In this document: one piece after another, positions 1 through 64,000 of the stretch | How the letters are laid out: each line of letters opens with the position of its first letter | Position numbering within the stretch: position 1 is the first letter of the stretch | Assembly (NCBI GenBank): GCA_016649715.1 | Contig: JAENXC010000002.1 | Coordinates: 224,650 to 288,649, forward strand | From: Flavobacteriaceae bacterium | Lineage (GTDB): Bacteria; Bacteroidota; Bacteroidia; Flavobacteriales; Flavobacteriaceae | Length of the DNA: 64,000 nucleotides | Direction: 5' to 3' | Notes under the pieces: model-generated | What the model was told of the DNA's origin: nothing | Databases searched by the model: none | The model's input: the letters and a program-made list of their open reading frames with translations, nothing else | Made by a program: the position numbers and the translations under genes

Positions 1-643
1 CACCCATAGTGTCGCTGCTGCCGTTGATAAATTTGGTCAAACTATGTAAAACAATATTCGCCCCCATTTCCGCAGGCGAAATGCTTAAAGGCGAAAACGT
101 ATTGTCAACCAACAATTGCAGTCCGTATTTTTTCGCAATTTTTGAAAGCGCTTCAATGTCGGCAATTTCCAACAGTGGGTTGCTCACGCTTTCGCAGTAG
201 ATGATTTTAGTATTTTCGGTAATAGAAGATTCAACTTGCTTCAGATTTGTAATATCCACAAATGAAGTTTCAATATTCAATCTTGGCGCAAAGTTTTTCA
301 GAAAAGCATACGTTCCGCCGTAAATAGTTCTACTGGAAACAATATGGTCTCCCGCTTTGCAGAGTTGCAGAATTGCTGGAGTTATAGCGCCCATTCCGCT
401 TGCGGCAACGTTAGCGGTTTCGGTGCCTTCCATTGCCGCCAAAGCTTGGCCCAAATACAAATTGGAAGGGGTGGAGTGGCGCGAATAAAGGTAACAGCCA
501 TCAGCGTTTCCTTCAAAAGTATCGAACATTGTTTTTGCGGAAAGAAATGTGTATGTTGATGAATCTGAAATGGAAGGATTTACGCCTCCATATTCGCCAA
601 AGTATTGTAAATCCTGAATTTTGTCTGCGGGTTTGAATGCCAT
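1..643 (-). CDS. Cys/Met-metabolism PLP-dependent enzyme, C-terminal part outside window
   Basis: About 214 codons are present and the frame runs off the left edge without a stop, so it is missing from the ORF track. The protein starts MAFKPADKIQDLQYFGEYGG with ATG at 641-643. The segment LLVDNTFSPL carries the Asp expected to hold the pyridine nitrogen, and HSLTKFINGSSD carries the lysine expected to form the Schiff base. This is the fold-type I family of cystathionine gamma-synthase, O-acetylhomoserine sulfhydrylase and methionine gamma-lyase, cytosolic enzymes of sulfur amino acid metabolism. The visible part does not separate these activities. It is divergent from the CPBP protease gene at 766. 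Confidence 0.85.
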   Translation of the reverse strand, partial: MAFKPADKIQDLQYFGEYGGVNPSISDSSTYTFLSAKTMFDTFEGNADGCYLYSRHSTPSNLYLGQALAAMEGTETANVAASGMGAITPAILQLCKAGDHIVSSRTIYGGTYAFLKNFAPRLNIETSFVDITNLKQVESSITENTKIIYCESVSNPLLEIADIEALSKIAKKYGLQLLVDNTFSPLSISPAEMGANIVLHSLTKFINGSSDTMG

Positions 644-765
644 AATCGGGTTTTTTTGATGTACGGCAAATTTGCAAAAATTTACAGGCATACCCAATGC
701 AATGAAGCGTTATTTTAAATTTTATAACCTATCTTTAAGTTTCTTCAATCATTAAAAGACAAAGG

Positions 766-1404
766 TTGGCAAAAAACAAATTATACTTGGCTTGCGAATT
801 TTTTCTATTGTTTGTCCTACTTCCAGTAAGTTTGGCATTGCACTATCCGTTAGTTTTGAAAATTGTCTTTACCGTTGTTGGGTTTGTATATGTACTGTGG
901 GTGCTTCATTATAAAGAAGGAGTGGAGTATAGAGTAAAGAGTGGATTGCCGTGGAAACAGTTTTGGAAAAGATTCCTTTTCACTTTCGTTTTTGTGATAC
1001 TTTCCACGGTTATTTACATGCTTTTAGTGGAACCCAAAAATCTGTTTTACGTGCCGTTTCATCATCCAGTGCTTTTTATGGGCATACTTTTTACTTATAC
1101 ATTGCTTTCGGCTTGGCCACAGGAAATTCTGTACAGAACGTTCTTCTTTAAAAGGTATAGATCATTGTTCCCAAACCAAAAAGTATCGGTATTTATAAAT
1201 GCCGTCCTTTTTTGCATTGCACATCTGTTTTTTAAAAAACCATTGGTGCTACTGATTACTTTCATTGGCGGGATTATTTTTGCACTGACCTATTTAAAAT
1301 TCCGTTCAACTGCAATGGTAACCATTGAGCACGCCATATACGGTAACTGGCTCTACACGGTGGGGCTGGGGTATATGCTGGATTTTCCGGGGTTTGATTC
1401 TTAA
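766..1404 (+). CDS. CPBP-family (CAAX/bacteriocin-processing) intramembrane protease
   Basis: The 212-residue protein is very hydrophobic with about six predicted membrane spans. The family motifs are visible in the second half: QEILYR around residue 117 in place of the usual EExxxR, an IAHLFF histidine motif near 148, and EHAIYGN near 185. The family cleaves membrane-embedded substrates in the inner membrane; no substrate can be named here. The first acid of the usual pair is Gln, so activity is not certain. The start is TTG; an in-frame stop lies 30 bases upstream and the only alternative there is a rare ATT. It stands alone between two minus-strand genes. Confidence 0.75.
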   Translation: MAKNKLYLACEFFLLFVLLPVSLALHYPLVLKIVFTVVGFVYVLWVLHYKEGVEYRVKSGLPWKQFWKRFLFTFVFVILSTVIYMLLVEPKNLFYVPFHHPVLFMGILFTYTLLSAWPQEILYRTFFFKRYRSLFPNQKVSVFINAVLFCIAHLFFKKPLVLLITFIGGIIFALTYLKFRSTAMVTIEHAIYGNWLYTVGLGYMLDFPGFDS

Positions 1405-1480
1405 TTCAGTGTTCAGTAATCAGTATTTGACGGATGTTGGATGACGGAGGACGAGTGCAAAATATTGATTGAAAAACGTT

Positions 1481-2725
1481 TCACTTTGGGGCTTTGCGGC
1501 TCTGCCTGTCCGGCAGGCAGGTTTGCGAGAAAATATCAGGAGAAGCGGAAAAACTTCCCAAGAAATAAATAATCACAAAAATCGTGGCGATTGCGGTAAC
1601 AAAAAAAGTAACGCTCGCCCCAAAGTAAAACCACAACAGTCCAGCCACAACACTCGCGAACATTGTCACGATGCTTTGGAATGCGGAATAGGTGCCAACT
1701 GCGGTTGCAGTGTTTTCGTCTTTTGAAATGTTTGTGATCCACGCTTTGGAAATGCCTTCGGTAGCTGCGGCGAATATTCCGTAGCCGAAGAAAAGGGCGA
1801 TGATGGCGTATAAATTTGTTGTTAAACCCATTCCGAAGTAAACCAGGCTGAAGATGATTAATCCGAAGAGGAACATTTTTTTAAGGCCTATTTTATCTGC
1901 GAAACTTCCCAAGGGGAAAGCGGTGAGGGCATAAATCAAATTGTAGAAAATGTAGATTCCGATTACCCAAGTATCGTCCAGACCGGCGTCTTTCGCTTTC
2001 AAAAGAAGAAAAACATCGCTGCTGTTGAAGAGGGCGAAAAGCAATAATCCGATCACAACTTTTCTATATTCCGAAGGGCTTTGCTTCCAATAAGTTATAA
2101 AGGAGAGGAAGCTTATTTTTTTCACTGCCTGCCGAGAGGCATGGTTTTCTGGAGTGGTTTCAACTTTTTTGTCCTTTAGAAGAAAGGAGGCGATTACCGC
2201 TAACATGCCCGGGATAAAGGCTATATAGAAAAGATGTATGTAATCTTCTGGATAAAAATATAAATATAGGAGGGCGAGGGCAGGGCCGAGGACGGCTCCA
2301 AAAGTATCCATAGAACGGTGGAAGCCAAAAACCTTTCCCTTGTTTTCCCTGTTGGTTTCTGCGGAAAGCATGGCGTCGCGGGCGCCGGTGCGTATTCCTT
2401 TTCCCAGTCTGTCTGTGGTTCTTACGAAGAAAATCCATAGCGGATATACAAAAAACGCCATCATGGGTTTTGAAAGGGCACTGAGGGAGTAGCCAAGTTG
2501 CACAAAAGGTGCGCGTTTTGCTTTGCTATCACTTAATTGACCGAAATAGCCTTTGCTGATCCCCGCCACGGCTTCTACCAAACCTTCCAAAACGCCGATT
2601 AGTAAAATTGAAAAGCCAATACTTTCTAAATAGATAGGCATTATGGGGTAGAGCATTTCGCTGGCCATGTCTGTAAACAGGCTGACGAGGGAAAGGATCC
2701 AAACGGTGCGGGTGATGGTTTTCAA
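1481..2725 (-). CDS. MFS transporter with repeat-derived C-terminal tail
   Basis: This 414-residue protein has about twelve hydrophobic spans in two halves. The first cytoplasmic loop reads GYFGQLSDSKAKRAP, close to the MFS motif A pattern, and LGKGIRTGARDAML looks like the loop signature of drug-efflux-like MFS carriers. A small-solute export role in the inner membrane is likely, but the substrate is unknown. The last 16 or so residues (FSQTCLPDRQSRKAPK) do not look like family sequence: CLPDRQ is the translation of the dispersed palindrome at 1500-1523. The native stop was probably lost when that repeat was inserted, leaving a foreign tail. Confidence 0.85.
   Translation of the reverse strand: MKTITRTVWILSLVSLFTDMASEMLYPIMPIYLESIGFSILLIGVLEGLVEAVAGISKGYFGQLSDSKAKRAPFVQLGYSLSALSKPMMAFFVYPLWIFFVRTTDRLGKGIRTGARDAMLSAETNRENKGKVFGFHRSMDTFGAVLGPALALLYLYFYPEDYIHLFYIAFIPGMLAVIASFLLKDKKVETTPENHASRQAVKKISFLSFITYWKQSPSEYRKVVIGLLLFALFNSSDVFLLLKAKDAGLDDTWVIGIYIFYNLIYALTAFPLGSFADKIGLKKMFLFGLIIFSLVYFGMGLTTNLYAIIALFFGYGIFAAATEGISKAWITNISKDENTATAVGTYSAFQSIVTMFASVVAGLLWFYFGASVTFFVTAIATIFVIIYFLGSFSASPDIFSQTCLPDRQSRKAPK
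1500..1523. repeat. Dispersed palindrome R1, copy inside MFS gene 3' end
   Basis: The core CTGCCTGTCCGGCAGGCAG is a near-perfect palindrome. Other copies of the same family lie at 4925, 13034, 16584, 27188 and 46664. Here it is translated as part of the MFS C-terminus. Confidence 0.85.
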
Positions 2726-2792
2726 AAAGATTTCAACAAGTTAACTTCGGAAAGGTAACTTATTTTTTTACACATTTTTTCAAATAATAAAA

Positions 2793-4025
2793 TCATTTTT
2801 TCAAATTCCGAAACCGTTGCAAAAGCGTTGGGTGCGAATAATGCGCAAACACATACAACGGATGCGGGGTTAGATTGCTTAAACTGTTTTTAGAGAGTTT
2901 TTTTAAACCCGAAATAAGAGGCGGAGCGGCGAAGGTGGTTTTTGCGTAGTTGTCCGCTTGGTATTCAAATTTTCTGCTAAGAAAATTCATCAATAATCCC
3001 GTGATTCCAGAGATTGGGCTATAAAGTACGCCGAAAGCCACCAAACCAATATGAAAGGACGGTTGCGAAACGTGCAGGGCTTCCGATAAAAGTGGATTTC
3101 CTATAAAAAGTGAAAGCAACCAAAGCGTAAACCCTGTGGTTACGATGGCGGCGAAAAGGTTGATGATAATGTGGTTTCGTTTGTAATGACCAACTTCGTG
3201 GGCGAGAACGGCCACTATTTCTTCTTCGTTTAAATCTTTTACAAGCGTGTCATAAAGGGTGACGCGCTTTTCGCTGCCGAAGCCAGAGAAATAGGCGTTG
3301 GCTTTGGTGCTGCGCTTGCTGCCGTCTATTACGAAGATTTTATCGAGGGTGAAGCCTACTTTTGAGGCGTAGGTTTCTATTTGGGAGCGCAGTGTGCCTT
3401 CTTCCAGCAGGGTTTGTTTGTTGAAGAGCGGCACGATGAAACGTGCATAAAAAAGATTCATCAATACTGTGAATACTGTAATTATTCCCCAGGCATACAG
3501 CCAGAAGTTTTTGCCCATGCTTTGGTAAAACCATATTATGGCGCCCAAAAGAATGCCGCCGATGATGGCGCCCATCAACCAACCTTTAAGTTTGTCAATG
3601 AAAAAAGTTTTTCGGGTGGTTTTGTTGAAGCCGTATTTTTCCTCGATTACGAAGGTGCTGTAATAACTGAATGGCGTGCTTAAAATATCGCTGGCTATCA
3701 TTATTATTCCAAAGAAAACTAACGCTATGATTATTTCATTGTTTGAAATGGAACGTGCCAAACTATCAACATAAGCAAACCCATCAAAAAAGAAAAATAG
3801 GAGGGTTGCGATAAGTGAAATTGCCGAAGTGAGTATGCTGAATTTGTAGCGTTCCTTTTTGTAGCGTTGCGATTTTTTGTATTCGGCTTCGTCAAAAACA
3901 TCCTGTAATTCCGCGGGAAGTGGGTCGTTGAAATGTTTTGCGTTTAAATGATCAAGCAATTGGTCAATTATAAAACTGACAATCAAAATTGCTATTATTA
4001 TGAGAAAAAGGATTTCTGGTTTCAA
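2793..4025 (-). CDS. M48 family metallopeptidase (Ste24/CAAX prenyl protease type)
   Basis: The 410-residue membrane protein has the zinc motif in VLAHEVGHYKRNH near residue 275, and the third ligand is expected in the downstream KFEYQADNYA segment. Hydrophobic spans flank the catalytic domain, with an N-terminal M48_N-like region. The family cleaves membrane or prenylated proteins; in bacteria it is generally a membrane-protein quality-control protease. The length matches Ste24-like homologues. The start used is TTG at 4023-4025, inside a dispersed repeat whose sequence gives the first residues KPE. A downstream start is hard to accept because the first membrane span begins at residue 4. Confidence 0.88.
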   Translation of the reverse strand: MKPEILFLIIIAILIVSFIIDQLLDHLNAKHFNDPLPAELQDVFDEAEYKKSQRYKKERYKFSILTSAISLIATLLFFFFDGFAYVDSLARSISNNEIIIALVFFGIIMIASDILSTPFSYYSTFVIEEKYGFNKTTRKTFFIDKLKGWLMGAIIGGILLGAIIWFYQSMGKNFWLYAWGIITVFTVLMNLFYARFIVPLFNKQTLLEEGTLRSQIETYASKVGFTLDKIFVIDGSKRSTKANAYFSGFGSEKRVTLYDTLVKDLNEEEIVAVLAHEVGHYKRNHIIINLFAAIVTTGFTLWLLSLFIGNPLLSEALHVSQPSFHIGLVAFGVLYSPISGITGLLMNFLSRKFEYQADNYAKTTFAAPPLISGLKKLSKNSLSNLTPHPLYVFAHYSHPTLLQRFRNLKK

Positions 4026-4042
4026 GTTTCTGGTTTCAAGTT
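4014..4042. repeat. Dispersed repeat R6 (TTTCTGGTTTCAAG), copy supplying the M48 start
   Basis: Two tandem units of TTTCTGGTTTCAAG lie at the 5' end of the M48 gene. Another copy lies at 35773-35799, at the start of the nucleoside phosphorylase gene. On the minus strand each gives TTG AAA CCA GAA, which is the start used by both genes. A run of ACTGC/AACTG units follows at 4043-4076. Confidence 0.7.
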
Positions 4043-4074
4043 ACTAACTGCGAACTGCTACTGCCAACTGAATA

Positions 4075-4899
4075 CTAAAATCCGCGTTGTCGCTTGGCTT
4101 CAAATATAAGTATTCCTGCGGCTACGGAAACGTTCATGCTGTCTATTTCGCCCTGCATGGGGATGATGATGTTTTGGGTGCTGTTTTTTAACCATACTTC
4201 GGAAAGTCCCGTGGCTTCGGCACCCACGACTATTGCGGTACTTTTTGTAAAATCGCAGCTATGATAGGGTACGGAGGCTTGCAAGGCTGCGCAATAAATA
4301 TTAATATTTCTTTCTTTCAAAAACGAAATGATTTCCGAAGTGCTTCCCGTGGCAATAGTATTCGTAAACAATCCCCCCACACTGCTGCGTATTATGTTTG
4401 GGTTGTACATATCAGTCTTTGGGTTGGCAATGATTACGGCATCTACGTTTGCGGCGTCGGCAGTGCGGAGCAGGGCACCGATGTTTCCTGGTTTTTCGGG
4501 GGCTTCGGCTATGAGAATTAGTGGGTAGCGGGGAGAGGGTAGTAGGTGATTGGTAGTGGGTAGTAGGTTTTCCAAGGATAACGGTTTGGAATAGGCGACT
4601 GCAATTATTCCTTCGGTGGAGCTTCGGTAGGCGAGTTTTTGGTAGATTTCTGAAGTGATTTCAATGAATTCGGTTTCGCTATCGGCGGATTCTTTCAGCG
4701 TAAAGACTTCTTCTTCGGAAATGATTTCGGAACAGAAAAGTAGGGTTTTCAGCAGATAGTCACCTTTTATTGCAAGCGAAATTTCGCGTTGTCCTTCAAT
4801 TACGAACAGGCCTGTTTTTCGGCGTTCGCGCGATTTCTCCTGAAGCAGGGCAAGCTGTTTTAGCAGCGGATTTTGCAGGCTTGTGATGATTTTGTGCAT
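4075..4899 (-). CDS. TrmH/SpoU-family RNA 2'-O-methyltransferase
   Basis: The C-terminal half holds the SPOUT knot motifs: EAPEKPGNIGALLRTADA, VVGAEATGLSEVWL and IPMQGEIDSMNVSVAAGILI. The Asn-rich motif and the MNVSVA loop bind S-adenosylmethionine in this family, which methylates ribose 2'-OH in rRNA or tRNA. The N-terminal 80 residues resemble the SpoU substrate-binding domain. I chose the second ATG (4897-4899, MHKIITSLQNPLLKQL), because family members usually start there and the extra eight codons of the track ORF run towards repeat R1. The rRNA or tRNA target is not evident. Confidence 0.88.
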   Translation of the reverse strand: MHKIITSLQNPLLKQLALLQEKSRERRKTGLFVIEGQREISLAIKGDYLLKTLLFCSEIISEEEVFTLKESADSETEFIEITSEIYQKLAYRSSTEGIIAVAYSKPLSLENLLPTTNHLLPSPRYPLILIAEAPEKPGNIGALLRTADAANVDAVIIANPKTDMYNPNIIRSSVGGLFTNTIATGSTSEIISFLKERNINIYCAALQASVPYHSCDFTKSTAIVVGAEATGLSEVWLKNSTQNIIIPMQGEIDSMNVSVAAGILIFEAKRQRGF

Positions 4900-4924
4900 A
4901 CTGTTGGAAAAAAAATCTCGCAAA

Positions 4925-4945
4925 CCTGCCTGCCGGACAGGCAGG
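4925..4945. repeat. Dispersed palindrome R1
   Basis: CCTGCCTGCCGGACAGGCAG lies just upstream of the methyltransferase start. It matches the copy at 1500 in inverted orientation. Confidence 0.85.
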
Positions 4946-5048
4946 GTCGCGAAACCGCAAAGATAACGGATAAAAAAAAGATATCGTTTTATTTTCAGAA
5001 TCTGAATGAAGAAAAGAAGATTGAAACCTGCAACAGGCCGTGTATATC

Positions 5049-5128
5049 GGAATGTTTATAAGTTTTCAAATTACCGGCAGTATTTTAATAGGAAATATTC
5101 CATAAAATAGGAAACATTCCTATTTTTG
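5049..5128 (+). promoter_or_regulatory. Putative umuDC operator and promoter
   Basis: Two direct copies of ATAGGAAAYATTCC lie at 5088-5101 and 5107-5120, 19 bp apart, and a partial inverted copy GGAATGTTTATA lies at 5049. Just after the second copy is TATTTTTG (5121-5128), an exact match to the Bacteroidetes -7 box TAnnTTTG. Only four bases then separate it from the umuD ATG, so the mRNA would be nearly leaderless. The repeats occupy the place of the -33 region, as an SOS-type or self-acting repressor site would. The regulator is not known. Confidence 0.5.
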
Positions 5129-5132
5129 AAGT

Positions 5133-5501
5133 ATGGAAATTTTCACTTCGGGGAAACTCACAAAGGTAAAAAGCAGGCACGAGCCGGGCGTTTCAAAACA
5201 GACTGGTTTTGCGAGCCCCGCCACGCATTATTTGGAACCGACCATTGATTTGAACCAAGAATTAGTGGTTAATCGCGACGCTACTTTCTTTGTGCGGGTT
5301 GATGGAAACGATTTTAAGGAGCACAACATTCTCCATAAAGATGTATTGATTATTGACCGTTCGCTGTCCCGAAATTTTAATGCACTGGTATTAGTAATTC
5401 AAGATGGCGAATTTAAAATACAACGCATTCCCTTTGGTTTTTCTGAGGAAGAATTCACCGTTTGGGGAATTGTTACCTATATAATCCATTACGCCCGATG
5501 A
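5133..5501 (+). CDS. umuD: UmuD-like S24 protein lacking the autoprotease dyad
   Basis: The 122-residue protein aligns through its whole length with UmuD, the accessory subunit of translesion polymerase V: TGFASPATHYLEP at residues 24-36, IDLNQELVVNRDATFFVRV, then DVLIIDRSL and DGEFKIQRI. Numbering runs in register with E. coli UmuD, so the key residues can be read directly. The cleavage site is Thr24-Gly25 rather than Cys-Gly; residue 60 is Asp, not the catalytic Ser; residue 97 is Gln, not the catalytic Lys. RecA-stimulated self-cleavage therefore looks impossible. The stop overlaps the umuC start in ATGA, so the two are co-transcribed and probably translationally coupled. Confidence 0.82.
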   Translation: MEIFTSGKLTKVKSRHEPGVSKQTGFASPATHYLEPTIDLNQELVVNRDATFFVRVDGNDFKEHNILHKDVLIIDRSLSRNFNALVLVIQDGEFKIQRIPFGFSEEEFTVWGIVTYIIHYAR

Positions 5502-6769
5502 TTGCCTTGGTAGATTGCAACAGCTTTTACGCTTGCTGCGAACAGGTTTTCCGTCCCGACCTTTTGGGAAAACCCGTCGTGGTGCTCAGCAATAATGACG
5601 GTTGCATTATTGCCGCAAACAAAGAGGCCAAAGCCATTGCGGATATCCCGATGTATGAGCCTGTTTTCAAGATAAAGAATCAGCTAATTAAAAATAAGGT
5701 AGTTTTCTTTTCCTCAAATTACACGCTCTATGGCGAAATGTCGCAGCGGGTGATGAACATCCTCGGAACTTTTTCTCCAAATGTGGAAGTGTATAGCATT
5801 GACGAAGCCTTTGCAGATTTGTCAGGAATGAAAAATATTTCTTTGAAGGAATATGGACATTTAATGAAGGACACTATCTTCAAAAATACGGGATTGCCCG
5901 TGGGCGTAGGGATTGCGACTTCCAAAGGTCTGGCAAAACTGGCCAACAAAATGTCAAAAAAAATTACTGAAAACAGCCACGTTTGTGTAATCGATTCCGA
6001 AGAAAAAAGGATTGAGGCATTGAAATGGTGTAAGATTGGTGATGTTTGGGGCATCGGCAGAAAACACGCCGAGCGCTTGAAAAATATAGGTGTTTATAAT
6101 GCTTTGCAATTTACCGAACTACCGCTCCAATGGGTCCGCAAAGAAATGACGGTGGTGGGCGAGCGCACTTGGCGTGAATTGAATGGCGAGCCGTGCAATG
6201 AATTTGTAACCCAGCCACCGCCCAAAAAAGGAATAGGCACCGCAAAATCCTTCGGTATAAAATTGCCTGATTTGGAACGCATTGAAGAAGCTTGCGCTTA
6301 TTACATCAGTGAAGTGAGCGAAGTGCTCCGCGCCCAAAAATCGTGCGCCACTTATGTTCAGGTTTTTATTGTTACCAACTATCACAGCAATGTGGACAAA
6401 CAATATTCCGATAGCCGCACGGTAACTTTGGAAATTCCCACGAACGATACTTTCAAACTTATTTCCGCTGCGCATAAAGCATTGGTGGCTATTTACAAAC
6501 CCGGCTATCGCTACAAAAAAGTGGGGGTGAATCTTACGGGAATCATTCCGCAGGATTATGTGCAGGGCAATTTGTTCCATCAACTCTCTAAAATTAGCAA
6601 TCCAAAACTTATAGAAACCTTTGATGCCATCAACCGAAAATTTGGAAAAGCCACCATTTCCTCAGGTTTGGTGGGCACACGGGTAATTGAATGGGAACTC
6701 ATAAAAAAGGAACGGAGCCCACGATTCACTACACAGTGGGGGGAATTGTTGCAAATAAATTCCAAATGA
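5498..6769 (+). CDS. umuC: DNA polymerase V catalytic subunit UmuC (Y-family)
   Basis: The 423-residue length matches UmuC. The metal-binding carboxylates of Y-family polymerases are visible in ALVDCNSFYACCEQVF (residue 6) and VYSIDEAFADLSG (residues about 101-102). GVGIATSKGLAKLANK and the helix-hairpin-helix IGDVWGIGRKHAERLKNIGV follow, with a little-finger region and a C-terminal DUF4113-like segment (PRFTTQWGELLQ). It performs error-prone synthesis past DNA lesions. The start ATG at 5498 overlaps the umuD stop by four bases; the longer track ORF only adds out-of-frame umuD sequence. The last codons come from a dispersed TTCCAAAT repeat. Confidence 0.93.
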   Translation: MIALVDCNSFYACCEQVFRPDLLGKPVVVLSNNDGCIIAANKEAKAIADIPMYEPVFKIKNQLIKNKVVFFSSNYTLYGEMSQRVMNILGTFSPNVEVYSIDEAFADLSGMKNISLKEYGHLMKDTIFKNTGLPVGVGIATSKGLAKLANKMSKKITENSHVCVIDSEEKRIEALKWCKIGDVWGIGRKHAERLKNIGVYNALQFTELPLQWVRKEMTVVGERTWRELNGEPCNEFVTQPPPKKGIGTAKSFGIKLPDLERIEEACAYYISEVSEVLRAQKSCATYVQVFIVTNYHSNVDKQYSDSRTVTLEIPTNDTFKLISAAHKALVAIYKPGYRYKKVGVNLTGIIPQDYVQGNLFHQLSKISNPKLIETFDAINRKFGKATISSGLVGTRVIEWELIKKERSPRFTTQWGELLQINSK

Positions 6770-6770
6770 A

Positions 6771-6806
6771 AAATTCCAAATCCCAAAAGGATGACTTTTG
6801 GAATTT
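6771..6806. repeat. Dispersed repeat R4 forming a hairpin after umuC
   Basis: AAATTCCAAA and TTTGGAATTT form a 10-bp stem around a 16-base loop just after the umuC stop. The same AATTCCAAAT motif recurs at 30733-30875 and 63826-63862. It could slow transcription past umuC, but no clear U-tract follows the stem. Confidence 0.5.
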
Positions 6807-6907
6807 GGTACTTGAAACTTGGTGTTTTTTAAAATTATGACATGATGGCAGTAGTTCCCCACTGGCACAATCATTGTCTTAAACAGACCGTGCTTCGGTT
6901 TCAGTTT

Positions 6908-6930
6908 ATCTTGAGCCTGTCGAAAGGCCC
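6908..6930. repeat. Dispersed repeat R2 (TTCGACnnCGCTCAGG family), diverged copy
   Basis: CTTGAGCCTGTCGAAAGG resembles, on the other strand, the TTCGAC/CTCAGG repeats at 8908, 33791, 36274 and 61816. It lies between umuC and dnaK. Confidence 0.55.
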
Positions 6931-6998
6931 AGCAACCGAGGAACAAATGGTTTTTGAACATCAATAAAAAATAATAATAAACAATAAAAATAAAAGAG

Positions 6999-8906
6999 AT
7001 GAGTAAAATAATTGGAATTGACTTAGGTACAACCAACTCCTGCGTTGCCGTTATGGAAGGTAGCGAGCCAACGGTTATTCCGAATGCCGAAGGAAAAAGA
7101 ACAACCCCTTCCGTAATTGCATTTGTGGAAGGTGGCGAAATTAAAGTAGGCGACCCTGCAAAACGTCAGGCGGTTACAAACCCTACAAAAACCATCAGCT
7201 CCATTAAGAGATTTATGGGGAACAAGTTTTCTGAATCTAAGGCGGAAGCGGAACGAGCAGCCTTTAAAGTTGTTAAAGGCGACAATGACACCGCCCGTGT
7301 GGACATTGACGGACGTCTGTACACGCCACAGGAATTGAGCGCGATGATTCTTCAAAAAATGAAGAAAACCGCCGAAGATTATTTGGGACAGCCAGTAACC
7401 CGTGCGGTTATTACCGTTCCTGCCTATTTTAACGACAGTCAGCGCCACGCAACCAAAGAAGCGGGTGAAATTGCTGGTCTTAAAGTAGAGCGAATCATTA
7501 ACGAACCAACTGCTGCTGCATTGGCATACGGTCTTGACAAAAAAGGAACCGACCAAAAAGTTGTAGTATTTGACTTTGGTGGTGGTACGCACGACGTTAG
7601 TATCCTTGAATTGGGTGACGGCGTTTTTGAAGTACTTGCTACCGATGGTGATACTCACTTAGGTGGTGATGATGTTGACCAAAAAATTATCAATTGGTTG
7701 GCAGATGACTTTAAAGCCGAAGAAGATTTTGATCTTCGCAAAGATCCAATGGCATTGCAACGTTTGAAAGAAGCAGCCGAAAAAGCGAAAATTGAGCTTT
7801 CTTCTGCAGCACAAACTGAAATTAACTTGCCTTATATTACAGCTACTGCCAGCGGACCAAAACACTTGGTGAAAAGTTTGACCCGAGCCAAGTTTGAACA
7901 GTTGATCGATGATTTGGTAAAAAGAACAATGAAGCCTTGCGAAACCGCTCTGAAAGCAGCAGGTTTAAGCAAAAGCGATATAGATGAAGTGATTCTTGTA
8001 GGTGGTTCCACCCGTATTCCTGCAGTGCAGGAAGCTGTGGAAAAATTCTTCGGAAAAAAACCGCACAAAGGGGTAAACCCAGATGAAGTGGTTGCCGTAG
8101 GTGCTGCAATTCAAGGTGGTGTATTGACCGGAGATGTGAAAGACGTTCTTCTTTTGGATGTAACGCCACTTTCTCTTGGTATTGAAACTATGGGAGGTGT
8201 AATGACTCATTTAATTGAAGCCAATACAACCATTCCTACCAAGAAAAGCCAAGTGTTCTCTACAGCGGCGGACAATCAGCCAAGTGTTGAGATCCACGTA
8301 TTGCAAGGGGAACGCCCAATGGCAAACGACAACAAGACAATCGGTCGTTTCCACTTGGATGGAATTCCACCAGCACAGCGCGGTACGCCACAAATTGAAG
8401 TAACGTTTGATATTGATGCCAACGGTATCATTAAGGTGAGCGCTACCGATAAGGCTACCAACAAAACGCAGGATATTCGTATTGAGGCTTCTTCAGGTCT
8501 TACAGATGCGGAAATCAAAAAGATGAAAGCAGATGCAGAAGAAAATGCTGAAAGCGATAAGCTTGCGAAGGAAAAAGTGGACAAATTGAACGAAGCTGAT
8601 GCGTTGATTTTCCAGACTGAAAAGCAACTGAAAGAGTTTGGTGACAAATTATCTGATGATAAAAAGAAACCAATTGAAGATGCTTTGGAAGAACTGAAAA
8701 AAGCGTACGAAACCAAAGAGGTGAGTAATATACAACCTGCTTTGGATAAAATAAACGAAGCTTGGAAAACCGCTTCCGAAGAAATGTACAAAGCCCAAGC
8801 CGATGGCCAAGGCGCCCCAACCGGTGATGCCGGAAAAGGAGCAGAGCAGGGAGGCACCGCTGAAAATAGCGATGTTGAGGACGTTGACTTCGAAGAAGTC
8901 AAGTAG
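6999..8906 (+). CDS. dnaK: Chaperone DnaK (Hsp70)
   Basis: The 635-residue protein is a complete Hsp70. Visible are the N-terminal ATPase signature [18 protein letters not shown], the second phosphate loop [16 protein letters not shown], the third signature [16 protein letters not shown], the linker [19 protein letters not shown] and a helical lid with acidic tail ending [11 protein letters not shown]. It folds and refolds cytosolic proteins with DnaJ and GrpE, neither of which is adjacent. The region upstream is AT-rich with no clear -7 box. The last seven codons and stop are repeated with only synonymous changes at 8930-8953, after a copy of repeat R2, so the 3' end has been rearranged. Confidence 0.97.
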
Positions 8907-8907
8907 C

Positions 8908-8929
8908 CTGTCCTGAGCGAAGTCGAAGG
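8908..8929. repeat. Dispersed repeat R2 between two copies of the dnaK 3' end
   Basis: CTGTCCTGAGCGAAGTCGAAGG is the reverse complement of the CTTCGACTNCGCTCAGG family seen elsewhere. It begins two bases after the dnaK stop and is followed directly by a second VDFEEVK-stop sequence. Confidence 0.75.
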
Positions 8930-8953
8930 GTTGACTTTGAAGAGGTTAAATAA
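8930..8953 (+). pseudogene. Duplicate of the last dnaK codons (VDFEEVK, stop)
   Basis: The 24 bases encode VDFEEVK and a stop and match 8883-8906 except at five third-codon positions, all silent (TTC/TTT, GAA/GAG, GTC/GTT, AAG/AAA, TAG/TAA). Conserved amino acids with silent differences suggest a relict of the native dnaK end left behind when repeat R2 was inserted. Confidence 0.6.
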
Positions 8954-9359
8954 GCTTATAGAAATAGATGAATGCAAAAACCGCAACCTGAGAGGGTTGC
9001 GGTTTTTTTGTTTATTATCAGTGTGCTTTCTGAAATTATCCAGAATTGCCTGCCATCTCTCGCGCTGCATTTCCAAGTGGTTTTCAGTTTTCAGCGACAT
9101 AGTATTTAAAAAAAGAGCGACCCAAAAAGAGCCGCTCCATTTTAAAAGCTTTTTTCTAACCAAATATTAAGCTTTAAGGTCTTTGAAGTGGGTGGGGGCC
9201 ACTTGGTTCAAAGACCGGGGCAAGCTACTAATAATTTCTAATTTAACAATGCTTTAAACGATAAAATATGCTCGTTGTCGTGTTTTATAAAATATGAGTG
9301 CCTATTCGGAAATTAGTAATTTGTAGAGAAAGGTTCAATAGCTGGTTCCCAAAAATTCC
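8954..9359. other. Non-coding region between dnaK and ridA
   Basis: Beyond the terminator I see no gene. The notable feature is a perfect 10-bp inverted repeat GGTCTTTGAA...TTCAAAGACC at 9178-9217 with an inner GTGG/CCAC pairing and a G-rich loop. It lacks a T-run, so it is not an obvious terminator. The track ORF at 8931 is a frame through the terminator and has no support. Confidence 0.5.
8976..9009 (+). terminator. Rho-independent terminator of dnaK
   Basis: ACCGCAACC and GGTTGCGGT form a strong stem with a short loop, flanked by A-runs and a T-run. It sits downstream of dnaK and could also act in the reverse direction. Confidence 0.85.
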
Positions 9360-9740
9360 CTAAAGCGAGGCAACCACTGAAATCTCCACATTCACAAACT
9401 TGGGCAGGTTGGCTACTTCCACAGTTTCACGAGCGGGTGCGGTGGCTTCGTTAAAATAGCTGCCATACACCTCGTTGATAGCGGCAAAATTGTTCATATC
9501 ACTGATGAAGATGGTAGTTTTCAGTACGTTTTCAAAGTTCATTCCGGCTTCGGTAAGGATGGCCTTTAGGTTTTCCATAACCAGTTTGGTCTCGGTTTTA
9601 ATGTTGTCCGTTACCAAATTCCCAGTTTTTGGATCAATCGCTATTTGCCCAGAAGTGTAGAGCATAGTTCCATTGAGTATCGCTTGGTTGTATGGGCCAA
9701 TGGGCGCAGGGGCGTGGGGGGTGGTGATTATTGTTTTCAT
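9360..9740 (-). CDS. ridA: RidA family reactive imine/enamine deaminase
   Basis: The 126-residue length is typical of the YjgF/YER057c/UK114 family. Visible are APAPIGPYNQAILNGTMLYTSGQIAIDP at the N-terminus, the ENLKAILTEAGMNFENVLKTTIFISDM helix-strand unit, and ARETVEVANLPKFVNVEISVVA at the C-terminus with the conserved Arg that binds the substrate carboxylate. RidA hydrolyses the 2-aminoacrylate and related intermediates released by PLP enzymes, in the cytosol. It lies just downstream of the LptD-like gene on the same strand, separated by 206 bases that include repeat R3, so co-transcription is possible but not certain. Confidence 0.93.
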   Translation of the reverse strand: MKTIITTPHAPAPIGPYNQAILNGTMLYTSGQIAIDPKTGNLVTDNIKTETKLVMENLKAILTEAGMNFENVLKTTIFISDMNNFAAINEVYGSYFNEATAPARETVEVANLPKFVNVEISVVASL

Positions 9741-9920
9741 GTTTTTGGGTTTAGAAGGTTTAGAAGTTTAGATGTCGATGAGTTTAAAGTGTACGGGGTT
9801 CTTCGCGTTTTTGCAGCTTGGCGTGCATTTCTCTCTTGCAAAGCCGCAAAGTGTTTCTTATTTTTTAAATTTTATACAGGTACCATTTAAATTTTGAACC
9901 TTGAATCTTGAATAACAAGT

Positions 9921-9948
9921 TCCCCCTTTTTGGGGGCCAGGGGGGCTT
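9921..9948. repeat. Dispersed repeat R3 (CCCCTTTGGGGG type) at lptD end
   Basis: CCCCCTTTTTGGGGG followed by GGGGGGCTT abuts the LptD-like stop codon. Related copies are at 44061, 44143 and 45382. Confidence 0.65.
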
Positions 9949-12706
9949 ACAAACGTTTATCACTCTCTCTCCGCTTATCATACTTAATATCACTGAGCAT
10001 AGACGATTTTATTCCTATAAAGAAATACCAAGCCGTGTTGATGCTGCCAATGGGTGTCCAGTTGAAACTCATTTGCCAACTTTCCAAATCGCGTTGGAAA
10101 CGGAATTGCGTTAGGGTTATGCCCTTGTTCTTAAAATCATAACCCGAGGAAACGCCCACCGTCCACCGCGGTGCCAGTTCCATATTGGTGCTCATCATAA
10201 ACGATTGGCTGGAAATTTCGTTCTGCCGCCGGGCATTGCCATAGGTGATGGTGTAAGCAAAACGCACATCCCATGGAATGTTGTAATTGTACCATTCCAC
10301 GTTGGTTTTGTCAACAGCTTCCTCGTCATTGTTTTTATATATCTGCCCGTCATAAATATTCGCGGCTTCGCCAAAGAGGTCATCGGGCCGGCCACCGTTT
10401 CGGAAAGTTTCGTTGTCTATTCCCATATCTTTTCCCTTGTCTTCAAAATCTTTGCTGCTGAAGGAATAGTTGATGCTCACATTGGCATTGGTCAACCGGA
10501 AAAGACTTCCGCCATTATTGATGTTAAAAACATCTATTTTGTTATTGTTGTTGTCCAGAGCATACGGGTCCAGCGATCCACTAAAGTTGAAATCCAGCTT
10601 TTTCACAATAGGAATGCTGCCGCTAAATTGCAATGGGCTCCATTTCAGGGAATCGCCCGCAAGATTATAGGCTGTGGAAAAGTTCAGGTTGTTCAGCAAA
10701 ATTACTTTTTTGGGTTCTTTGGCAAGCGTGTCGCTGTCGCGCACTTTGGCCTCAAAGGTATTGCTCAAGGACATCCCGATGCTGCTGGAATATACTTTGC
10801 TTGGCGGACCGTAAAGCGTATTTTCAAAACGTGAATATTCAACAACATGTGCAGCTTCATCTGCCGTTTTTGGCACAAGAAACTCATCGTAATACCTATC
10901 AAAAGCGGGATTCACGTTATAGCCGATGGAAGGGCGTACCACATGGCGGATAGCCTGTATTTTTTTATCTTTTCCGAAGTTGAAAAGCCCGTAAAGTGTG
11001 GTTCCCAAACTGGTTGAAAAATTATAGGTACGGTAACTCTCAAAACCAGAAACGGTATCTTGAACAATGCCGCCCAAACCATTGTTTACGGTTGCATCAT
11101 AGCGTTTACGGGTACTTTTAAGAACCCAAGTTTCCCGAAAGTTGGTCCCTGCAGAAGCACTTAAATATTTAAGGATTTTAAAGTTGGTTGTAATTGGAAT
11201 ATTGTGCTGCGCCCCAATCTGTGCGCTATTAAACATTTCTGACTTAAAAAATAGCGAATCGGCCGTCAATATTCGGTTTTCTGCGGAAAGGTCGTACTGA
11301 AAATTTATATTCTGAATAATCCCTTTTTTGGCGCCATCCTTTGGTGCGAATGGATATATCCGCGAAACGCTTCCGCTCAAGTTTGGCAGCGACATGGATA
11401 TTTGTTGGGTATTTGTGTTCTGTGAATGTGTGGCGGCAAGTGTGAAGTTTACCTGTGGGTCGCCTTCAAAACTTTTGGAGTAGGAAATGGAGGAGCTAAG
11501 CGTATTCACCAATGCACTGGCATTGTTGACCTGATTGATGGATTCAGTAAAATATTTACTGCTCCCAATATTTACTGAAGCGGAAAAACGCGAACTCGGG
11601 TTGCTCTTTGAATCCTGAGTGTGTTGCCAGCGAATGTTGTAAATACTGCTTTCCTGAAAATTGGGAAACCCTCTTTCCTCTTGCACAAGGCTTTCATAAC
11701 GAGCACTGAAATTTCCGCGGTATTTATATTTAAGTACATATGTAGATTCTCCCCGCAAAGCATAGCTTCCGTTGGTGTAATAATCGCCCAGTAGGCTAAA
11801 ATCCAAATAATCATTGATGGCAAAATAATAGCCCCCGTTCTGAAAGAAGAACCCACGGCTGTTGTTTTCGCCAAAGGAAGGAATAATAAAACCAGAAGTG
11901 CGGTCTTCGGTTAACGGAAAGTAAGCAAAGGGTAGCCCTATGGGCGTTGGCACATCGGCTATATACATATTAGTCAATCCCGTAACAATTTTTTTCTTCG
12001 GAACAAATTTCGCCTTTCGGGTGTAGAAATAATATTCGGGGTCGTCAATATTTTTTGAAGTAGTAAACTTCACATTTCGCAAATAAATCACGGAATCGTT
12101 TACTTTTTTGGTTACTTCGGCAATTACATTAAAACCGTTCTGTTCCGTCCGGCTGTTATAAACGAGCGCTTTTTTAGAATTAAAATTATACCGAATGGAA
12201 TCTGGCTCCACTTTATTGTTTCCCTGCACAAAAATAGGGCGTTGGCTGTAAGTGCCCGCACTGTCTATCCCTTTGGCATATACTTCGTTTTTGTTGTAAT
12301 CTAAAATAATCAAACCCGCATCAATCCGCATATCTTCGTAAATGATATACGCTTTGTTGTACATATATACCTTGTTCTCCTTTCTATTGAGAAGCACGTA
12401 ATCTTCGCCGTAATAATCCACAATATCTGTCAAGGTTTCCTTGGGAGGCTTTATGGAATCGGTCTTAACGGTGTCCTTAGCCTTTTCGTTAATTTCGGCA
12501 ATAATCGGTTTTAGGTTTACGGAAACAGTATCCTCATTATTGGTTTTGGGGATGTTAGCTTCATTCTTCGGCGGAATGTCCTGCGCATGCAAAATTGCGC
12601 TGCAAAGTAGCAGGAATGTTAAGAAGATTGTTAAGTAATGCCTGTTGGTCTGCAATGCGCTGATGCTATTATTTTGTAGATTTGGCTCAGTATTTGAAAC
12701 GGTCAA
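9947..12706 (-). CDS. LptD-like outer-membrane LPS assembly protein (OstA family)
   Basis: The 919-residue protein has a hydrophobic signal near residues 23-42 ending AILHAQ, a 130-residue Ser/Thr/Lys-rich linker, an OstA-like beta-jellyroll (YGEDYVLLNRKENKVYMYNKA onward, with PIFVQGNNKVEPDSIRYNF) and then about 600 residues of alternating beta strands that fit a large outer-membrane barrel (PTPIGLPFAYFPLTEDRTSG is characteristic). LptD inserts lipopolysaccharide into the outer leaflet. The Bacteroidetes members are divergent, so the function is by homology. The signal peptide begins late, and the TTG at 12653-12655 (LQTNRHYLTIF) is an attractive alternative start. It is divergent from the amidase gene. 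Confidence 0.82.
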   Translation of the reverse strand: MTVSNTEPNLQNNSISALQTNRHYLTIFLTFLLLCSAILHAQDIPPKNEANIPKTNNEDTVSVNLKPIIAEINEKAKDTVKTDSIKPPKETLTDIVDYYGEDYVLLNRKENKVYMYNKAYIIYEDMRIDAGLIILDYNKNEVYAKGIDSAGTYSQRPIFVQGNNKVEPDSIRYNFNSKKALVYNSRTEQNGFNVIAEVTKKVNDSVIYLRNVKFTTSKNIDDPEYYFYTRKAKFVPKKKIVTGLTNMYIADVPTPIGLPFAYFPLTEDRTSGFIIPSFGENNSRGFFFQNGGYYFAINDYLDFSLLGDYYTNGSYALRGESTYVLKYKYRGNFSARYESLVQEERGFPNFQESSIYNIRWQHTQDSKSNPSSRFSASVNIGSSKYFTESINQVNNASALVNTLSSSISYSKSFEGDPQVNFTLAATHSQNTNTQQISMSLPNLSGSVSRIYPFAPKDGAKKGIIQNINFQYDLSAENRILTADSLFFKSEMFNSAQIGAQHNIPITTNFKILKYLSASAGTNFRETWVLKSTRKRYDATVNNGLGGIVQDTVSGFESYRTYNFSTSLGTTLYGLFNFGKDKKIQAIRHVVRPSIGYNVNPAFDRYYDEFLVPKTADEAAHVVEYSRFENTLYGPPSKVYSSSIGMSLSNTFEAKVRDSDTLAKEPKKVILLNNLNFSTAYNLAGDSLKWSPLQFSGSIPIVKKLDFNFSGSLDPYALDNNNNKIDVFNINNGGSLFRLTNANVSINYSFSSKDFEDKGKDMGIDNETFRNGGRPDDLFGEAANIYDGQIYKNNDEEAVDKTNVEWYNYNIPWDVRFAYTITYGNARRQNEISSQSFMMSTNMELAPRWTVGVSSGYDFKNKGITLTQFRFQRDLESWQMSFNWTPIGSINTAWYFFIGIKSSMLSDIKYDKRRESDKRL

Positions 12707-13090
12707 AAATAAACATATTTTTTCGGGTATATTTTTTTAAATGAATTTTTTGGGAAAAGGATTATTGAAACAGGAAACAGGACTAAAATGAAACAGGACT
12801 GAAGGGAAATAGGAAGCAGGACTGGAGGGAAACGGGAAACTAGACGGTTTGGTTTTTAAATGTTCTCTATTTCATTATTAAATCCGAATCCGTCCTGTAT
12901 CTTGTAGCGCAGCGATCCTGTTTCCTGAGTCAATTTTAAAAATAATAATCAATAATAACAATCGTAACAGCTTTATGAAATGCCCATTAACAATTTACAA
13001 ACCACAATTTAGGATGAATATTCTAGGCATTCCACCTGCCTGCTTAACGCAGGTAGGCAGGTCTTCCGCTTTATCAAATTTTTTATACAG
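12707..13090. other. Divergent intergenic region with degenerate GAAACAGGAC repeats
   Basis: No gene is visible. Positions 12767-12845 hold five or so degenerate direct copies of GAAACAGGACT/GGAAGCAGGACT, and 12885-12930 holds inverted relatives (CCGTCCTGTATC, GATCCTGTTTCCTGA), so the whole could fold as one long imperfect hairpin. A copy of palindrome R1 follows at 13034-13062. The promoters of the LptD-like and amidase genes must lie here, but I could not assign boxes. Confidence 0.55.
13034..13062. repeat. Dispersed palindrome R1, variant
   Basis: ACCTGCCTGCTTAACGCAGG with AGGCAGGT forms a hairpin about 30 bases before the amidase start; the central CCGG of other copies is replaced by TTAA. 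Confidence 0.75.
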
Positions 13091-14212
13091 ATGAAAACGA
13101 AACTATTTTCTTCTTTCGTATTAATAATAAGTCTTTCATTCTTTTCTTTCACTGCTTCGGCGGCTGAAAATCCAATAAAACCCTTCGTTATTGTTTTGGA
13201 TGCGGGCCACGGTGGTCACGATACCGGAAACATCGGCAATGGCTACAAAGAATCTGAAATAGCGTTGAGTATCATTCTAAAAGTGGGTGCCGAGCTTGAA
13301 AAACTTCCCAACGTTAAAGTAATCTATACGCGCAAAACCGACGTTTTTATTGAACTTCGCGAACGTGCTGCAATCGCCAATAGGGCAGATGCCGATCTTT
13401 TTGTTTCTGTGCATTGCAACGCCCACAGCAGCCAAGCGTACGGAACTGAAACCTTTGTGCTGGGTTTGCACAAGAGCCAAGCCAACTTTGAGGTTGCAAA
13501 AAAGGAAAACGAAGTGATTTATTTGGAAGATAATTACAAGGAAAAATATGGTGGCTTCGACCCTAATGCTCCAGAATCATTGATAGGAATGGTGTTGATG
13601 CAGGAAGAGTATCTGGACCAGAGCATCCTTTTGGCAAGCTTGGTTCAAAACAATATTGTGAACAATCTTAAGCAGAACGACCGCAGCGTGAAACAGGCAG
13701 GTTTTTGGGTGCTCCACAATACCTATATGCCCAGTGTGCTGATTGAAACTGGTTTTCTTACGAATAAAAAAGAGGGAGAATATCTCAATTCTGTAAAAGG
13801 ACAGACCGATATGTCGCGCGAAATTGCCAATGCCATCAAAACTTACATCAGCAGTCTTTCCGTAGCGAACGAAAAAATAAAAGACCCCGAAGTAAAGGAA
13901 CTGGAAGTTGAAAAGGTGATCGAAACAACCAAAGAAGATATTTATGAAGGTGTGACCTTTAAAGTACAATTGGCCGCCAGCAGCAGAAAATTGGACACCA
14001 AACCGAGTAACTTCAAGGGCCTTAAAGACATAGCCCGCGACAAAGAGGATGGACTGTTCAAATATTACTACGGCGAAACTTCCGACTACAACAAAATACA
14101 GATAATGAAAACCTTCGCACAGCAAAAAGGTTTTCCAACTGCATACATTGTTGCATTCAAAAAAGGGAAAAAAGTTAATGTCCCCGAAGTGTTAAAATCG
14201 AAAGCCAATTAG
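13091..14212 (+). CDS. N-acetylmuramoyl-L-alanine amidase (Amidase_3)
   Basis: After a signal peptide (about residues 1-24, ending TASAA) comes the zinc amidase fold: VIVLDAGHGGHDTGNIGNG with the first His, ESEIALSI with the Glu ligand, LFVSVHCNAHSS with the second His ligand, and SVLIETGFLTNKKEGEYL with the catalytic Glu. It cleaves the amide bond between MurNAc and the stem peptide in the periplasm during cell separation. The insert between the zinc ligands resembles that of AmiA/B/C. The last 90 residues (VTFKVQLAASSRKLDTKPSNF onward) resemble a SPOR-like septum-binding repeat. The MlaD gene follows 54 bases later. Confidence 0.93.
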   Translation: MKTKLFSSFVLIISLSFFSFTASAAENPIKPFVIVLDAGHGGHDTGNIGNGYKESEIALSIILKVGAELEKLPNVKVIYTRKTDVFIELRERAAIANRADADLFVSVHCNAHSSQAYGTETFVLGLHKSQANFEVAKKENEVIYLEDNYKEKYGGFDPNAPESLIGMVLMQEEYLDQSILLASLVQNNIVNNLKQNDRSVKQAGFWVLHNTYMPSVLIETGFLTNKKEGEYLNSVKGQTDMSREIANAIKTYISSLSVANEKIKDPEVKELEVEKVIETTKEDIYEGVTFKVQLAASSRKLDTKPSNFKGLKDIARDKEDGLFKYYYGETSDYNKIQIMKTFAQQKGFPTAYIVAFKKGKKVNVPEVLKSKAN

Positions 14213-14266
14213 TGTGCTTTCTTTATATTTATCACTTAAATTTGTTCAAAATCTAAAATTGCACTC

Positions 14267-15217
14267 TTGAAACTATCCAAAGAAGTTAAGACCGGAATCC
14301 TCGCCATAGGCGCCATATTACTTTTGATATTTGGTTACAGTTTTTTAAAAGGCACCAATCTGCTGGATAAAAACCGTGAATTTTACGTGAAATACGACAA
14401 TGTAGAAGGCTTGGCACAGGCTGCTCCCGTTACCATTAACGGGCTTACCGTGGGCAAGGTCCAAAACATTTCGTTTGCCAATTCAAAGGGAGGGCTTATT
14501 GTGAAATTTACTGTTGAAAAAGATTTCGATTTCTCAAAAAACAGTATCGTTAGGATTTATAGTTCGGGCCTTCTTGGTGGAAAAAACTTAGGAATTTATC
14601 CTGAATACGATATAAATAATATTGCGAATAGCGGCGACACCCTTCGTGGCGATGTGGAAGATGGCATGTTGACTGCTGTTTCAAAAGCACTTGGACCTTT
14701 AGAGAAAAAGGTGAACAACACTTTAGCCACCGTGGATACATTATTATTGAATGTAAACGACATTGTGGATGAAAAGACAAGAAAAAATCTAAAGGAAGCC
14801 ATCGAAAATCTTAACAATACCTTGAATTCCTTTTCAGGGGTTTCGGAAAACTTAAATCATATTCTTGCAAACAATACAGGAAAACTGGACAATACCTTTA
14901 CCAATTTGGACAAAACCGCAAACAATCTTTCCAAACTAACAGATTCTTTGGCGCAACTGGAAACCGGAAAATTGGTGACAGATATACAAAACGTTGTGGA
15001 TAAAATGAATAAGATAGTAGCGGGCGTGGATAATGGCGACGGCTCCATCGGAAAACTTTTGAAAGACGACAAGCTCTACGAAAATCTGGAAGGTGCTTCA
15101 AGGCAGCTTGAACAACTTCTGCAAGACGTAAAACTGAACCCGAAACGCTACGTGAACATTTCAGTTTTTGGAAAAAAACAAAGGAAATACGTAACGCCGG
15201 ACAACCCAGACGAATAA
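14267..15217 (+). CDS. MlaD/MCE-family lipid-transport protein
   Basis: A single N-terminal membrane anchor (ILAIGAILLLIFGYSFLKG) is followed by an MCE domain (FYVKYDNVEGLAQAAPVTINGLTVGKV, residues about 38-115) and a long helical C-terminus with NLNNTLNSFSGVSENLNHIL-type heptads. MCE proteins form hexameric channels that carry phospholipids between the membranes. The ATPase and permease partners are not adjacent. The start is TTG, chosen because it opens directly before the KLSKEVKTG anchor. Possible -7 box TAAATTTG at 14237-14244. Only three bases separate it from the next gene, so they share an mRNA. Confidence 0.9.
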   Translation: MKLSKEVKTGILAIGAILLLIFGYSFLKGTNLLDKNREFYVKYDNVEGLAQAAPVTINGLTVGKVQNISFANSKGGLIVKFTVEKDFDFSKNSIVRIYSSGLLGGKNLGIYPEYDINNIANSGDTLRGDVEDGMLTAVSKALGPLEKKVNNTLATVDTLLLNVNDIVDEKTRKNLKEAIENLNNTLNSFSGVSENLNHILANNTGKLDNTFTNLDKTANNLSKLTDSLAQLETGKLVTDIQNVVDKMNKIVAGVDNGDGSIGKLLKDDKLYENLEGASRQLEQLLQDVKLNPKRYVNISVFGKKQRKYVTPDNPDE

Positions 15218-15220
15218 GCC

Positions 15221-16552
15221 ATGCAGTACATCCCGAACATACTTTTCACCATCGCCCTTGCGGCGGGTATTGGTTATTTTACCCTCAACATCCGTAAAAT
15301 AATCCGCAACATCAAGTTGGGGCGGGAAGTGGACGCTTCAGACCATACTGGTCAACGATGGAGCAATGTGTTTCGCATTGCGTTGGGACAATCAAAAATG
15401 GTGGTTCGGCCCATTCCAGGTCTGTTGCATATTTTCGTTTATGTGGGTTTTGTTATTATCAATATTGAAGTGCTGGAAATTATCATCGATGGCATTTTTG
15501 GGACGCATCGAGTTCTTTCCACAGTTCTTCCTGAAGGTTTATATAATTTTTTGATTGCTTCTTTTGAAATCTTGGCACTGTTGGTTTTGGTGGGCGTCAT
15601 TCTTTTTTGGACACGTAGAAATATTCAAAAACTACAGCGCTTTTGGAAACCCGAAATGAAAGGATGGCCAAAAAACGACGGTAACTTCATCCTTTATTTT
15701 GAAATGGTTTTGATGATACTGTTTCTAACTATGAATGCTGCCGATCAATCCTTACAAACATTGGGAGTGGTGCATTATGTTGATGCAGGAGCATTTCCTA
15801 TAAGTAAATTCATCACTCCACTAATGGACGGTCTTTCCGAAGGAACATTAATAGCTATTGAACGCGGTGCGTGGTGGTTTCATATTTTGGGAATACTCGT
15901 ATTCCTTAATTATCTGTACTTTTCAAAACACCTTCATATTTTATTGGCCTTCCCAAATGTTTACTTCGGTAAAGTGGTGCCGATGGGTAAATTCAGAAAC
16001 CTTGATTCCGTCACCAACGAAGTAAAAATGATGATGGATCCAAATGTAGATCCATTTGCAACTCCAGCGGAAGGAGCAACTGAAGCCCCTGCAAAGTTTG
16101 GCGCCAGCGATGTTATGGATTTAAGCAGGATTCAACTTTTAAACGCCTATACCTGTACCGAATGTGGCCGCTGCACCAGTGTATGTCCAGCCAATATTAC
16201 AGGCAAGTTGCTTTCTCCCAGAAAAATAATGATGGACACTCGCGACCGTTTGGAAGAAATAGGAAAAAACATCGACAAGAACGGCGAGTTCAAACCAGAC
16301 GGAAAACAGTTGCTCGATGATTATATTCTTCGAGAGGAACTTTGGGCCTGTACCACCTGCAACGCCTGTGTGGAGGCTTGTCCGGTGAGCATAGACCCGT
16401 TGAGCATTATTATGGATATGCGCCAGTATTTGGTGATGGAACAATCTGCCGCACCAACAGAGTTGAACGTGGCGATGACCAATATCGAAAACAACGGTGC
16501 GCCCTGGCCATACAACCAAATGGACCGTTTGAACTGGAAAAATGAGAATTGA
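15221..16552 (+). CDS. Membrane (Fe-S)-binding oxidoreductase subunit (HdrD/GlpC-like)
   Basis: The N-terminal 250 residues carry about five membrane spans with histidines that could ligate haem, like the NarI/HdrE type. The C-terminal part has two 4Fe-4S motifs, CTECGRCTSVCP and CTTCNACVEACP, each followed by a typical helix. Such proteins pass electrons between the quinone pool and a soluble thiol or hydroxy-acid dehydrogenase. The CCG-domain protein at 17147 is the expected partner. It overlaps no neighbour but follows the MlaD stop by three bases. The electron donor is unknown. Confidence 0.85.
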   Translation: MQYIPNILFTIALAAGIGYFTLNIRKIIRNIKLGREVDASDHTGQRWSNVFRIALGQSKMVVRPIPGLLHIFVYVGFVIINIEVLEIIIDGIFGTHRVLSTVLPEGLYNFLIASFEILALLVLVGVILFWTRRNIQKLQRFWKPEMKGWPKNDGNFILYFEMVLMILFLTMNAADQSLQTLGVVHYVDAGAFPISKFITPLMDGLSEGTLIAIERGAWWFHILGILVFLNYLYFSKHLHILLAFPNVYFGKVVPMGKFRNLDSVTNEVKMMMDPNVDPFATPAEGATEAPAKFGASDVMDLSRIQLLNAYTCTECGRCTSVCPANITGKLLSPRKIMMDTRDRLEEIGKNIDKNGEFKPDGKQLLDDYILREELWACTTCNACVEACPVSIDPLSIIMDMRQYLVMEQSAAPTELNVAMTNIENNGAPWPYNQMDRLNWKNEN

Positions 16553-16583
16553 TTAAAGACCAACGATTTTAAATAATATTCGT

Positions 16584-16609
16584 GAACCTGCCTGCCGGCA
16601 GGCAGGTTC
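16584..16609. repeat. Dispersed palindrome R1, perfect copy
   Basis: A 26-base perfect palindrome with core CCTGCCTGCCGGCAGGCAGG, between two genes of an operon. It is the cleanest copy of the family in the window. Confidence 0.9.
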
Positions 16610-16628
16610 TTGGCAAAAAAGTAGAAAC

Positions 16629-17063
16629 ATGAAAAAAGAAGAAGTAGAAAAAATGCTGCACGATAAAGTAGAAAAGGGCGAGCACATTAGCCCAATTCTT
16701 CCCGAAGGAATAAAAAACTACTTGATAGACATAGACGGAACCATTACCGAAGACATTCCAAACGAGGAACCTGAAAGGATGGCAACCTGTGAGCCCTTCC
16801 CCGATGCTTTGAAAACTTTGAATAAATGGTATGACGAAGGTCACATCATTTGTTTTTTTACTTCGCGTACCGAAGCACACCGAGAAATAACCGAAACCTG
16901 GCTAGCCAAACACGGTTTTAAATATCACACAATGTTGATGGGAAAACCACGTGGGGGTAATTATCACTGGGTGGACAATCATTTGGTGAAAGCCACCCGC
17001 TACAAAGGAAAATTCACCGATTTGGTGGAAAAAGAAGTAACCATTAAGGTATTTGAAGATTGA
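16629..17063 (+). CDS. HAD-like hydrolase, small (often labelled phosphoheptose isomerase)
   Basis: The 144-residue protein has the HAD nucleophile motif in YLIDIDGTIT (residues about 31-40), a Ser/Thr motif in ICFFTSRTEAHREI, and a final acidic motif in GGNYHWVDNHLVKATRYKG. No separate cap domain is present, which suits C0-type HAD enzymes acting on large substrates. The name phosphoheptose isomerase used for relatives is not supported by the sequence, which lacks a SIS fold. It lies inside the Fe-S operon, separated from the preceding gene by repeat R1. Confidence 0.8.
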   Translation: MKKEEVEKMLHDKVEKGEHISPILPEGIKNYLIDIDGTITEDIPNEEPERMATCEPFPDALKTLNKWYDEGHIICFFTSRTEAHREITETWLAKHGFKYHTMLMGKPRGGNYHWVDNHLVKATRYKGKFTDLVEKEVTIKVFED

Positions 17064-17146
17064 TAAACCCAGCGGTTAATGGAAAAGGTTAATAGTTAAT
17101 TGGTGGACCCATTAACCATTAACAATAAACAATTAACAATTTTAAA

Positions 17147-17938
17147 ATGAGTGAACCAATAAAAGTCCCAACTATGGCCGAATACGCGGCTCAAGGCAAA
17201 CAACCGGAAGTCCTGTTTTTCGTGGGATGCGCAGGGAGTTTTGACGACCGTGCAAAAAAAATTACCAAAGCCTTTGTGAAATTACTTCACAAAGCAAACA
17301 TAGATTTTGCAGTTTTGGGAACCGAGGAAAGCTGTAACGGCGATCCCGCAAAAAGGGCAGGAAATGAGTTTCTGTTCCAAATGCAGGCTATGGCCAATAT
17401 AGAAGTGCTCAATGGCTATGGAATAAAAAAAATAGTTACCGCCTGTCCGCACTGTTTCAATACAATAGGCAATGAATATCCCGGTCTTGGCGGTAATTAT
17501 GAAGTGATGCACCACACCCAATTCCTAAAAGCGTTATTAGACGAAGGAAGGTTGAAAGTGGAAGGCGGAAAATTCAAAGGGAAAAAGATTACTTTCCACG
17601 ATCCGTGCTATTTGGGTAGGGCCAATGGCGAATACGAAGCACCCCGAAATCTTCTTGAAAAACTGGAAGTGGAATTGGTGGAGATGGGACGTAACAAAAA
17701 AAATGGTTTTTGTTGCGGAGCCGGTGGGGCACAGGTCTTTAAAGAACCGGAGCCTGGAAACAAGGATATCAATGTGGAACGTACAGAGGAAGCAATGGAA
17801 ACTACCTCTGAAATAATTGCCACCGGTTGCCCGTTCTGTATGATGATGTTGACTGATGGGGTAAAGGCTAAGAATGCCGAAAACAGCATTCAAGTGATGG
17901 ATGTAGCGGAAATGATTGCAAATGCAGAAGATTTATAA
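17147..17938 (+). CDS. CCG-domain (Fe-S) protein, HdrB/GlcF-like soluble subunit
   Basis: Two cysteine-rich CCG domains are visible. The first has FFVGCAGSFDDR, EESCNGDPAKRAGNEF and TACPHCFNT; the second has HDPCYLGRANGEYEAPR, NGFCCGAGGAQVF and ATGCPFCMMML. In the first domain the CCG triplet reads SCN, so only the second has the full set of cysteines. Such domains bind a special 4Fe-4S cluster or zinc and reduce disulfides or accept electrons. With the membrane Fe-S protein at 15221 it probably forms one redox complex. The next gene begins three bases after its stop. Confidence 0.87.
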   Translation: MSEPIKVPTMAEYAAQGKQPEVLFFVGCAGSFDDRAKKITKAFVKLLHKANIDFAVLGTEESCNGDPAKRAGNEFLFQMQAMANIEVLNGYGIKKIVTACPHCFNTIGNEYPGLGGNYEVMHHTQFLKALLDEGRLKVEGGKFKGKKITFHDPCYLGRANGEYEAPRNLLEKLEVELVEMGRNKKNGFCCGAGGAQVFKEPEPGNKDINVERTEEAMETTSEIIATGCPFCMMMLTDGVKAKNAENSIQVMDVAEMIANAEDL

Positions 17939-17941
17939 ATA

Positions 17942-18427
17942 ATGTTGACAGATTTTAAAAACCTGCCCGATGATTCCCGAGTATGGGTCTATCAGGCAAA
18001 TAGAAAATTGAGCGACGATGAAGTTGCCGAAATTACCGAACTAACCAACGATTTCCTGACCAAATGGACCGCCCACGGTGCCGAACTGGAAGCGGCTCTC
18101 GAAATTAAATACAACCGCTTTATCGTTATCGGTCTCAATCAGGCAAATGCTTCGGCATCTGGCTGCAGTATTGATGTTTCAATTCATTTTATTCAATCGC
18201 TTCAGGAAAAATTTGATGTGGATCTGCTCGATAAAATGAATGTTACATTCTATTCGGGAGAATTTATCGCTTACAAAACTTTGTCCGATTTCAGAAAAAT
18301 GGCAAAGGACAAATCGGTTTCAAAAAATACCGTTGTCTTCAATAACCTTGTAAACACAAAAGCAGAATATCTTGAAAATTGGGAAGTTCCCGCCGCGGAA
18401 AGCTGGCACAATCGTTTTTTATCGTAA
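17942..18427 (+). CDS. Conserved hypothetical protein (DUF, mislabelled ABC ATPase in relatives)
   Basis: The 161-residue soluble protein has no Walker motifs, although Flavobacteriaceae relatives are, from memory, often called ABC transporter ATPases. It starts with RVWVYQANRKLSDDEVAEI, a pattern that recurs in this group, and contains FIVIGLNQANASASGCSIDVSIHFIQ, which looks like a small binding site with one cysteine. It follows the CCG protein by three bases and precedes the GH3 gene by 16, so it belongs to this operon. The function is not known. Confidence 0.7.
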   Translation: MLTDFKNLPDDSRVWVYQANRKLSDDEVAEITELTNDFLTKWTAHGAELEAALEIKYNRFIVIGLNQANASASGCSIDVSIHFIQSLQEKFDVDLLDKMNVTFYSGEFIAYKTLSDFRKMAKDKSVSKNTVVFNNLVNTKAEYLENWEVPAAESWHNRFLS

Positions 18428-18443
18428 TCCTGTTTCCGTTGCT

Positions 18444-21362
18444 ATGAAGAAATTTTTGCTCGCTTGTATTCTCTTATCTATATATTTCCCGACAATTGCT
18501 CAGGAAAACAATCCCCTGATTCTAAAAAAGGATTTTAAAAATCAAAAGAAATGGGTAGATAGTATCTATGATAATATGACTTTGGAAGAAAAAATGGGCC
18601 AACTCTTTATGGCCGATATCTTTAGTAGTGACCCAAAAGAAAAAACAGATAAAATAAAAGATTTAATTACGAATTATCATTTGGGTGGCATCATTTTTTC
18701 CAAAGGTGGCCCAGTGCGGCAAGCCAAGTTGAACAACGAGTTTCAGTTACTTGCAAAAGTGCCTTTGATGATTGGGATGGATGCGGAATGGGGTCTGGCC
18801 ATGCGGCTTGATTCAACATACGCCTTTCCGTGGAATATGACTTTGGGCGCGATTACGGACAATAAAATAATTGAAAAAATTGGTCATCGAATTGGTGAAC
18901 AATCCAAACGTTTGGGCGTACACATCAATTTTGCACCAGTGGTTGATATCAACACGAATCCAAAAAATCCAATCATCGGCAACCGTTCTTTTGGGGAGGA
19001 TAGGGATAATGTTACCGAAAAGGCACTGGCATTTATGAAAGGGATGCAAAGTACTGGTGTTATGGGCTGTGCCAAACATTTTCCCGGTCACGGTGATACC
19101 GATATGGACAGCCATAAAACCTTGCCAACGGTCAATTATTCCAGAGAACGGTTGGATACTCTGGAATTGTATCCCTATAAAAAACTGATAAACCAAGACC
19201 TGAACAGCGTGATGGTTGCACATTTGAATATTCCCGCTTTGGAAACGCAAATGAATTACCCGTCGTCTCTCTCTTCAAAAGTGGTTACCGACCTCTTAAA
19301 AAAGGAATTGGGCTTCAACGGGCTTATTTTTACGGATGCTTTAAATATGAAAGGCGCGTCCGATTTTAAAAAGCCAGGCGAAATTGAATTGGCCGCGTTT
19401 TTGGCGGGCAACGATGTATTGCTTATATCCGAAGATGTTCCAAAGGCGATGGAATTTCTTATCAATTCCTATAATGAGCAAGTTATTACTGAAAAGAGAT
19501 TGGCATATTCCGTAAAGAAAATCCTTTATGCAAAATATAAAGTTGGCTTAAATCATTACAAACCTGTGAATTTGGCTTATTTGGTTGAAGATTTAAACTC
19601 CGTGAACGATGATGCGCTTTACGAAGAAGCGATGGACAATGCGTTGACCATTCTCAAAAATAATCGCGCCATTCTTCCTATAAAAGATCTTCAAATGAAA
19701 AAAATTGCCTATATCAATTTTGGCGATGATTCTGGGGAAGATTTTTTAAAGGAATTGAAGAAGTACGGCGAAGTAGATTGGGTAAAAGCCGACAGTTTGG
19801 ATGATTATATCCAGAAATTAAAGGAGTACAATTACGTTATTATCGGTTTTCACAAAAGCAACGAAAATCCGTGGAAAAAGTTTCAATTTTCTGAAAACGA
19901 ACTTGTCTGGCTGTATGAAATTGCACGAACCAATACCGTGATCCTCGATGTTTTTGCACGACCGTATGCAATGTTGGATTTGAAAACTACTGCAAACTTT
20001 GAAGGCATTATAATGTCCTATCAAAACAGTAAAATATCACAGCAGCTTTCTGCCCAGCTTATTTTTGGTGCGCGCGAAGCGAAAGGCAAATTACCAGTTT
20101 CCTTGGGTAAAGATTTTCCTTTGAACACTTTTTTGCAAACAAAATCCTTGCGACGATTGCAATACGGGACTCCTGAAAGTGTTGGAGTTAACAGCTATAA
20201 ATTGAAAAAAATAGATTCTCTCGCAAATCTTGGAATTCGAGAAGGAATGTATCCCGGAGCGCAGATTTTAGTGGCGAGGAAAGGAAAGATTATTTATCAG
20301 AAAAATTTTGGGTATAATGAATACGACAAAAAAATCGCTATTACCGATACAACCATTTACGATCTCGCTTCGTTGACAAAAATATTGGCAACACTGCCAA
20401 TAGTAATGGAATTGGTGGATAAAAAAGAACTGAACCTAAATTCGAAGCTGTTGGAAATGCTTCCGGAGTATAAAAACTCGAACAAGGCAAACGTAACCTT
20501 AAAGCAGATGCTTTCACATTACGCTCGTTTTAAAGCTTGGATCCCTTTTTACAGGCATACGTATAATGATGAAAAAACAGGAGTTTCGTCAAAATATTAT
20601 TCAGATGTTTCCGGAAAGGATTTTAACGTGCAAGTAGCTGAAAATCTTTATATGCGAAGGGATTATATAGATACTATCTTCAAAGATATCCGCGAAAGTG
20701 ATCTCAATCCAAAATTAGAATATAAATACAGCGACCTGCCGTATTATATTCTGAAAAAATATTTGGAACAGAAATTCGATAAATTCTTAGAGATGATTGT
20801 TCAGGAAAATCTTTATGAATCTTTGGGTGCCAACTACACCCTGTACCATCCTTTGGAAAAGTTTTCAAAAGACGATATTCCACCTACAGAACAGGATGAT
20901 ATTTTCAGAAAACAGAAAGTTCAAGGCTACGTGAACGACCAAGGGGCAGCAATGCTTGGCGGAGTGAGCGGACATGCGGGATTGTTCAGTAACTCCAACG
21001 ACGTCGCTAAAATAATGCAGATGTACCTTTGGAAAGGTTTTTACGGAGGTAAACGATATTTTAATCCGGACATTTTAGACGATTTCAATACGTGTTATTA
21101 TTGCGATAAAAACGTTAGGCGAGGCGTTGGTTTTGATAAACCCCAATTGGGAACTTCGGGACCAACCTGTGGCTGTGTTTCTATGACCAGTTTTGGCCAT
21201 AGTGGTTTTACGGGAACTTTAGCGTGGGCAGACCCGGAACAGGAAGTTGTTTACGTATTTTTATCAAACCGAACTTTTCCCGACCCGGAAAATCGAAAAT
21301 TGATAAAGAGCGATTTGCGCAGCAAAATTCAGGAAGCGATTTATGAGGCGATAGATTATTAA
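18444..21362 (+). CDS. GH3 beta-N-acetylhexosaminidase fused to beta-lactamase-type serine hydrolase
   Basis: A signal peptide (MKKFLLACILLSIYFPTIAQ) precedes a GH3 domain (residues about 25-370) with IGMDAEWGLAMRL, the catalytic loop KHFPGHGDTDMDSH and nucleophile loop LIFTDALNMKG. A C-terminal GH3-like domain lies at about 370-590, and a class C beta-lactamase-like domain follows from about 600 with SLTK as the SxxK nucleophile, YSDL as the YxN equivalent, and GHSGFTG near the end. It should act in the periplasm on muropeptides. The start is the internal ATG at 18444; the upstream part of the track ORF overlaps the preceding gene out of frame. Length is 972 residues. Confidence 0.9.
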   Translation: MKKFLLACILLSIYFPTIAQENNPLILKKDFKNQKKWVDSIYDNMTLEEKMGQLFMADIFSSDPKEKTDKIKDLITNYHLGGIIFSKGGPVRQAKLNNEFQLLAKVPLMIGMDAEWGLAMRLDSTYAFPWNMTLGAITDNKIIEKIGHRIGEQSKRLGVHINFAPVVDINTNPKNPIIGNRSFGEDRDNVTEKALAFMKGMQSTGVMGCAKHFPGHGDTDMDSHKTLPTVNYSRERLDTLELYPYKKLINQDLNSVMVAHLNIPALETQMNYPSSLSSKVVTDLLKKELGFNGLIFTDALNMKGASDFKKPGEIELAAFLAGNDVLLISEDVPKAMEFLINSYNEQVITEKRLAYSVKKILYAKYKVGLNHYKPVNLAYLVEDLNSVNDDALYEEAMDNALTILKNNRAILPIKDLQMKKIAYINFGDDSGEDFLKELKKYGEVDWVKADSLDDYIQKLKEYNYVIIGFHKSNENPWKKFQFSENELVWLYEIARTNTVILDVFARPYAMLDLKTTANFEGIIMSYQNSKISQQLSAQLIFGAREAKGKLPVSLGKDFPLNTFLQTKSLRRLQYGTPESVGVNSYKLKKIDSLANLGIREGMYPGAQILVARKGKIIYQKNFGYNEYDKKIAITDTTIYDLASLTKILATLPIVMELVDKKELNLNSKLLEMLPEYKNSNKANVTLKQMLSHYARFKAWIPFYRHTYNDEKTGVSSKYYSDVSGKDFNVQVAENLYMRRDYIDTIFKDIRESDLNPKLEYKYSDLPYYILKKYLEQKFDKFLEMIVQENLYESLGANYTLYHPLEKFSKDDIPPTEQDDIFRKQKVQGYVNDQGAAMLGGVSGHAGLFSNSNDVAKIMQMYLWKGFYGGKRYFNPDILDDFNTCYYCDKNVRRGVGFDKPQLGTSGPTCGCVSMTSFGHSGFTGTLAWADPEQEVVYVFLSNRTFPDPENRKLIKSDLRSKIQEAIYEAIDY

Positions 21363-21422
21363 AAGGACTAAAGGGAATTACGACCGCTTGCTCCTCCGCT
21401 AAAGCTATGGCGGCACGCGGAC

Positions 21423-21520
21423 GCTACACGACCCACGACGGTTTTTGATTAAACTAAACAAATATAGATTAAGCACAAACGGTCGTGGTTCTTTTAAGTC
21501 GTGGTTCGTGGTTCATTTTT
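21423..21520. repeat. Dispersed repeat R5 (CACGACCCACGAC / GTCGTGGTTCGTG)
   Basis: The arms ACGACCCACGAC and GTCGTGGTTCGTGG flank an AT-rich spacer. The same layout occurs at 26601-26691. Confidence 0.65.
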
Positions 21521-21545
21521 AGTCGTGTTTCAAAAAAAGAAAAAT

Positions 21546-22682
21546 ATGAAAATAGCAATAGTATGTTACCCAACCTTCGGTGGTAGTGGAGTAGTGGCCA
21601 CAGAACTTGGCTTGGCACTTGCCGAACACGGCCATGAGGTACATTTCATTACCTACAAACAACCAGTTAGGCTGGAACTGCTTTCAAAAAATATTCACTT
21701 TCACGAGGTTTCCGTTCCAGATTATCCGCTCTTCCACTTTCAGCCTTATGAACTTGCGCTTTCCAGCAAACTGGTAGATATGGTGAAACTGCACAAAATT
21801 GAAGTATTGCACGTGCATTACGCCATTCCGCACGCCTACGCAGGCTATATGGCGAAGAAGATGCTGGAGGAAGAAAACATCTATATCCCGATGGTCACCA
21901 CGCTTCACGGAACGGATATCACTTTGGTTGGCAGCCATCCATTTTATAAGACCGCGGTTACTTTCAGCATTAATAATAGCGATGTTGTGACTTCAGTTTC
22001 ACAGAGTTTGAAGGATGATACTTTGCAACTTTTCAATATAAGAAAGGAAATTCACGTTGTTCCTAACTTTATTGATATTCCCAAGAAAATCAATCCTTTT
22101 ACCGATTGTCAGCGCGATTTAATGGCAAATAGGGATGAGCGAATTATCACTCACGTCAGTAATCTTCGGAAAGTGAAAAGGGTAAAGGACGTAATTGAAG
22201 TCTTTGACCGCATTCAGAAAAAAATCCCTGCAAAACTTATTATCGTTGGCGAAGGCCCAGAACGAGAAGCTTGCGAGCAATTATGCGTAAAGAAGGGAAT
22301 AGAGGAGAAAGTATTGTTTGTGGGCAATAGCAACGAAGTTGATAAAATTTTGTGTTTTACAGACCTCTTCATTCTTCCTTCGGAAAAGGAAAGTTTCGGT
22401 CTTGCAGCTTTGGAAGCAATGGCCTGTGGTGTTCCGGTAATATCAAGCAATACGGGCGGACTGCCAGAAGTTAACATTCAAGGCAAGAGCGGTTTTTTAA
22501 GCGATGTGGGAAATGTGGACGAAATGGCTGAAAATGCATTGAAAATTTTAGCTACTGATGAAACCTTGAACCAATTCAAAAAACAAGCTATTGAAGCTGC
22601 AATGGTCTATGACACCAAGAAGATCGTGCCTTTGTATGAGAAGTTATATGAAGAAGCTATTCTTCAGAAAAATCATTGCTAA
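21546..22682 (+). CDS. bshA: N-acetyl-alpha-D-glucosaminyl L-malate synthase BshA
   Basis: This GT4 retaining glycosyltransferase has the BshA N-terminus MKIAIVCYPTFGGSGVVATE with the glycine-rich loop, then HVHYAIPHAYAGYMAK, VTTLHGTDITLVGSHP and VPNFIDIP, all typical of BshA. The UDP-sugar site is PSEKESFGLAALEAMACG with the EX7E pair. It joins UDP-GlcNAc and L-malate, the first step of bacillithiol synthesis, in the cytosol. The 378-residue length matches the family. I used ATG 21546, since the 15 codons before it in the track ORF are repeat-like. BshB and BshC genes are not in the window. Confidence 0.94.
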   Translation: MKIAIVCYPTFGGSGVVATELGLALAEHGHEVHFITYKQPVRLELLSKNIHFHEVSVPDYPLFHFQPYELALSSKLVDMVKLHKIEVLHVHYAIPHAYAGYMAKKMLEEENIYIPMVTTLHGTDITLVGSHPFYKTAVTFSINNSDVVTSVSQSLKDDTLQLFNIRKEIHVVPNFIDIPKKINPFTDCQRDLMANRDERIITHVSNLRKVKRVKDVIEVFDRIQKKIPAKLIIVGEGPEREACEQLCVKKGIEEKVLFVGNSNEVDKILCFTDLFILPSEKESFGLAALEAMACGVPVISSNTGGLPEVNIQGKSGFLSDVGNVDEMAENALKILATDETLNQFKKQAIEAAMVYDTKKIVPLYEKLYEEAILQKNHC

Positions 22683-23051
22683 TCTCTAATAATTCTTTTT
22701 TATAAATTCCATCGCATTTCCGTACATTAAGAGTTCCACGATAGTTTCTGCATTGATCATGCAATTTCAAAAGTTTTTTGGAAAGGTAATCTTCGGTGAG
22801 GTCTTTCTGGTTTTATGGGGTACACAGACTGTTTTGTTTCGTAGGCTTGTATTTAAAAATTTTGCTGTAAGGTTTTAAGGAAGGATAGCAATGTATATCT
22901 ATATAATACTTTTCCATAACGCACATTTTATTGAATTCTATAAAAATGCGATAAAATATAGAATTTAGAAATAGGTTTTTCCCTATTTTTTTGAATGAAA
23001 TGCCCCTTTTTAATGTGGGCATTTCATTCAAAAAAATATATTGGAAGCAAT
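22683..23051. other. Convergent intergenic region, no supported gene
   Basis: Two short minus-strand frames exist: a 72-codon track ORF (22813-23031) that runs through the terminator hairpin and a 24-codon ORF ending near 22686. Neither shows a ribosome site, a family resemblance or neighbour support. The first 170 bases look like decayed coding sequence on the minus strand (frame reading QKDLTEDYLSKKLLKLHDQ), but it is broken and unidentifiable. A terminator occupies the far end. Confidence 0.4.
22986..23036. terminator. Bidirectional terminator
   Basis: A perfect 20-bp stem (GAATGAAATGCCC with its complement, flanked by T7/A7) and an 11-base loop sit between the convergent bshA and outer-membrane protein genes. 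Confidence 0.88.
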
Positions 23052-23552
23052 TTAAAACTTATAACGCGCGCTCAAACCAACGTCAAAACTAACATCATCT
23101 CTGTATCCCAAATTTGCTTGTGGGCGGAAATCAAAGGAAACGAGCAGCGGAAAATCAAAACTATACTCTAGCCCAACATCACCAGTTAAAAAGCCAAAAG
23201 CTTCCGAACCATTATATCTGTCGTCATAGGGATAATCCTTATGGTTTCTGTCATAACTTACAATACCTGCTCCCAAACCTGGACCTGCATACCAATTGAA
23301 ACCACCGTCAATGTTCCAAACCCATTGGTAGATACCTGTAAATTTTACAGCATCCCAATATTGCTTGCTGTGAAAAGCCAAGCCAAGCTCTAATCTGTTG
23401 TTATCGCCAACGGCTCTTTGGTAGTTTACTTCGGGGCCAAAGCCATCACTTTCGCTAAGACGAATCCCGATAGCATTTTTTGATATTTCCTGAGCATTGG
23501 CTTGCAAGCCAAAGGCAATTATAATAAAGAATAATAAAACTGATTTTTTCAT
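23052..23552 (-). CDS. Small outer-membrane beta-barrel protein, hypothetical
   Basis: The 166-residue protein has a signal peptide (MKKSVLLFFIIIAFGLQANA, cleaved before QEIS) and alternating hydrophobic/polar strands: NAIGIRLSESDGFGPEVNYQ, RLELGLAFHSK, WYAGPGLGAGI, GDVGLEYSFDFP, VSFDFRPQANLGY, ending in VGLSARYKF with the terminal aromatic residue expected for barrel insertion. It resembles the eight-stranded OmpX/opacity-like barrels. No ligand can be suggested. It is monocistronic, with a terminator behind it and a promoter match ahead. Confidence 0.8.
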   Translation of the reverse strand: MKKSVLLFFIIIAFGLQANAQEISKNAIGIRLSESDGFGPEVNYQRAVGDNNRLELGLAFHSKQYWDAVKFTGIYQWVWNIDGGFNWYAGPGLGAGIVSYDRNHKDYPYDDRYNGSEAFGFLTGDVGLEYSFDFPLLVSFDFRPQANLGYRDDVSFDVGLSARYKF

Positions 23553-23578
23553 AATTTTTATTTTAGTTATTTACCCTG

Positions 23579-23606
23579 TAAAAATAGATGTATTAAAAGG
23601 CGGCAA
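23579..23606 (-). promoter_or_regulatory. Candidate promoter of the barrel protein gene
   Basis: On the minus strand TTG (23604-23606), a 17-base spacer and TATTTTTA (23579-23586) match the Bacteroidetes TTG/TAnnTTTG pattern except for the last base, leaving a leader of about 20 bases. Confidence 0.4.
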
Positions 23607-23684
23607 TAGTTAATGGGAAGCCAATCCTCAACTGAAAATTTACAAAGTTTTGTTAAGGAAGTTTTTTACATTTACATACTGGCT

Positions 23685-26594
23685 ATGAAAAAACAACTCC
23701 ACAATTTTGAAAGGTTATTTAATGGCGAATTTTTCACAGATTCACTCCACACATCGCTTTATGCCACCGATGCCTCAGTATATCGAAAAATTCCGCTTGC
23801 AGTGGCATACCCAAAAAATGAAAGAGGTATAAAACAGCTTGTTTCCTTTGCCGAAATAAATGGAATATCGCTCATTCCGCGTACGGCGGGTACCTCGCTT
23901 GCAGGACAATGCGTTGGCGATGGGATTGTGGTTGATGTTTCCAAACATTTCACTAAAATACTTTCCGTAGATACTGAAAAGAGGACCGTTACCCTCCAGT
24001 CTGGCGTTATTAGAGATGAACTGAACGCTTATTTAAAACCTTTCAATCTTTTCTTCGGACCAAATACTTCAACCAGCAACCGCTGTATGATTGGCGGAAT
24101 GGTGGGCAATAACAGCAGTGGCACGACCTCCATTCAATACGGCGTTACGCGCGACAAGGTTTTAAGATTGAAAACAATTCTTTCAGACGGAAGTGAAGCT
24201 ATTTTTGAACCGCTTTCAAAAGAAGAATTTCTCAAAAAAAAACATTTGAATTCTTTGGAAGGAAAAATTTACAAATCCCTTTACGATGAATTGATTTCTG
24301 AAGAAACACAGCAAGAAATTTTAAAGGAATTTCCAAAACCGGAAATTCATAGAAGAAACACGGGATATGCAGTTGATAGCCTTTTGAGAACTTCGGTTTT
24401 TGGTGAATATAGCGAAGAGATCAACCTCTGTAAACTGCTCTGCGGAAGCGAGGGAACCCTTGCCTTTACTACAGAAATTACACTTCAATTAGATCCGTTG
24501 CCTCCGCAATTCACAGCGATGGTTGCAACGCATTACGAAACATTGGAAGCTTGTTTAAATGATGTGGTTATCGCAATGCAGCACAATCTGTACACCTGCG
24601 AAATGATGGACAACGTGATTTTGGATTGCACCAAAAAGAGCAAAACCTACGAACCGTACCGCTTTTTTGTAAAAGGAAATCCCAGAGCCATTCTATTATT
24701 GGAACTGAAAAGCGATTCCGAAGCAGGTTTACAAATGCAAACCGAAAGTTTGATGCAATCATTAAAAACGTCGAATCTTAGTTATCACAATTCGATTTTA
24801 AAAGGCACAGAGATCGAAATGGCGCTGGAGTTACGAAAAGCAGGTTTGGGCCTGTTGGGAAATATGGTTGGCGATCGAAAAGCTGTTGCGTGTATTGAAG
24901 ATACAGCGGTGGCTTTGGAAGATTTGTCTGCCTATATTGGGAAATTTTCTGCTCTGATGAAAAAGTATGACCAACAAGCAGTTTATTACGCCCACGCCGG
25001 AGCAGGTGAGCTGCATTTGCGGCCCATCCTCAATTTAAAGGAAAAAGAGGGCGTGGAATACTTTCGAAAAATAACAACCGATGTGGCGTTGCTCTGCAAA
25101 AAATACAAAGGCTCTTTTAGCGGTGAACACGGTGATGGCATCGTGCGCGCGGAGTTTATTTCATTAATGATTGGAGCGAAGAATTATGAACTTTTAAAGC
25201 GTATAAAAACAGCCTTCGATCCACAAAACATCTTCAACCCAGGAAAGATTGTCAATGCTTTTAAAATGGACGAATCTCTTCGGTATAAAGCTGGCAGAAA
25301 GGAACCAAAAGTTGAAACGCTAATGGATTTTAGCGATTACAAAGGTATTCTCCGTTTGGCCGAAAACTGCAACGGCAGCGGCGATTGCCGTAAAACCGCA
25401 GATTCCGCTGGCGCGATGTGCCCCAGCTATCACGCAACCAAAAACGAAAAGGACACCACGCGCGCCCGTGCAAATGCCCTGCGTGAAGTTTTGACAAACA
25501 ATGAAGCTGTTAACAAATTCAACTCAAAGGAGTTAAAAGAAGTTTTTGACCTTTGTATAAGTTGTAAGGCTTGCGCCAGCGAATGTCCCAGCAATGTTGA
25601 CATAAGCACCGCAAAAGCTGAATTTTTATATCAGTACAACAAAGCGAACGGGGTTTCTTTTTCCAACAAACTCTTCGGAAAAAGCACGAAATTGAATAAA
25701 ACGGCTTCAAAATTTCCAAAACTTTCAAATTGGTTTTTTTCGAATGTTTTCACTTCAAAAATTATTAAAAATATTGGCGGAGTCCATCCAAATCGCTCGT
25801 TGCCAAAGATTTCGATTAAGAGTTTCAGTGCAATAATCCAAAGTAATAAAAATCAAATTGTTACATCAAATGTATTTCTGTTTGTCGATGAGTTCAGCAA
25901 TTATTTGGATGCCGGAATCGCGCTGGATGCTTTTTTGCTTTTAACAGGTTTGGGTTATAAAGTAACGGTTATAGACACTTTGGACAGTGGCCGAGCACTT
26001 ATTTCAAAAGGTTTCCTATATGAAGCTAAAAAAGAAGTGAATAAAAACGTTGCCTTTTTAAAAGAAAAAGTATCAAAAGATGCTCCTTTGGTTGGCATCG
26101 AACCTTCCGCAATTCTTTCATTTAGAGATGAGTATATTAGATTGGCAGATGATAAATCTTCAGCAGCAGCTATTTCGAAAAATACATTTTTAATTGAGGA
26201 ATTTTTGGCTGCTGAAATTGAAAAGGGTAACATTTCCGCAGCACAGTTTACTTCCGAAGAAAAAATCATCAAAATACATTCTCACTGTCATCAAAAATCA
26301 CTCAGCAACCAAAAAGTGACTTTTGATATTTTAAACCTTCCCAAAAATTATAAACCAACCATCATTACTTCGGGCTGCTGTGGGATGGCAGGAAGTTTTG
26401 GTTATGAAAAAGAGCATTACGATCTAAGTATGAAAATAGGGGAGTTGAAGCTCTTTCCTGCGGTACGTAAAGCTTCCGGAGACACTATTATTGCTGCAAA
26501 TGGAACCAGTTGCAGACATCAAATTTTGGACGGTACGGGTCGAAAAGCACTACATCCGGTTACGGTTCTTAAAAATGCACTTTTTCAAATTTGA
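23685..26594 (+). CDS. FAD-linked oxidase fused to 4Fe-4S and CCG-type domain (D-lactate/glycolate dehydrogenase-like)
   Basis: The 969-residue protein joins three parts. Residues 1-440 form a PCMH FAD domain (IPRTAGTSLAGQCVGDGIVVDVS, FFGPNTSTSNRCMIGGMVGNNSSG), with FAD-oxidase C-terminal SGEHGDGIVRAEFI near 485. Residues about 560-650 carry Fe-S motifs CNGSGDCRK and CISCKACASECPSNVD. The C-terminal part has HSHCHQKS and SGCCGMAGSFGYEKEHYDLS, a CCG-like unit. This is the GlcD-GlcF-type fusion that oxidises a 2-hydroxy acid and passes electrons to the respiratory chain. The true start is ATG 23685 (MKKQLHNFERLFNGEFF). Confidence 0.88.
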   Translation: MKKQLHNFERLFNGEFFTDSLHTSLYATDASVYRKIPLAVAYPKNERGIKQLVSFAEINGISLIPRTAGTSLAGQCVGDGIVVDVSKHFTKILSVDTEKRTVTLQSGVIRDELNAYLKPFNLFFGPNTSTSNRCMIGGMVGNNSSGTTSIQYGVTRDKVLRLKTILSDGSEAIFEPLSKEEFLKKKHLNSLEGKIYKSLYDELISEETQQEILKEFPKPEIHRRNTGYAVDSLLRTSVFGEYSEEINLCKLLCGSEGTLAFTTEITLQLDPLPPQFTAMVATHYETLEACLNDVVIAMQHNLYTCEMMDNVILDCTKKSKTYEPYRFFVKGNPRAILLLELKSDSEAGLQMQTESLMQSLKTSNLSYHNSILKGTEIEMALELRKAGLGLLGNMVGDRKAVACIEDTAVALEDLSAYIGKFSALMKKYDQQAVYYAHAGAGELHLRPILNLKEKEGVEYFRKITTDVALLCKKYKGSFSGEHGDGIVRAEFISLMIGAKNYELLKRIKTAFDPQNIFNPGKIVNAFKMDESLRYKAGRKEPKVETLMDFSDYKGILRLAENCNGSGDCRKTADSAGAMCPSYHATKNEKDTTRARANALREVLTNNEAVNKFNSKELKEVFDLCISCKACASECPSNVDISTAKAEFLYQYNKANGVSFSNKLFGKSTKLNKTASKFPKLSNWFFSNVFTSKIIKNIGGVHPNRSLPKISIKSFSAIIQSNKNQIVTSNVFLFVDEFSNYLDAGIALDAFLLLTGLGYKVTVIDTLDSGRALISKGFLYEAKKEVNKNVAFLKEKVSKDAPLVGIEPSAILSFRDEYIRLADDKSSAAAISKNTFLIEEFLAAEIEKGNISAAQFTSEEKIIKIHSHCHQKSLSNQKVTFDILNLPKNYKPTIITSGCCGMAGSFGYEKEHYDLSMKIGELKLFPAVRKASGDTIIAANGTSCRHQILDGTGRKALHPVTVLKNALFQI

Positions 26595-26600
26595 CTGTTT

Positions 26601-26691
26601 GAATCACGACCCACGACAGATTCGTTTATAATAACGAAACTATCTTGTTTAACTTTTAGTCTTGATTCATTTCAGTCGTGGTTCGTGATTC
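26601..26691. repeat. Dispersed repeat R5, inverted-repeat copy
   Basis: GAATCACGACCCACGAC and GTCGTGGTTCGTGATTC form a 17-bp stem with one mismatch around a 57-base AT-rich loop, directly after the oxidase gene. A related copy lies at 21423. Confidence 0.7.
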
Positions 26692-26748
26692 CCTTTCAAA
26701 ATTTTGAATAATTGAACCCGAAAGTTTACATTTGTTGAAAACCAACCT

Positions 26749-27834
26749 ATGGCGGGCAATTCCTTCGGAAAAATCTTTAAACTTACCACTTTTGGCGAAT
26801 CGCACGGAGCGGCCATTGGCGGAATTATAGATGGCTGCCCCGCCGGACTTTCCCTAGATTTTAAAGCGATCAATGCTGAAATGCAACGCCGCAAACCTGG
26901 CCAATCCAGTATTGTTACTCAACGCAAAGAAGAAGACGAAGTAAAGTTTCTTTCTGGAATATTTGAAGGAAAAACCACGGGCACACCCATTGGCTTCCTT
27001 ATTGAAAATACAGACCAAAAAAGTAAGGATTACAGCCACATCAAAGATATCTACCGTCCTTCCCATGCCGATTATACATACGATAAAAAATACGGAATTC
27101 GCGACTATCGTGGCGGTGGACGATCTTCGGCACGAGAAACTGCTTGTTGGGTTGTTGCCGGTGCTATTGCAAAACAACTACTTCAGAACCCGCCTGCCGG
27201 ACGGACAGGTATAAAAATTACAGCTTATGTTTCTTCTGTAGGCGAAATGGAATTGAAGAAAAACTATTCTGAAGTTGATTTTTCAGAAATTGAAAAAAAC
27301 CCCGTCCGTTGCCCCGATGCTAAAATGGCTTCCAAGATGGAAGATTACATAAAATCAATTCGAAAAGAGGGCGATACTGTTGGTGGAACTGTTACTTGCG
27401 TAATTCAAAATGTGCCCATTGGCTTGGGCGAACCTGTTTTTGACAAACTCCACGCTGAACTTGGCAAAGCAATGCTCTCCATAAACGCCGTAAAAGGATT
27501 TGAATATGGAAGCGGTTTTGCCGGAACCATAATGAAAGGCAGCGAACACAACGATATTTTTAAAGAAGATGGCAGCACAAAAACCAATCACAGTGGCGGA
27601 ATCCAAGGTGGAATAAGCAATGGAGAAGATATTTATTTTAAAGTGGCCTTCAAACCCGTGGCTACCATTATGCAAAAACAAGAAACCATAGACAGCAAAG
27701 GAAACAAAGCCGAAGCTGAAGGTAAAGGCCGTCACGATCCCTGCGTTGTTCCGCGCGCCGTTCCTATTGTAGAGGCAATGACTGTTTTGGTTTTGGCAGA
27801 TTTTTGGTTGTTGAATAAAGTGACAAAATTGTAA
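26749..27834 (+). CDS. aroC: Chorismate synthase AroC with repeat-derived insertion
   Basis: The 361-residue protein is a complete chorismate synthase: [28 protein letters not shown] at the N-terminus, [26 protein letters not shown] near residue 130, and [20 protein letters not shown] at the C-terminus, with the His and Arg residues that bind FMN and EPSP. It converts 5-enolpyruvylshikimate-3-phosphate to chorismate in the cytosol. Residues about 147-154 (NPPAGRTG), just after the AIAKQLL helix, are the translation of palindrome R1 at 27188-27210. The insert keeps the frame and lies between a helix and the strand IKITAYV, so the enzyme probably still folds. Confidence 0.95.
27188..27210. repeat. 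Dispersed palindrome R1 in frame inside aroC
   Basis: CCGCCTGCCGGACGGACAGG is a slightly diverged copy and reads as PPAGRTG in the protein. Confidence 0.8.
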
Positions 27835-27923
27835 TATACAATGTCGAAATATTAAAAATTAAATAAAATTAAATTAAACTCAAATTCGCCTAAATTCAAA
27901 GGTCTAACGACTAATATCTATAA

Positions 27924-29369
27924 ATGAAAAAACTCGCGCTACACTGGAAAATAATCATTGGACTCGTTTTAGGTATAATCTGGGCCTTGCTTTCCAGCAA
28001 AATGGGATGGAGCAATTTTACCATCAATTGGATAGCGCCTTTTGGAACCATATTCATCAATCTTTTAAAATTAATTGCCGTGCCTTTGGTTTTGGTCTCC
28101 ATTATCAGCGGAGTGACGAACATTGGCGACGCATCCAGTTTGGGGCGAATGGGAGGGAAGACCTTGCTTGCTTATTTGTTGACAACGCTGTTTGCGGTCA
28201 GTTTGGGATTGGTTTTGGTAAATGCCATAAAACCCGGAAAATTGATTGATGAACAAAGCAGGATTGACAACCGGATAAGTTATGAAATCTGGGCGGCCTC
28301 CGAAGGACACCCTGTGAAAGATGGAATAAATTATTTACAGGACCCCGCTTTCTTTGAGCGTGCACAGAAAATCACAGATCTTTCGAGAGGTGAATTGAAA
28401 GATGCTTCGGTTACCGAAAAAATGCACACTGCCGAAAAAGCCAAAGAAGGTACACCATTACAGCCTTTAGTAGATTTGGTTCCCGAAAACTTTTTCTATT
28501 CGTTGTCAGACAATGGATTGATGCTCCAAATTATTTTCTTCGGAATATTTTTTGGGATTTGCCTTTTATTGATTCCCAATGAAAAATCGCATCCTGTTAC
28601 AGCCTTTATGGACAGTGCCATGGAAGTATTTTTAAAAATGGTGGATTTGGTAATGCAGGCCGCGCCTTTCTTCGTGTTTGCTTTGTTGGCAGGCGTTGTA
28701 AGCAAGATGGCAGGCGATAATATTGGGAAGGTATACGAAATTTTTAAAGGTTTAAGTTGGTATTCCCTCACTGTGTTTTTGGGATTGATGATAATGATTT
28801 TTATTGTCTATCCTTTATTGTTGAAATTGTTTGTGAAAATAGTGCCCTATAAAGGATTTTTTAAAGCAATGGCACCCGCTCAGACCTTGGCGTTTTCAAC
28901 TTCAAGTAGCGCAGCCACACTGCCCGTAACTATGGAATGTGTAGAAGAAAACCTAGGTGTGGACAAAAAAATAACCAGCTTTGTGTTACCTATTGGCGCT
29001 ACCGTAAATATGGACGGCACTTGTCTTTATCAAGCCGTTGCAGTTGTATTTCTTGCGCAGTTGCATATGATTGACCTCACAATGGGACAACAATTAACAA
29101 TTGTTCTGACCGCTACTTTGGCTTCCATTGGTTCCGCTGCGGTGCCGAGCGCGGGATTGGTGATGCTTATTGTCGTTTTGGAATCGGTTGGGTTGAACCC
29201 AGCTTGGATAGCCATAATCTTCCCAGTAGATAGAATTTTGGATATGTTCCGTACGGTAGTTAATGTTACTGGCGATGCCACGGTTTGTACCATTATTGCC
29301 AAAGGCGAAGGGATGCTCAATTATGAACCCCAAGAAAATCCTTCCGAAACTTTTGATTTGGATTCTTAA
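27924..29369 (+). CDS. Dicarboxylate/amino acid:cation symporter (DAACS, GltP/DctA-like)
   Basis: The 481-residue membrane protein has the DAACS signatures: AFSTSSSAATLPVTMECVEENLG (re-entrant serine-rich loop), IGATVNMDGTCLYQAVAVVFLAQ (the NMDGT substrate/sodium motif) and a helix ending DRILDMFRTVVNVTGDA. Such carriers import glutamate, aspartate or C4-dicarboxylates with protons or sodium ions at the inner membrane. An insert of about 75 residues between spans 3 and 4 (IDEQSRIDNRISYEIWAASE onward) is longer than in GltP. The residues seen do not decide between dicarboxylate and amino acid. Confidence 0.92.
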   Translation: MKKLALHWKIIIGLVLGIIWALLSSKMGWSNFTINWIAPFGTIFINLLKLIAVPLVLVSIISGVTNIGDASSLGRMGGKTLLAYLLTTLFAVSLGLVLVNAIKPGKLIDEQSRIDNRISYEIWAASEGHPVKDGINYLQDPAFFERAQKITDLSRGELKDASVTEKMHTAEKAKEGTPLQPLVDLVPENFFYSLSDNGLMLQIIFFGIFFGICLLLIPNEKSHPVTAFMDSAMEVFLKMVDLVMQAAPFFVFALLAGVVSKMAGDNIGKVYEIFKGLSWYSLTVFLGLMIMIFIVYPLLLKLFVKIVPYKGFFKAMAPAQTLAFSTSSSAATLPVTMECVEENLGVDKKITSFVLPIGATVNMDGTCLYQAVAVVFLAQLHMIDLTMGQQLTIVLTATLASIGSAAVPSAGLVMLIVVLESVGLNPAWIAIIFPVDRILDMFRTVVNVTGDATVCTIIAKGEGMLNYEPQENPSETFDLDS

Positions 29370-29535
29370 TTTTTAGAGTTATTAATGAATATGTAAAAAT
29401 TTCATTTTTAACAAATTACGTTTTGCACAAAAAAAAAAATTATTAATTTTGATTATTACTTCTCCCCGGCAATAAGTGCCCGATCTAAGTTTTTTTTTGA
29501 CTTTACCTTCTTAGCTATGACTAAATATCATAGTT

Positions 29536-30324
29536 ATGAAAAAATTTATCTTATTATTATGTGCCTGCCTTACCATTGGAAATGTGTTTGGCCAAGTGGG
29601 GATTGGAACCGTAAATCCCACTAATTCTTCAATGCTTGAAGTTAGCAGTACTTCAGATGGCGGGCTTACTTATAAAGGGTTAATGCCGCCAAGAGTAGAA
29701 GTCGCTTCTCAAAGGGATTTGATAAACCCCTCAACAAATGATGCAGGTCTAATGATTTTTGTGGAATCTATTGGATGTCTGCAGATTTGGAACGGAACCA
29801 GTTGGGAAAACATTTATTGTTTGGACACAATTGCTGTGGAACCGTGGATCAATGAGTTTCATTATGACAATATGGGTGGGGACGTTGGGGAGTTTGTAGA
29901 AATTGTTGGACCAGCTGGATTGGATTTAAGCAATTATCGGTTATTATTTTATAATGGAAGTAATGGACAATCCAATTATGGACTAAATTTATCTGGAATT
30001 ATTGATGACGAATCTAACAATTATGGAGCAATAGATTTTTATCCTACATCTATACAAAATGATATGGAAGGCATTGCATTGATTAAATTATCAAATAGTC
30101 AAGTTTTACAATTTATAAGTTATGAAGGAAGTTTTACGGCAACAAATAATGTGGCTAATGGAATGACCTCTATAGATATAGGTGTTGAAGAATCTGACAC
30201 GACTACCCCAATTGGGTTTTCTTTACGATTAACAGGAACCGGAAATACTTATGACGATTTTATCTGGAATGCCCCCGCAAATGACTCTCCGGGAGATTTA
30301 AATGATGGGCAAAATATTAATTAA
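29536..30324 (+). CDS. Secreted protein with lamin-tail-like domain
   Basis: A signal peptide (MKKFILLLCACLTIGNVFG) is followed by VGIGTVNPTNSSMLEVSSTSDG and GLMPPR, a leader that recurs in many exported Bacteroidetes proteins. From about residue 100 the sequence reads WINEFHYDNMGGDVGEFVEIVGPAGLDLSNYRLLFYNGSNG, which fits the lamin-tail domain often attached to extracellular nucleases and adhesins. No catalytic domain is present. A surface or structural role is likely but not shown. Its stop overlaps the convergent DCC gene stop by four bases. Confidence 0.68.
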   Translation: MKKFILLLCACLTIGNVFGQVGIGTVNPTNSSMLEVSSTSDGGLTYKGLMPPRVEVASQRDLINPSTNDAGLMIFVESIGCLQIWNGTSWENIYCLDTIAVEPWINEFHYDNMGGDVGEFVEIVGPAGLDLSNYRLLFYNGSNGQSNYGLNLSGIIDDESNNYGAIDFYPTSIQNDMEGIALIKLSNSQVLQFISYEGSFTATNNVANGMTSIDIGVEESDTTTPIGFSLRLTGTGNTYDDFIWNAPANDSPGDLNDGQNIN

Positions 30325-30722
30325 AGAAATTTTGTCCTCAATTCCGAAGTGGGAATCATACAGCTCTCCTTCTTCCCAAACCATTTATAGCGGTTACGGG
30401 CGATGAAATCGTACACCGCATTTCTAATGATTTTTGGAACAATCATAAAACCAAAAAGTAGGGGATAAGCGCCCGAAAGCTGTTTGGCAATGTGAAGCGC
30501 CGCCGATGATTTTTCGTAGTGTTTTTCTCCATCAATAAGAATGATGGAATCTACTTTTGAAGTATCAATACTGAATTTTGAAACAAGCTCTTTCCCTATT
30601 TCGCTTTGAAGTGTCGCAAATTTGAAGACATCCTCTTTATCGTGCCGAATAACAAAATTGACCGAGCTATTGCAGAGATTGCAAACACCATCGAAGAGGA
30701 TTATTTTGTAATCATTGACCAT
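30321..30722 (-). CDS. DCC-family thiol-disulfide oxidoreductase (DUF393)
   Basis: The 133-residue protein starts with YKIILFDGVCNLCNSSVNFVIRHD, which contains the DxxCxxC signature of the family, then FKFATLQSEIGKEL and a conserved basic tail (YDFIARNRYKWFGKKESCMIP). It has a thioredoxin-like fold and probably a redox role, but the partner is unknown. The 3' end overlaps the end of the convergent lamin-tail gene. A TTCCAAAT repeat lies upstream. Confidence 0.87.
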   Translation of the reverse strand: MVNDYKIILFDGVCNLCNSSVNFVIRHDKEDVFKFATLQSEIGKELVSKFSIDTSKVDSIILIDGEKHYEKSSAALHIAKQLSGAYPLLFGFMIVPKIIRNAVYDFIARNRYKWFGKKESCMIPTSELRTKFL

Positions 30723-30732
30723 AAATTGTTAT

Positions 30733-30875
30733 AAAATTCCAAATTTCAAGCGCCAAATTCCAAATAAAACCCAAAAAACAAATCTCAAAACTTAAAAAGT
30801 ATATATTGAAATTAACCCCTTTGATTTTTGATTTTTTGGAAATTGAGTATTATTTGGAATTTGGAATTTGAATTT
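30733..30875. repeat. Dispersed repeat R4 (AATTCCAAAT / ATTTGGAATT)
   Basis: AAATTCCAAATTTC and CCAAATTCCAAATA lie at 30733-30770, and ATTTGGAATTTGGAATTTG lies at 30850-30872, so the two groups are inverted relatives across the intergenic space between the DCC and MutS2 genes. Confidence 0.6.
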
Positions 30876-30888
30876 TATTGCTTTATAA

Positions 30889-33084
30889 CTATACTTTTTC
30901 TAATTCTTCCATGTTAACGTTGGTCGTGAACATTCCGTAATTAACAATTGCCTTATTTTTTTCAATAGTATCAATAGTGCCTATGGCTCTACCGTCTATC
31001 ATTCTAACTCTGTCGCCAATTTTTAATGTAACCTTTGGTTTTGGTGGAGGCAGTTTTTTAGCTATTTCCTTTTCCACCTTTTTTCGTTCGCGGATTACTT
31101 CAACTTTTTGCTCAACTTCTTTAATGATCTTTTGTTCTTTGACTTTTACAGCTTTTTTTACTTTTGGCGCAAGCTTTTTTCGTTTGCTATTTTCAATCAT
31201 TACCAGCTTCATCAATTCGTCAATCAACTGCTTTTTCTGTTTGTTGTTGAAATATTTTTCGGAAAGCGCATCAACTTTCTTCCCCAAACTGATGAGCTTT
31301 TGGTTTGCATCAAACAGTTCTTGGTAGCTCTCAAGTTTGTCCTGTACTTTAGCGTTTACTTCTTCCAGTTGCTTGCCTTCAACGCGAGCTTTTTGCTCTT
31401 CATTTTTTAAAGATTCTGAAGTTTTTCTAAGGTTTGAGCGCTCTTTTTGTAAGTTGGCAATGGTCTTGTCAAAACGCACTTTCCCGCCTTCAATCTTTTT
31501 CTTTGCCCTATTTATAAGGCTGTAGGGAATACCGTTTTTCTGTGCAACTTCAAACGTATAACTGCTTCCGGCTTCGCCCAAATGCAAATGATAGAGCGGT
31601 TCCAACGATTTATTGTCAAACTGCATGTTGGCATTGATCACGTGCGGCAGTTCGTTCGCCAACAGTTTCAAGTTTGTGTAGTGCGTCGTGATTATTCCGA
31701 AAGCTTCCCGCTCGTAAAAAACTTCCAAAAAGGTTTCAGCCAAAGCGCCGCCTAGTTCGGGATCGCTTCCGGTTCCAAATTCATCAATTAAAAAAAGTGT
31801 TTTCTTATCGCACTTTTTTAGGAAATGGTTCATTTTTTTCAAACGATAACTATAGGTGCTCAAATGGTTTTCGATAGATTGGTTATCGCCAATATCTGTC
31901 AAAATCCGTTTAAAAAAACACATTTCGCTTTGTGGCTCAGCGGAGATTAGCAAGCCACTCTGAAGCATAACTTGCAGCAGCCCAACAGTTTTTAGCGTAA
32001 TACTTTTTCCGCCAGCATTTGGTCCAGAGATTACGATTATCCTTTTGTCAGGAACCAATTCAATGCTCTGCGGAAATGTTTTTTCTTTCCGTTTATTGTT
32101 TGAAACCAACAACAGCGGGTGAAACGCCTTTTGAAGTGAAATCCTTTTTTCCGCCTGTCCGCTATTTGCGTGGAAAGTTAGAATTGGTAAAACCCCGTTT
32201 ATTTTCAAAGCGTATTTCGCTTTTGCGTAAAGCACGTCCATCGCTATCAAATATTCCTGATAACTTGACAGCAGCTCGGTATGCGGACGTACAAACTCAG
32301 TCAAAGCTTTTAGAATGCGTTTTATTTCTTCGTCTTCCTCATATAATAGATTACTCAGTTCATTAGCATATTCAAGGGTTTCCTGCGGTTCTATGTAAAC
32401 AATGCTTCCGGTTTTTGAACTGCCCAAAACTGCACCTCTCACTTTTTTTCGGTGCATAGCCTTTACAGCAAGCACTCTTCTGTTTTCAACAACAGACTCG
32501 CGGATTTCATCCAAATAATCGTTTTGTATGTATTGCGAAAGTGCTTTTGTGAAAGAGGAATTGATCTTTCCCTTCACGACATTTAATCTTCTGCGAATCG
32601 TACCGAGTTCCGTAGAGGCATCATCTTTTATTTCGCCGTATTTGTCAACGCGCTTATTTATTTCTTCGGAAATGATTGGGGTGTAGCTTACTTCTTCAGA
32701 AAACGAATTTAAATGAATGTAGAATTCCTCAAATTTTTTAAAGAATTTCAGAAGAATTCGAGTGGTTTCTGAAATAGAAAGAATTTTTCGAAACCCAGAA
32801 ATTTCCAAAGTGCTGTTTTCAATATCGAGCAAACGAAGTTCCCTAAAAATAGGGTCGAAGCCGTGGTTTGGGATTTGGTTGTCGCCCTCAAAAGAAGCGG
32901 TGAATTCCTTGACGCGTTGCAGTTCGGGCTCAATTTCGTCAAAATCGTGAAACGGAATGATGGAAAGCACTTTTTCGCGACCCGGTTCCGTAACGCAGTT
33001 TTCAGAAACTTGGCGCAGCACCGAAGGAAATTCGAGGTCTTCTAAAGTTTTAGTGTCTATACGGGCTTTCCGTTTTATTTCCAT
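30889..33084 (-). CDS. mutS2: MutS2-type endonuclease/ATPase without Smr domain
   Basis: Residues 1-300 match the MutS core and clamp (RKARIDTKTLEDLEFPSVLRQVSENC at the start). The ATPase follows with Walker A ISGPNAGGKSITLKTVGLLQ, FLIDEFGTGSDPELGGALAE as Walker B, and THYTNLKLLA. A long coiled coil with many Lys and Glu (about 520-660) precedes a KOW-like end (GDRVRMIDGRAIGTIDTI). The C-terminal Smr nuclease domain of canonical MutS2 is absent, so it may act on ribosomes or recombination intermediates without that activity. I chose the ATG at 33082-33084, because the promoter puts the transcript start near 33104. Confidence 0.88.
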   Translation of the reverse strand: MEIKRKARIDTKTLEDLEFPSVLRQVSENCVTEPGREKVLSIIPFHDFDEIEPELQRVKEFTASFEGDNQIPNHGFDPIFRELRLLDIENSTLEISGFRKILSISETTRILLKFFKKFEEFYIHLNSFSEEVSYTPIISEEINKRVDKYGEIKDDASTELGTIRRRLNVVKGKINSSFTKALSQYIQNDYLDEIRESVVENRRVLAVKAMHRKKVRGAVLGSSKTGSIVYIEPQETLEYANELSNLLYEEDEEIKRILKALTEFVRPHTELLSSYQEYLIAMDVLYAKAKYALKINGVLPILTFHANSGQAEKRISLQKAFHPLLLVSNNKRKEKTFPQSIELVPDKRIIVISGPNAGGKSITLKTVGLLQVMLQSGLLISAEPQSEMCFFKRILTDIGDNQSIENHLSTYSYRLKKMNHFLKKCDKKTLFLIDEFGTGSDPELGGALAETFLEVFYEREAFGIITTHYTNLKLLANELPHVINANMQFDNKSLEPLYHLHLGEAGSSYTFEVAQKNGIPYSLINRAKKKIEGGKVRFDKTIANLQKERSNLRKTSESLKNEEQKARVEGKQLEEVNAKVQDKLESYQELFDANQKLISLGKKVDALSEKYFNNKQKKQLIDELMKLVMIENSKRKKLAPKVKKAVKVKEQKIIKEVEQKVEVIRERKKVEKEIAKKLPPPKPKVTLKIGDRVRMIDGRAIGTIDTIEKNKAIVNYGMFTTNVNMEELEKV

Positions 33085-33109
33085 TAATTTTACTTTTTCA
33101 ACAATCATA

Positions 33110-33136
33110 CAAAAGTAAGGATAATGGAGGTAACAA
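33110..33136 (-). promoter_or_regulatory. Promoter of mutS2
   Basis: On the minus strand TTG (33134-33136), a 16-base spacer and TACTTTTG (33110-33117) match TTG/TAnnTTTG. It overlaps the start of ung and supports the downstream mutS2 start at 33084. Confidence 0.5.
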
Positions 33137-33789
33137 TCGAACCTGGATGGAAGGCGATTTTAAAGGATGAATTTGAAAAACCGTATTTTAAAAATTTAGC
33201 GGAATTCGTAAAAAATGAATATTCTTCAACAAAATGTTTTCCACCGGGAAAGGAGATATTTTCGGCCTTTAACCATACGCCTTTTGAGGAGGTAAAAGTT
33301 GTTATAATAGGGCAGGACCCGTATCACGGACCGGGACAAGCTCACGGTTTGTGTTTTTCTGTTGGGGAAAATGTAGCTGTTCCGCCTTCGCTAAAAAATA
33401 TTTTTGAAGAAATAAAAACCGATATAGGCACTCCAGTTCCGAAAAACGGAAACTTGAAGCGTTGGGCTGACCAAGGCGTTTTATTGCTGAATGCAACCTT
33501 AACGGTTCGGGCAAATCAGGCTGGAAGTCATCAAAATAAAGGTTGGGAGCAATTTACGGATGCCGTAAATGAAAAACTTTCTATGGAAAGAGAAGGATTG
33601 GTCTTCCTACTTTGGGGAGGTCCCGCAAAAAAGAAAGGTGCTAAAATTGACACTTCAAAACATTTGGTGCTAACAAGTGGACATCCTTCGCCATTGGCAG
33701 CAAATAGAGGCTATTGGTTCAGAAATAAACACTTCAGCAAAACAAATGAATATTTAAAACTCAATAGTAAAAAACCTATTGATTGGTAA
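33124..33789 (+). CDS. ung: Uracil-DNA glycosylase (family 1)
   Basis: The 221-residue protein has all family-1 motifs: VVIIGQDPYHGPGQAHGLCFSV with the catalytic Asp, VLLLNATLTVRANQAGSHQNKGWE, FLLWGGPAKKKG and LTSGHPSPLAANRGYW with the His of the minor-groove loop. It removes uracil from DNA to start base-excision repair. It is divergent from mutS2; only 15 bases separate the track starts. Repeat R2 lies directly after its stop. Confidence 0.96.
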   Translation: MEVTIEPGWKAILKDEFEKPYFKNLAEFVKNEYSSTKCFPPGKEIFSAFNHTPFEEVKVVIIGQDPYHGPGQAHGLCFSVGENVAVPPSLKNIFEEIKTDIGTPVPKNGNLKRWADQGVLLLNATLTVRANQAGSHQNKGWEQFTDAVNEKLSMEREGLVFLLWGGPAKKKGAKIDTSKHLVLTSGHPSPLAANRGYWFRNKHFSKTNEYLKLNSKKPIDW

Positions 33790-33790
33790 T

Positions 33791-33811
33791 ACTTCGACTT
33801 CGCTCAGTAAC
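33791..33811. repeat. Dispersed repeat R2
   Basis: ACTTCGACTTCGCTCAGTAA is a copy of the CTTCGACTNCGCTCAG family, next to the ung stop. Confidence 0.7.
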
Positions 33812-33879
33812 CTACAATGGGATAATTTCAATAAATAATAAAGAATAAAAATTAAAGAATAGAAACGGGGAGAAATTTT

Positions 33880-33987
33880 CTATTCTTCTTCTGGTACTTC
33901 GGGTTCGGTTGCGTCATTACAGCTAAACTGCAACAACAAGAAGTTTGTGACTAACAACGCCCCCAAAACGATTAAAAAAGTAGTCAT
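33880..33987 (-). CDS. 35-residue single-span membrane protein, hypothetical
   Basis: This frame, too short for the track, reads MTTFLIVLGALLVTNFLLLQ, then FSCND and an acidic tail ending in EEE. The hydrophobic stretch fits one membrane span, with the acidic end opposite. The shape is a complete small membrane protein rather than a broken gene. It sits between ung and the next minus-strand gene. No function can be given, and the coding claim rests only on this shape. Confidence 0.5.
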   Translation of the reverse strand: MTTFLIVLGALLVTNFLLLQFSCNDATEPEVPEEE

Positions 33988-34042
33988 AATACTTGGTTTT
34001 ATATAGACAAGATGCACGTTCCACTTCTGGGTTGCGTAAATA

Positions 34043-34909
34043 TTAAGATTTTTTTTGGAAATTCTGTAAGATGCTGTCTTCCTTGATTTTATTTTTAATT
34101 AAATCGAGCTCCAAGAGTTTTTGTTGAATGTTTTCCAGCTCCTTTGAAGTCAATTGGCGGTCACTCCATTCAGTTAATGAGAGCCACTCGCGCACGTCCT
34201 CTATTTTTTGGCCGTAACGTTTGGAAATCATTTCATCAATATTTGCAAGTGTTTTAAAATTGTCGGTGACGGAATTTATTACTTCCAAAATTGATTTCAC
34301 GCTTTCAGTCTCATTTTCCAAAACATCATTACGAACGGCAATTACAAAACTGGGCCACGGAGTAGGGGATTCGCCTATCAAACGGAAGGTGCCGTTGTCC
34401 ACGTGTGGTTTGGTCATAAATTTTTCCCACATAAAGTAATCGCCGTTTCCTTTGGGAAGTCCTTCCAAAGCACCATCCAAATCTTTAATTACCTTAAAAT
34501 TCAAATCGTTTTTTAAATCCCAATTGAGGTTTTCAGCATTCACGAAAGCCATTAAATGAGAGCCGGAGCCGTAACGACTTATTGCGGCTTCCGTTCCTTT
34601 CAAATCTGAAACTGTTTTATAGTCTGAACTGGCTGCAACGTGGATTCCCCAAAGCAAAGGCGATTTTATAAAAACCTGTACTATCTTGCTATCATTGCCG
34701 TTTATAATATCGCGAACCATTCCTTCGGTAAGAATTACGGCCATATCAATTTTCTTTTCCCGCAGCGCGCGACACATTTGACCCGTTCCGCCCGGATAAT
34801 CTTTCCAACGCAGCTCAATTCCTTTTTCGTTGAATTTCTTGTCGCGAAGTGCAATATACCAGGGCAAGTTGAAATGTTCTGGCACACCGCCGATTAGAAA
34901 TTTTTTCAT
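34043..34909 (-). CDS. Cytosolic periplasmic-binding-protein-like protein
   Basis: The 288-residue protein has no signal peptide. It has the type II binding-protein layout: LIGGVPEHFNLPWYIAL at the start, RWKDYPGGTGQMCRALREKKIDMAVILTEGMVRD, LKGTEAAISRYGSGSHLMAFV and TPWPSFVIAVRNDVLENE. Such folds bind small ligands; related intracellular members include enzymes such as MqnA. The start overlaps the nucleoside phosphorylase stop in ATGA, so the two are co-translated, which hints at a nucleoside-derived ligand. That link is only by position. Confidence 0.7.
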   Translation of the reverse strand: MKKFLIGGVPEHFNLPWYIALRDKKFNEKGIELRWKDYPGGTGQMCRALREKKIDMAVILTEGMVRDIINGNDSKIVQVFIKSPLLWGIHVAASSDYKTVSDLKGTEAAISRYGSGSHLMAFVNAENLNWDLKNDLNFKVIKDLDGALEGLPKGNGDYFMWEKFMTKPHVDNGTFRLIGESPTPWPSFVIAVRNDVLENETESVKSILEVINSVTDNFKTLANIDEMISKRYGQKIEDVREWLSLTEWSDRQLTSKELENIQQKLLELDLIKNKIKEDSILQNFQKKS

Positions 34910-35787
34910 GCTACAATTTTTCCCAAAGTGTATTGTATAAGTGCATCTATGGTTTTTGATGCGTCTTTACTGAACGTTCCCGAAGCTCGGTTGGCTACAA
35001 TTGCGTTCATTGAAAGTGCTCGGTGGCCCAGCAATTTGGCCAACCCATACATCGTGGCAGTTTCCATTTCCAAGTTTGTTATTTTTTTCTTTTTGTAGCG
35101 GAAAGTGGTCAGCTTTTCGTTGAGATTTTCATCCTTCAATTTCGCCCGAAGCACACGGCCTTGCGGCCCATAAAATCCGACATTGGTAATGGTTATACCT
35201 TGAATGGTTTTTTCCGAAGTGAACTTTTTGAGCAAAGTTTTATCGGCTTCCACTGCGTAGGGAACCGAATTGTCTGGATTCCACTGCGTGTGGTCTATAA
35301 ACGATTGTGCAAAATCGCGATTGAAAATTTTATCGGTTTTGTCGTAATAGTGCATCACGTTATCTAAACCAATTCCTATAACGCTTATTAAAAAGCTATC
35401 CACTTCAACTTCGGGAGTTAACCCCCCAGAAGTGCCAATTCTAATAATATCAAGCGATGTCAGCTTTTTCTTGACCTGCCGCTTTTCAAAATCAATGTTT
35501 ACCAAAGCGTCGAGTTCATTGAAAACAATGTCAATATTATCCGGGCCAATTCCGGTGGAAATTACGCTAATAGGCTTTCCTTTATAAGTTCCCGTATGTG
35601 TTTTGAATTCGCGATGTTCGGCCTTGGTTTCAATAGTGTCAAAATACTTTGAAACTTCTGCCACACGCCCCGGATCGCCAACGGTTATGATGGTTTGGGC
35701 CAACTGGGAAGGGGCAAGGTCTAAATGATAGATTTTGCCTTCGGGCGTCAATATTAGTTCACTGGGCTTTATGGTTTCTGGTTTCAA
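34906..35787 (-). CDS. Nucleoside phosphorylase (uridine phosphorylase-like)
   Basis: The 293-residue protein carries VGDPGRVAEVSKYFD near the N-terminus (phosphate/ribose loop), ISVISTGIGPDNIDIVFNEL, IRIGTSGGLTPEVEVDSFLIS and the sugar-binding NLEMETATMYGLAKLLGHRALSMNAIVANR with the Met-Glu pair. It should cleave a nucleoside with phosphate in the cytosol. Uridine is the usual substrate of this group, but specificity is not certain. The start is TTG inside dispersed repeat R6, giving KPETIKPSE; the IKPSE residues that follow look native. It is coupled to the binding-protein-like gene behind it. Confidence 0.87.
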   Translation of the reverse strand: MKPETIKPSELILTPEGKIYHLDLAPSQLAQTIITVGDPGRVAEVSKYFDTIETKAEHREFKTHTGTYKGKPISVISTGIGPDNIDIVFNELDALVNIDFEKRQVKKKLTSLDIIRIGTSGGLTPEVEVDSFLISVIGIGLDNVMHYYDKTDKIFNRDFAQSFIDHTQWNPDNSVPYAVEADKTLLKKFTSEKTIQGITITNVGFYGPQGRVLRAKLKDENLNEKLTTFRYKKKKITNLEMETATMYGLAKLLGHRALSMNAIVANRASGTFSKDASKTIDALIQYTLGKIVA

Positions 35788-35799
35788 GTTTCTGGTTTA
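35773..35799. repeat. Dispersed repeat R6, copy at nucleoside phosphorylase start
   Basis: TTTCTGGTTTCAAGTTTCTGG matches the copy at 4014-4042 and supplies the TTG start and the first four codons. Confidence 0.7.
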
Positions 35800-35922
35800 T
35801 TTTATTGTTTCAAGTTGTAGAAGTTGATAAGTTTAGAAGTATGAAGCAATTATATATTTTTTTTAGAGCTAACCGCCACTGCCAACTACTACTTTATTAT
35901 TTTTGAACACTGAACACTTTTT

Positions 35923-36252
35923 TCAACCACCGACTCGCTTCACTTTAAACCCCTTATCCTTCAAAAACTGCATAATTTTATCGCGATAATCTCCTTGAAT
36001 GATAATTTGTTCATTCTTAAAACTGCCGCCAACGCTCAAAAGTTGTTTTATTTTTTTCGCAAGTATTTTAAAATCTGAATCTGTACCATTGTAACCTTCA
36101 ATGATGGTAATAGGTTTGCCCTTTCGCTTTTCGTATTTGCAAATCAGCGGGTCGGCCTGCATCCAAAGTGTTGATTCTTCCTCTGTTTCAGGAACATCTT
36201 TTGGTTCGTGATCGGGGAATAGGTTTTTTAATTGGTCTTCTAAGGAATTCAA
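35923..36252 (-). CDS. SUI1/YciH-type translation factor
   Basis: The 109-residue protein ends with the SUI1 core: KRKGKPITIIEGYNGTDSDFKILAKKIKQLLSVGGSFKNEQIIIQGDYRDKI, including the basic RKGKP and the GGS...IQGD motifs that bind the ribosomal decoding site in eIF1. A short acidic N-terminal extension (PDHEPKDVPETEEE) precedes it. Bacterial members are thought to affect initiation fidelity. It is flanked by repeats R2 and R6-like units, so its operon partners are unclear. Confidence 0.88.
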   Translation of the reverse strand: MNSLEDQLKNLFPDHEPKDVPETEEESTLWMQADPLICKYEKRKGKPITIIEGYNGTDSDFKILAKKIKQLLSVGGSFKNEQIIIQGDYRDKIMQFLKDKGFKVKRVGG

Positions 36253-36273
36253 AATTCAAAGTTTAAGATTCAA

Positions 36274-36298
36274 CCCTTCGACTGCGCTCAGGGTGACA
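36274..36298. repeat. Dispersed repeat R2
   Basis: CCCTTCGACTGCGCTCAGGG is a full copy of the family, 22 bases upstream of the SUI1 start. Confidence 0.75.
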
Positions 36299-36351
36299 CG
36301 TTCGATATTATTTATTTGAAATTTAAACTGCTCACTGCCACTGAACACTGC

Positions 36352-37302
36352 TTACTTTTTTATTAAGCCTATCTCCACCAAACGTTGGTGCAAAAACTCA
36401 CCAGCGGTAATATCACCGTATGCTTTTGGATGTTCAGCGTCAATACATTCTGACATACAGTTTAGTTTCATATCGCTGCGTGGGTGCATAAAGAAAGGGA
36501 TGGAATACCGCGGATTTCCCCATTCCTCACGCGGGGGATTCACGACGCGGTGGATTGTGGAGCGCAGTTTGTCATTGGTATGTCTTTCCAGCATATCGCC
36601 CACGTTTATAACAAGTTCGTCTTCATTCGGGATTGCGTCAATCCATTCGCCGTCTTTGCGCAAAACTTGCAGACCGCCAGCAGAAGCACCCATTAAAAGT
36701 GTGACAAGATTGATATCTCCGTGTGCTCCCGCACGCACAGCCCCTTTAGGCTCTTCAGTAATTGGTGGATAGTGGATAGGGCGAAGAATGCTATTGCCGT
36801 TCGTTGCCCAATGATCAAAATAAAATTCATCCAAACCTAAGTATAATGCCAAAGCGCGAAGTACATAAATACCTGTTTTTTCAAGCATTCGGTAAGCTTC
36901 CATTCCGGTGTGGTTGAAATCGGGCAATTCTTTTACTTGCACGTTTTTTGGATATTCTTCAATTAAGTTAGCATCTGCAGCAGGCACTTGTCCAAAGTGC
37001 CAAAACTCCTTCAAATCGCCTTCTTTCTTGCCTTTTGCGTGTTCTTTTCCGAAGGAAATATAACCGCGCTGCCCACCAAGGCCTTCGATTTCGTATTTCT
37101 TTTTTACTTCCAAAGGAAGTGCAAAAAACCCCTTTATTTCTTTATAGAGTTCATCGACCAAAGCATCGCTGAGGAAGTGGTTTTTAAGTGAAACAAAGCC
37201 TATCTCTTCATAAGCCGAACCAATTTCATCTACAAATTTTTGCTTCCCTTTGGGGTCTCCGGAAAGGAAATCAGCCAAATCTACGCTGGGAATGTTGTTC
37301 AT
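36352..37302 (-). CDS. Isopenicillin N synthase-like 2OG/Fe(II) oxygenase
   Basis: The 316-residue protein has the N-terminal DIOX_N region (PSVDLADFLSGDPKGKQKFV), then the iron ligands in GAHGDINLVTLLMG (His-x-Asp) and LRSTIHRVVNPP (distal His), and the oxoglutarate-type RxS motif in NPRYSIPFFMHP. This family hydroxylates or desaturates small molecules with 2-oxoglutarate and O2. The substrate is not evident, and isopenicillin synthesis itself is unlikely without partner genes. The region upstream carries an inverted repeat. Confidence 0.86.
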   Translation of the reverse strand: MNNIPSVDLADFLSGDPKGKQKFVDEIGSAYEEIGFVSLKNHFLSDALVDELYKEIKGFFALPLEVKKKYEIEGLGGQRGYISFGKEHAKGKKEGDLKEFWHFGQVPAADANLIEEYPKNVQVKELPDFNHTGMEAYRMLEKTGIYVLRALALYLGLDEFYFDHWATNGNSILRPIHYPPITEEPKGAVRAGAHGDINLVTLLMGASAGGLQVLRKDGEWIDAIPNEDELVINVGDMLERHTNDKLRSTIHRVVNPPREEWGNPRYSIPFFMHPRSDMKLNCMSECIDAEHPKAYGDITAGEFLHQRLVEIGLIKK

Positions 37303-37329
37303 GATTTTTTAATTTTTTAATAACAAAGT

Positions 37330-37440
37330 CAATTTAGGACGAAAAGACTTAAGACATATGACTAAAACGACTTTTAATTGGAATCTTAATTTAAGAATAT
37401 TTCGTCTTATGTCCTACGTCTTAACGTCCTATGTCATTTT
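37330..37440. repeat. Inverted repeat R7 (GACGAAAAGACTTAAGACATATGAC type)
   Basis: AAGACTTAAGACATATGAC at 37344-37362 and TCTTATGTCCTACGTCTTAA at 37403-37422 are inverted relatives about 40 bases apart, upstream of the oxygenase. No gene lies here. Confidence 0.5.
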
Positions 37441-37534
37441 TAAGGTATAAAACAGATAAACTACTTAATAAGTATGTTTACAAATATACCTAAATGTAAA
37501 AGTTTTTCCTCAGATAAAATTTGCGATAATAATC

Positions 37535-37564
37535 CTTGCGGATACTTGTTTTTTCCTAATTTTG
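37535..37564 (+). promoter_or_regulatory. Promoter of the E1 dehydrogenase gene
   Basis: CTTG (37535-37538), an 18-base spacer and TAATTTTG (37557-37564) fit TTG/TAnnTTTG. The ATG lies 20 bases downstream. Confidence 0.55.
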
Positions 37565-37583
37565 ATGGTTCTAATAAATTATA

Positions 37584-39590
37584 ATGAAACCTGAAACCAC
37601 TCCACATATCTTCTTCGATTATAACCGAAAAAATGTTGATGATGCCACTTTGCTGAAACTATACCGCGGAATGCTAAAACCGAGGATGATAGAAGAAAAA
37701 ATGCTCATTCTCCTCCGTCAGGGAAAAGTTTCAAAATGGTTCAGTGGAATAGGCCAAGAAGCCATTTCCGTTGGGATTACGGAAGTTTTGGACAAAGATG
37801 AATACATTTTGCCAATGCACAGAAACCTTGCCGTTTTTACCATGCGCGACATTCCACTATACAGATTGTTTTCGCAATGGCAGGGAAAAGCAAACGGTTT
37901 TACAAAAGGGCGCGACAGAAGTTTTCACTTCGGAACTCAGGAATTCCATATTATTGGGATGATTTCGCACTTAGGGCCACAATTTGGCGTGGCCGACGGC
38001 ATTGCTTTGGCAAACAAATTAAAAGGAAACAGTAAAATCTGTGCCGTTTTTACAGGCGAAGGCGGAACCAGCGAAGGCGATATTCACGAAGCGCTGAATG
38101 TTGCTTCGGTTTGGCAACTTCCGGTTCTTTTTTGTGTTGAAAACAACGGATACGGGCTTTCAACCCCCACCAACGAACAGTATAATTGTGAAAACATTGC
38201 AGACCGTGGCAAAGGCTACGGAATGGAAGCCCATATTATTGAAGGCAATGATATTTTGGAAGTTTACACCAAATTAAAAGATTTGGTTGAAAGCATGCGC
38301 GCGAATCCGCGGCCAGTTCTTTTGGAGTTCAAAACCTTCCGGATGCGCGGCCACGAAGAGGCGAGCGGCACAAAATATGTTCCCATTGAACTTATTGACG
38401 AATGGGGACTGCGCGACCCACTTCTAAATTTTGAAAGCTATTTACTTGCTGAAGGAATACTTTCCGAAGAAAAAATTCAGGAGTTCAGAAATGAATTCAA
38501 ACACGAAATAGATGAGAATCTCGATATCGCTTTTGCGGAACCAAAAATAGAATCTACTGAAGCTAATGAGTTAGATGATGTTTACAAAACATTTAATTAT
38601 CAAGAAGTTAAAGAAAATAAAGAAAAAGAAAATATCCGTTTGATTGACGCCATTTCACAGGGTTTGAAACAATCCATGGAGCGCCATGACAACCTTATTA
38701 TTATGGGTCAAGATGTGGCAGAATACGGCGGAGTTTTCAAAATAACGGAAGGATTTGTGGAACAATTCGGAAAAGACCGCGTGCGCAATACACCTATATG
38801 TGAATCTGCAATCGTTTCAACAGCAATGGGGCTTTCCATCAATGGTTTCAAGGCTGTGGTGGAAATGCAGTTTGCCGATTTTGTTACTTCGGGTTTCAAC
38901 CCAATAATAAATCATTTGGCCAAAAGCCATTACCGCTGGAACGAAAAAGCCGATGTTGTGGTGAGGATGCCTTGTGGAGCGGGAGTGGGAGCGGGACCAT
39001 TTCATAGTCAAACCAACGAAGCCTGGTTTACACATACACCTGGTTTAAAAGTGGTTTACCCAGCTTTTCCATATGATGCCAAAGGTTTATTGGCCACAAG
39101 TATTGAAGACCCAAACCCTGTACTGTTTTTTGAACACAAAGCATTGTACAGAAGTATCCGCCAGGACGTACCAACAGATTATTACACCCTTCCTTTTGGA
39201 AAAGCATCCCTTTTAAAAGAAGGGAAAGATGTTACTGTAATAACTTACGGTGCCGGCGTTCATTGGGCTTTGGAAACTTTGGAACAAAACCCCGAAATAA
39301 GTGCAGACTTGATTGATTTGCGAACATTAATTCCTTTAGATACTGAAGCAATTTACAATTCAGTGAAGAAAACCGGAAAGGTGATTATCCTTCAAGAAGA
39401 TTCTTTGTTTGGCGGGATAGCTTCAGATATTTCGGCGTTAATTATGGAGAATTGCTTTGAACATTTAGACGCTCCAGTTAAGCGAGTAGCAAGTTTGCAA
39501 ACGCCTATTCCTTTTACAGCAAATTTGGAATCTGCATATCTTCCTAAAGAAAAATTCAAAGAAATCCTATTGGATTTATTGAATTACTAA
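37584..39590 (+). CDS. 2-oxo acid dehydrogenase E1, alpha and beta subunits fused
   Basis: The 668-residue protein joins an E1 alpha half (residues about 1-330) and an E1 beta half (about 350-668). The alpha half has the thiamine-diphosphate motif FTGEGGTSEGDIHEALNVASV...ENNGYG and MRGHEEASG; the beta half has IMGQDVAEYGGVFKITEGF, FADFVTSGFNPIINHLAK and MPCGAGVGAGPFHSQ. It decarboxylates branched-chain 2-oxo acids or pyruvate and feeds the lipoyl E2. E2 and E3 genes are not adjacent. The Asp of the usual GDG motif is Glu here (GEG). A charged linker (VKENKEKENIRLIDAI) joins the halves. Confidence 0.93.
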   Translation: MKPETTPHIFFDYNRKNVDDATLLKLYRGMLKPRMIEEKMLILLRQGKVSKWFSGIGQEAISVGITEVLDKDEYILPMHRNLAVFTMRDIPLYRLFSQWQGKANGFTKGRDRSFHFGTQEFHIIGMISHLGPQFGVADGIALANKLKGNSKICAVFTGEGGTSEGDIHEALNVASVWQLPVLFCVENNGYGLSTPTNEQYNCENIADRGKGYGMEAHIIEGNDILEVYTKLKDLVESMRANPRPVLLEFKTFRMRGHEEASGTKYVPIELIDEWGLRDPLLNFESYLLAEGILSEEKIQEFRNEFKHEIDENLDIAFAEPKIESTEANELDDVYKTFNYQEVKENKEKENIRLIDAISQGLKQSMERHDNLIIMGQDVAEYGGVFKITEGFVEQFGKDRVRNTPICESAIVSTAMGLSINGFKAVVEMQFADFVTSGFNPIINHLAKSHYRWNEKADVVVRMPCGAGVGAGPFHSQTNEAWFTHTPGLKVVYPAFPYDAKGLLATSIEDPNPVLFFEHKALYRSIRQDVPTDYYTLPFGKASLLKEGKDVTVITYGAGVHWALETLEQNPEISADLIDLRTLIPLDTEAIYNSVKKTGKVIILQEDSLFGGIASDISALIMENCFEHLDAPVKRVASLQTPIPFTANLESAYLPKEKFKEILLDLLNY

Positions 39591-39687
39591 TTTTTTAACA
39601 TTCGTAGTTAAACTTAAGACAAAGCCAAACCAAACGTTTAATTTGTTGTTTACTTTAGTGCCATACTAATCATTAAACCACAAAATT

Positions 39688-39849
39688 ATGATACGTTGGA
39701 TCGTTATTTTTCTCGTCATTGCTATCATAGCAGCAATTTTCGGATTTGGAGGCATCGCAGCGGGTGCAACCGATATTGCAAAAATTATCTTTTACATCTT
39801 TATAGTGCTTTTAGTATTATCATTACTTTCAAGATTATTCAGAAGATAA
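39688..39849 (+). CDS. DUF1328-type small membrane protein
   Basis: The 53-residue protein is too short for the track. It has two hydrophobic spans split by a Gly-rich turn: [20 protein letters not shown], then [20 protein letters not shown] and a basic end RLFRR. This is the layout of the DUF1328/YtjA family, small membrane proteins often linked to stress. It lies 44 bases before the lipoprotein gene. The long track ORF at 39696 overlaps it in another frame and is wrong in its first 66 codons. Confidence 0.82.
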
Positions 39850-39893
39850 AAGACTTTACTAACCCTAATTTATTTAAACACAAACTATCACTT

Positions 39894-40376
39894 ATGAAAA
39901 AGATCATTATCATGGCCCTTATTGCGGTCACAGCATTATCCTGCGGCACTCCTAAAACAGTGCAGGAATCCCGAAAAGTTATTAAAGGATATTGGACCTT
40001 GGACAATGTAAACTACGGTTCATCAGGAAAATTTAACGTTACACTTTTCAACGACACCTCTGCGGAGTGTTTTGAAGGTAGTACTTGGCGTTTTATACCT
40101 AATAATAATACGGCGACTTACACAATTAGTAATGCCGATTGTCCAACGGGAGAACGAAATTTTATTTTCACTATTGTGGAAATAGATCCAGCTTCTGGGT
40201 TGTATGATTTTATAATCAAACCCACGAATGCAAAAGGAAAATCAGCAGACAACGCAGGTTTCAGAGTACACCTATCACAGCTTAATGAATCCTCTATGAG
40301 ATGGGAACAGTCTGTTAGTCTTGATGGAAAACCTTTTAAAATTAATATGAACTTTTCTAAAATAAACGAACAATAA
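39894..40376 (+). CDS. Lipocalin-like lipoprotein
   Basis: The 160-residue protein starts MKKIIIMALIAVTALSCGTP, with the lipobox LSCG for lipid attachment at Cys17. The rest has the lipocalin-like pattern KGYWTLDNVNYGSSGKFNVTLFNDTSAECFEGSTWRF with strands ending in NMNFSKI. A hydrophobic-ligand role is plausible but unproven. I took ATG 39894; the longer ORF start runs in the wrong frame through DUF1328. It is two bases from the OmpA gene, so they are co-expressed. Confidence 0.85.
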   Translation: MKKIIIMALIAVTALSCGTPKTVQESRKVIKGYWTLDNVNYGSSGKFNVTLFNDTSAECFEGSTWRFIPNNNTATYTISNADCPTGERNFIFTIVEIDPASGLYDFIIKPTNAKGKSADNAGFRVHLSQLNESSMRWEQSVSLDGKPFKINMNFSKINEQ

Positions 40377-40378
40377 TT

Positions 40379-41086
40379 ATGAAGACATTTTTTAAACAAG
40401 CCACATTAGTCGCTTTAGCATTTACACTTATTTTAAGTCTTGGAAGCTGTGAAGCTACCAGAAATGCCAACAACAAACAAAAAGGAGCCGTGATTGGCGC
40501 TGCTAGTGGCGCAATCCTCGGAGCCATTATTGGAAACAATGTGGGCAAAGGAGGTAATGGCGAACTTGGAGCCGTGATTGGCGGTGTTGTTGGTGGTGGT
40601 GCCGGTGTACTTATCGGAGCCAAAATGGACAAACAGGCCCAAAAGATTGAACAAGAAATCCCCGGGGCTCAAGTAGTAAGAGTTGACGACGGTATTGTTG
40701 TAACTTTTGATGAAAACAGTGGTGTTCATTTTGATACCGCAAAATATAACATTAACGCCGACTCACAGGTCATTTTGGACAAACTTGCAAATGTTCTGAA
40801 AGAATATCCAGACACTAATGTTCTTGTTGTAGGTCATACCGATAGCGTAGGTTCTGATGAGATGAATATGACACTTTCTAGAAATAGAGCACAATCGGTT
40901 ACCAACTATTTTGTGCAAAACAAAGGTTTAAGTTCAGGTAGGTTTACAACTAACTGGTTTGGTGAAAGTGCTCCTGTGGCAGACAACAATACTGCTGAAG
41001 GTCGCGCAAAAAACCGCCGCGTAAACTTGGCTATCATGCCTAATGAAAAAATGAAGAATGAGGCACAACAGCAAGCTGGAGAATAG
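40379..41086 (+). CDS. OmpA-family lipoprotein with glycine-zipper
   Basis: The signal ends in the lipobox LGSC (Cys about residue 22). A glycine-zipper region follows (VIGAASGAILGAIIGNNVGKGG and GGVVGGGAGVLIGAKMD), then an OmpA C-terminal domain with VLVVGHTDSVGSDEMNMTLSRNRA and a closing AEGRAKNRRVNLAI. The Asp and Arg residues bind the peptidoglycan diaminopimelate group, so this protein ties the outer membrane to the wall. It ends the DUF1328-lipocalin-OmpA operon, and a terminator follows. Confidence 0.93.
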   Translation: MKTFFKQATLVALAFTLILSLGSCEATRNANNKQKGAVIGAASGAILGAIIGNNVGKGGNGELGAVIGGVVGGGAGVLIGAKMDKQAQKIEQEIPGAQVVRVDDGIVVTFDENSGVHFDTAKYNINADSQVILDKLANVLKEYPDTNVLVVGHTDSVGSDEMNMTLSRNRAQSVTNYFVQNKGLSSGRFTTNWFGESAPVADNNTAEGRAKNRRVNLAIMPNEKMKNEAQQQAGE

Positions 41087-41109
41087 TTGAAAACTTAAAT
41101 TCAAAAAAA

Positions 41110-41145
41110 GAATCCCGTACCATTTTTGGGCGGGATTTTTTTTTT
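41110..41145 (+). terminator. Terminator after the OmpA gene
   Basis: AATCCCG and CGGGATT form the stem, followed by a T-run of nine. It separates the envelope operon from the PKS cluster. Confidence 0.82.
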
Positions 41146-41161
41146 AGCTTTAAAACTAAAT

Positions 41162-42289
41162 ATGGCTTATAAAACTAAATGGGATATAATAATTATTGGT
41201 GGCGGCCTCGCAGGGCTTACAACGGCTTTGCGACTCGTCAACACTAATTGTAAGGTATGCTTGATTGAAAAAAACAAATTTCCCCACCACAAAGTTTGTG
41301 GCGAATATGTTAGCAACGAAGTTTTGCCCTATTTAAATTCCTTGGGGATCGACCCGTTCTCAATTGGAGCCAAAAAGATTTCAAAATTTGAAATAACCGA
41401 CGTCAAAGGTTTTCCTTTAAAAGCAAATTTACCGCTGGGCGGATTTGGTATTAGCCGCTATGCCTTTGACAATCTTTTGTTCGAAGCTTTAAAAGATAAA
41501 ATTGAAATTATTTTTGACACTGTTGAAAAAGTAACTTTTGATGAAAACCAATTTTTGGTCACAACCCAAAGAAAAGATGTTTTAAATGCGGATTTTGTTA
41601 TTGGGGCCTTCGGAAAACGGTCTAATATAGATTCTTTTCTGAACCGAAAGTTTATGCAGCAGCCTTCGCCGTGGCTCGCCGTAAAAGCGCATTATGAATA
41701 TGATTTTCCCGAAGATACCGTGGCATTGCACAACTTCAATGGCGGTTATTGCGGTTTGAGCAAAACCGAAACCAATGCTGTGAACGCTTGCTATCTGGCC
41801 ACTTTCAAATCATTTAAAAAATATGGGGATATTGAAACTTTTCAAAATAAGGAGCTTTCAAAAAATCCTTTTTTGGATACATTCTTCAAAAAAGCGAAAC
41901 CTATTTTCAAAAAACCATTGACCATCAGTCAAATTTCCTTTCAACGAAAAGATCCAGTTGAAAATCATATTTTTATGTTGGGGGACAGTGCTGGGAGCAT
42001 CCATCCGCTTTGCGGAAATGGAATGGCAATGGCAATTAGAAGTTCCCAGATCTTTTCAGAATTATTTCTGAAAGCTTTTCAGAATAAAGATTTTGACAGA
42101 ATCAAATTGGAAAAGGATTATTCAGAACAGTGGCAAAACGAATTTGGGGGAAGGTTGAGGAGCGGAAGATTTATCCAACGCGTTTTGATGAATCCGTTTG
42201 CCTCAAAAGTTGGGTTTTCATTAGCCAAAATAATTCCGCCATTGTTGCCAAAACTTATTGAGAAAACACACGGAAACCCAGCAAAATGA
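41162..42289 (+). CDS. FAD-dependent oxidoreductase of the PKS cluster (geranylgeranyl-reductase-like)
   Basis: The 375-residue protein starts with WDIIIIGGGLAGLTTALRLV, the dinucleotide-binding GxGxxG, then KVCLIEKNKFPHHKVCGEYVSNEV and FMLGDSAGSIHPLCGNGMAMAI, the second FAD motif. This is the large group of flavoprotein hydroxylases and reductases. In this cluster it probably hydroxylates or oxidises an aromatic or polyketide ring. I took ATG 41162; the upstream part of the track ORF passes through the terminator. Its stop overlaps the methyltransferase start in ATGA. A weak promoter match (TTG, 16 bases, TAGCTTTA) lies at 41126-41152. Confidence 0.88.
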   Translation: MAYKTKWDIIIIGGGLAGLTTALRLVNTNCKVCLIEKNKFPHHKVCGEYVSNEVLPYLNSLGIDPFSIGAKKISKFEITDVKGFPLKANLPLGGFGISRYAFDNLLFEALKDKIEIIFDTVEKVTFDENQFLVTTQRKDVLNADFVIGAFGKRSNIDSFLNRKFMQQPSPWLAVKAHYEYDFPEDTVALHNFNGGYCGLSKTETNAVNACYLATFKSFKKYGDIETFQNKELSKNPFLDTFFKKAKPIFKKPLTISQISFQRKDPVENHIFMLGDSAGSIHPLCGNGMAMAIRSSQIFSELFLKAFQNKDFDRIKLEKDYSEQWQNEFGGRLRSGRFIQRVLMNPFASKVGFSLAKIIPPLLPKLIEKTHGNPAK

Positions 42290-43005
42290 TACTATTCAAC
42301 GAAAAATATCGATCCGACCAATTAGAAATAATGGACGATTTGGATTTTCAGGGGGAAGAGATGAAAAATCTTTTGAAAGACCTAAAAGTAGTAAACAAAT
42401 GGCTGGGCGGGAATAATATTACAATCGATGGATTAAAAAAACTATTGAAAAATCATCAAAAAAACAAAAGCATTACCCTATTGGATATTGGCTGTGGCGA
42501 TGGCGAATTGCTTCGGAAATGCAGTGATTTCGGCATTAAAAACAATTTCAAATTTAAATGTATAGGATTGGATTTCAATGAAAATATTTTGAAAGTAGCG
42601 AAAACCAAAAGCAGGGATTATCCAAACATAACTTTTAAAAAAGTTGATGTTTTTTTGAATGAAGAATTGATTCCGAATTGCGATATTGCATTGTGTACCC
42701 TGTTTCTTCATCATTACAGCGATGAAAAAATTGAAGATTTATTGAATACTCTTATAAAAAGAACAAGAATAGGGGTGATAATCAATGATTTGCAGCGAAA
42801 CAGACAAGCATTTAACCTTTTCAAAATAGTGAGTAGATTGTTTCTGAAAACCGAAACCGCAAAACACGACGGATTGGTTTCCATAGCAAGAGGATTCAAA
42901 AAAAGCGAACTTAAAAGCATTTCAAATAAAATTCCAAATCAAAAAAGCTATATACATTGGCGTTGGGCATACCGATTTCAATGGATACTCAAAAAAGATT
43001 TATGA
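42286..43005 (+). CDS. Class I SAM-dependent methyltransferase of the PKS cluster
   Basis: The 239-residue protein has the SAM motif I LLDIGCGDGELLRKCSDFG (residues about 66-84), the acidic loop GLDFNENILKVAK and motif IV DIALCTLFLHHYSDEKI. It resembles small-molecule O- or C-methyltransferases, including those acting on quinones and phenols. Starts and stops overlap in ATGA with both neighbours, which argues for tight co-expression with the flavoprotein and the type III PKS. Confidence 0.88.
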   Translation: MILFNEKYRSDQLEIMDDLDFQGEEMKNLLKDLKVVNKWLGGNNITIDGLKKLLKNHQKNKSITLLDIGCGDGELLRKCSDFGIKNNFKFKCIGLDFNENILKVAKTKSRDYPNITFKKVDVFLNEELIPNCDIALCTLFLHHYSDEKIEDLLNTLIKRTRIGVIINDLQRNRQAFNLFKIVSRLFLKTETAKHDGLVSIARGFKKSELKSISNKIPNQKSYIHWRWAYRFQWILKKDL

Positions 43006-44054
43006 ACGTTAAAATAATCACAGTTGCTAAACAACTTCCCGCACACAGCAGAAACACTGCTGAGGTCATTCCATTTGTAAAACAATGGATGCAGGGGCAA
43101 GACAGCCGTTTTCAAAGAAAAGTGCTAAAAATCTTTGAAGGGGCGGCTGTGGACAAACGCTATTCCATTATGGACCCCATGGAGGTTTTTACAAATACAA
43201 GTTTTGAAGATCGCAATGATATTTACGTCCGTGAAATAACAAAACTGGGCAAACAATGTCTTGAAAAAGCGTTGGAAAAAGCAAGCTGGAAACCAACGGA
43301 CATAGATTTTATAATTACAGTGAGTTGCACGGGAATAATGATTCCTTCCGTGGACGCCTATTTGATAAACGAACTGAAAATGAAGCAGGACATCGTGCGC
43401 CTTCCCGTTACCGAAATGGGTTGTGCTGCCGGCATTTCGGGCATTATTTACGCCGACAATTTTTTAAAGGCAAACCCCGGAAAACGCGCTGCCGTAATTG
43501 CTTTGGAAGCTCCCACGGCCACTTTTCAATTGGAGGATTTTTCGATGGTGAACATTGTTAGTGCTGCAATTTTTGGCGATGGCGCGGCCTGTGTTTTGAT
43601 GTCTTCCAACGAAAAGGATACTGGCCCAGAAATTCTCGCCGAGGAAATGTACCATTTTTATGACGCGACAGATATGATGGGGTTCAAGCTTGTGAATACA
43701 GGGCTACAAATGATTCTCGACAAAAGTGTTCCAGAAAGAATCGCCGAACATTTTCCCGCGATTGTACATCCTTTTCTGAAAAAAAATAATTTGGATATAA
43801 AGGATATAGACCATCTCATTTTCCATCCAGGCGGAAGAAAAATTTTGGAAACTGTTGAAGATTTGTTCGGTAGTTTGGGCAAAAACATTGATGATACCAA
43901 AGAAGTTCTTAAATTGTACGGCAATATGAGCAGCGCCACCGTGCTGTATGTATTGGAACGCTTTATGGACCGAAAACCTGCGAGTGGGGACTTGGGACTG
44001 ATGCTCAGTTTTGGCCCCGGTTTTTCCGCACAGCAGATTCTGTTGAAATTTTAA
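43002..44054 (+). CDS. Type III polyketide synthase (chalcone/stilbene synthase family)
   Basis: The 350-residue protein has the full catalytic triad of the family: Cys141 in EMGCAAGISGI, His275 in LIFHPGGRKIL and Asn308 in YGNMSSATVLYV, and a terminal loop SFGPGFSAQQILL. It condenses malonyl-CoA units onto an acyl starter and cyclises the product. Starter and chain length cannot be read from the sequence; the adjacent ACP and fatty-acid genes suggest a long acyl group. I took ATG 43002, which overlaps the methyltransferase stop. The automatic label chalcone synthase reflects the family only. Confidence 0.93.
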   Translation: MNVKIITVAKQLPAHSRNTAEVIPFVKQWMQGQDSRFQRKVLKIFEGAAVDKRYSIMDPMEVFTNTSFEDRNDIYVREITKLGKQCLEKALEKASWKPTDIDFIITVSCTGIMIPSVDAYLINELKMKQDIVRLPVTEMGCAAGISGIIYADNFLKANPGKRAAVIALEAPTATFQLEDFSMVNIVSAAIFGDGAACVLMSSNEKDTGPEILAEEMYHFYDATDMMGFKLVNTGLQMILDKSVPERIAEHFPAIVHPFLKKNNLDIKDIDHLIFHPGGRKILETVEDLFGSLGKNIDDTKEVLKLYGNMSSATVLYVLERFMDRKPASGDLGLMLSFGPGFSAQQILLKF

Positions 44055-44060
44055 AATCCG

Positions 44061-44090
44061 CTCCCAAACCCTCCCCAAAGGGAAGGGCTT
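44061..44090. repeat. Dispersed repeat R3
   Basis: CTCCCAAACCCTCCCCAAAG followed by GGAAGGGCTT lies between the PKS and reductase genes. It is a diverged copy of the CCCCTTTGGGG family. Confidence 0.55.
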
Positions 44091-44119
44091 AAAAGGATGC
44101 TATTGAAAAGTATAAACTG

Positions 44120-44926
44120 ATGATTAAAAAATCACAAAATGATTTTCCCCCTTTGGGGGAATTAAAGGGGGACTGGGCAATAATTCTCGGTGGCAGTAGT
44201 GGCTTGGGCTTGGCCAGTGCAAAAAAACTCGCTTCGGAAGGGATGAATATTTGTGTTGTGCATCGGGACAGGAAAAGTAAACTGGCAAAGTTTGAAGAAG
44301 AAGTAAAAACAATGGAATCTTTTGGGATTACTGTAAAAACTTTCAACCAAGATGCTTTAAACAGTGAAGTTCGAAATGAAATCGTTAAGCAATTTCAAAA
44401 AAATAGCGTAAAACTTCTTTTGCACAGCATCGCAAAAGGGAGCTTGAAAAAAATGTACGGTGCCGAAAATGAAATTCTCTCAAAGCAGGATTTAGACATC
44501 ACTATTCACGCAATGGCAACGAGCTGGTATGAATGGACACAAGCGTTGGTGCAACAAGAAGTTTTCACAAAGAAAGCAAGAAACATTGCGTTTACAAGCG
44601 AAGGAAACAATAGGGTTTGGCCAGGTTACGGAGCGGTTTCTGCAGCCAAATCTGTACTCGAAGCCTTGATGCGAAATATGGCGGTGGAATTGGCTCCCTT
44701 GGAAATAACGACCAATTGCATTCAGGCGGGAACTACTGTGACACCTTCTTTTTTAGTAATTCCCGGCAGCGAAAAACTTGCGGAAATGGCCAAAATGCGA
44801 AATCCTTTTAACAGGCTCACAAAACCTGAAGATGTCGCAAATGTGGTGTATTTGCTCTGCAAAAAAGAAGCAGATTGGATAAATGGAACCATCCTGAAAG
44901 TGGATGGAGGTGAATGTCTGAGATGA
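44120..44926 (+). CDS. Enoyl-ACP reductase-like SDR (FabI/FabL type)
   Basis: The 268-residue Rossmann protein has IILGGSSGLGLASAKKLA as the cofactor loop, LLHSIAKGS as the FabI-like NSI motif, and YGAVSAAKSVLEAL with the Y-x6-K spacing of enoyl-ACP reductases rather than the YxxxK of ketoreductases. It probably reduces the enoyl-ACP formed by the dehydratase at 44957. Residues about 9-18 (FPPLGELKGD) are the translation of repeat R3 at 44143-44174, so the N-terminus is partly foreign. It lies 65 bases after the PKS gene. Confidence 0.82.
   Translation: MIKKSQNDFPPLGELKGDWAIILGGSSGLGLASAKKLASEGMNICVVHRDRKSKLAKFEEEVKTMESFGITVKTFNQDALNSEVRNEIVKQFQKNSVKLLLHSIAKGSLKKMYGAENEILSKQDLDITIHAMATSWYEWTQALVQQEVFTKKARNIAFTSEGNNRVWPGYGAVSAAKSVLEALMRNMAVELAPLEITTNCIQAGTTVTPSFLVIPGSEKLAEMAKMRNPFNRLTKPEDVANVVYLLCKKEADWINGTILKVDGGECLR
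44143..44174. repeat. Dispersed repeat R3 in the reductase N-terminus
   Basis: TTCCCCCTTTGGGGGAATTA plus AAGGGGGACT reads as FPPLGELKGD in frame. Confidence 0.75.
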
Positions 44927-44956
44927 TTTGCGTTTGACAACTTTAGATATTAGATT

Positions 44957-45415
44957 TTGAAACATAACCAAATTCTTGATTTGCTGCCCTATTCCGAACC
45001 ATTTTTGTTCGTGGATGAAGTGCTTTCTGTTTCGGAAGAAAATATTACGGGCACTTATACTTTTAGTGAAGATGCATTTTTTTACAAAGGACATTTCAAA
45101 AACAATCCAGTAACGCCCGGAGTGATTTTAACGGAATGTATGGCCCAGATAGGGCTGGTATGTCTTGGTATTTATCTTTTAAACAAAGAGAATTTTTCGG
45201 TAAACGCAACATTTGCAATGAACAGCACCGAAATTGATTTTTACTTTCCTGTTTTTCCGGGAGAAAAAGTAATCGTCGTTTCAGAAAAAGTATATTTCAG
45301 GTTTAATAAATTGAAATGTAAAGTGAAAATGATGAACAGCAATGATGAAGTGGTAGCGAAAGGGATTATTAGTGGGATGATAAGCCCTCTAACCCCCAAA
45401 GGGGAAAAACATTAA
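44957..45415 (+). CDS. 3-hydroxyacyl-ACP dehydratase-like (hotdog, FabZ type)
   Basis: The 152-residue protein begins LDLLPYSEPFLFVDEVL and has the FabZ active-site helix GHFKNNPVTPGVILTECMAQ with His and Glu, then FAMNSTEIDFYFPVFPGEKV. It should dehydrate 3-hydroxyacyl-ACP in the cluster's own chain elongation. The start is TTG, which opens directly on the conserved N-terminus. The last ten residues (SPLTPKGEKH) come from repeat R3. The gene follows the reductase by 30 bases. Confidence 0.87.
   Translation: MKHNQILDLLPYSEPFLFVDEVLSVSEENITGTYTFSEDAFFYKGHFKNNPVTPGVILTECMAQIGLVCLGIYLLNKENFSVNATFAMNSTEIDFYFPVFPGEKVIVVSEKVYFRFNKLKCKVKMMNSNDEVVAKGIISGMISPLTPKGEKH
45382..45411. repeat. Dispersed repeat R3 in the dehydratase C-terminus
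   Basis: AAGCCCTCTAACCCCCAAAG and GGGAAAAACA read SPLTPKGEK and bring the current stop. Confidence 0.7.
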
Positions 45416-45495
45416 GAAGAAGAAAAAGAGGAAAGAACAAAGAAAAAATGAAAACAACTAATATTTCCTAAACTCATAAACTTTTAAACACATAA

Positions 45496-46788
45496 TTGAA
45501 AAAGAGAGTCGTAATAACGGGATTGGGAGTGGTTGCGCCAAATGGGGTGGGTATTCCCGAATTTTCGGAAGCCATAAAAAAAGGCATTTCTGGAATCCGG
45601 TTTTTTCCGGAACTGCGCGAGCTTAAATTTTCTTGTCAATTAGGGGCAATGCCAACCATTTCAGAAGAAAAAAAACGGGAATATCTATCGGATCTCCAAC
45701 TTCGTAATTTCAATAGCAGCGGTATTTTATATGGTGTAATAGCAGGAATGGATGCATTGAAAGATGCAAAATTAGAGCCAGCGAAAAGTAATGAAGAACC
45801 CCTTTGGGATTTGGGAATAATCTTCGGAAGTGGCACCAGCGGGGTTGAAAAATTTCGCGAAGCCATTTACAAAATTGACGATAAGAACGTGCGCCGTTTG
45901 GGAAGCAATTCCGTGGCGCAAACCATGACGAGCGGCGTAAGTGCCTATCTGGGCGGGCTTATAGGTGCCGGAAATATGGTTACCGCCAATTCATCGGCCT
46001 GTGCAACTGGAACCGAAGCACTTTTGATGGGTTATGAACACATAGCCAACGGAAAGGCTACCTACATGCTCTGTGGCAGCACCAGCGATTCCGGACCTTA
46101 CATTTGGGGCGGTTTTGACGCGATGAAAGTTACGACCTATAAGTACAACGACTGTCCAGAAAAAGTGGCAGGCCCGATGAGTGCAGATGTCAGCGGTTTT
46201 GTGCCCGGCAGTGGGGCAGGGGCATATTTGTTGGAATCTTATGAAAATGCCAAAAAACGTGGAGCAATCATTTACGCAGAAATTTTGGGCGGAGCCATAA
46301 ACAACGGTGGCCAAAGGGGAGGAGGCAGTATGACTGCACCCAACAGCCAAGCAATTCAAAAATGTATAAAAGATGCCTTGAAAGACGCAAACATTTCTGC
46401 TTCGGAAATTGATTATATAAACGGACATTTAACGGCCACCATCAAAGACCCGGACGAGATTGAAAACTGGAGCATTGCCCTCAACAGAAAAGGGGCTGAT
46501 TTTCCGTATATAAATTCATTGAAAGGAATGGTGGGCCATTGTTTGGCGGCCAGCGGAAGTATTGAGATTGTTTCAGCGATACTTCAGCTTCACGAAGGTT
46601 TTGTTTTTCCGAATGTGAACTGTGAAAAATTGCACCCAAAAATCGTATCTTTGATTTCTTCGGACCTGCCTGCCGGCAAGGCAGGAAAGATTTCAACCAA
46701 ACTCCTAAAGAAACCACTGAAAACAATTGCAAAAGCCAGTTTTGGTTTTGGAGATGTGAATGCATGTGTTATCTTTAAAAAAAATTAA
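45496..46788 (+). CDS. Beta-ketoacyl-ACP synthase (FabF-like) of the PKS cluster
   Basis: The 430-residue thiolase-fold enzyme has the condensing triad Cys169 (NSSACATGTEAL), His311 (INGHLTATIKDPDE) and His348 (KGMVGHCLAASGS). The first His motif is GHLTAT rather than the usual HGTST context, so it is an outlying KAS II. It elongates acyl chains on the ACP encoded three bases downstream. Residues about 391-397 (LPAGKAG) are the in-frame translation of palindrome R1 at 46664-46686, in a surface-loop position before KISTKLL. The start is TTG, needed to include KRVVITGLGVVAPNG. Confidence 0.9.
   Translation: MKKRVVITGLGVVAPNGVGIPEFSEAIKKGISGIRFFPELRELKFSCQLGAMPTISEEKKREYLSDLQLRNFNSSGILYGVIAGMDALKDAKLEPAKSNEEPLWDLGIIFGSGTSGVEKFREAIYKIDDKNVRRLGSNSVAQTMTSGVSAYLGGLIGAGNMVTANSSACATGTEALLMGYEHIANGKATYMLCGSTSDSGPYIWGGFDAMKVTTYKYNDCPEKVAGPMSADVSGFVPGSGAGAYLLESYENAKKRGAIIYAEILGGAINNGGQRGGGSMTAPNSQAIQKCIKDALKDANISASEIDYINGHLTATIKDPDEIENWSIALNRKGADFPYINSLKGMVGHCLAASGSIEIVSAILQLHEGFVFPNVNCEKLHPKIVSLISSDLPAGKAGKISTKLLKKPLKTIAKASFGFGDVNACVIFKKN
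46664..46686. repeat. Dispersed palindrome R1 in frame inside the ketosynthase
   Basis: ACCTGCCTGCCGGCAAGGCA is a copy of the family that reads LPAGKAG. It keeps the frame. Confidence 0.85.
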
Positions 46789-46791
46789 AAC

Positions 46792-47043
46792 ATGACTTCG
46801 GAAGAAATTTTCGCACTTCTTGAACCTATTATTAAAACCTATTTACCCGAGGATGTTTCGGCAAAGGAAATAAACCGCAATAGCGATTTGACCCGCGAGC
46901 TAAACATAAATTCCGCCCATCTTGTGGATATTGTTTTGGACATTGAGGACGTTTTCAAAATTGAGTTCAAAAATGAGGACATGGAAAAACTCCGGAATGT
47001 GAACGACGCTATCTTGCTAATTCAGCAAAAGATTTCTTCTTAA
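46792..47043 (+). CDS. Acyl carrier protein of the PKS cluster
   Basis: The 83-residue acidic protein has ACP shape, with the phosphopantetheine serine in LNINSAHLVDIVLDIEDVF (residue about 40; NS replaces the usual DS). It follows the ketosynthase by three bases. It is distinct from a housekeeping ACP in its weak DSL motif, so it may be dedicated to this cluster and serve as donor to the type III PKS. Confidence 0.9.
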   Translation: MTSEEIFALLEPIIKTYLPEDVSAKEINRNSDLTRELNINSAHLVDIVLDIEDVFKIEFKNEDMEKLRNVNDAILLIQQKISS

Positions 47044-47171
47044 TAATTGCATTTAACCACTTTCTTATAGCATTGTTATTTCCTAATTATAAGCCCGTTA
47101 AAGTGAGTTAAAAGTATTGGCTTCAGATTTTATATAAATTAATTTTAATGGAATTTTTAATCTGACAAACC

Positions 47172-47540
47172 ATGAAAAACCTATTTCAAATTTTAGCGTT
47201 ATTTATCAGTCTTTCCGCTTTTTCCCAAGATCCATTTCTTCAAAAATCCAATCCAGAGGCAAAAAAGGAAGCGATCAAAATCACCAATCGTTATATTCCT
47301 GAACTCGCTTTAACAGGAGAAGAGCAATTATTGTTTCAGCAAAAAGTTGAGGAATTTTTGATTCGTAGATATAAAATTGAAGCTGAATTATCAGGAAAGG
47401 AAAAACTCGACCTGCTTTATCAGCTTCAACAACTGGAAACAGATGATATGCGAGATATTCTTACACACCAACAACTACAAGTTTACATGAAAGTTAAACC
47501 AGAAATTCAACCTTTGGAAACCGTGAAGAAAACCGAATGA
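47172..47540 (+). CDS. Exported small helical protein, hypothetical
   Basis: The 122-residue protein has a signal peptide (MKNLFQILALFISLSAFS, cut before QDPF) and a helical remainder rich in Glu, Lys and Leu (LLFQQKVEEFLIRRYKIEAE, LDLLYQLQQLETDDMRDIL). The shape recalls the Spy/CpxP periplasmic helical proteins, though the family is not secured. Its start is 128 bases after the ACP, with a weak promoter match (TTG, 20 bases, TAATTTTA) at 47117-47147, so it is probably not part of the PKS operon. Confidence 0.65.
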   Translation: MKNLFQILALFISLSAFSQDPFLQKSNPEAKKEAIKITNRYIPELALTGEEQLLFQQKVEEFLIRRYKIEAELSGKEKLDLLYQLQQLETDDMRDILTHQQLQVYMKVKPEIQPLETVKKTE

Positions 47541-47552
47541 TTATTCGGCTTC

Positions 47553-48014
47553 CTAAATAAAATTTTCCGTATCGGTAGTTCTTTCAATATCTAAATGCCC
47601 ATCATCCATGGGACTTTGTTCGAGGCCGGCACTATCCACTCCAAAAAACTCCATGATTTCGGGCGGGTTGTCTATTTGTTTGGTGCGTTTTCCTTTGATG
47701 GCAATAGGTCGGGAAATTACGGAATCATTTTTCTGGATAATTTTAAGCCAGTCATTCGAGCTAAACTCTGCGGTGCTTTCCGAGCTCATATCTAGCTCTC
47801 TTTTATCTACCAGATCCCCAATTTTTACCCCAAGCGCATCCGCAATTTCTGCCCATTGGGTGTCTGAAACTTTTGTTTTTGCCAAGTCTATTGACAGATA
47901 TTTTTCATCAGTTCCCGCCAAATAGCTCAACGTAAGTCTGCCTACTCGCGTGTTACTGCTATATATCAGTGTCACTTGCTTTTCGTTCCTTGCTATTACT
48001 CCCATATTTTTCAT
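47553..48014 (-). CDS. ArsC/Spx-like protein without the catalytic cysteine
   Basis: The 153-residue protein resembles the arsenate reductase fold: VTLIYSSNTRVGRLTLSYL at the N-terminus, DTQWAEIADALGVKIGDLVD in the middle, and SNDWLKIIQKNDSVISRPIAIKGKR, matching the RPI motif and basic tail of ArsC. Where ArsC has NPRCSKSR, this reads SNTRVGR, so the cysteine is missing. It is therefore probably a binding or regulatory relative rather than a reductase. It begins four bases after the HPF gene stop, so it is in the same operon. A downstream ATG (48005) is an alternative start. Confidence 0.62.
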   Translation of the reverse strand: MKNMGVIARNEKQVTLIYSSNTRVGRLTLSYLAGTDEKYLSIDLAKTKVSDTQWAEIADALGVKIGDLVDKRELDMSSESTAEFSSNDWLKIIQKNDSVISRPIAIKGKRTKQIDNPPEIMEFFGVDSAGLEQSPMDDGHLDIERTTDTENFI

Positions 48015-48018
48015 TGTG

Positions 48019-48321
48019 TTAATGTGTTTCTAGTTTTTCTTTTCGCTTTTGAAGTTGACCGCGAAGCTCCGTTATTACTTTTGCCACCGAAGCTTCAAAA
48101 GATGCTGCGGATGTTTCAGCGAAGATGGTAGCACCAGGCATACTTAAACGCACACTGCAGATTTTCCCTACTTCCGGATTGGAGGTATTTTCTTTTTTAA
48201 AATAGACATCTGCCCCTACAATGGAGTCGAATTTATTTTCAAGTTTATTTAGTCTTTCAGCCACAAAAGCTTCCAATCTTGGACTAGCCGCCACCTCGTG
48301 ATATTCGAAATTTATATTCAT
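48019..48321 (-). CDS. Ribosome hibernation factor, HPF/RaiA family (short form)
   Basis: The 100-residue protein begins MNINFEYHEVAASPRLEAFV, with VAERLNKLENKFDSIVGADVYF and ending LRGQLQKRKEKLE, the short HPF/YfiA form without the dimerising C-terminal domain. It binds the 30S subunit to silence it in stationary phase. The ArsC-like gene is immediately downstream. A weak promoter match (TTTG, 20 bases, TATCTTTA) lies upstream on the minus strand. Confidence 0.9.
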   Translation of the reverse strand: MNINFEYHEVAASPRLEAFVAERLNKLENKFDSIVGADVYFKKENTSNPEVGKICSVRLSMPGATIFAETSAASFEASVAKVITELRGQLQKRKEKLETH

Positions 48322-48398
48322 AGTTTGTTGTTTTTATTCAATCTTAAAGATACAGCAGCCAAAAACCCATTCCAAATTTTTAATATGTTTTTGTGAAA

Positions 48399-49358
48399 TT
48401 AATCTTCTTCTGTTGGTTGTGGGTTTGGATCGAGAATAAGAAGAGATGCTATGATTCCACCTCCAAGAGATGCACCAATAACGGCCAGAGAAAGCCATTC
48501 AGGGATTTCCACATTGTGGGAAAGGATCATTTTTACGCCAACGAAGGCGAGAATGACCACCAAACTGTAATTGATGTAACGAAACTTGGTCAACATTCGG
48601 GAAATCAAAAAGTACATAGACCGCAAACCCAAAATGGCCAAGATATTGGAACTGAAAACAATAAAAGGATCTGCAGTGATGGCGAGAATGGCAGGAATGC
48701 TGTCCAGCGCAAAAAGAATATCCGTTAGTTCAATGATTATGAGCACTACAAAGAGTGGGGTAGCGGCACGAACGCCCATTCGTTTTATAAAAAATTTATC
48801 TCCATCCATTTTATAGCTTATTGGGAAAAGCTTTTTTAGGAAACGGAACATTTTAGATTTTTTCGGATCGAATTCTTCTTCTTTGTGAAACAACATCCTA
48901 AAAGCGGTGAATAATAGAAACGCTCCAAAAACATAGATTATCCAGTCAAACTTATTGATTAATGCAACGCCGAAGAAAATCATTAACGCCCTGAAAACAA
49001 TAGCCCCTAATATTCCCCAAAACAAAACTTCGTGTTGATATTTCTTCGGAATAGCGAAGGAAGAAAAAATGACAGCAATTACAAAAACGTTGTCAATACT
49101 TAACGAAAGCTCTATTAAATAGCCCGTAATATATTTGAGAACAGCGAGCTTTGGAGTGAGATCTGTGGAGTTTTCAATTAAACCTTCATTGAAAAGCCAA
49201 TAAATAACTCCTGAAAAACCAAGTGCTACCGTAACCCAAATCGCGGTCCAAATTGCGGCTTCCTTTGTTTTGATTATGTGCGGTTTGCGGTTGAAAACAC
49301 CCAAATCTAAAGCAAGAAATAAAATTATAAAAGCGATAAAAATTCCCCAGACGATCAT
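48399..49358 (-). CDS. TerC/Alx-family membrane protein
   Basis: The 319-residue protein has about eight spans with the conserved acidic residues of TerC: LELSLSIDNVFVIAVIF-like motif (ELSLSIDNVFVIAVIF) and ELTDILFALDSIPAILAIT. The family is linked to tellurite resistance and to manganese export. The ion carried here is not shown. A TAATTTTG box sits 17 bases before the start. It is monocistronic. Confidence 0.92.
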   Translation of the reverse strand: MIVWGIFIAFIILFLALDLGVFNRKPHIIKTKEAAIWTAIWVTVALGFSGVIYWLFNEGLIENSTDLTPKLAVLKYITGYLIELSLSIDNVFVIAVIFSSFAIPKKYQHEVLFWGILGAIVFRALMIFFGVALINKFDWIIYVFGAFLLFTAFRMLFHKEEEFDPKKSKMFRFLKKLFPISYKMDGDKFFIKRMGVRAATPLFVVLIIIELTDILFALDSIPAILAITADPFIVFSSNILAILGLRSMYFLISRMLTKFRYINYSLVVILAFVGVKMILSHNVEIPEWLSLAVIGASLGGGIIASLLILDPNPQPTEED

Positions 49359-49374
49359 TTTTTAAGATTTTAGA

Positions 49375-49382
49375 CAAAATTA
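49375..49382 (-). promoter_or_regulatory. -7 box of the TerC gene
   Basis: TAATTTTG on the minus strand is an exact TAnnTTTG match, 17 bases before the ATG; no TTG at the right distance was found. Confidence 0.4.
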
Positions 49383-49473
49383 GGTTTAAATTCAGTCTTA
49401 AAAAAGTGAGGGAAATGTTAATAATACAATTCCAGCTCCCTTTTTTTTATAAAGATTCTGAATTTTACAATCA

Positions 49474-49502
49474 AAAAATCCCTCGGAATGGAGGGATTTT
49501 TA
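49474..49502. terminator. Terminator between TerC and the small basic protein gene
   Basis: AATCCCTC and GAGGGATT form a stem with a six-base loop, flanked by A- and T-runs. It lies about 30 bases past the stop of the small minus-strand gene. Confidence 0.82.
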
Positions 49503-49530
49503 ATAGGTCTAATTAGCGAATCGCAATAGA

Positions 49531-49656
49531 TTAACCTGGATTTATATTTGCTCCTGGTTTTGGTTTTGCTTTTGGCTTTGGCTTTGGTGCAACTTTAGCC
49601 GGTTTTGCCTTTGCAGGCGCTTTTTTGGCTGGTTTTTTTTCTGGTGTTTTGGCCAT
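49531..49656 (-). CDS. 41-residue Lys/Pro/Ala-rich basic protein
   Basis: Too short for the track, this frame runs from ATG 49654-49656 to TAA 49531-49533. It starts MAKTPEKKPAKKAPAKAKPA and continues with KPKPKAKPKP, ending NINPG, so nearly every third residue is Lys and the others are mainly Ala or Pro. The composition recalls bacterial histone-H1-like tails and suggests binding to DNA or another polyanion. Support comes from the ATG, the clean frame, and a terminator placed just behind it. The function is not known. Confidence 0.62.
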   Translation of the reverse strand: MAKTPEKKPAKKAPAKAKPAKVAPKPKPKAKPKPGANINPG

Positions 49657-49785
49657 GATTGAAAATTTTTAGTTAGACATTAGTTAAAGGTAATGAATTA
49701 ATAAATACCCGTATATATATAATCATATTTAATTTAAGTATAGCTGAATGAATTTAAGTAACTTAGCGAAACTAACCGAATATTT

Positions 49786-51753
49786 ATGAGGTTTAACTCC
49801 TTTTTTAAGCAATGCAGCGAAAAGGAAGTCTTTAAAATGTTGTCTATTTATGTGGTGTCTGCGTGGGTAATTTTGCAGGTACTTTCAGTAACATGGCAGC
49901 CTTTGGGTCTTCCCCATAAATCCGTTGCATTTTTGATTGTTGTATTGCTTCTTTGTTTTCCACTCTATATCTTTTTACTGTGGAGATTTAGACTTGCTCC
50001 AAACAAAAAAACTGAAACAGAGCTTGATGAAAAGGAAGAAAAGAAAAACGCCGCCTTTAAGAAAATGTATTTCTCCTCTTTGGGTATCATCACTTCGCTT
50101 TGCGTAATCGGCGTCTTTCTTATTATCAACAAAAATTTTTCCCAAGAAAATAACGAAATCCTTCCAAAAATAATAAAGAGCGATAAAATTGCTGTTTTAA
50201 GATTTGGCAACAATACAGGCGATCCACAATATGACATTGTTAGCAAAATGGCTTCCGATTGGATAATCCACGGCATTACAGAGAATCACGTGGCTCAAGT
50301 GATAACGCAGGATTTAATAGATGAATACAAAACCATTTTAAAAGGAAAAAAAATAGAAGAAGATGAAACCACGATAATCAAGGAATACCTGAAACCCAGC
50401 AAAATTATCTCAGGAAACTTTTACCTTCAAAACGGAAACCTTCTTTTTCAGGGAATGCTCATTGACGGCAAGACAAACAAAACCAATATTTCCTTCAAGC
50501 CCACGGAATGCGCTGCTGACAACCCATTGCAATGTATTGAGGATCTTAACGAATCAATAACAGGCTATTTCATTACCGAAGATAAAAAAGGGCTGATGCT
50601 CCAGGAAACCCCTCCAAAATATGAGGCCTATAAATATTTGCTGGAAGCAAAATACAGCAACGAAAATCAGGAATACATCAATCTCTTAGACAAAGCCATA
50701 GCTGCCGATTCCACTTATTTTGAGCCAAAGGTATTACGCGTTGCCCATTATTACAACCAAAAAGAATACAAAAAAGCGGATTCCTTACTAAAACTAATAA
50801 AGCCAGATTCCTACTCAAACAAACGCCAACTGAACTTGCTGAATATGTATGAAGCACTTTTAAAAGGCGATAACCGCAACGTGTACAAATCAATTTTAAA
50901 AGAATACGAAATAGCGCCATTCGATTTAATAACCAATAAAACCGCAATGGTTGTCGCCTTGCAGTTCGTCAACCGGCCGGAAGACGTTGAAGCCATTTAC
51001 AAAACCGTCAATATGGACAGCATGAGCCTCCAAAATTGTGCGTATTGCGTACAGCGGATTTATGTGAAGGCTTTTGCAGATATTGAATTGGGCAAATACC
51101 CAACGGCCATTCAAAACATTGAAATGGCACAGAAGGAAGACGAGACCAAATCATTGAACAAGCCATTGGCCATTGCTTATGTTCGAGGAAATAAAACGGA
51201 GGCGCTCAACCAATTTTGGAGAAAAATTGAAATTACTTCAACCCCAGCAGAAACCCAGGATTTGTATTTGCAAACAGGGAAGGAGTTTTTGCTAAAAAAT
51301 GATAAAACCAAAGCAAGTGAATTTTTCAATAAAATTATTAATGCCGCAAAAGGAACATTAGATCCAAAGATGCTTTCCGACGCTCTGTTTTATGAGGAAG
51401 AATACACAAAGGCAGAAAAAGTTTTAAAAGAAATTCACATTAAAAACCCTGATGATATTGAGGTTTTGGCCAAACTGGCTATTTGCAACTTTAAACTCGG
51501 GAACCTTTCCGAAGCCGAAAAAGATAGAAAATCGATAGAAACCCTCCGTGGCGACTATCAATACGGCAGCGTTGATTACGCCCTATCACAATACTATGCC
51601 GCCACAGACAACCAACCTGCACTCTATAAGCATTTGCTGAAAGCCGCAGCAAATGGGCATACATACACTTGGCAATTCTATAAGAACGATCCCCAATTTT
51701 TAAAATATAATACATCAAAAGAGTTTAAGGAAGTTATGGATTTTTGGAAATAA
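49786..51753 (+). CDS. Membrane TolB-like/TPR protein, first gene of the TIR-caspase operon
   Basis: The 655-residue protein has three hydrophobic spans in its first 115 residues (MLSIYVVSAWVILQVLSV, VAFLIVVLLLCFPLYIFLL, LGIITSLCVIGVFLII). A domain reading SDKIAVLRFGNNTGDPQYDI and ending near residue 230 resembles the FlgO/TolB-like nucleotide-independent sensor region used in many TPR signal proteins. At least five TPR-like helix pairs follow (ALFYEEEYTKAEKVLKEIHI, KLAICNFKLGNLSEAEKDR). It may sense or scaffold at the membrane. The next gene starts 35 bases later. Confidence 0.75.
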   Translation: MRFNSFFKQCSEKEVFKMLSIYVVSAWVILQVLSVTWQPLGLPHKSVAFLIVVLLLCFPLYIFLLWRFRLAPNKKTETELDEKEEKKNAAFKKMYFSSLGIITSLCVIGVFLIINKNFSQENNEILPKIIKSDKIAVLRFGNNTGDPQYDIVSKMASDWIIHGITENHVAQVITQDLIDEYKTILKGKKIEEDETTIIKEYLKPSKIISGNFYLQNGNLLFQGMLIDGKTNKTNISFKPTECAADNPLQCIEDLNESITGYFITEDKKGLMLQETPPKYEAYKYLLEAKYSNENQEYINLLDKAIAADSTYFEPKVLRVAHYYNQKEYKKADSLLKLIKPDSYSNKRQLNLLNMYEALLKGDNRNVYKSILKEYEIAPFDLITNKTAMVVALQFVNRPEDVEAIYKTVNMDSMSLQNCAYCVQRIYVKAFADIELGKYPTAIQNIEMAQKEDETKSLNKPLAIAYVRGNKTEALNQFWRKIEITSTPAETQDLYLQTGKEFLLKNDKTKASEFFNKIINAAKGTLDPKMLSDALFYEEEYTKAEKVLKEIHIKNPDDIEVLAKLAICNFKLGNLSEAEKDRKSIETLRGDYQYGSVDYALSQYYAATDNQPALYKHLLKAAANGHTYTWQFYKNDPQFLKYNTSKEFKEVMDFWK

Positions 51754-51788
51754 CACTTTAATATTTTGGAAATAAATAATTTAAAAAA

Positions 51789-54029
51789 ATGACAAAGCTC
51801 AGAAACGCTTATGCATTAATAATAGGGGTAGGTAGCAAGGATTTACCGGAAACCGTAACAGATGCCAAAGCACTGCACAAAATTTTGGGAAGTAAGGAGT
51901 TTGGTGGATACTATAAAAAGAATATCAAACTAGTAACCAAGAAAAAAGCTACCCGTAAAGGGATTCTTGAAGCTTTTGACCATCTTTTGGAAGTTACGGA
52001 CGAAAAGTCTTCGGTATTGCTCTACTATTCCGGTCACGGTGGCATGTATAGCGATAACACTTTTATTAAGGACGAAGCCCTAAAGAAACCCGAAGCAGAA
52101 AACCAAAAGTATTTTCACCTGTGCCCGTATGATTATGACCCAGATAATTATAAAACAACCTGGATAAAAGCTGAAGAGATAAAGGCTAAAATCCAGCAGT
52201 TAAAATCTCGAAAATTAATTTTCTTTTTGGACTGTTGTCACGCCGCGGGAATGACGGCGGGAGTTTCAGGCTTAAGTGCACAGCAGCCCAGACATACCAA
52301 TGCAGACGGCCTTGCACAAAATTTGGATGACGGACGCGGCATGTCCATCGTTTCCGCTTGCAGGGCAGAACAACTATCCTATGTAATGGAAGGGGATGAA
52401 AACAGTTTGTTTACAAAATGTATGATAGAAGTTCTAAGGGGAGATGACAAACATGAACAAGATGATCCTTTTGTTCGCATTACGGAAGTGGTGCATTATA
52501 TCTTCAAGAAAGTTCCCGAAGTGAACCCTGTACAAAATCCGTATGCAAACCTTCAGATTTCTGACGATTTTATTGTGAGCTTTGTGCAACATTTGGTTCC
52601 AAATGATTCTAAAGATATTGAAGCTAAAGCTTTAGAAGATGATTCAGAAAAGACTATAAAAGAGTCCATTACTAAATTTAGAGAAACAGAAAACAGTAAT
52701 AGTGCCATACTGTTTGTGCACGGGTTTTCCGGAGATGCGGAAAATACCTTTTCCGAAGCGCCGAAATTAATTATGGCAAATGCAGAAATGGATGGTTGGG
52801 ATCTTTTTCCTTTAGGCTATAGCGGTAATGTAGTGCCTGAAATGGGCAAAAACATTTGGGCCTGCGCGAGCGATATTAAAAGAAACTCAGATTATCTGCT
52901 TACTTCAATAAGGAATAAATTCTCAAAATATAAACGAATCGCAATAGTAGCCCACGATTTGGGGGGAATTGTAGCGCAACAGGCTTTGCTGGAATTGGAA
53001 AAGGAGGATTTAAACGGAATAAGCCACGTGCTGTTTTTTGGTACCCCTAGTAATGGATTGCCGGAAATACAGTTAAAAAACTTCTTTACATACGGCAACG
53101 ATGAAAAAGAGCTAAAGGAATCAAGCCCATATATCCAAGAACTTCGGGCGCGCTGGAATGATACTTTTAAAGAGGATTACCCATTCACTTTTAAAACCAT
53201 TGCCGCTACAAGGGATGAGTTTGTTCCAATCTCTTCCAGTTTGGAGCCTTTCCCTAAAGAATATCGTGAAATAATAGAAGGAGACCATTTTTCCATAGTC
53301 CAAATTAAAAAGGAGGAAGATGATGGCTATATCGCTATTTTGAACACTTTGACAAACCAGAGCTTCTTGAATAAATTTTCCAATAAAGAGGAAATCAATA
53401 TTGCGATGGGAGAATACAACGAGGTTATAAATACCCTTCTCCCCAAACTGACAGCCCTTGACAACAAAGGTTTAGAACGATTGATTTACGCCTTGGAAGC
53501 AGCGGGCAGGGAAGAGGAAGCGATGAAAATTTTGAAGGAACACCCAGCGGCAAAAGACAATTCCAATCTGTTGGGAATTATGGGCGGGCGATACAAACGC
53601 CGATATTTGAAAACGTTTTCGGCGGAAGATTTACAAATGGCCTTTAAACACTACAACGATGCCCTAAAGATTTCTGAAGGGAAAAATGATTATTCCCAAA
53701 TATATTACCACGCCATAAACCTAGCTTTTCTCAGTTTGATGAAAGGAGAGAAAGGCGAAATGGCTGCATTTGCAGACCAAGCATACCAAGCCACCGAGAA
53801 AGACCCATTTCCCAGTCTTTGGAAATTTGCAACCATAGCAGAAGCTTTTCTCTATAAAGGCGATTTTGAAAAAGCTAAGGAAAATTACGGAAAAGCCGCA
53901 GCAATGGCTGGTTTGCGCGAAAAGATTTCAATCCATTCCAACGCCTACAACGCTTACGTGAGCTTAATGCAAACCGACAATCCGGATGATCCGTTTATCA
54001 AATTCCTAAAAATCAATTTTTTATCGTAA
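51789..54029 (+). CDS. Caspase-family protease fused to alpha/beta-hydrolase-like and TPR domains
   Basis: Residues 1-265 are a C14 caspase/metacaspase fold: YALIIGVGS at the first strand, catalytic His83 in LLYYSGHGGMYS, and Cys150 in FFLDCCHAAG. Residues about 300-520 form a PGAP1/DUF676-like hydrolase domain: SAILFVHGFSG, the elbow IAIVAHDLGGIVAQQAL, and EGDHFSIVQI with the triad His500. The elbow residue is Asp390, not Ser. Residues about 535-746 hold TPR-like repeats of the type seen in TRAF-binding-domain proteins (GRYKRRYLKTFSAEDLQMAFKHY). The protein probably cleaves cellular proteins when triggered. It is in an operon with the TIR gene. Confidence 0.82.
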   Translation: MTKLRNAYALIIGVGSKDLPETVTDAKALHKILGSKEFGGYYKKNIKLVTKKKATRKGILEAFDHLLEVTDEKSSVLLYYSGHGGMYSDNTFIKDEALKKPEAENQKYFHLCPYDYDPDNYKTTWIKAEEIKAKIQQLKSRKLIFFLDCCHAAGMTAGVSGLSAQQPRHTNADGLAQNLDDGRGMSIVSACRAEQLSYVMEGDENSLFTKCMIEVLRGDDKHEQDDPFVRITEVVHYIFKKVPEVNPVQNPYANLQISDDFIVSFVQHLVPNDSKDIEAKALEDDSEKTIKESITKFRETENSNSAILFVHGFSGDAENTFSEAPKLIMANAEMDGWDLFPLGYSGNVVPEMGKNIWACASDIKRNSDYLLTSIRNKFSKYKRIAIVAHDLGGIVAQQALLELEKEDLNGISHVLFFGTPSNGLPEIQLKNFFTYGNDEKELKESSPYIQELRARWNDTFKEDYPFTFKTIAATRDEFVPISSSLEPFPKEYREIIEGDHFSIVQIKKEEDDGYIAILNTLTNQSFLNKFSNKEEINIAMGEYNEVINTLLPKLTALDNKGLERLIYALEAAGREEEAMKILKEHPAAKDNSNLLGIMGGRYKRRYLKTFSAEDLQMAFKHYNDALKISEGKNDYSQIYYHAINLAFLSLMKGEKGEMAAFADQAYQATEKDPFPSLWKFATIAEAFLYKGDFEKAKENYGKAAAMAGLREKISIHSNAYNAYVSLMQTDNPDDPFIKFLKINFLS

Positions 54030-54051
54030 TTTAAATTCAAATTTATTCGGG

Positions 54052-54276
54052 ATGAAGAAATTCTTTCAAGACAAGAATCCAAAGTTGGATTTCAAAAAAG
54101 CTATAAAAAAGCCAATTCCCATAAAATGTGTGCAGATAAACGAGCCCTTTGAGGTGGAAAGCATGGAAGGACTTGTAAAAGGAAAGGCTGGCGACTGGTT
54201 GATGATTGGCGTGAACGGCGAAAAATATGTGTGTGATGCTGCCATTTTCAAAAAGAGTTATGATATTGTAGATTAA
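54052..54276 (+). CDS. Small PGDYG-like protein in the TIR-caspase operon
   Basis: The 74-residue protein reads KKPIPIKCVQINEPFEVESM, then GLVKGKAGDWLMIGVNGEKYVCDAAIFKKSY. The AGDWLMIG.GE.Y.C. pattern resembles the PGDYG family, small proteins often found in phages and mobile elements. No membrane span or catalytic residue is apparent. It lies 22 bases after the caspase gene and 34 before the TIR gene and may be an accessory or an antidote. The family assignment is from pattern only. Confidence 0.68.
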   Translation: MKKFFQDKNPKLDFKKAIKKPIPIKCVQINEPFEVESMEGLVKGKAGDWLMIGVNGEKYVCDAAIFKKSYDIVD

Positions 54277-54310
54277 AACAAAACCAATTCAAATTTAAAA
54301 TCGCTAAAAG

Positions 54311-55324
54311 ATGAGTGCAAAAAAGATTTTTATCAGTTATTCAAGAAGGGACACCGATTATGTTAAATCATTGGTGGACGCCTTGCGGAAACAGGGATTC
54401 GAGGTATGGTTTGACAATAATATACGCACCGGGACAGACTGGGACGACACTATAGAGTCTGAGCTTAAGAAAGCGGATGCCATAGTGTTGATACTTTCGA
54501 AAACCTCGGTGGCATCAGATAATGTGAAGGATGAAATATCCTATGCCATTGGGTTGGACAAGCCCGTAAGCCCCATAAAGATAGAGGAATGCGACGTGCC
54601 GATGCGTTTGGCGCGGAAGCAATTTGTCGATTTTACGGCCATGGGCCACGAAGCTGGTTTTGAGCGATTGGTGAACGATTTAAAAATAAGTCTGAAGGAA
54701 GCCGAAACGAGCGTTCCCAAAGGAACATTCACGCCTCCAAAAACAATTACTGGACCAACAAATGCAGTGGCAAAAGGGTCTAAAAAAATATTGCCTTATA
54801 TACTTGGAGGAATTGTTACGCTAATTATTTTCGTTGTTTTAATACTAAATTGTGAAGAAGGAACCACAGAAGATTCGGAGGGAAATGATGCGGAGGCTGC
54901 TACAGAAATTACGAATCCCGATTGGGAGGATGCAGTAAGTTCAAATTCCATAGACAATTATCTAAAGTATATGTATAAAAAGGGTTCCGATGATGAATAC
55001 TTTTGGGCTGCATCAGATTCCATTAATGCGTTAATGCCCAATGAAGGGGTTGTAACGTATGCAGAACCTAATGGCGCAAAACATTTTGTAAAGAATCTTT
55101 TTAAAAATGCGGATGGAGTACTGGAATATGGCCAGGATGACAACCAGCTGCCCAGAGCTGAAGATATTCTTTCAGCTATTGACCTAGTAGATATATATGA
55201 TGTTAATGACAAACAGATTATTCATGGAGAGAATATTATTGCTGGGGAGAAAGTAAGAGTAACCGCAGTAGATTTTCCAGAGGATGGATCTGTTTTAGTA
55301 TCAATCCAATATCCGGATAAGTAA
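54311..55324 (+). CDS. Membrane TIR-domain protein
   Basis: Residues 1-130 are a TIR domain: KKIFISYSRRDTDYVKSLVDALRKQGFEVWFDN, TGTDWDDTIESELKKADAIVLILSKTSVASDNVKDEISYAI. Glu75 in NVKDEI is in the place of the NAD-cleaving Glu (SARM1 E642). A single span follows at about 159-180 (ILPYILGGIVTLIIFVVLIL), then an acidic linker and a folded C-terminal domain (residues 200-337) that I do not recognise. Bacterial TIRs often cleave NAD+ or make cyclic ADP-ribose signals in antiphage defence. It ends the operon. It faces the cyclase genes across 165 bases. Confidence 0.87.
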   Translation: MSAKKIFISYSRRDTDYVKSLVDALRKQGFEVWFDNNIRTGTDWDDTIESELKKADAIVLILSKTSVASDNVKDEISYAIGLDKPVSPIKIEECDVPMRLARKQFVDFTAMGHEAGFERLVNDLKISLKEAETSVPKGTFTPPKTITGPTNAVAKGSKKILPYILGGIVTLIIFVVLILNCEEGTTEDSEGNDAEAATEITNPDWEDAVSSNSIDNYLKYMYKKGSDDEYFWAASDSINALMPNEGVVTYAEPNGAKHFVKNLFKNADGVLEYGQDDNQLPRAEDILSAIDLVDIYDVNDKQIIHGENIIAGEKVRVTAVDFPEDGSVLVSIQYPDK

Positions 55325-55345
55325 ACACACAAAAATATTAAATAG

Positions 55346-55373
55346 AACCCAACTATCAAAGTATAGGAGGGTT
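55346..55373. terminator. Possible weak hairpin between TIR and cyclase genes
   Basis: AACCC and GGGTT enclose an inner ACTAT/ATAG pairing between the convergent TIR and cyclase genes. There is no T-run directly after it, so termination is uncertain. Confidence 0.3.
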
Positions 55374-55376
55374 TCC

Positions 55377-55408
<32 letters not shown>

Positions 55409-55489
55409 GACATTTAAGTGAATATACGAATAGGGCATTTTCTCAATGTTTACAATAGTTCACGAGACATTATTGGATATAAAAGATTC

Positions 55490-57304
55490 CTACTTATTAC
55501 TGTTTATAAAATACATTTTCATTGAACCTCTATTTTTGACTTCTATTTCTCCTCGGTATTCACATTCAAAAGTATCTTTTACAAGCTCATAGGTATTCTC
55601 TCCAATATTTATTTTTCCAGACTCCGACATAGTTTCCATTCGTGAAGCTACATTTACGGTATCTCCCCAAATATCATAGGCAAATTTTTTGGTTCCCACT
55701 ACTCCTGCAACAACGGGTCCTGTATTGATGCCTATTCGGATATCAAAAGTAAGTTCGCTTGCAGACACGTCTTTTTTTGTTTCCTCTACAAATGCAGCGA
55801 TTTCAATAGCGGCCAATATCATTCTTTTGGCATGATCTTCCGTATTGCCATGCAGCCCTCCGGCACACATATAGGCATCGCCTATGGTTTTGATTTTTTC
55901 CAAACCGTGTTTTTCTACAATTTCATCAAACCTTGAAAAGTAAAAGCTCACTGTTTCTACCAGAGCTTCTGGCGATAGCTTTTCTGAATAATTTGTAAAA
56001 CCCTTAAAATCTGTAAACAATACCGTCACGGAATCGTATTTTTTGGCTTTTACCGCCCCATTTCGCTTTAATTCGGCTGCCGTTTCCTCAGGAAGTATAT
56101 TTAGAAGTAAACTATCTGAGCGATCCCGCTCTTCCTCAATAATCTTTTTTGTTTTTCGTATGAAGTTGTTACGCCTATATAGCCCTATGGCAATGAAGCC
56201 TATCAAAAACAGGGCGATAGCGGTGGCAATTGCTATATTGCGTTGGTTTTTTCTTCTCTGGTCCAGTAAATCTACTTCTATCTGTTTTTGCGAAACTTCA
56301 TAATTTGTGCGCAAATCGCCCATTTGTTGCACATTTTTTACATTGATAACACTATCCCTATAAATGATATATGACTTATAATATTTGTAGGATAGCACCG
56401 AATCGCCAGCCTGTTCGTAAAGTTCAGCTATTTTTTTATTGGCATCACCAATCTGTTCCTTTAGACTGTATTGTGTTGCAAGTGTGAGGCTTCTTTTTGC
56501 ATAATCAATTGCGGCCTGCCATTGCCCTTTTTCTAAGTAGATATCAGCCATAGTCATGAGATAGACACTGATTGGGTAATAATCCTCAGTTTCTTCCAGA
56601 ATACGGATAGCTTCATTGATGTTCTTTTCTGCTAATTCGTTTTTCCCAGTATTTGCATATAACATACCTATATCGCCAAGATTATAGGCTTTTCCTATGG
56701 GGTAATTTTCTTGTTCAAAAATTTTACTCGATTCTTTGAAGTACACAAGTGCCGAATCGTAACTTTTGTAGGTAAGCAAAGCATCCCCAGCATTAAATAT
56801 TGTTGATGCTAAATCAATTTTGGCTGTGGTTTTTCGCAATGTAGCGATAGCTTTGTTATAATAAAGCATCGCGTTTTTATGATTATCAGAAATAACATAA
56901 ATGTCCGCAATTGCACCATAGGCACTACCTTCAAGTGGAATTTTATTTTCTCTTTGTGCAATTTCTGCACTTTTGAAAAAAGCCTTTAGGGCTTCTTCCA
57001 GATTGCCCAACAATCTATTGGCACTTCCCTTTTGGAAATAACCTTGCGATTGATACGGATAATCACCCATTTCTTCCGACAGCTTTATTAACTCTTCGGC
57101 ATACTGCAGGCTTCGTTGATTGTCCTTTACTTCATTGAATGATAGTTGCGTTAATAATTCCAACCTTGCTTTACCCGAAAGCGTATTTGCTTGATATATC
57201 TTGACCAAGCTATCCGCAATTTTTTGATCTTGGGCTTTGGTTGAAATGGTAAATATGTGAAAAAAGCCTATTAGTAAATAATAGGCTATTTTATTACGAA
57301 TCAT
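55490..57304 (-). CDS. TPR-domain membrane adenylate cyclase (class III)
   Basis: A signal or first membrane segment (YLLIGFFHIFTIST) precedes about six TPR units (residues 40-330), a membrane span (IAIATAIALFLIGFIAIGLY) and a class III cyclase domain. Metal-binding Asp is in FTDFKGFT and GDAYMCAGG; the ATP-selecting Lys and Asp are in KIKTIGD and AYDIWGDTVNVASRM; the transition-state Asn and Arg are in NVASRM. The set fits an adenylate cyclase rather than a guanylate cyclase. It should make cAMP in response to the periplasmic or outer TPR region. It ends the operon with the 130-residue gene at 57310. Confidence 0.88.
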   Translation of the reverse strand: MIRNKIAYYLLIGFFHIFTISTKAQDQKIADSLVKIYQANTLSGKARLELLTQLSFNEVKDNQRSLQYAEELIKLSEEMGDYPYQSQGYFQKGSANRLLGNLEEALKAFFKSAEIAQRENKIPLEGSAYGAIADIYVISDNHKNAMLYYNKAIATLRKTTAKIDLASTIFNAGDALLTYKSYDSALVYFKESSKIFEQENYPIGKAYNLGDIGMLYANTGKNELAEKNINEAIRILEETEDYYPISVYLMTMADIYLEKGQWQAAIDYAKRSLTLATQYSLKEQIGDANKKIAELYEQAGDSVLSYKYYKSYIIYRDSVINVKNVQQMGDLRTNYEVSQKQIEVDLLDQRRKNQRNIAIATAIALFLIGFIAIGLYRRNNFIRKTKKIIEEERDRSDSLLLNILPEETAAELKRNGAVKAKKYDSVTVLFTDFKGFTNYSEKLSPEALVETVSFYFSRFDEIVEKHGLEKIKTIGDAYMCAGGLHGNTEDHAKRMILAAIEIAAFVEETKKDVSASELTFDIRIGINTGPVVAGVVGTKKFAYDIWGDTVNVASRMETMSESGKINIGENTYELVKDTFECEYRGEIEVKNRGSMKMYFINSNK

Positions 57305-57309
57305 AACAA

Positions 57310-57702
57310 TTATACAGTTTGCGTCGGTTTAATTTTCATTACTGGATCTTGACAATAACAGTCACAAGTTGCTCCACTTACGGCATAGACAATACTATAT
57401 GATTTTTCGTTTCCTGGTGGGAAATTACCAACTACGGCCTGCCATGTTCCGTCTGGTTGCAGCGTGGGATTGATGCTAAATACATCATCTCCGCCAGTTT
57501 CTACAACTGCAATAATTTTGGTAATATCTCCAGACATTTTCCAAATCATAATATTTCCAGGGCTCACTAGGGTAACTGTCTTTTGGTCTCCCGGCTCTGT
57601 AATAGACGTAAAACCATTATCATCTTCTAAGCTTGGTGGATAAGGTTTGTCTGTTCTTGCGCCAATGGTAAGGGTAATCTTGGTTGGTTTTGTCCCGCAC
57701 AT
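57310..57702 (-). CDS. 130-residue protein upstream of the cyclase, unknown
   Basis: It has no signal peptide and no membrane span. The sequence is strand-like, with KITLTIGARTDKPYPP at the start, NIMIWKMSGDITKIIAVVETGG, QAVVGNFPPGNEKSYSIVY and a cysteine cluster CDCYCQDP near the end. The strand pattern suggests an immunoglobulin- or cupredoxin-like sandwich. I do not recognise a family. Five bases separate its stop from the cyclase start, so it is co-transcribed and may modulate the cyclase. Confidence 0.6.
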   Translation of the reverse strand: MCGTKPTKITLTIGARTDKPYPPSLEDDNGFTSITEPGDQKTVTLVSPGNIMIWKMSGDITKIIAVVETGGDDVFSINPTLQPDGTWQAVVGNFPPGNEKSYSIVYAVSGATCDCYCQDPVMKIKPTQTV

Positions 57703-57933
57703 AATTTTGTTTTTTAAGGTTAGTAGTATTATTTACAATATAAGTGTTAAGGTAACAAAATACTGTGAATCAATATATTAAACTTGTATGAAATCATTCA
57801 ATTACTGTCCGAAGCGGTTAATTTCATTATCGAATGGATTTGAAAATAACTTCCAATAGTTATTTTTAGAGATAACATTCAGGATTTTTAACGCTTGATT
57901 TGGGCGCTATTTAGCTTGTAGGAAAGCTTTGTG

Positions 57934-58410
57934 TTAGCTTTTTGGCGGATTGTATTCAAAATAGCGGGTATTGCCTAGATCTTCCTCCGGGATATAGCTA
58001 AAGCCAAGAAACCGAAACCAGGTAATTTGACTGGGATGATCTGAAGTAGAGTACAAACCACAGCTGCATCCTTTGTAAATGGCAGCTTTTTCCTTTAATA
58101 TCTTGCGCATATCAAAGCTTAATTTCAGCGCAGCTTCATCCATGTGTTTGCTTGCAATAAAGAAGGTTTCATATTTTTTATCCTCAACTTTATGAACCCC
58201 TAAAATGGCTATAGGCTCATTATTTGTTGTTCTCCATATATTGGAAAAACCATCCTCAGCACTTAATTTAAGACGACTTAATATGCCAGAAAAGGCATTG
58301 TTTAGCAAACTTTTATCGTGTAAGCTCCATTCGCTTTCAGTTAGCCCCCAAGGGTTATCAAGAATATACGAAATATCAACTGTGCTTATTTCATTTTGAG
58401 GTTCAGCCAT
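57934..58410 (-). CDS. GNAT-like acetyltransferase, divergent
   Basis: The protein has the strand-helix order of a GNAT domain: PIAILGVHKVEDKKYETFFIAS, LKLSFDMRKILKEKAAIY (the acyl-CoA helix region), GLYSTSDHPSQITWFRFLGF near the end, matching the usual LGF closing motif. The canonical QxxGxG/A loop is not clear, so acyl transfer is unproven. It also recalls small phage DUF2833-type acetyltransferase-like proteins. I preferred ATG 58408-58410 (MAEPQNEISTVDISYIL); the eight codons before it are optional. It is separate from the cyclase pair. Confidence 0.5.
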   Translation of the reverse strand: MAEPQNEISTVDISYILDNPWGLTESEWSLHDKSLLNNAFSGILSRLKLSAEDGFSNIWRTTNNEPIAILGVHKVEDKKYETFFIASKHMDEAALKLSFDMRKILKEKAAIYKGCSCGLYSTSDHPSQITWFRFLGFSYIPEEDLGNTRYFEYNPPKS

Positions 58411-58464
58411 AAGGTAGTTAGCTTGTAAAAGCAAATTGGGGAAAATCTTGATGAAAAAGTTAAT

Positions 58465-58526
58465 GATGTGTGATAAAAGATTTTACGCGATTCTCAAGGA
58501 ATTTTGTAGATAATCCATCACACATC
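58465..58526. repeat. 10-bp inverted repeat GATGTGTGAT / ATCACACATC
   Basis: Perfect arms 42 bases apart lie between the GNAT-like gene and the flavoprotein gene. The function is unknown; it could be a hairpin in the mRNA of either gene. Confidence 0.5.
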
Positions 58527-58563
58527 ACAATCATTGGAATTCTTATTAAATTGTCACCATAAA

Positions 58564-59958
58564 TTAATGGTTTGCGGGTTGTATATTTTGGTTGACCCTG
58601 AATATATTATTTGGGTCGAATTTGCTTTTGATTTCAGACAAGCGCTTATAATTATGCTTATAGCTGGCCTGAACCCGTTCTTGACCTTCATCCATCATAA
58701 AGTTTGAATATGCCCCTCCAGCGGAATGCGGATGCAAGGCTTCCCAATATGCTTTACACCAAGTTGTAATTTTATCGGCATTGGCTGGGTTTGGATCAAC
58801 GCCCACAATAACGCCGGCATAGAGGGCGTCTCTATAAGCCCAAGGCGTGGCATCAGGGGCTACCCTGCTAGCAGCTCCGCTAATGGGATATAGATGCATT
58901 TGTGATAAAGGCGTGGGTATATTAGAACCGAACTGCAAATGTTGTGCCCGAACTTCGGGGCCCAATTCCTTAAAAAAATCGGCTCTCCAATACCATTGTA
59001 ATCCTGGAGGCATTAAACCATCAAACATGGTTTGTATTGCGGGGTAAGGCATTTCGCCTACATGTTCAAATATTGGTTTTTTGGCTAAAATTGGCTTGAA
59101 CAGTTCTTTGGCTTTTTCCATATCGCCCGTATAGCACCACACAATACCACAAAACGCCTTCTTGTGTAAAAACTCAGGAAATGGTGGTCCCGGAATTACC
59201 ATCGTGGCAATAAATCCGTTTAATTCATCTGGCGCAGTCTTTAAAAACTCGTGATACCAGGCCATGATTTCCTCTGTTTGCTCAATGGGCCATAAGGTTG
59301 GGCCACCAAAAACCGTGTTCACTTTATGGGCTTGAAATTTAAAGGAGGTTACAATCCCAAAGTTTCCGCCCCCACCGCGAATTGCCCAAAACAGGTCGGC
59401 ATGCTGGTCTTTATTCACAGTAACAAATGAGCCATCAGCCAAAACCATATCGGCTTCGAGAAGGTTGTCTATGGTCAATCCGTATTTACGGGATAAATGC
59501 CCTATCCCTCCTCCAAGGGTCAAGCCTCCCACCCCCGTGGACGATATAATTCCTGCCGGAACTGCCAGTCCAAAAGGATGGGTGGCGTGATCTACTTCGC
59601 CCCAAAGGTTTCCCCCTCCTACTCTGACTGTATTATTTGAAGTATCTACTCTTACAAATTTAATTCCTGATAAATCTATAACGAGTCCTTCATCACATAA
59701 ACCTAAGCCACCTCCATTATGACCCCCACCTCTTATAGCAATTAATAAATTATTTTCTCTGCCAAAATTTACAGCTGCTATTACATCGGCTACATCTACA
59801 CACATTGCAAACATTCCAGGATGTTTGTCAATCATAGCGTTATACACTTTACGGGTTTCATTGTAATCGGCATCTGAAGGCAATATCACGCGTCCCCGCA
59901 ATTGGGCGGCAAAGGTTTTTATAATGGAAGGATCCAATTGTTTTGCTGAATTTTTCAT
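58564..59958 (-). CDS. BBE-type FAD-linked oxidoreductase (PCMH domain)
   Basis: The 464-residue protein has the FAD-binding His in IAIRGGGHNGGGLGLCDEGL, then STGVGGLTLGGGIGHLSRKYGLTIDN. The cysteine that gives a second covalent link in plant berberine-bridge enzymes is absent, so the cofactor is probably held by one bond. The end has YSNFMMDEG and YKRLSEIKSKFDPNNIFRVNQNI, typical of the family. It oxidises sugars, phenols or amines; the substrate is unknown. I took ATG 59956-59958 (MKNSAKQLDPSIIKTFAAQL). The truncated haemoglobin gene ends 20 bases upstream of this start on the same strand. Confidence 0.86.
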   Translation of the reverse strand: MKNSAKQLDPSIIKTFAAQLRGRVILPSDADYNETRKVYNAMIDKHPGMFAMCVDVADVIAAVNFGRENNLLIAIRGGGHNGGGLGLCDEGLVIDLSGIKFVRVDTSNNTVRVGGGNLWGEVDHATHPFGLAVPAGIISSTGVGGLTLGGGIGHLSRKYGLTIDNLLEADMVLADGSFVTVNKDQHADLFWAIRGGGGNFGIVTSFKFQAHKVNTVFGGPTLWPIEQTEEIMAWYHEFLKTAPDELNGFIATMVIPGPPFPEFLHKKAFCGIVWCYTGDMEKAKELFKPILAKKPIFEHVGEMPYPAIQTMFDGLMPPGLQWYWRADFFKELGPEVRAQHLQFGSNIPTPLSQMHLYPISGAASRVAPDATPWAYRDALYAGVIVGVDPNPANADKITTWCKAYWEALHPHSAGGAYSNFMMDEGQERVQASYKHNYKRLSEIKSKFDPNNIFRVNQNIQPANH

Positions 59959-59978
59959 TGTGCTGTTTATTTGTTTGG

Positions 59979-60353
59979 TTATTTTGAAATAATCATATCT
60001 TTTAACGACCACAGTATGGCCAAGACGTCTTTTTTTGAATCTTCTGAAATGGAATTCTTGTCCAAGGCCGCAAAAATATCATCCATTACATGCATGTATT
60101 CTGAAGGACTTATATTCATACCAGTATGGGTCTTTAGCATATCTTTTCCCGAATAATTCGCAGGACCACCACTACCCATACTAAAAAAATCTACAGTGTG
60201 TTTTTTGATAATGGCCAATTGTTCGGGTTTTTCTTTAAAAGGAAGAAACCGGGCGTTTATAGCTGGGTTATTCATATGCGCATCTACGGTATCATCTACT
60301 ATTGATGTAATACCTTCTTTGCCCCCTAAGCGTTCGTAAAGTGTCTTGGTCAT
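59979..60353 (-). CDS. Group I truncated haemoglobin
   Basis: The 124-residue protein reads LYERLGGKEGITSIVDDTVDAHMNNPAINARFLPF, then FFSMGSGGPANYSGKDMLKTHTGMNISPSEYMHVMDDIF, with the proximal His expected in THTGMNI and Tyr in position to bind oxygen in the distal pocket. Such globins bind O2 or NO. It is placed between an AraC-type regulator and a flavoprotein oxidase, so it may supply oxygen to or protect that oxidase. It lies 20 bases from the oxidase gene. Confidence 0.87.
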   Translation of the reverse strand: MTKTLYERLGGKEGITSIVDDTVDAHMNNPAINARFLPFKEKPEQLAIIKKHTVDFFSMGSGGPANYSGKDMLKTHTGMNISPSEYMHVMDDIFAALDKNSISEDSKKDVLAILWSLKDMIISK

Positions 60354-60466
60354 AATATTTGGTTTTAGTTATAACCCAAAACTAAGGAGACAAAACAGAA
60401 CGCACCGCTACATTTAATTCAAAAAATGACAATTTTGAACCAAGGGGAAATTATATGAAGCTGATA

Positions 60467-61558
60467 TTAAACTGTGTATTGTTGTAAATATTTTGAAGGA
60501 AGCAGGCCATACTTATCCATAAAGCATTTTGAGAAATAGGCAGCGCTGTTAAAGCCAGATTTAAATGCAACCTCAGAAATATTATCTGTTTGTTTCTGCA
60601 GTAAAAGCAAGGCTTGTTCCAAGCGGTAATCTTTTAGGAATGTATTGGGGGATTTTCCAAGAACGGCTATCATTTTACGATAAAGGTGCGACTTGCTATA
60701 GCCTAAATTCACACAAAAGTCGCCTGCACTTAAAGAGGTTTGATGCCATACCCGCTCTGTATAATCCAATAGTTTGTTAAGGAATTTTTCGTCAGCGCTA
60801 CTTAATGCATGTACGTGCTTACTGTTAATAGGTTCATTTAAATTTTCACTTTCGTAAAGGTCCTTTACTTCAGAGGCTATGGAGACAGGGCTGTTTACAT
60901 ACCCACATAAGCGTTCGGCCATTTTTATGGTATCCTCAAAGATGCCATCCTTTTCCGTTACGGGCACTCCGGCACTCAGACCTATATTTAAAACCCACTG
61001 ATTGGGTTGATTAGCAGTACTATTTTGAATTTCCAGAGCGCATAAAATCGCTTGGGTAACCGAATCAAAGGCTGCCAAACTATACTGTAACCGCTGTTTA
61101 ACCATACGGCCCTTATGGGTGTTTAAAGAAGTCTGTATGGAGGTAGTAAGTTTTTGATAGTGAGCCTTTGGGGTTTTGGAGGGTTCCAATAAGCTTAATG
61201 GCCTAGTTGTAATAACCACGATAGTCCTAAAAGCCGGATCGTTAATAATGTTCAAGGCTGTTTTTTTCGATTTTGCGGGGTCTTCTATACGGCCCAAAAA
61301 GGATTCCACCACTGCATCGTCCACTTCTATTATTCTATGGGGCACCTGTCCATGGGCTTGGTCGTGCATTTTCTGTATCGCTTCCTTATTGGGGGCTTCC
61401 ACTAAACAAAACGCTGTTTTTCGGGAGTCGTCAAACCAATAGGTTAGGCCTTTACAGTTAAATTTATCCTGTATTTTTAAGTCCTCTTGGTGTAATTGTG
61501 CCACAATTTCAGCAGTTACTTCTGCCGAAACATCATGGCGGTCCATATATATAGGCAT
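60467..61558 (-). CDS. AraC-type regulator with DUF4242 and cyclase-like N-terminal domains
   Basis: Residues 1-95 match the DUF4242 nickel-binding-like fold (MPIYMDRHDVSAEVTAEIVA, LTYWFDDSRKTAFCLVEAPN, AHGQVPHRIIEVDD). A class III cyclase-like part follows (LNTHKGRMVKQRLQYSLAAFDSVTQAILCALEIQ, LNIGLSAGVPV) without the metal-binding Asp pair, so it looks non-catalytic. Residues about 265-363 form the AraC DNA-binding domain (ICxxLGYSKSHLYRKMIAVL, ISEVAFKSGFNSAAYFSKCFMDKYGLLPSKYL). It probably senses a small ligand or metal and controls the globin/oxidase genes just downstream. Confidence 0.84.
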   Translation of the reverse strand: MPIYMDRHDVSAEVTAEIVAQLHQEDLKIQDKFNCKGLTYWFDDSRKTAFCLVEAPNKEAIQKMHDQAHGQVPHRIIEVDDAVVESFLGRIEDPAKSKKTALNIINDPAFRTIVVITTRPLSLLEPSKTPKAHYQKLTTSIQTSLNTHKGRMVKQRLQYSLAAFDSVTQAILCALEIQNSTANQPNQWVLNIGLSAGVPVTEKDGIFEDTIKMAERLCGYVNSPVSIASEVKDLYESENLNEPINSKHVHALSSADEKFLNKLLDYTERVWHQTSLSAGDFCVNLGYSKSHLYRKMIAVLGKSPNTFLKDYRLEQALLLLQKQTDNISEVAFKSGFNSAAYFSKCFMDKYGLLPSKYLQQYTV

Positions 61559-61779
61559 AGCATCACATTATAGCAGGTAATGTAGTGATTTTTATTTAGT
61601 TGAAGGATTATTAAAAGGACTTTCGTTTGTTAAGAAACTGGGGGGACTCCCCCAACCGATGACTGTTGTTTGTTTTAACATTTTTTATGCCTTTCTAAAT
61701 GGCTTTGTATATAGTTATACAACTAAAATTATTAATCCTGAAACAACTATACAAATTAGAGAATAGTACCTGATGTAAG

Positions 61780-61890
61780 AAGGTCTTTCGAGCGGCGTGG
61801 CGTTCAAGCAGACATGAGGTCTTCGACTGTGCTCTGGCTACCATAAGGTCTTCGACTGCGCTCAGACTGACATTGGGTCTTCAACTCTTC
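61780..61890. repeat. Tandem R2 array (29-36 bp units)
   Basis: Three full units and one partial, each with GGTCTTCGACTG or GGTCTTTCGAGC and ending in GCTCAGACTGACAT or a relative. Two units are 29 bases long and lie head to tail. This is the densest R2 site in the window. Confidence 0.7.
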
Positions 61891-61893
61891 GCT

Positions 61894-62049
61894 AATAAGT
61901 CTTTTGACAGTGCATTTCTAGATGCCTATGCAGTGCATTCCATTCCGCGTTTTATCTTGATTGATCCTGAAGGTAAGATTGTAAACCCAGAAGCGCCACG
62001 ACCTTCTTTTGAAAAAACTAAAACGCTTTTGGATGGATTATTAAATTAA
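61894..62049 (+). pseudogene. 5'-truncated thioredoxin-fold protein (TlpA/redoxin type)
   Basis: The frame reads NKSFDSAFLDAYAVHSIPRF, then ILIDPEGKIVNPEAPRPS and a final helix ending LLDGLLN. VHSIPRFILIDPEGKIV is the cis-proline loop and following strands of TlpA-like thioredoxin domains. The CxxC half is missing: the frame upstream continues into the R2 array with no homologous start. It is a remnant left when the 5' part was lost, probably through the repeats. Confidence 0.72.
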
Positions 62050-62101
62050 AATGTCAGCGAAGAAGACTATATAATCAAACAATCCAATAATCTAATAGCC
62101 G

Positions 62102-63709
62102 TTAATCTTGGCTAGACTCCTTAGCATTCTCATATGAAATTTTGAGCTCCTCGGCTAACACGTTCAAAACCTCATCCATTATAACTCCTTTATCTTCAGC
62201 TAATCTGCTTGGCCAATGATGGAATTTGCTGTGGTTATCAACCTCCTTAAAAAAAGCATCCCCACTAAGTCTTTCAAATAGATATGCTGTTTTCTCCAAA
62301 TTAGGTTGCGCATAAACGCATAGCATCCATAGATTATAAGTTGATAGGTAATGTGGCTGGTAGGATAGCTTTGCGAAAATAAAAGTTCTTAAGGCTCTTA
62401 GGATAGCAGTGGCGAACATATTGTTTAAACCTTCCGGGTTATCCGGTGCGGCATAGTGTCGAAGGACAAAGTATTGGGCAATTATTTTTTCTGTGGCTTT
62501 GTACATATAATCCAGGTCGCCATACATAGGTTTGTGTGGTTTTTCCCAATGCATTGTGAACTGTTTATCTGCCAATTTGAACACCCTGTTTTCAACAGTC
62601 ATGATGCTCTTAAAAAAACCTTGGTGAATAAAGAGGTTATCCTGAATCCAAAAACGACTGTGCCCTATAAGGGCAACAGAAATGGCTCCATTAAACCTAG
62701 TTGTTACGGATTGTTGCATTCTATTCAAAATCGCCGTTCCTATCCCCTCCCCGATTAATAGCAAGTAATAATGCACAATGGCAGAAGTTTGGACTTTGTG
62801 AAACAGATATATTTCTTCCGGCTGTTTTATCTTGTTGATTAGGGAAACGATCACTGACAAATATTGATCTACAGCCAGGGTTTCCGGGAGCGCAACAAGG
62901 GTGGTGTCTATAGGTTTGTTCGACTTGATTCGTTTTTTCAAAGCCAAGAAGCGGTCTACTACCATGTTGTGCAATTGATTTTCCACTTCGCTTATGGCGG
63001 TATATAATTCCCAGTTAATATATATTTCATCTGCTTCCTCGGCCGCTTGTTTGGCTTTTTCCAATTGTGCAATAAGATAATAGGTTTCCCCATTTTGTTT
63101 TACAAACAAGCCCTCCATGGATGGCAGGTACTGGGTTAGGTATTTTATTCGTTGGCTAAGGGTTTTGGAATTAAAACTGTGACCGATATAAAGTTTTTCC
63201 AAATAAGTAAGGTGATGTTCATACAGGGAACTGTAGGTTAGAAAGACACTAGTGCGTGCCTCAAGCCTATAAAAATCATTGTTAATGGTCATTAGAACGT
63301 CGTGTTCGTAAAAATAGTCACGCTCAAATTTTTTGAAACGTTTTTTAAAGCACTTCCAAGTTGTTGATGGCCTAAATTTATAATCGGTATTTTGATACAC
63401 TTTTGCAGAAGCAATACAAAAACCAGGAATAAAGGGATTGCCATTTTTATACCCATACCGCATTTGCTGTGAGCCTAATACGTGAAGCAACACGCTATGC
63501 TCCTTAAAAGCGAGACGAAGCCATTTCCGGGCTTCAATGACTTCTACATTTTTAGTGCTAGCCGAAATAATTATAAGGTGGCCAGGGTTATTGGTTGTAG
63601 CAGCGTGAAAAAATATCTTCTCAATGGCTAGTTCTTTCGTTAGCTGTTGCAGTTTTGCGGCGAATTCTTGCGACAGAGACTGGAAGGATGAGGATTGAAT
63701 TGTTTCCAT
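62102..63709 (-). CDS. 535-residue protein of unknown function
   Basis: No family was recognised. There are no membrane spans and no signal peptide. The protein seems to have two similar halves, each with an alpha/beta stretch (IEKIFFHAATTNNPGHLIII; EEIYLFHKVQTSAIVHYYLL) and a helical stretch (LYEHHLTYLEKLYIGHSF; AILRALRTFIFAKLSYQP), which loosely recalls nucleotidyltransferase-HEPN pairs. That similarity is weak and the catalytic residues of neither family are clear. It stands alone, minus strand, next to an IS element and a repeat-rich gap. Confidence 0.5.
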   Translation of the reverse strand: METIQSSSFQSLSQEFAAKLQQLTKELAIEKIFFHAATTNNPGHLIIISASTKNVEVIEARKWLRLAFKEHSVLLHVLGSQQMRYGYKNGNPFIPGFCIASAKVYQNTDYKFRPSTTWKCFKKRFKKFERDYFYEHDVLMTINNDFYRLEARTSVFLTYSSLYEHHLTYLEKLYIGHSFNSKTLSQRIKYLTQYLPSMEGLFVKQNGETYYLIAQLEKAKQAAEEADEIYINWELYTAISEVENQLHNMVVDRFLALKKRIKSNKPIDTTLVALPETLAVDQYLSVIVSLINKIKQPEEIYLFHKVQTSAIVHYYLLLIGEGIGTAILNRMQQSVTTRFNGAISVALIGHSRFWIQDNLFIHQGFFKSIMTVENRVFKLADKQFTMHWEKPHKPMYGDLDYMYKATEKIIAQYFVLRHYAAPDNPEGLNNMFATAILRALRTFIFAKLSYQPHYLSTYNLWMLCVYAQPNLEKTAYLFERLSGDAFFKEVDNHSKFHHWPSRLAEDKGVIMDEVLNVLAEELKISYENAKESSQD

Positions 63710-63786
63710 GACATACTTTTTAAAGATTGCACTAGCAAAGCTCTTTTATGGTATGGGCATATTCAAGTTTTGAAGGGGGTATTTTA

Positions 63787-63862
63787 GAAGTACGAAGTGG
63801 GAAGTACGAAGTACGGCGACGTGGGATTTGGAATTTGGGGGTTTGGGATTTGGGATTTGAAA
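63787..63862. repeat. Degenerate repeats before the IS element (GAAGTACGAAGTG and R4)
   Basis: AGTACGAAGTGGGAAGTACG, then GGGATTTGGAATTTGGGGGT and GGGATTTGGGATTTG. The second part belongs to the R4 family at 6771 and 30733. Confidence 0.55.
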
Positions 63863-63867
63863 TCACT

Positions 63868-64000
63868 GTTGTCCGATAAAAAAAATGCGAGTTGATTAAA
63901 TCAACCCGCAAGATAGTATTTTTGTTTCACCACAAAACAATTAAATACTATGAGCAAAAATGCAAATTTTATCGGACAGCCCATCTTCTCACAACTGTTA
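63868..64000 (+). mobile_element. Left end of an IS4-family insertion sequence
   Basis: The boundary is estimated at GTTGTCCGATAAAAAAAATG, just before the hairpin GTTGATT/AATCAAC at 63891-63906 and the transposase start. The right end and target duplication are outside the window. The inverted repeat GCG...CGC near the end could block read-through into the transposase. Confidence 0.6.
63950..64000 (+). CDS. Transposase, DUF4372/IS4-type, first 17 codons
   Basis: The window ends after MSKNANFIGQPIFSQLL. The FIGQPIFSQLL start matches the N-terminus typical of Bacteroidetes IS4-family transposases with a DUF4372 domain. The catalytic DDE part lies beyond the window, so only the family can be judged. 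Confidence 0.65.
   Translation, partial: MSKNANFIGQPIFSQLL

Follow-up and report, generated by a model that had tools for sequence, protein, structure and literature searches.

The stretch of DNA that we analysed (64,000 nucleotides from a Flavobacteriaceae bacterium, hereafter the window) carries, at 41162-47043, seven plus-strand ORFs. According to the ORF list and to Pfam/NCBIfam matches, these encode, in order, a flavoprotein, a methyltransferase, a type III PKS, an SDR, a dehydratase (DH), a ketosynthase (KS) and an ACP. A preliminary description of this DNA had claimed such a cluster, and all seven ORFs were indeed found in place, each matching the expected Pfam family (FAD_binding_3, Methyltransf_25, Chal_sti_synt N and C, adh_short_C2, FabA-like, ketoacyl-synt and PP-binding, respectively). 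The two ATGA overlaps it reported are visible in the DNA (at 42286-42289 and 43002-43005), and the catalytic residues it listed for the PKS (Cys141, His275, Asn308) and the KS (Cys169, His311, His348) kept the same numbering upon checking. The close packing ascribed to the genes holds better for the relatives than for the window itself, where 65 bases separate the PKS and SDR genes and 80 bases the DH and KS genes (the latter two both starting with TTG). Across 58-75 related loci, the median intergenic distances are near zero (-4, -4, 6, 2, -4 and 8 bases), implying that the gene order is not due to chance. A scan for promoter-like sites gave 17 against 16.4 in shuffled sequences, i.e., no excess, so that no operon boundary could be drawn from the promoter/terminator scan.

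Just after the ACP gene, at 47172-47540 (+), lies a gene for a small secreted-looking protein, conserved at several loci and with no Pfam match. Further downstream (51789-54029, +), a single protein combines caspase, DUF676 esterase and TPR-S sensor domains and resembles effectors of bacterial conflict or anti-phage systems.

The first gene of the operon (41162..42289, +) encodes a 375-aa FAD-dependent oxidoreductase, assigned by Pfam, NCBIfam and fold to the geranylgeranyl-reductase/UbiH/halogenase superfamily. Foldseek matched its AlphaFold model (pLDDT 88) to the PltA/Bmp2, UbiI/UbiH and GGR folds, and its likely role is the oxidation or hydroxylation of a ring. Although PltA and Bmp2 were the top folds, hydroxylases and reductases scored alike, and we rejected an assignment as a halogenase; the WxWxIP halogenase motif was absent from the aligned flavoprotein sequences. 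On the Hymenobacter swuensis plasmid pHsw1 (L258 5001-6116), a homologue of the flavoprotein adjoins an isonitrile synthase and a TauD/TfdA dioxygenase, without any type III PKS, meaning that this flavoprotein family serves other pathways too. A plasmid search for srs/hid references returned flavoprotein homologues only (in Hymenobacter and Bernardetia), with no adjoining type III PKS. The second gene (42286..43005, +), which shares an ATGA overlap with the first, codes for a 239-aa SAM-dependent methyltransferase recognized by Pfam.

The type III PKS gene (43002..44054, +) specifies 350 aa when read from the ATGA start, and this overlap makes 43002 the most likely start position. The protein belongs to the type III PKS family, as it matches Chal_sti_synt N and C above cut-off and, in the alignment, retains the Cys141-His275-Asn308 triad. 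The best PDB folds for its AlphaFold model (pLDDT 84.8) were those of Pks11 and CylI (TM 0.91), Pks11 being the nearest enzyme by both sequence and fold and CylI the second-best fold match. Its best NCBIfam match was DpgA (3,5-dihydroxyphenylacetyl-CoA synthase), an identity that we rejected given a score of 171.5 bits against a cut-off of 425 bits. We also rejected a DarB-type resorcinol synthase, as found in the DarA/DarB cluster for flexirubin/dialkylresorcinol, since the DarB model scored 18.7 bits against a cut-off of 550.

The other four genes are candidates for acyl supply. The SDR (44120..44926, +; 268 aa) is of the enoyl-ACP-reductase type according to Pfam, NCBIfam and alignment, with Tyr170-x6-Lys177; a Tyr-x6-Lys spacing characterizes FabI/FabL-type enoyl reductases, while Tyr-x3-Lys is found in ketoreductases. 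Its best NCBIfam match was FabL, below cut-off. Pfam and alignment identified the next three products as a FabZ-like 3-hydroxyacyl-ACP dehydratase (44957..45415, +; 152 aa, His46 and Glu60), a FabF-like beta-ketoacyl-ACP synthase (45496..46788, +; 430 aa, Cys169-His311-His348) and an ACP (46792..47043, +; 83 aa) in which Asn-Ser41-Ala replaces Asp-Ser-Leu. The KS forms a subfamily of its own: it keeps the triad, carries GHLTAT and SFGFGDVN motifs and shares about 34% identity with housekeeping FabF. The Asn-Ser-Ala motif is at least 95% conserved among 72 sequences, and the catalytic residues are all conserved in 64-76 sequences per gene. In the window's own genome, the housekeeping AcpP has Asp-Ser-Leu, and so does the ACP of the other cluster.

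The operon ACP and KS look dedicated, because the same genome has a separate housekeeping acpP-fabF pair (on contig C55) and a separate KS/ACP cluster (on C48). The latter, at about 150-185 kb (L249, L250), contains several KS, DH and SDR genes and one ACP gene, and is probably of the flexirubin or aryl-polyene type. The operon falls short of a complete type II fatty-acid synthase, as KR, MAT and KS III are missing from it. Thus, the proposal that the cluster has its own fatty-acid synthase set stands insofar as an ACP-based set is tied to the PKS; the set is partial, with FabG, FabD and FabH activities borrowed, and housekeeping enzymes presumably fill the KR, MAT and KS III roles.

In a sample of 201 Flavobacteriaceae genomes, comprising nearly one per genus, the PKS clade occurred in 64, i.e., in about a third of the sampled genera. 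Full-length matches were about 56-89% identical to the window PKS (the window itself excluded), and all remaining PKS matches in these genomes showed 32% identity or less. One copy, counted among the 64, is frame-broken (genome G152, locus L090): the PKS gene lies in two frames (residues 11-121 and 122-356), with the remaining operon genes present, reflecting either a recent pseudogene or a sequencing error. Among Bacteroidota beyond the Flavobacteriaceae, three related families (f2, f60, f61) also had the clade, as did isolated branches of two others (f3, f10), with a gap in identity from 56% down to about 36-38%. At least 570 PKS relatives were confirmed in GTDB genomes. Among the best 80 of these, PKS identity is 82-93% for seven Aequorivita species and for an uncultured member of that genus, 77-78% for two further Aequorivita species and 81% or less for the next genera, placing the window in Aequorivita or something very closely related to it. 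Ulvibacter, Altibacter, Polaribacter, Flavobacterium, Gelidibacter, Psychroserpens and Lacinutrix are also represented in this set of 80.

When each window gene was compared by tblastn with 75 fetched loci of the PKS clade, order and strand were the same nearly everywhere. The flavoprotein and methyltransferase genes were present at all 75 loci, KS and ACP at 71 each, DH at 70 and the SDR at 63, and at 45 of the 75 the operon has the E1-dehydrogenase/OmpA neighbours seen in the window. The operon is ancient. The SDR is missing from 12 of the 75 operons, and mapping its presence onto the operon tree takes about eight changes, with DH, KS and ACP retained. In the genomes with an SDR-less operon, a relocated SDR was not found, the only relatives being 25-31% identical. 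These roughly eight changes, together with the lack of any own-family replacement, indicate from gene content that the SDR is helpful, not essential to the operon.

In 28 of 71 operons, an ORF overlapping or abutting the ACP gene encodes a phosphopantetheinyl transferase (PPTase), which matches Pfam ACPS (PF01648) with 55 bits against a cut-off of 25. Two genomes (G060 and G173) have, besides the operon PPTase, a second one elsewhere. The window operon is without a PPTase, and its genome has a single one, far away on contig C7. In four operons (L050, L057, L058 and L067), the PPTase gene is directly followed by a gene for an MMPL-family transporter, suggesting possible export of the product.

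The dedicated KS gave a strong match in 63 of the 64 genomes with the PKS clade and in none of the 137 others. The associated Fisher p value (6e-52) is uncorrected for relatedness or linkage, and much of the co-occurrence reflects the physical linkage of the genes; consequently, split operons weigh more as evidence. In two genomes from two genera (G146 and G192), the operon stops after the SDR gene, with FAD-MT-PKS-SDR remaining at the original E1/OmpA site, and DH-KS-ACP are found elsewhere, together and in order, adjoining the gene that follows the ACP gene in the window. The two splits probably represent one event, as the PKSs concerned are sisters, albeit weakly supported (91/66). The homologue of the small secreted-looking protein still adjoins DH-KS-ACP where these have moved (L247, L248). 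Retention of the PKS genes without the FAS-like genes, the pattern named in advance as contrary to the proposed association, was not seen in 63 of the 64 genomes. In the sole PKS genome lacking the KS (G139), FAD-MT-PKS-SDR are followed by a histidine kinase gene and DH-KS-ACP were not found in the genome, making it apparently the one real exception to the pairing. The distribution of the KS (63/64 versus 0/137), the maintenance of both halves after the splits and the added PPTases all support the idea that the PKS and the ACP set belong together.

In other Bacteroidota, homologues of the flavoprotein (36-43% identity) and of the methyltransferase (30-37%) adjoin a PKS that is only 27-31% identical to that of the window; we call these operons trios. 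Within the seven-gene clade, by contrast, the PKS is better conserved than the other two proteins. A phylogenetic tree kept the seven-gene and trio PKS groups apart with 100/99 support, to be taken with caution given the long branches, and placed the seven-gene PKS with Pks11, CylI and THN synthase. An AU test, made against the Bacteroidota trios only, rejected a single clade of seven-gene and trio PKSs (p = 4.6e-5). Based on these sequence comparisons, the simplest reading would be that the PKS was swapped in one of the two operon types, or that the same tailoring pair was taken up by each. The parallel that had been drawn with the Streptomyces srs genes applies to the kinds of tailoring enzyme; as to the PKS, a sister relationship of its clade to the Bacteroidota trio PKSs is rejected.

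Taken together, the gene content makes it reasonably probable that the operon serves to produce a tailored phenolic lipid (of the alkylresorcinol or resorcylic type) or an alkylpyrone lipid, with the starter coming from a partial, dissociated fatty-acid system. The ACP would be converted to the holo form by a PPTase, operon-borne in many relatives and presumably the single genomic one here. The KS would then elongate an acyl chain on the operon ACP using malonyl-ACP, with housekeeping FabG carrying out the reduction and with the operon dehydratase and enoyl reductase (or housekeeping FabI) completing the cycle. The resulting acyl-ACP or beta-ketoacyl-ACP would be transferred to Cys141 of the PKS; we infer such priming from the dedicated ACP, KS, DH and ER and from the frequent PPTase. 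The PKS would add malonyl-CoA units and cyclize the chain, after which the ring may be methylated by the methyltransferase and oxidized or hydroxylated by the flavoprotein, a hydroquinone or quinone being one conceivable outcome. Placing methylation and ring oxidation late is likely by analogy, since operons with a methyltransferase, an oxidoreductase and a type III PKS make alkylresorcinols and hierridins. Since 12 of the 75 operons have no enoyl reductase, the chains may be unsaturated, or housekeeping enzymes may suffice. The lack of both a ketoreductase and a loading enzyme in the operon counts against an acyl-supply function. A more specific proposal, which we advance only tentatively, is that a dissociated Asn-Ser-Ala ACP/KS module, often with its PPTase, hands the chain directly to the PKS, leading to an undescribed methylated, oxidized phenolic lipid or quinone that would be a general envelope lipid in about a third of Flavobacteriaceae genera.

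The PKS might instead be primed, as in srs/hid operons, by a common long-chain acyl-CoA or by housekeeping acyl-ACP, the acyl group made by KS, DH, ER and ACP being attached later, e.g., esterified to the phenol. We consider this unlikely, even though the two genera with split operons have the PKS genes and the DH-KS-ACP genes at separate sites and though trio-type operons work without KS and ACP (PMC10896814; L133, L135-L139): no conserved acyltransferase was found in the operon, and the window PKS comes from a different clade than the trio PKSs.

Two further schemes appear improbable. The PKS could make a small aromatic from malonyl-CoA alone, in the manner of DpgA or THN synthase, to serve as a primer or partner for the KS/ACP set. 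DpgA is the best NCBIfam match (171 bits) and, in the comparison with PDB sequences, THN synthase ranks just behind Pks11, but the DpgA score is far below the 425-bit cut-off, the DpgB/C/D partners are absent and the tree gives THN synthase a long branch of its own. Alternatively, KS, DH, SDR and ACP could build a polyunsaturated, aryl-polyene-like chain for a pigment, a scheme with an equally low probability. It would agree with the roughly eight changes in the enoyl reductase on a tree where DH, KS and ACP stay; against it, an ER-type SDR with Tyr-x6-Lys is kept in 63 of the 75 operons, a housekeeping ER can substitute where it is missing, and another KS cluster, of the pigment type, is already present in the genome.

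Of the biosynthetic clusters predicted for Flavobacteriaceae, about 9-11% are type III PKS clusters (PMC7440613, PMC10734526), which also occur in Aequorivita (PMC10608841). In the open-licence literature, we found neither a product assigned to these clusters nor a paper describing the seven-gene composition or its product in this family. Three features look new here: the PPTase in 28 of 71 operons, the Asn-Ser-Ala motif of the ACP and the apparent exchange of the PKS. Since the PKS clade is about 56-89% identical across dozens of genera, one characterized product would probably explain most of these operons.

Operons combining a methyltransferase, an oxidoreductase and a type III PKS direct the synthesis of alkylresorcinols in planctomycetes and of hierridins in cyanobacteria (PMC10896814). 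The window operon shares with these planctomycete operons, with hidABC and with Streptomyces srsABC the adjacency of the three genes; unlike the window operon, they have no KS/DH/ER/ACP set. Among individual enzymes, the closest solved type III PKS is Mycobacterium tuberculosis Pks11, which makes alkylpyrones and is about 28% identical. CylI, from the cylindrocyclophane pathway, has the same fold (TM 0.91) and was solved both with a beta-ketoacyl-SNAC and with a resorcinol product, but is only 24% identical and is not fed by a dissociated set; its substrate is delivered by type I PKS modules. In the Steely PKSs of Dictyostelium (DIF-1 route), an ACP-bound chain feeds a type III PKS, and methylation and flavoenzyme oxidation follow (through a methyltransferase and a halogenase). 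Steely1 is a good fold match of the window PKS, but Steely is a fused type I/III protein in a eukaryote, so that the resemblance is an analogy only.

In the arsABCD operon of Azotobacter vinelandii, the fatty-acid synthase ArsA feeds the type III PKSs ArsB and ArsC, and a PPTase, ArsD, is encoded in the operon (PMC4824345). As in ars, which provides the alkylresorcinols and alkylpyrones of cysts, a dedicated acyl-making system is genetically tied to the PKS in the window. In contrast, ArsA is one large type I protein, whereas the window has a partial set of separate KS, DH, ER and ACP; ars is without a flavoprotein or methyltransferase; and the window has a single PKS, from another clade, and no PPTase (present in 28 of 71 relatives). 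By analogy, the operon is best read as a functional counterpart of ArsABCD, one in which a partial, dissociated (type II) acyl-ACP supply would feed the type III PKS and the product would then be methylated and oxidized. As far as we know, such a dedicated supply would have no precedent among type III PKSs in dissociated (type II) form, the Azotobacter counterpart being of type I.
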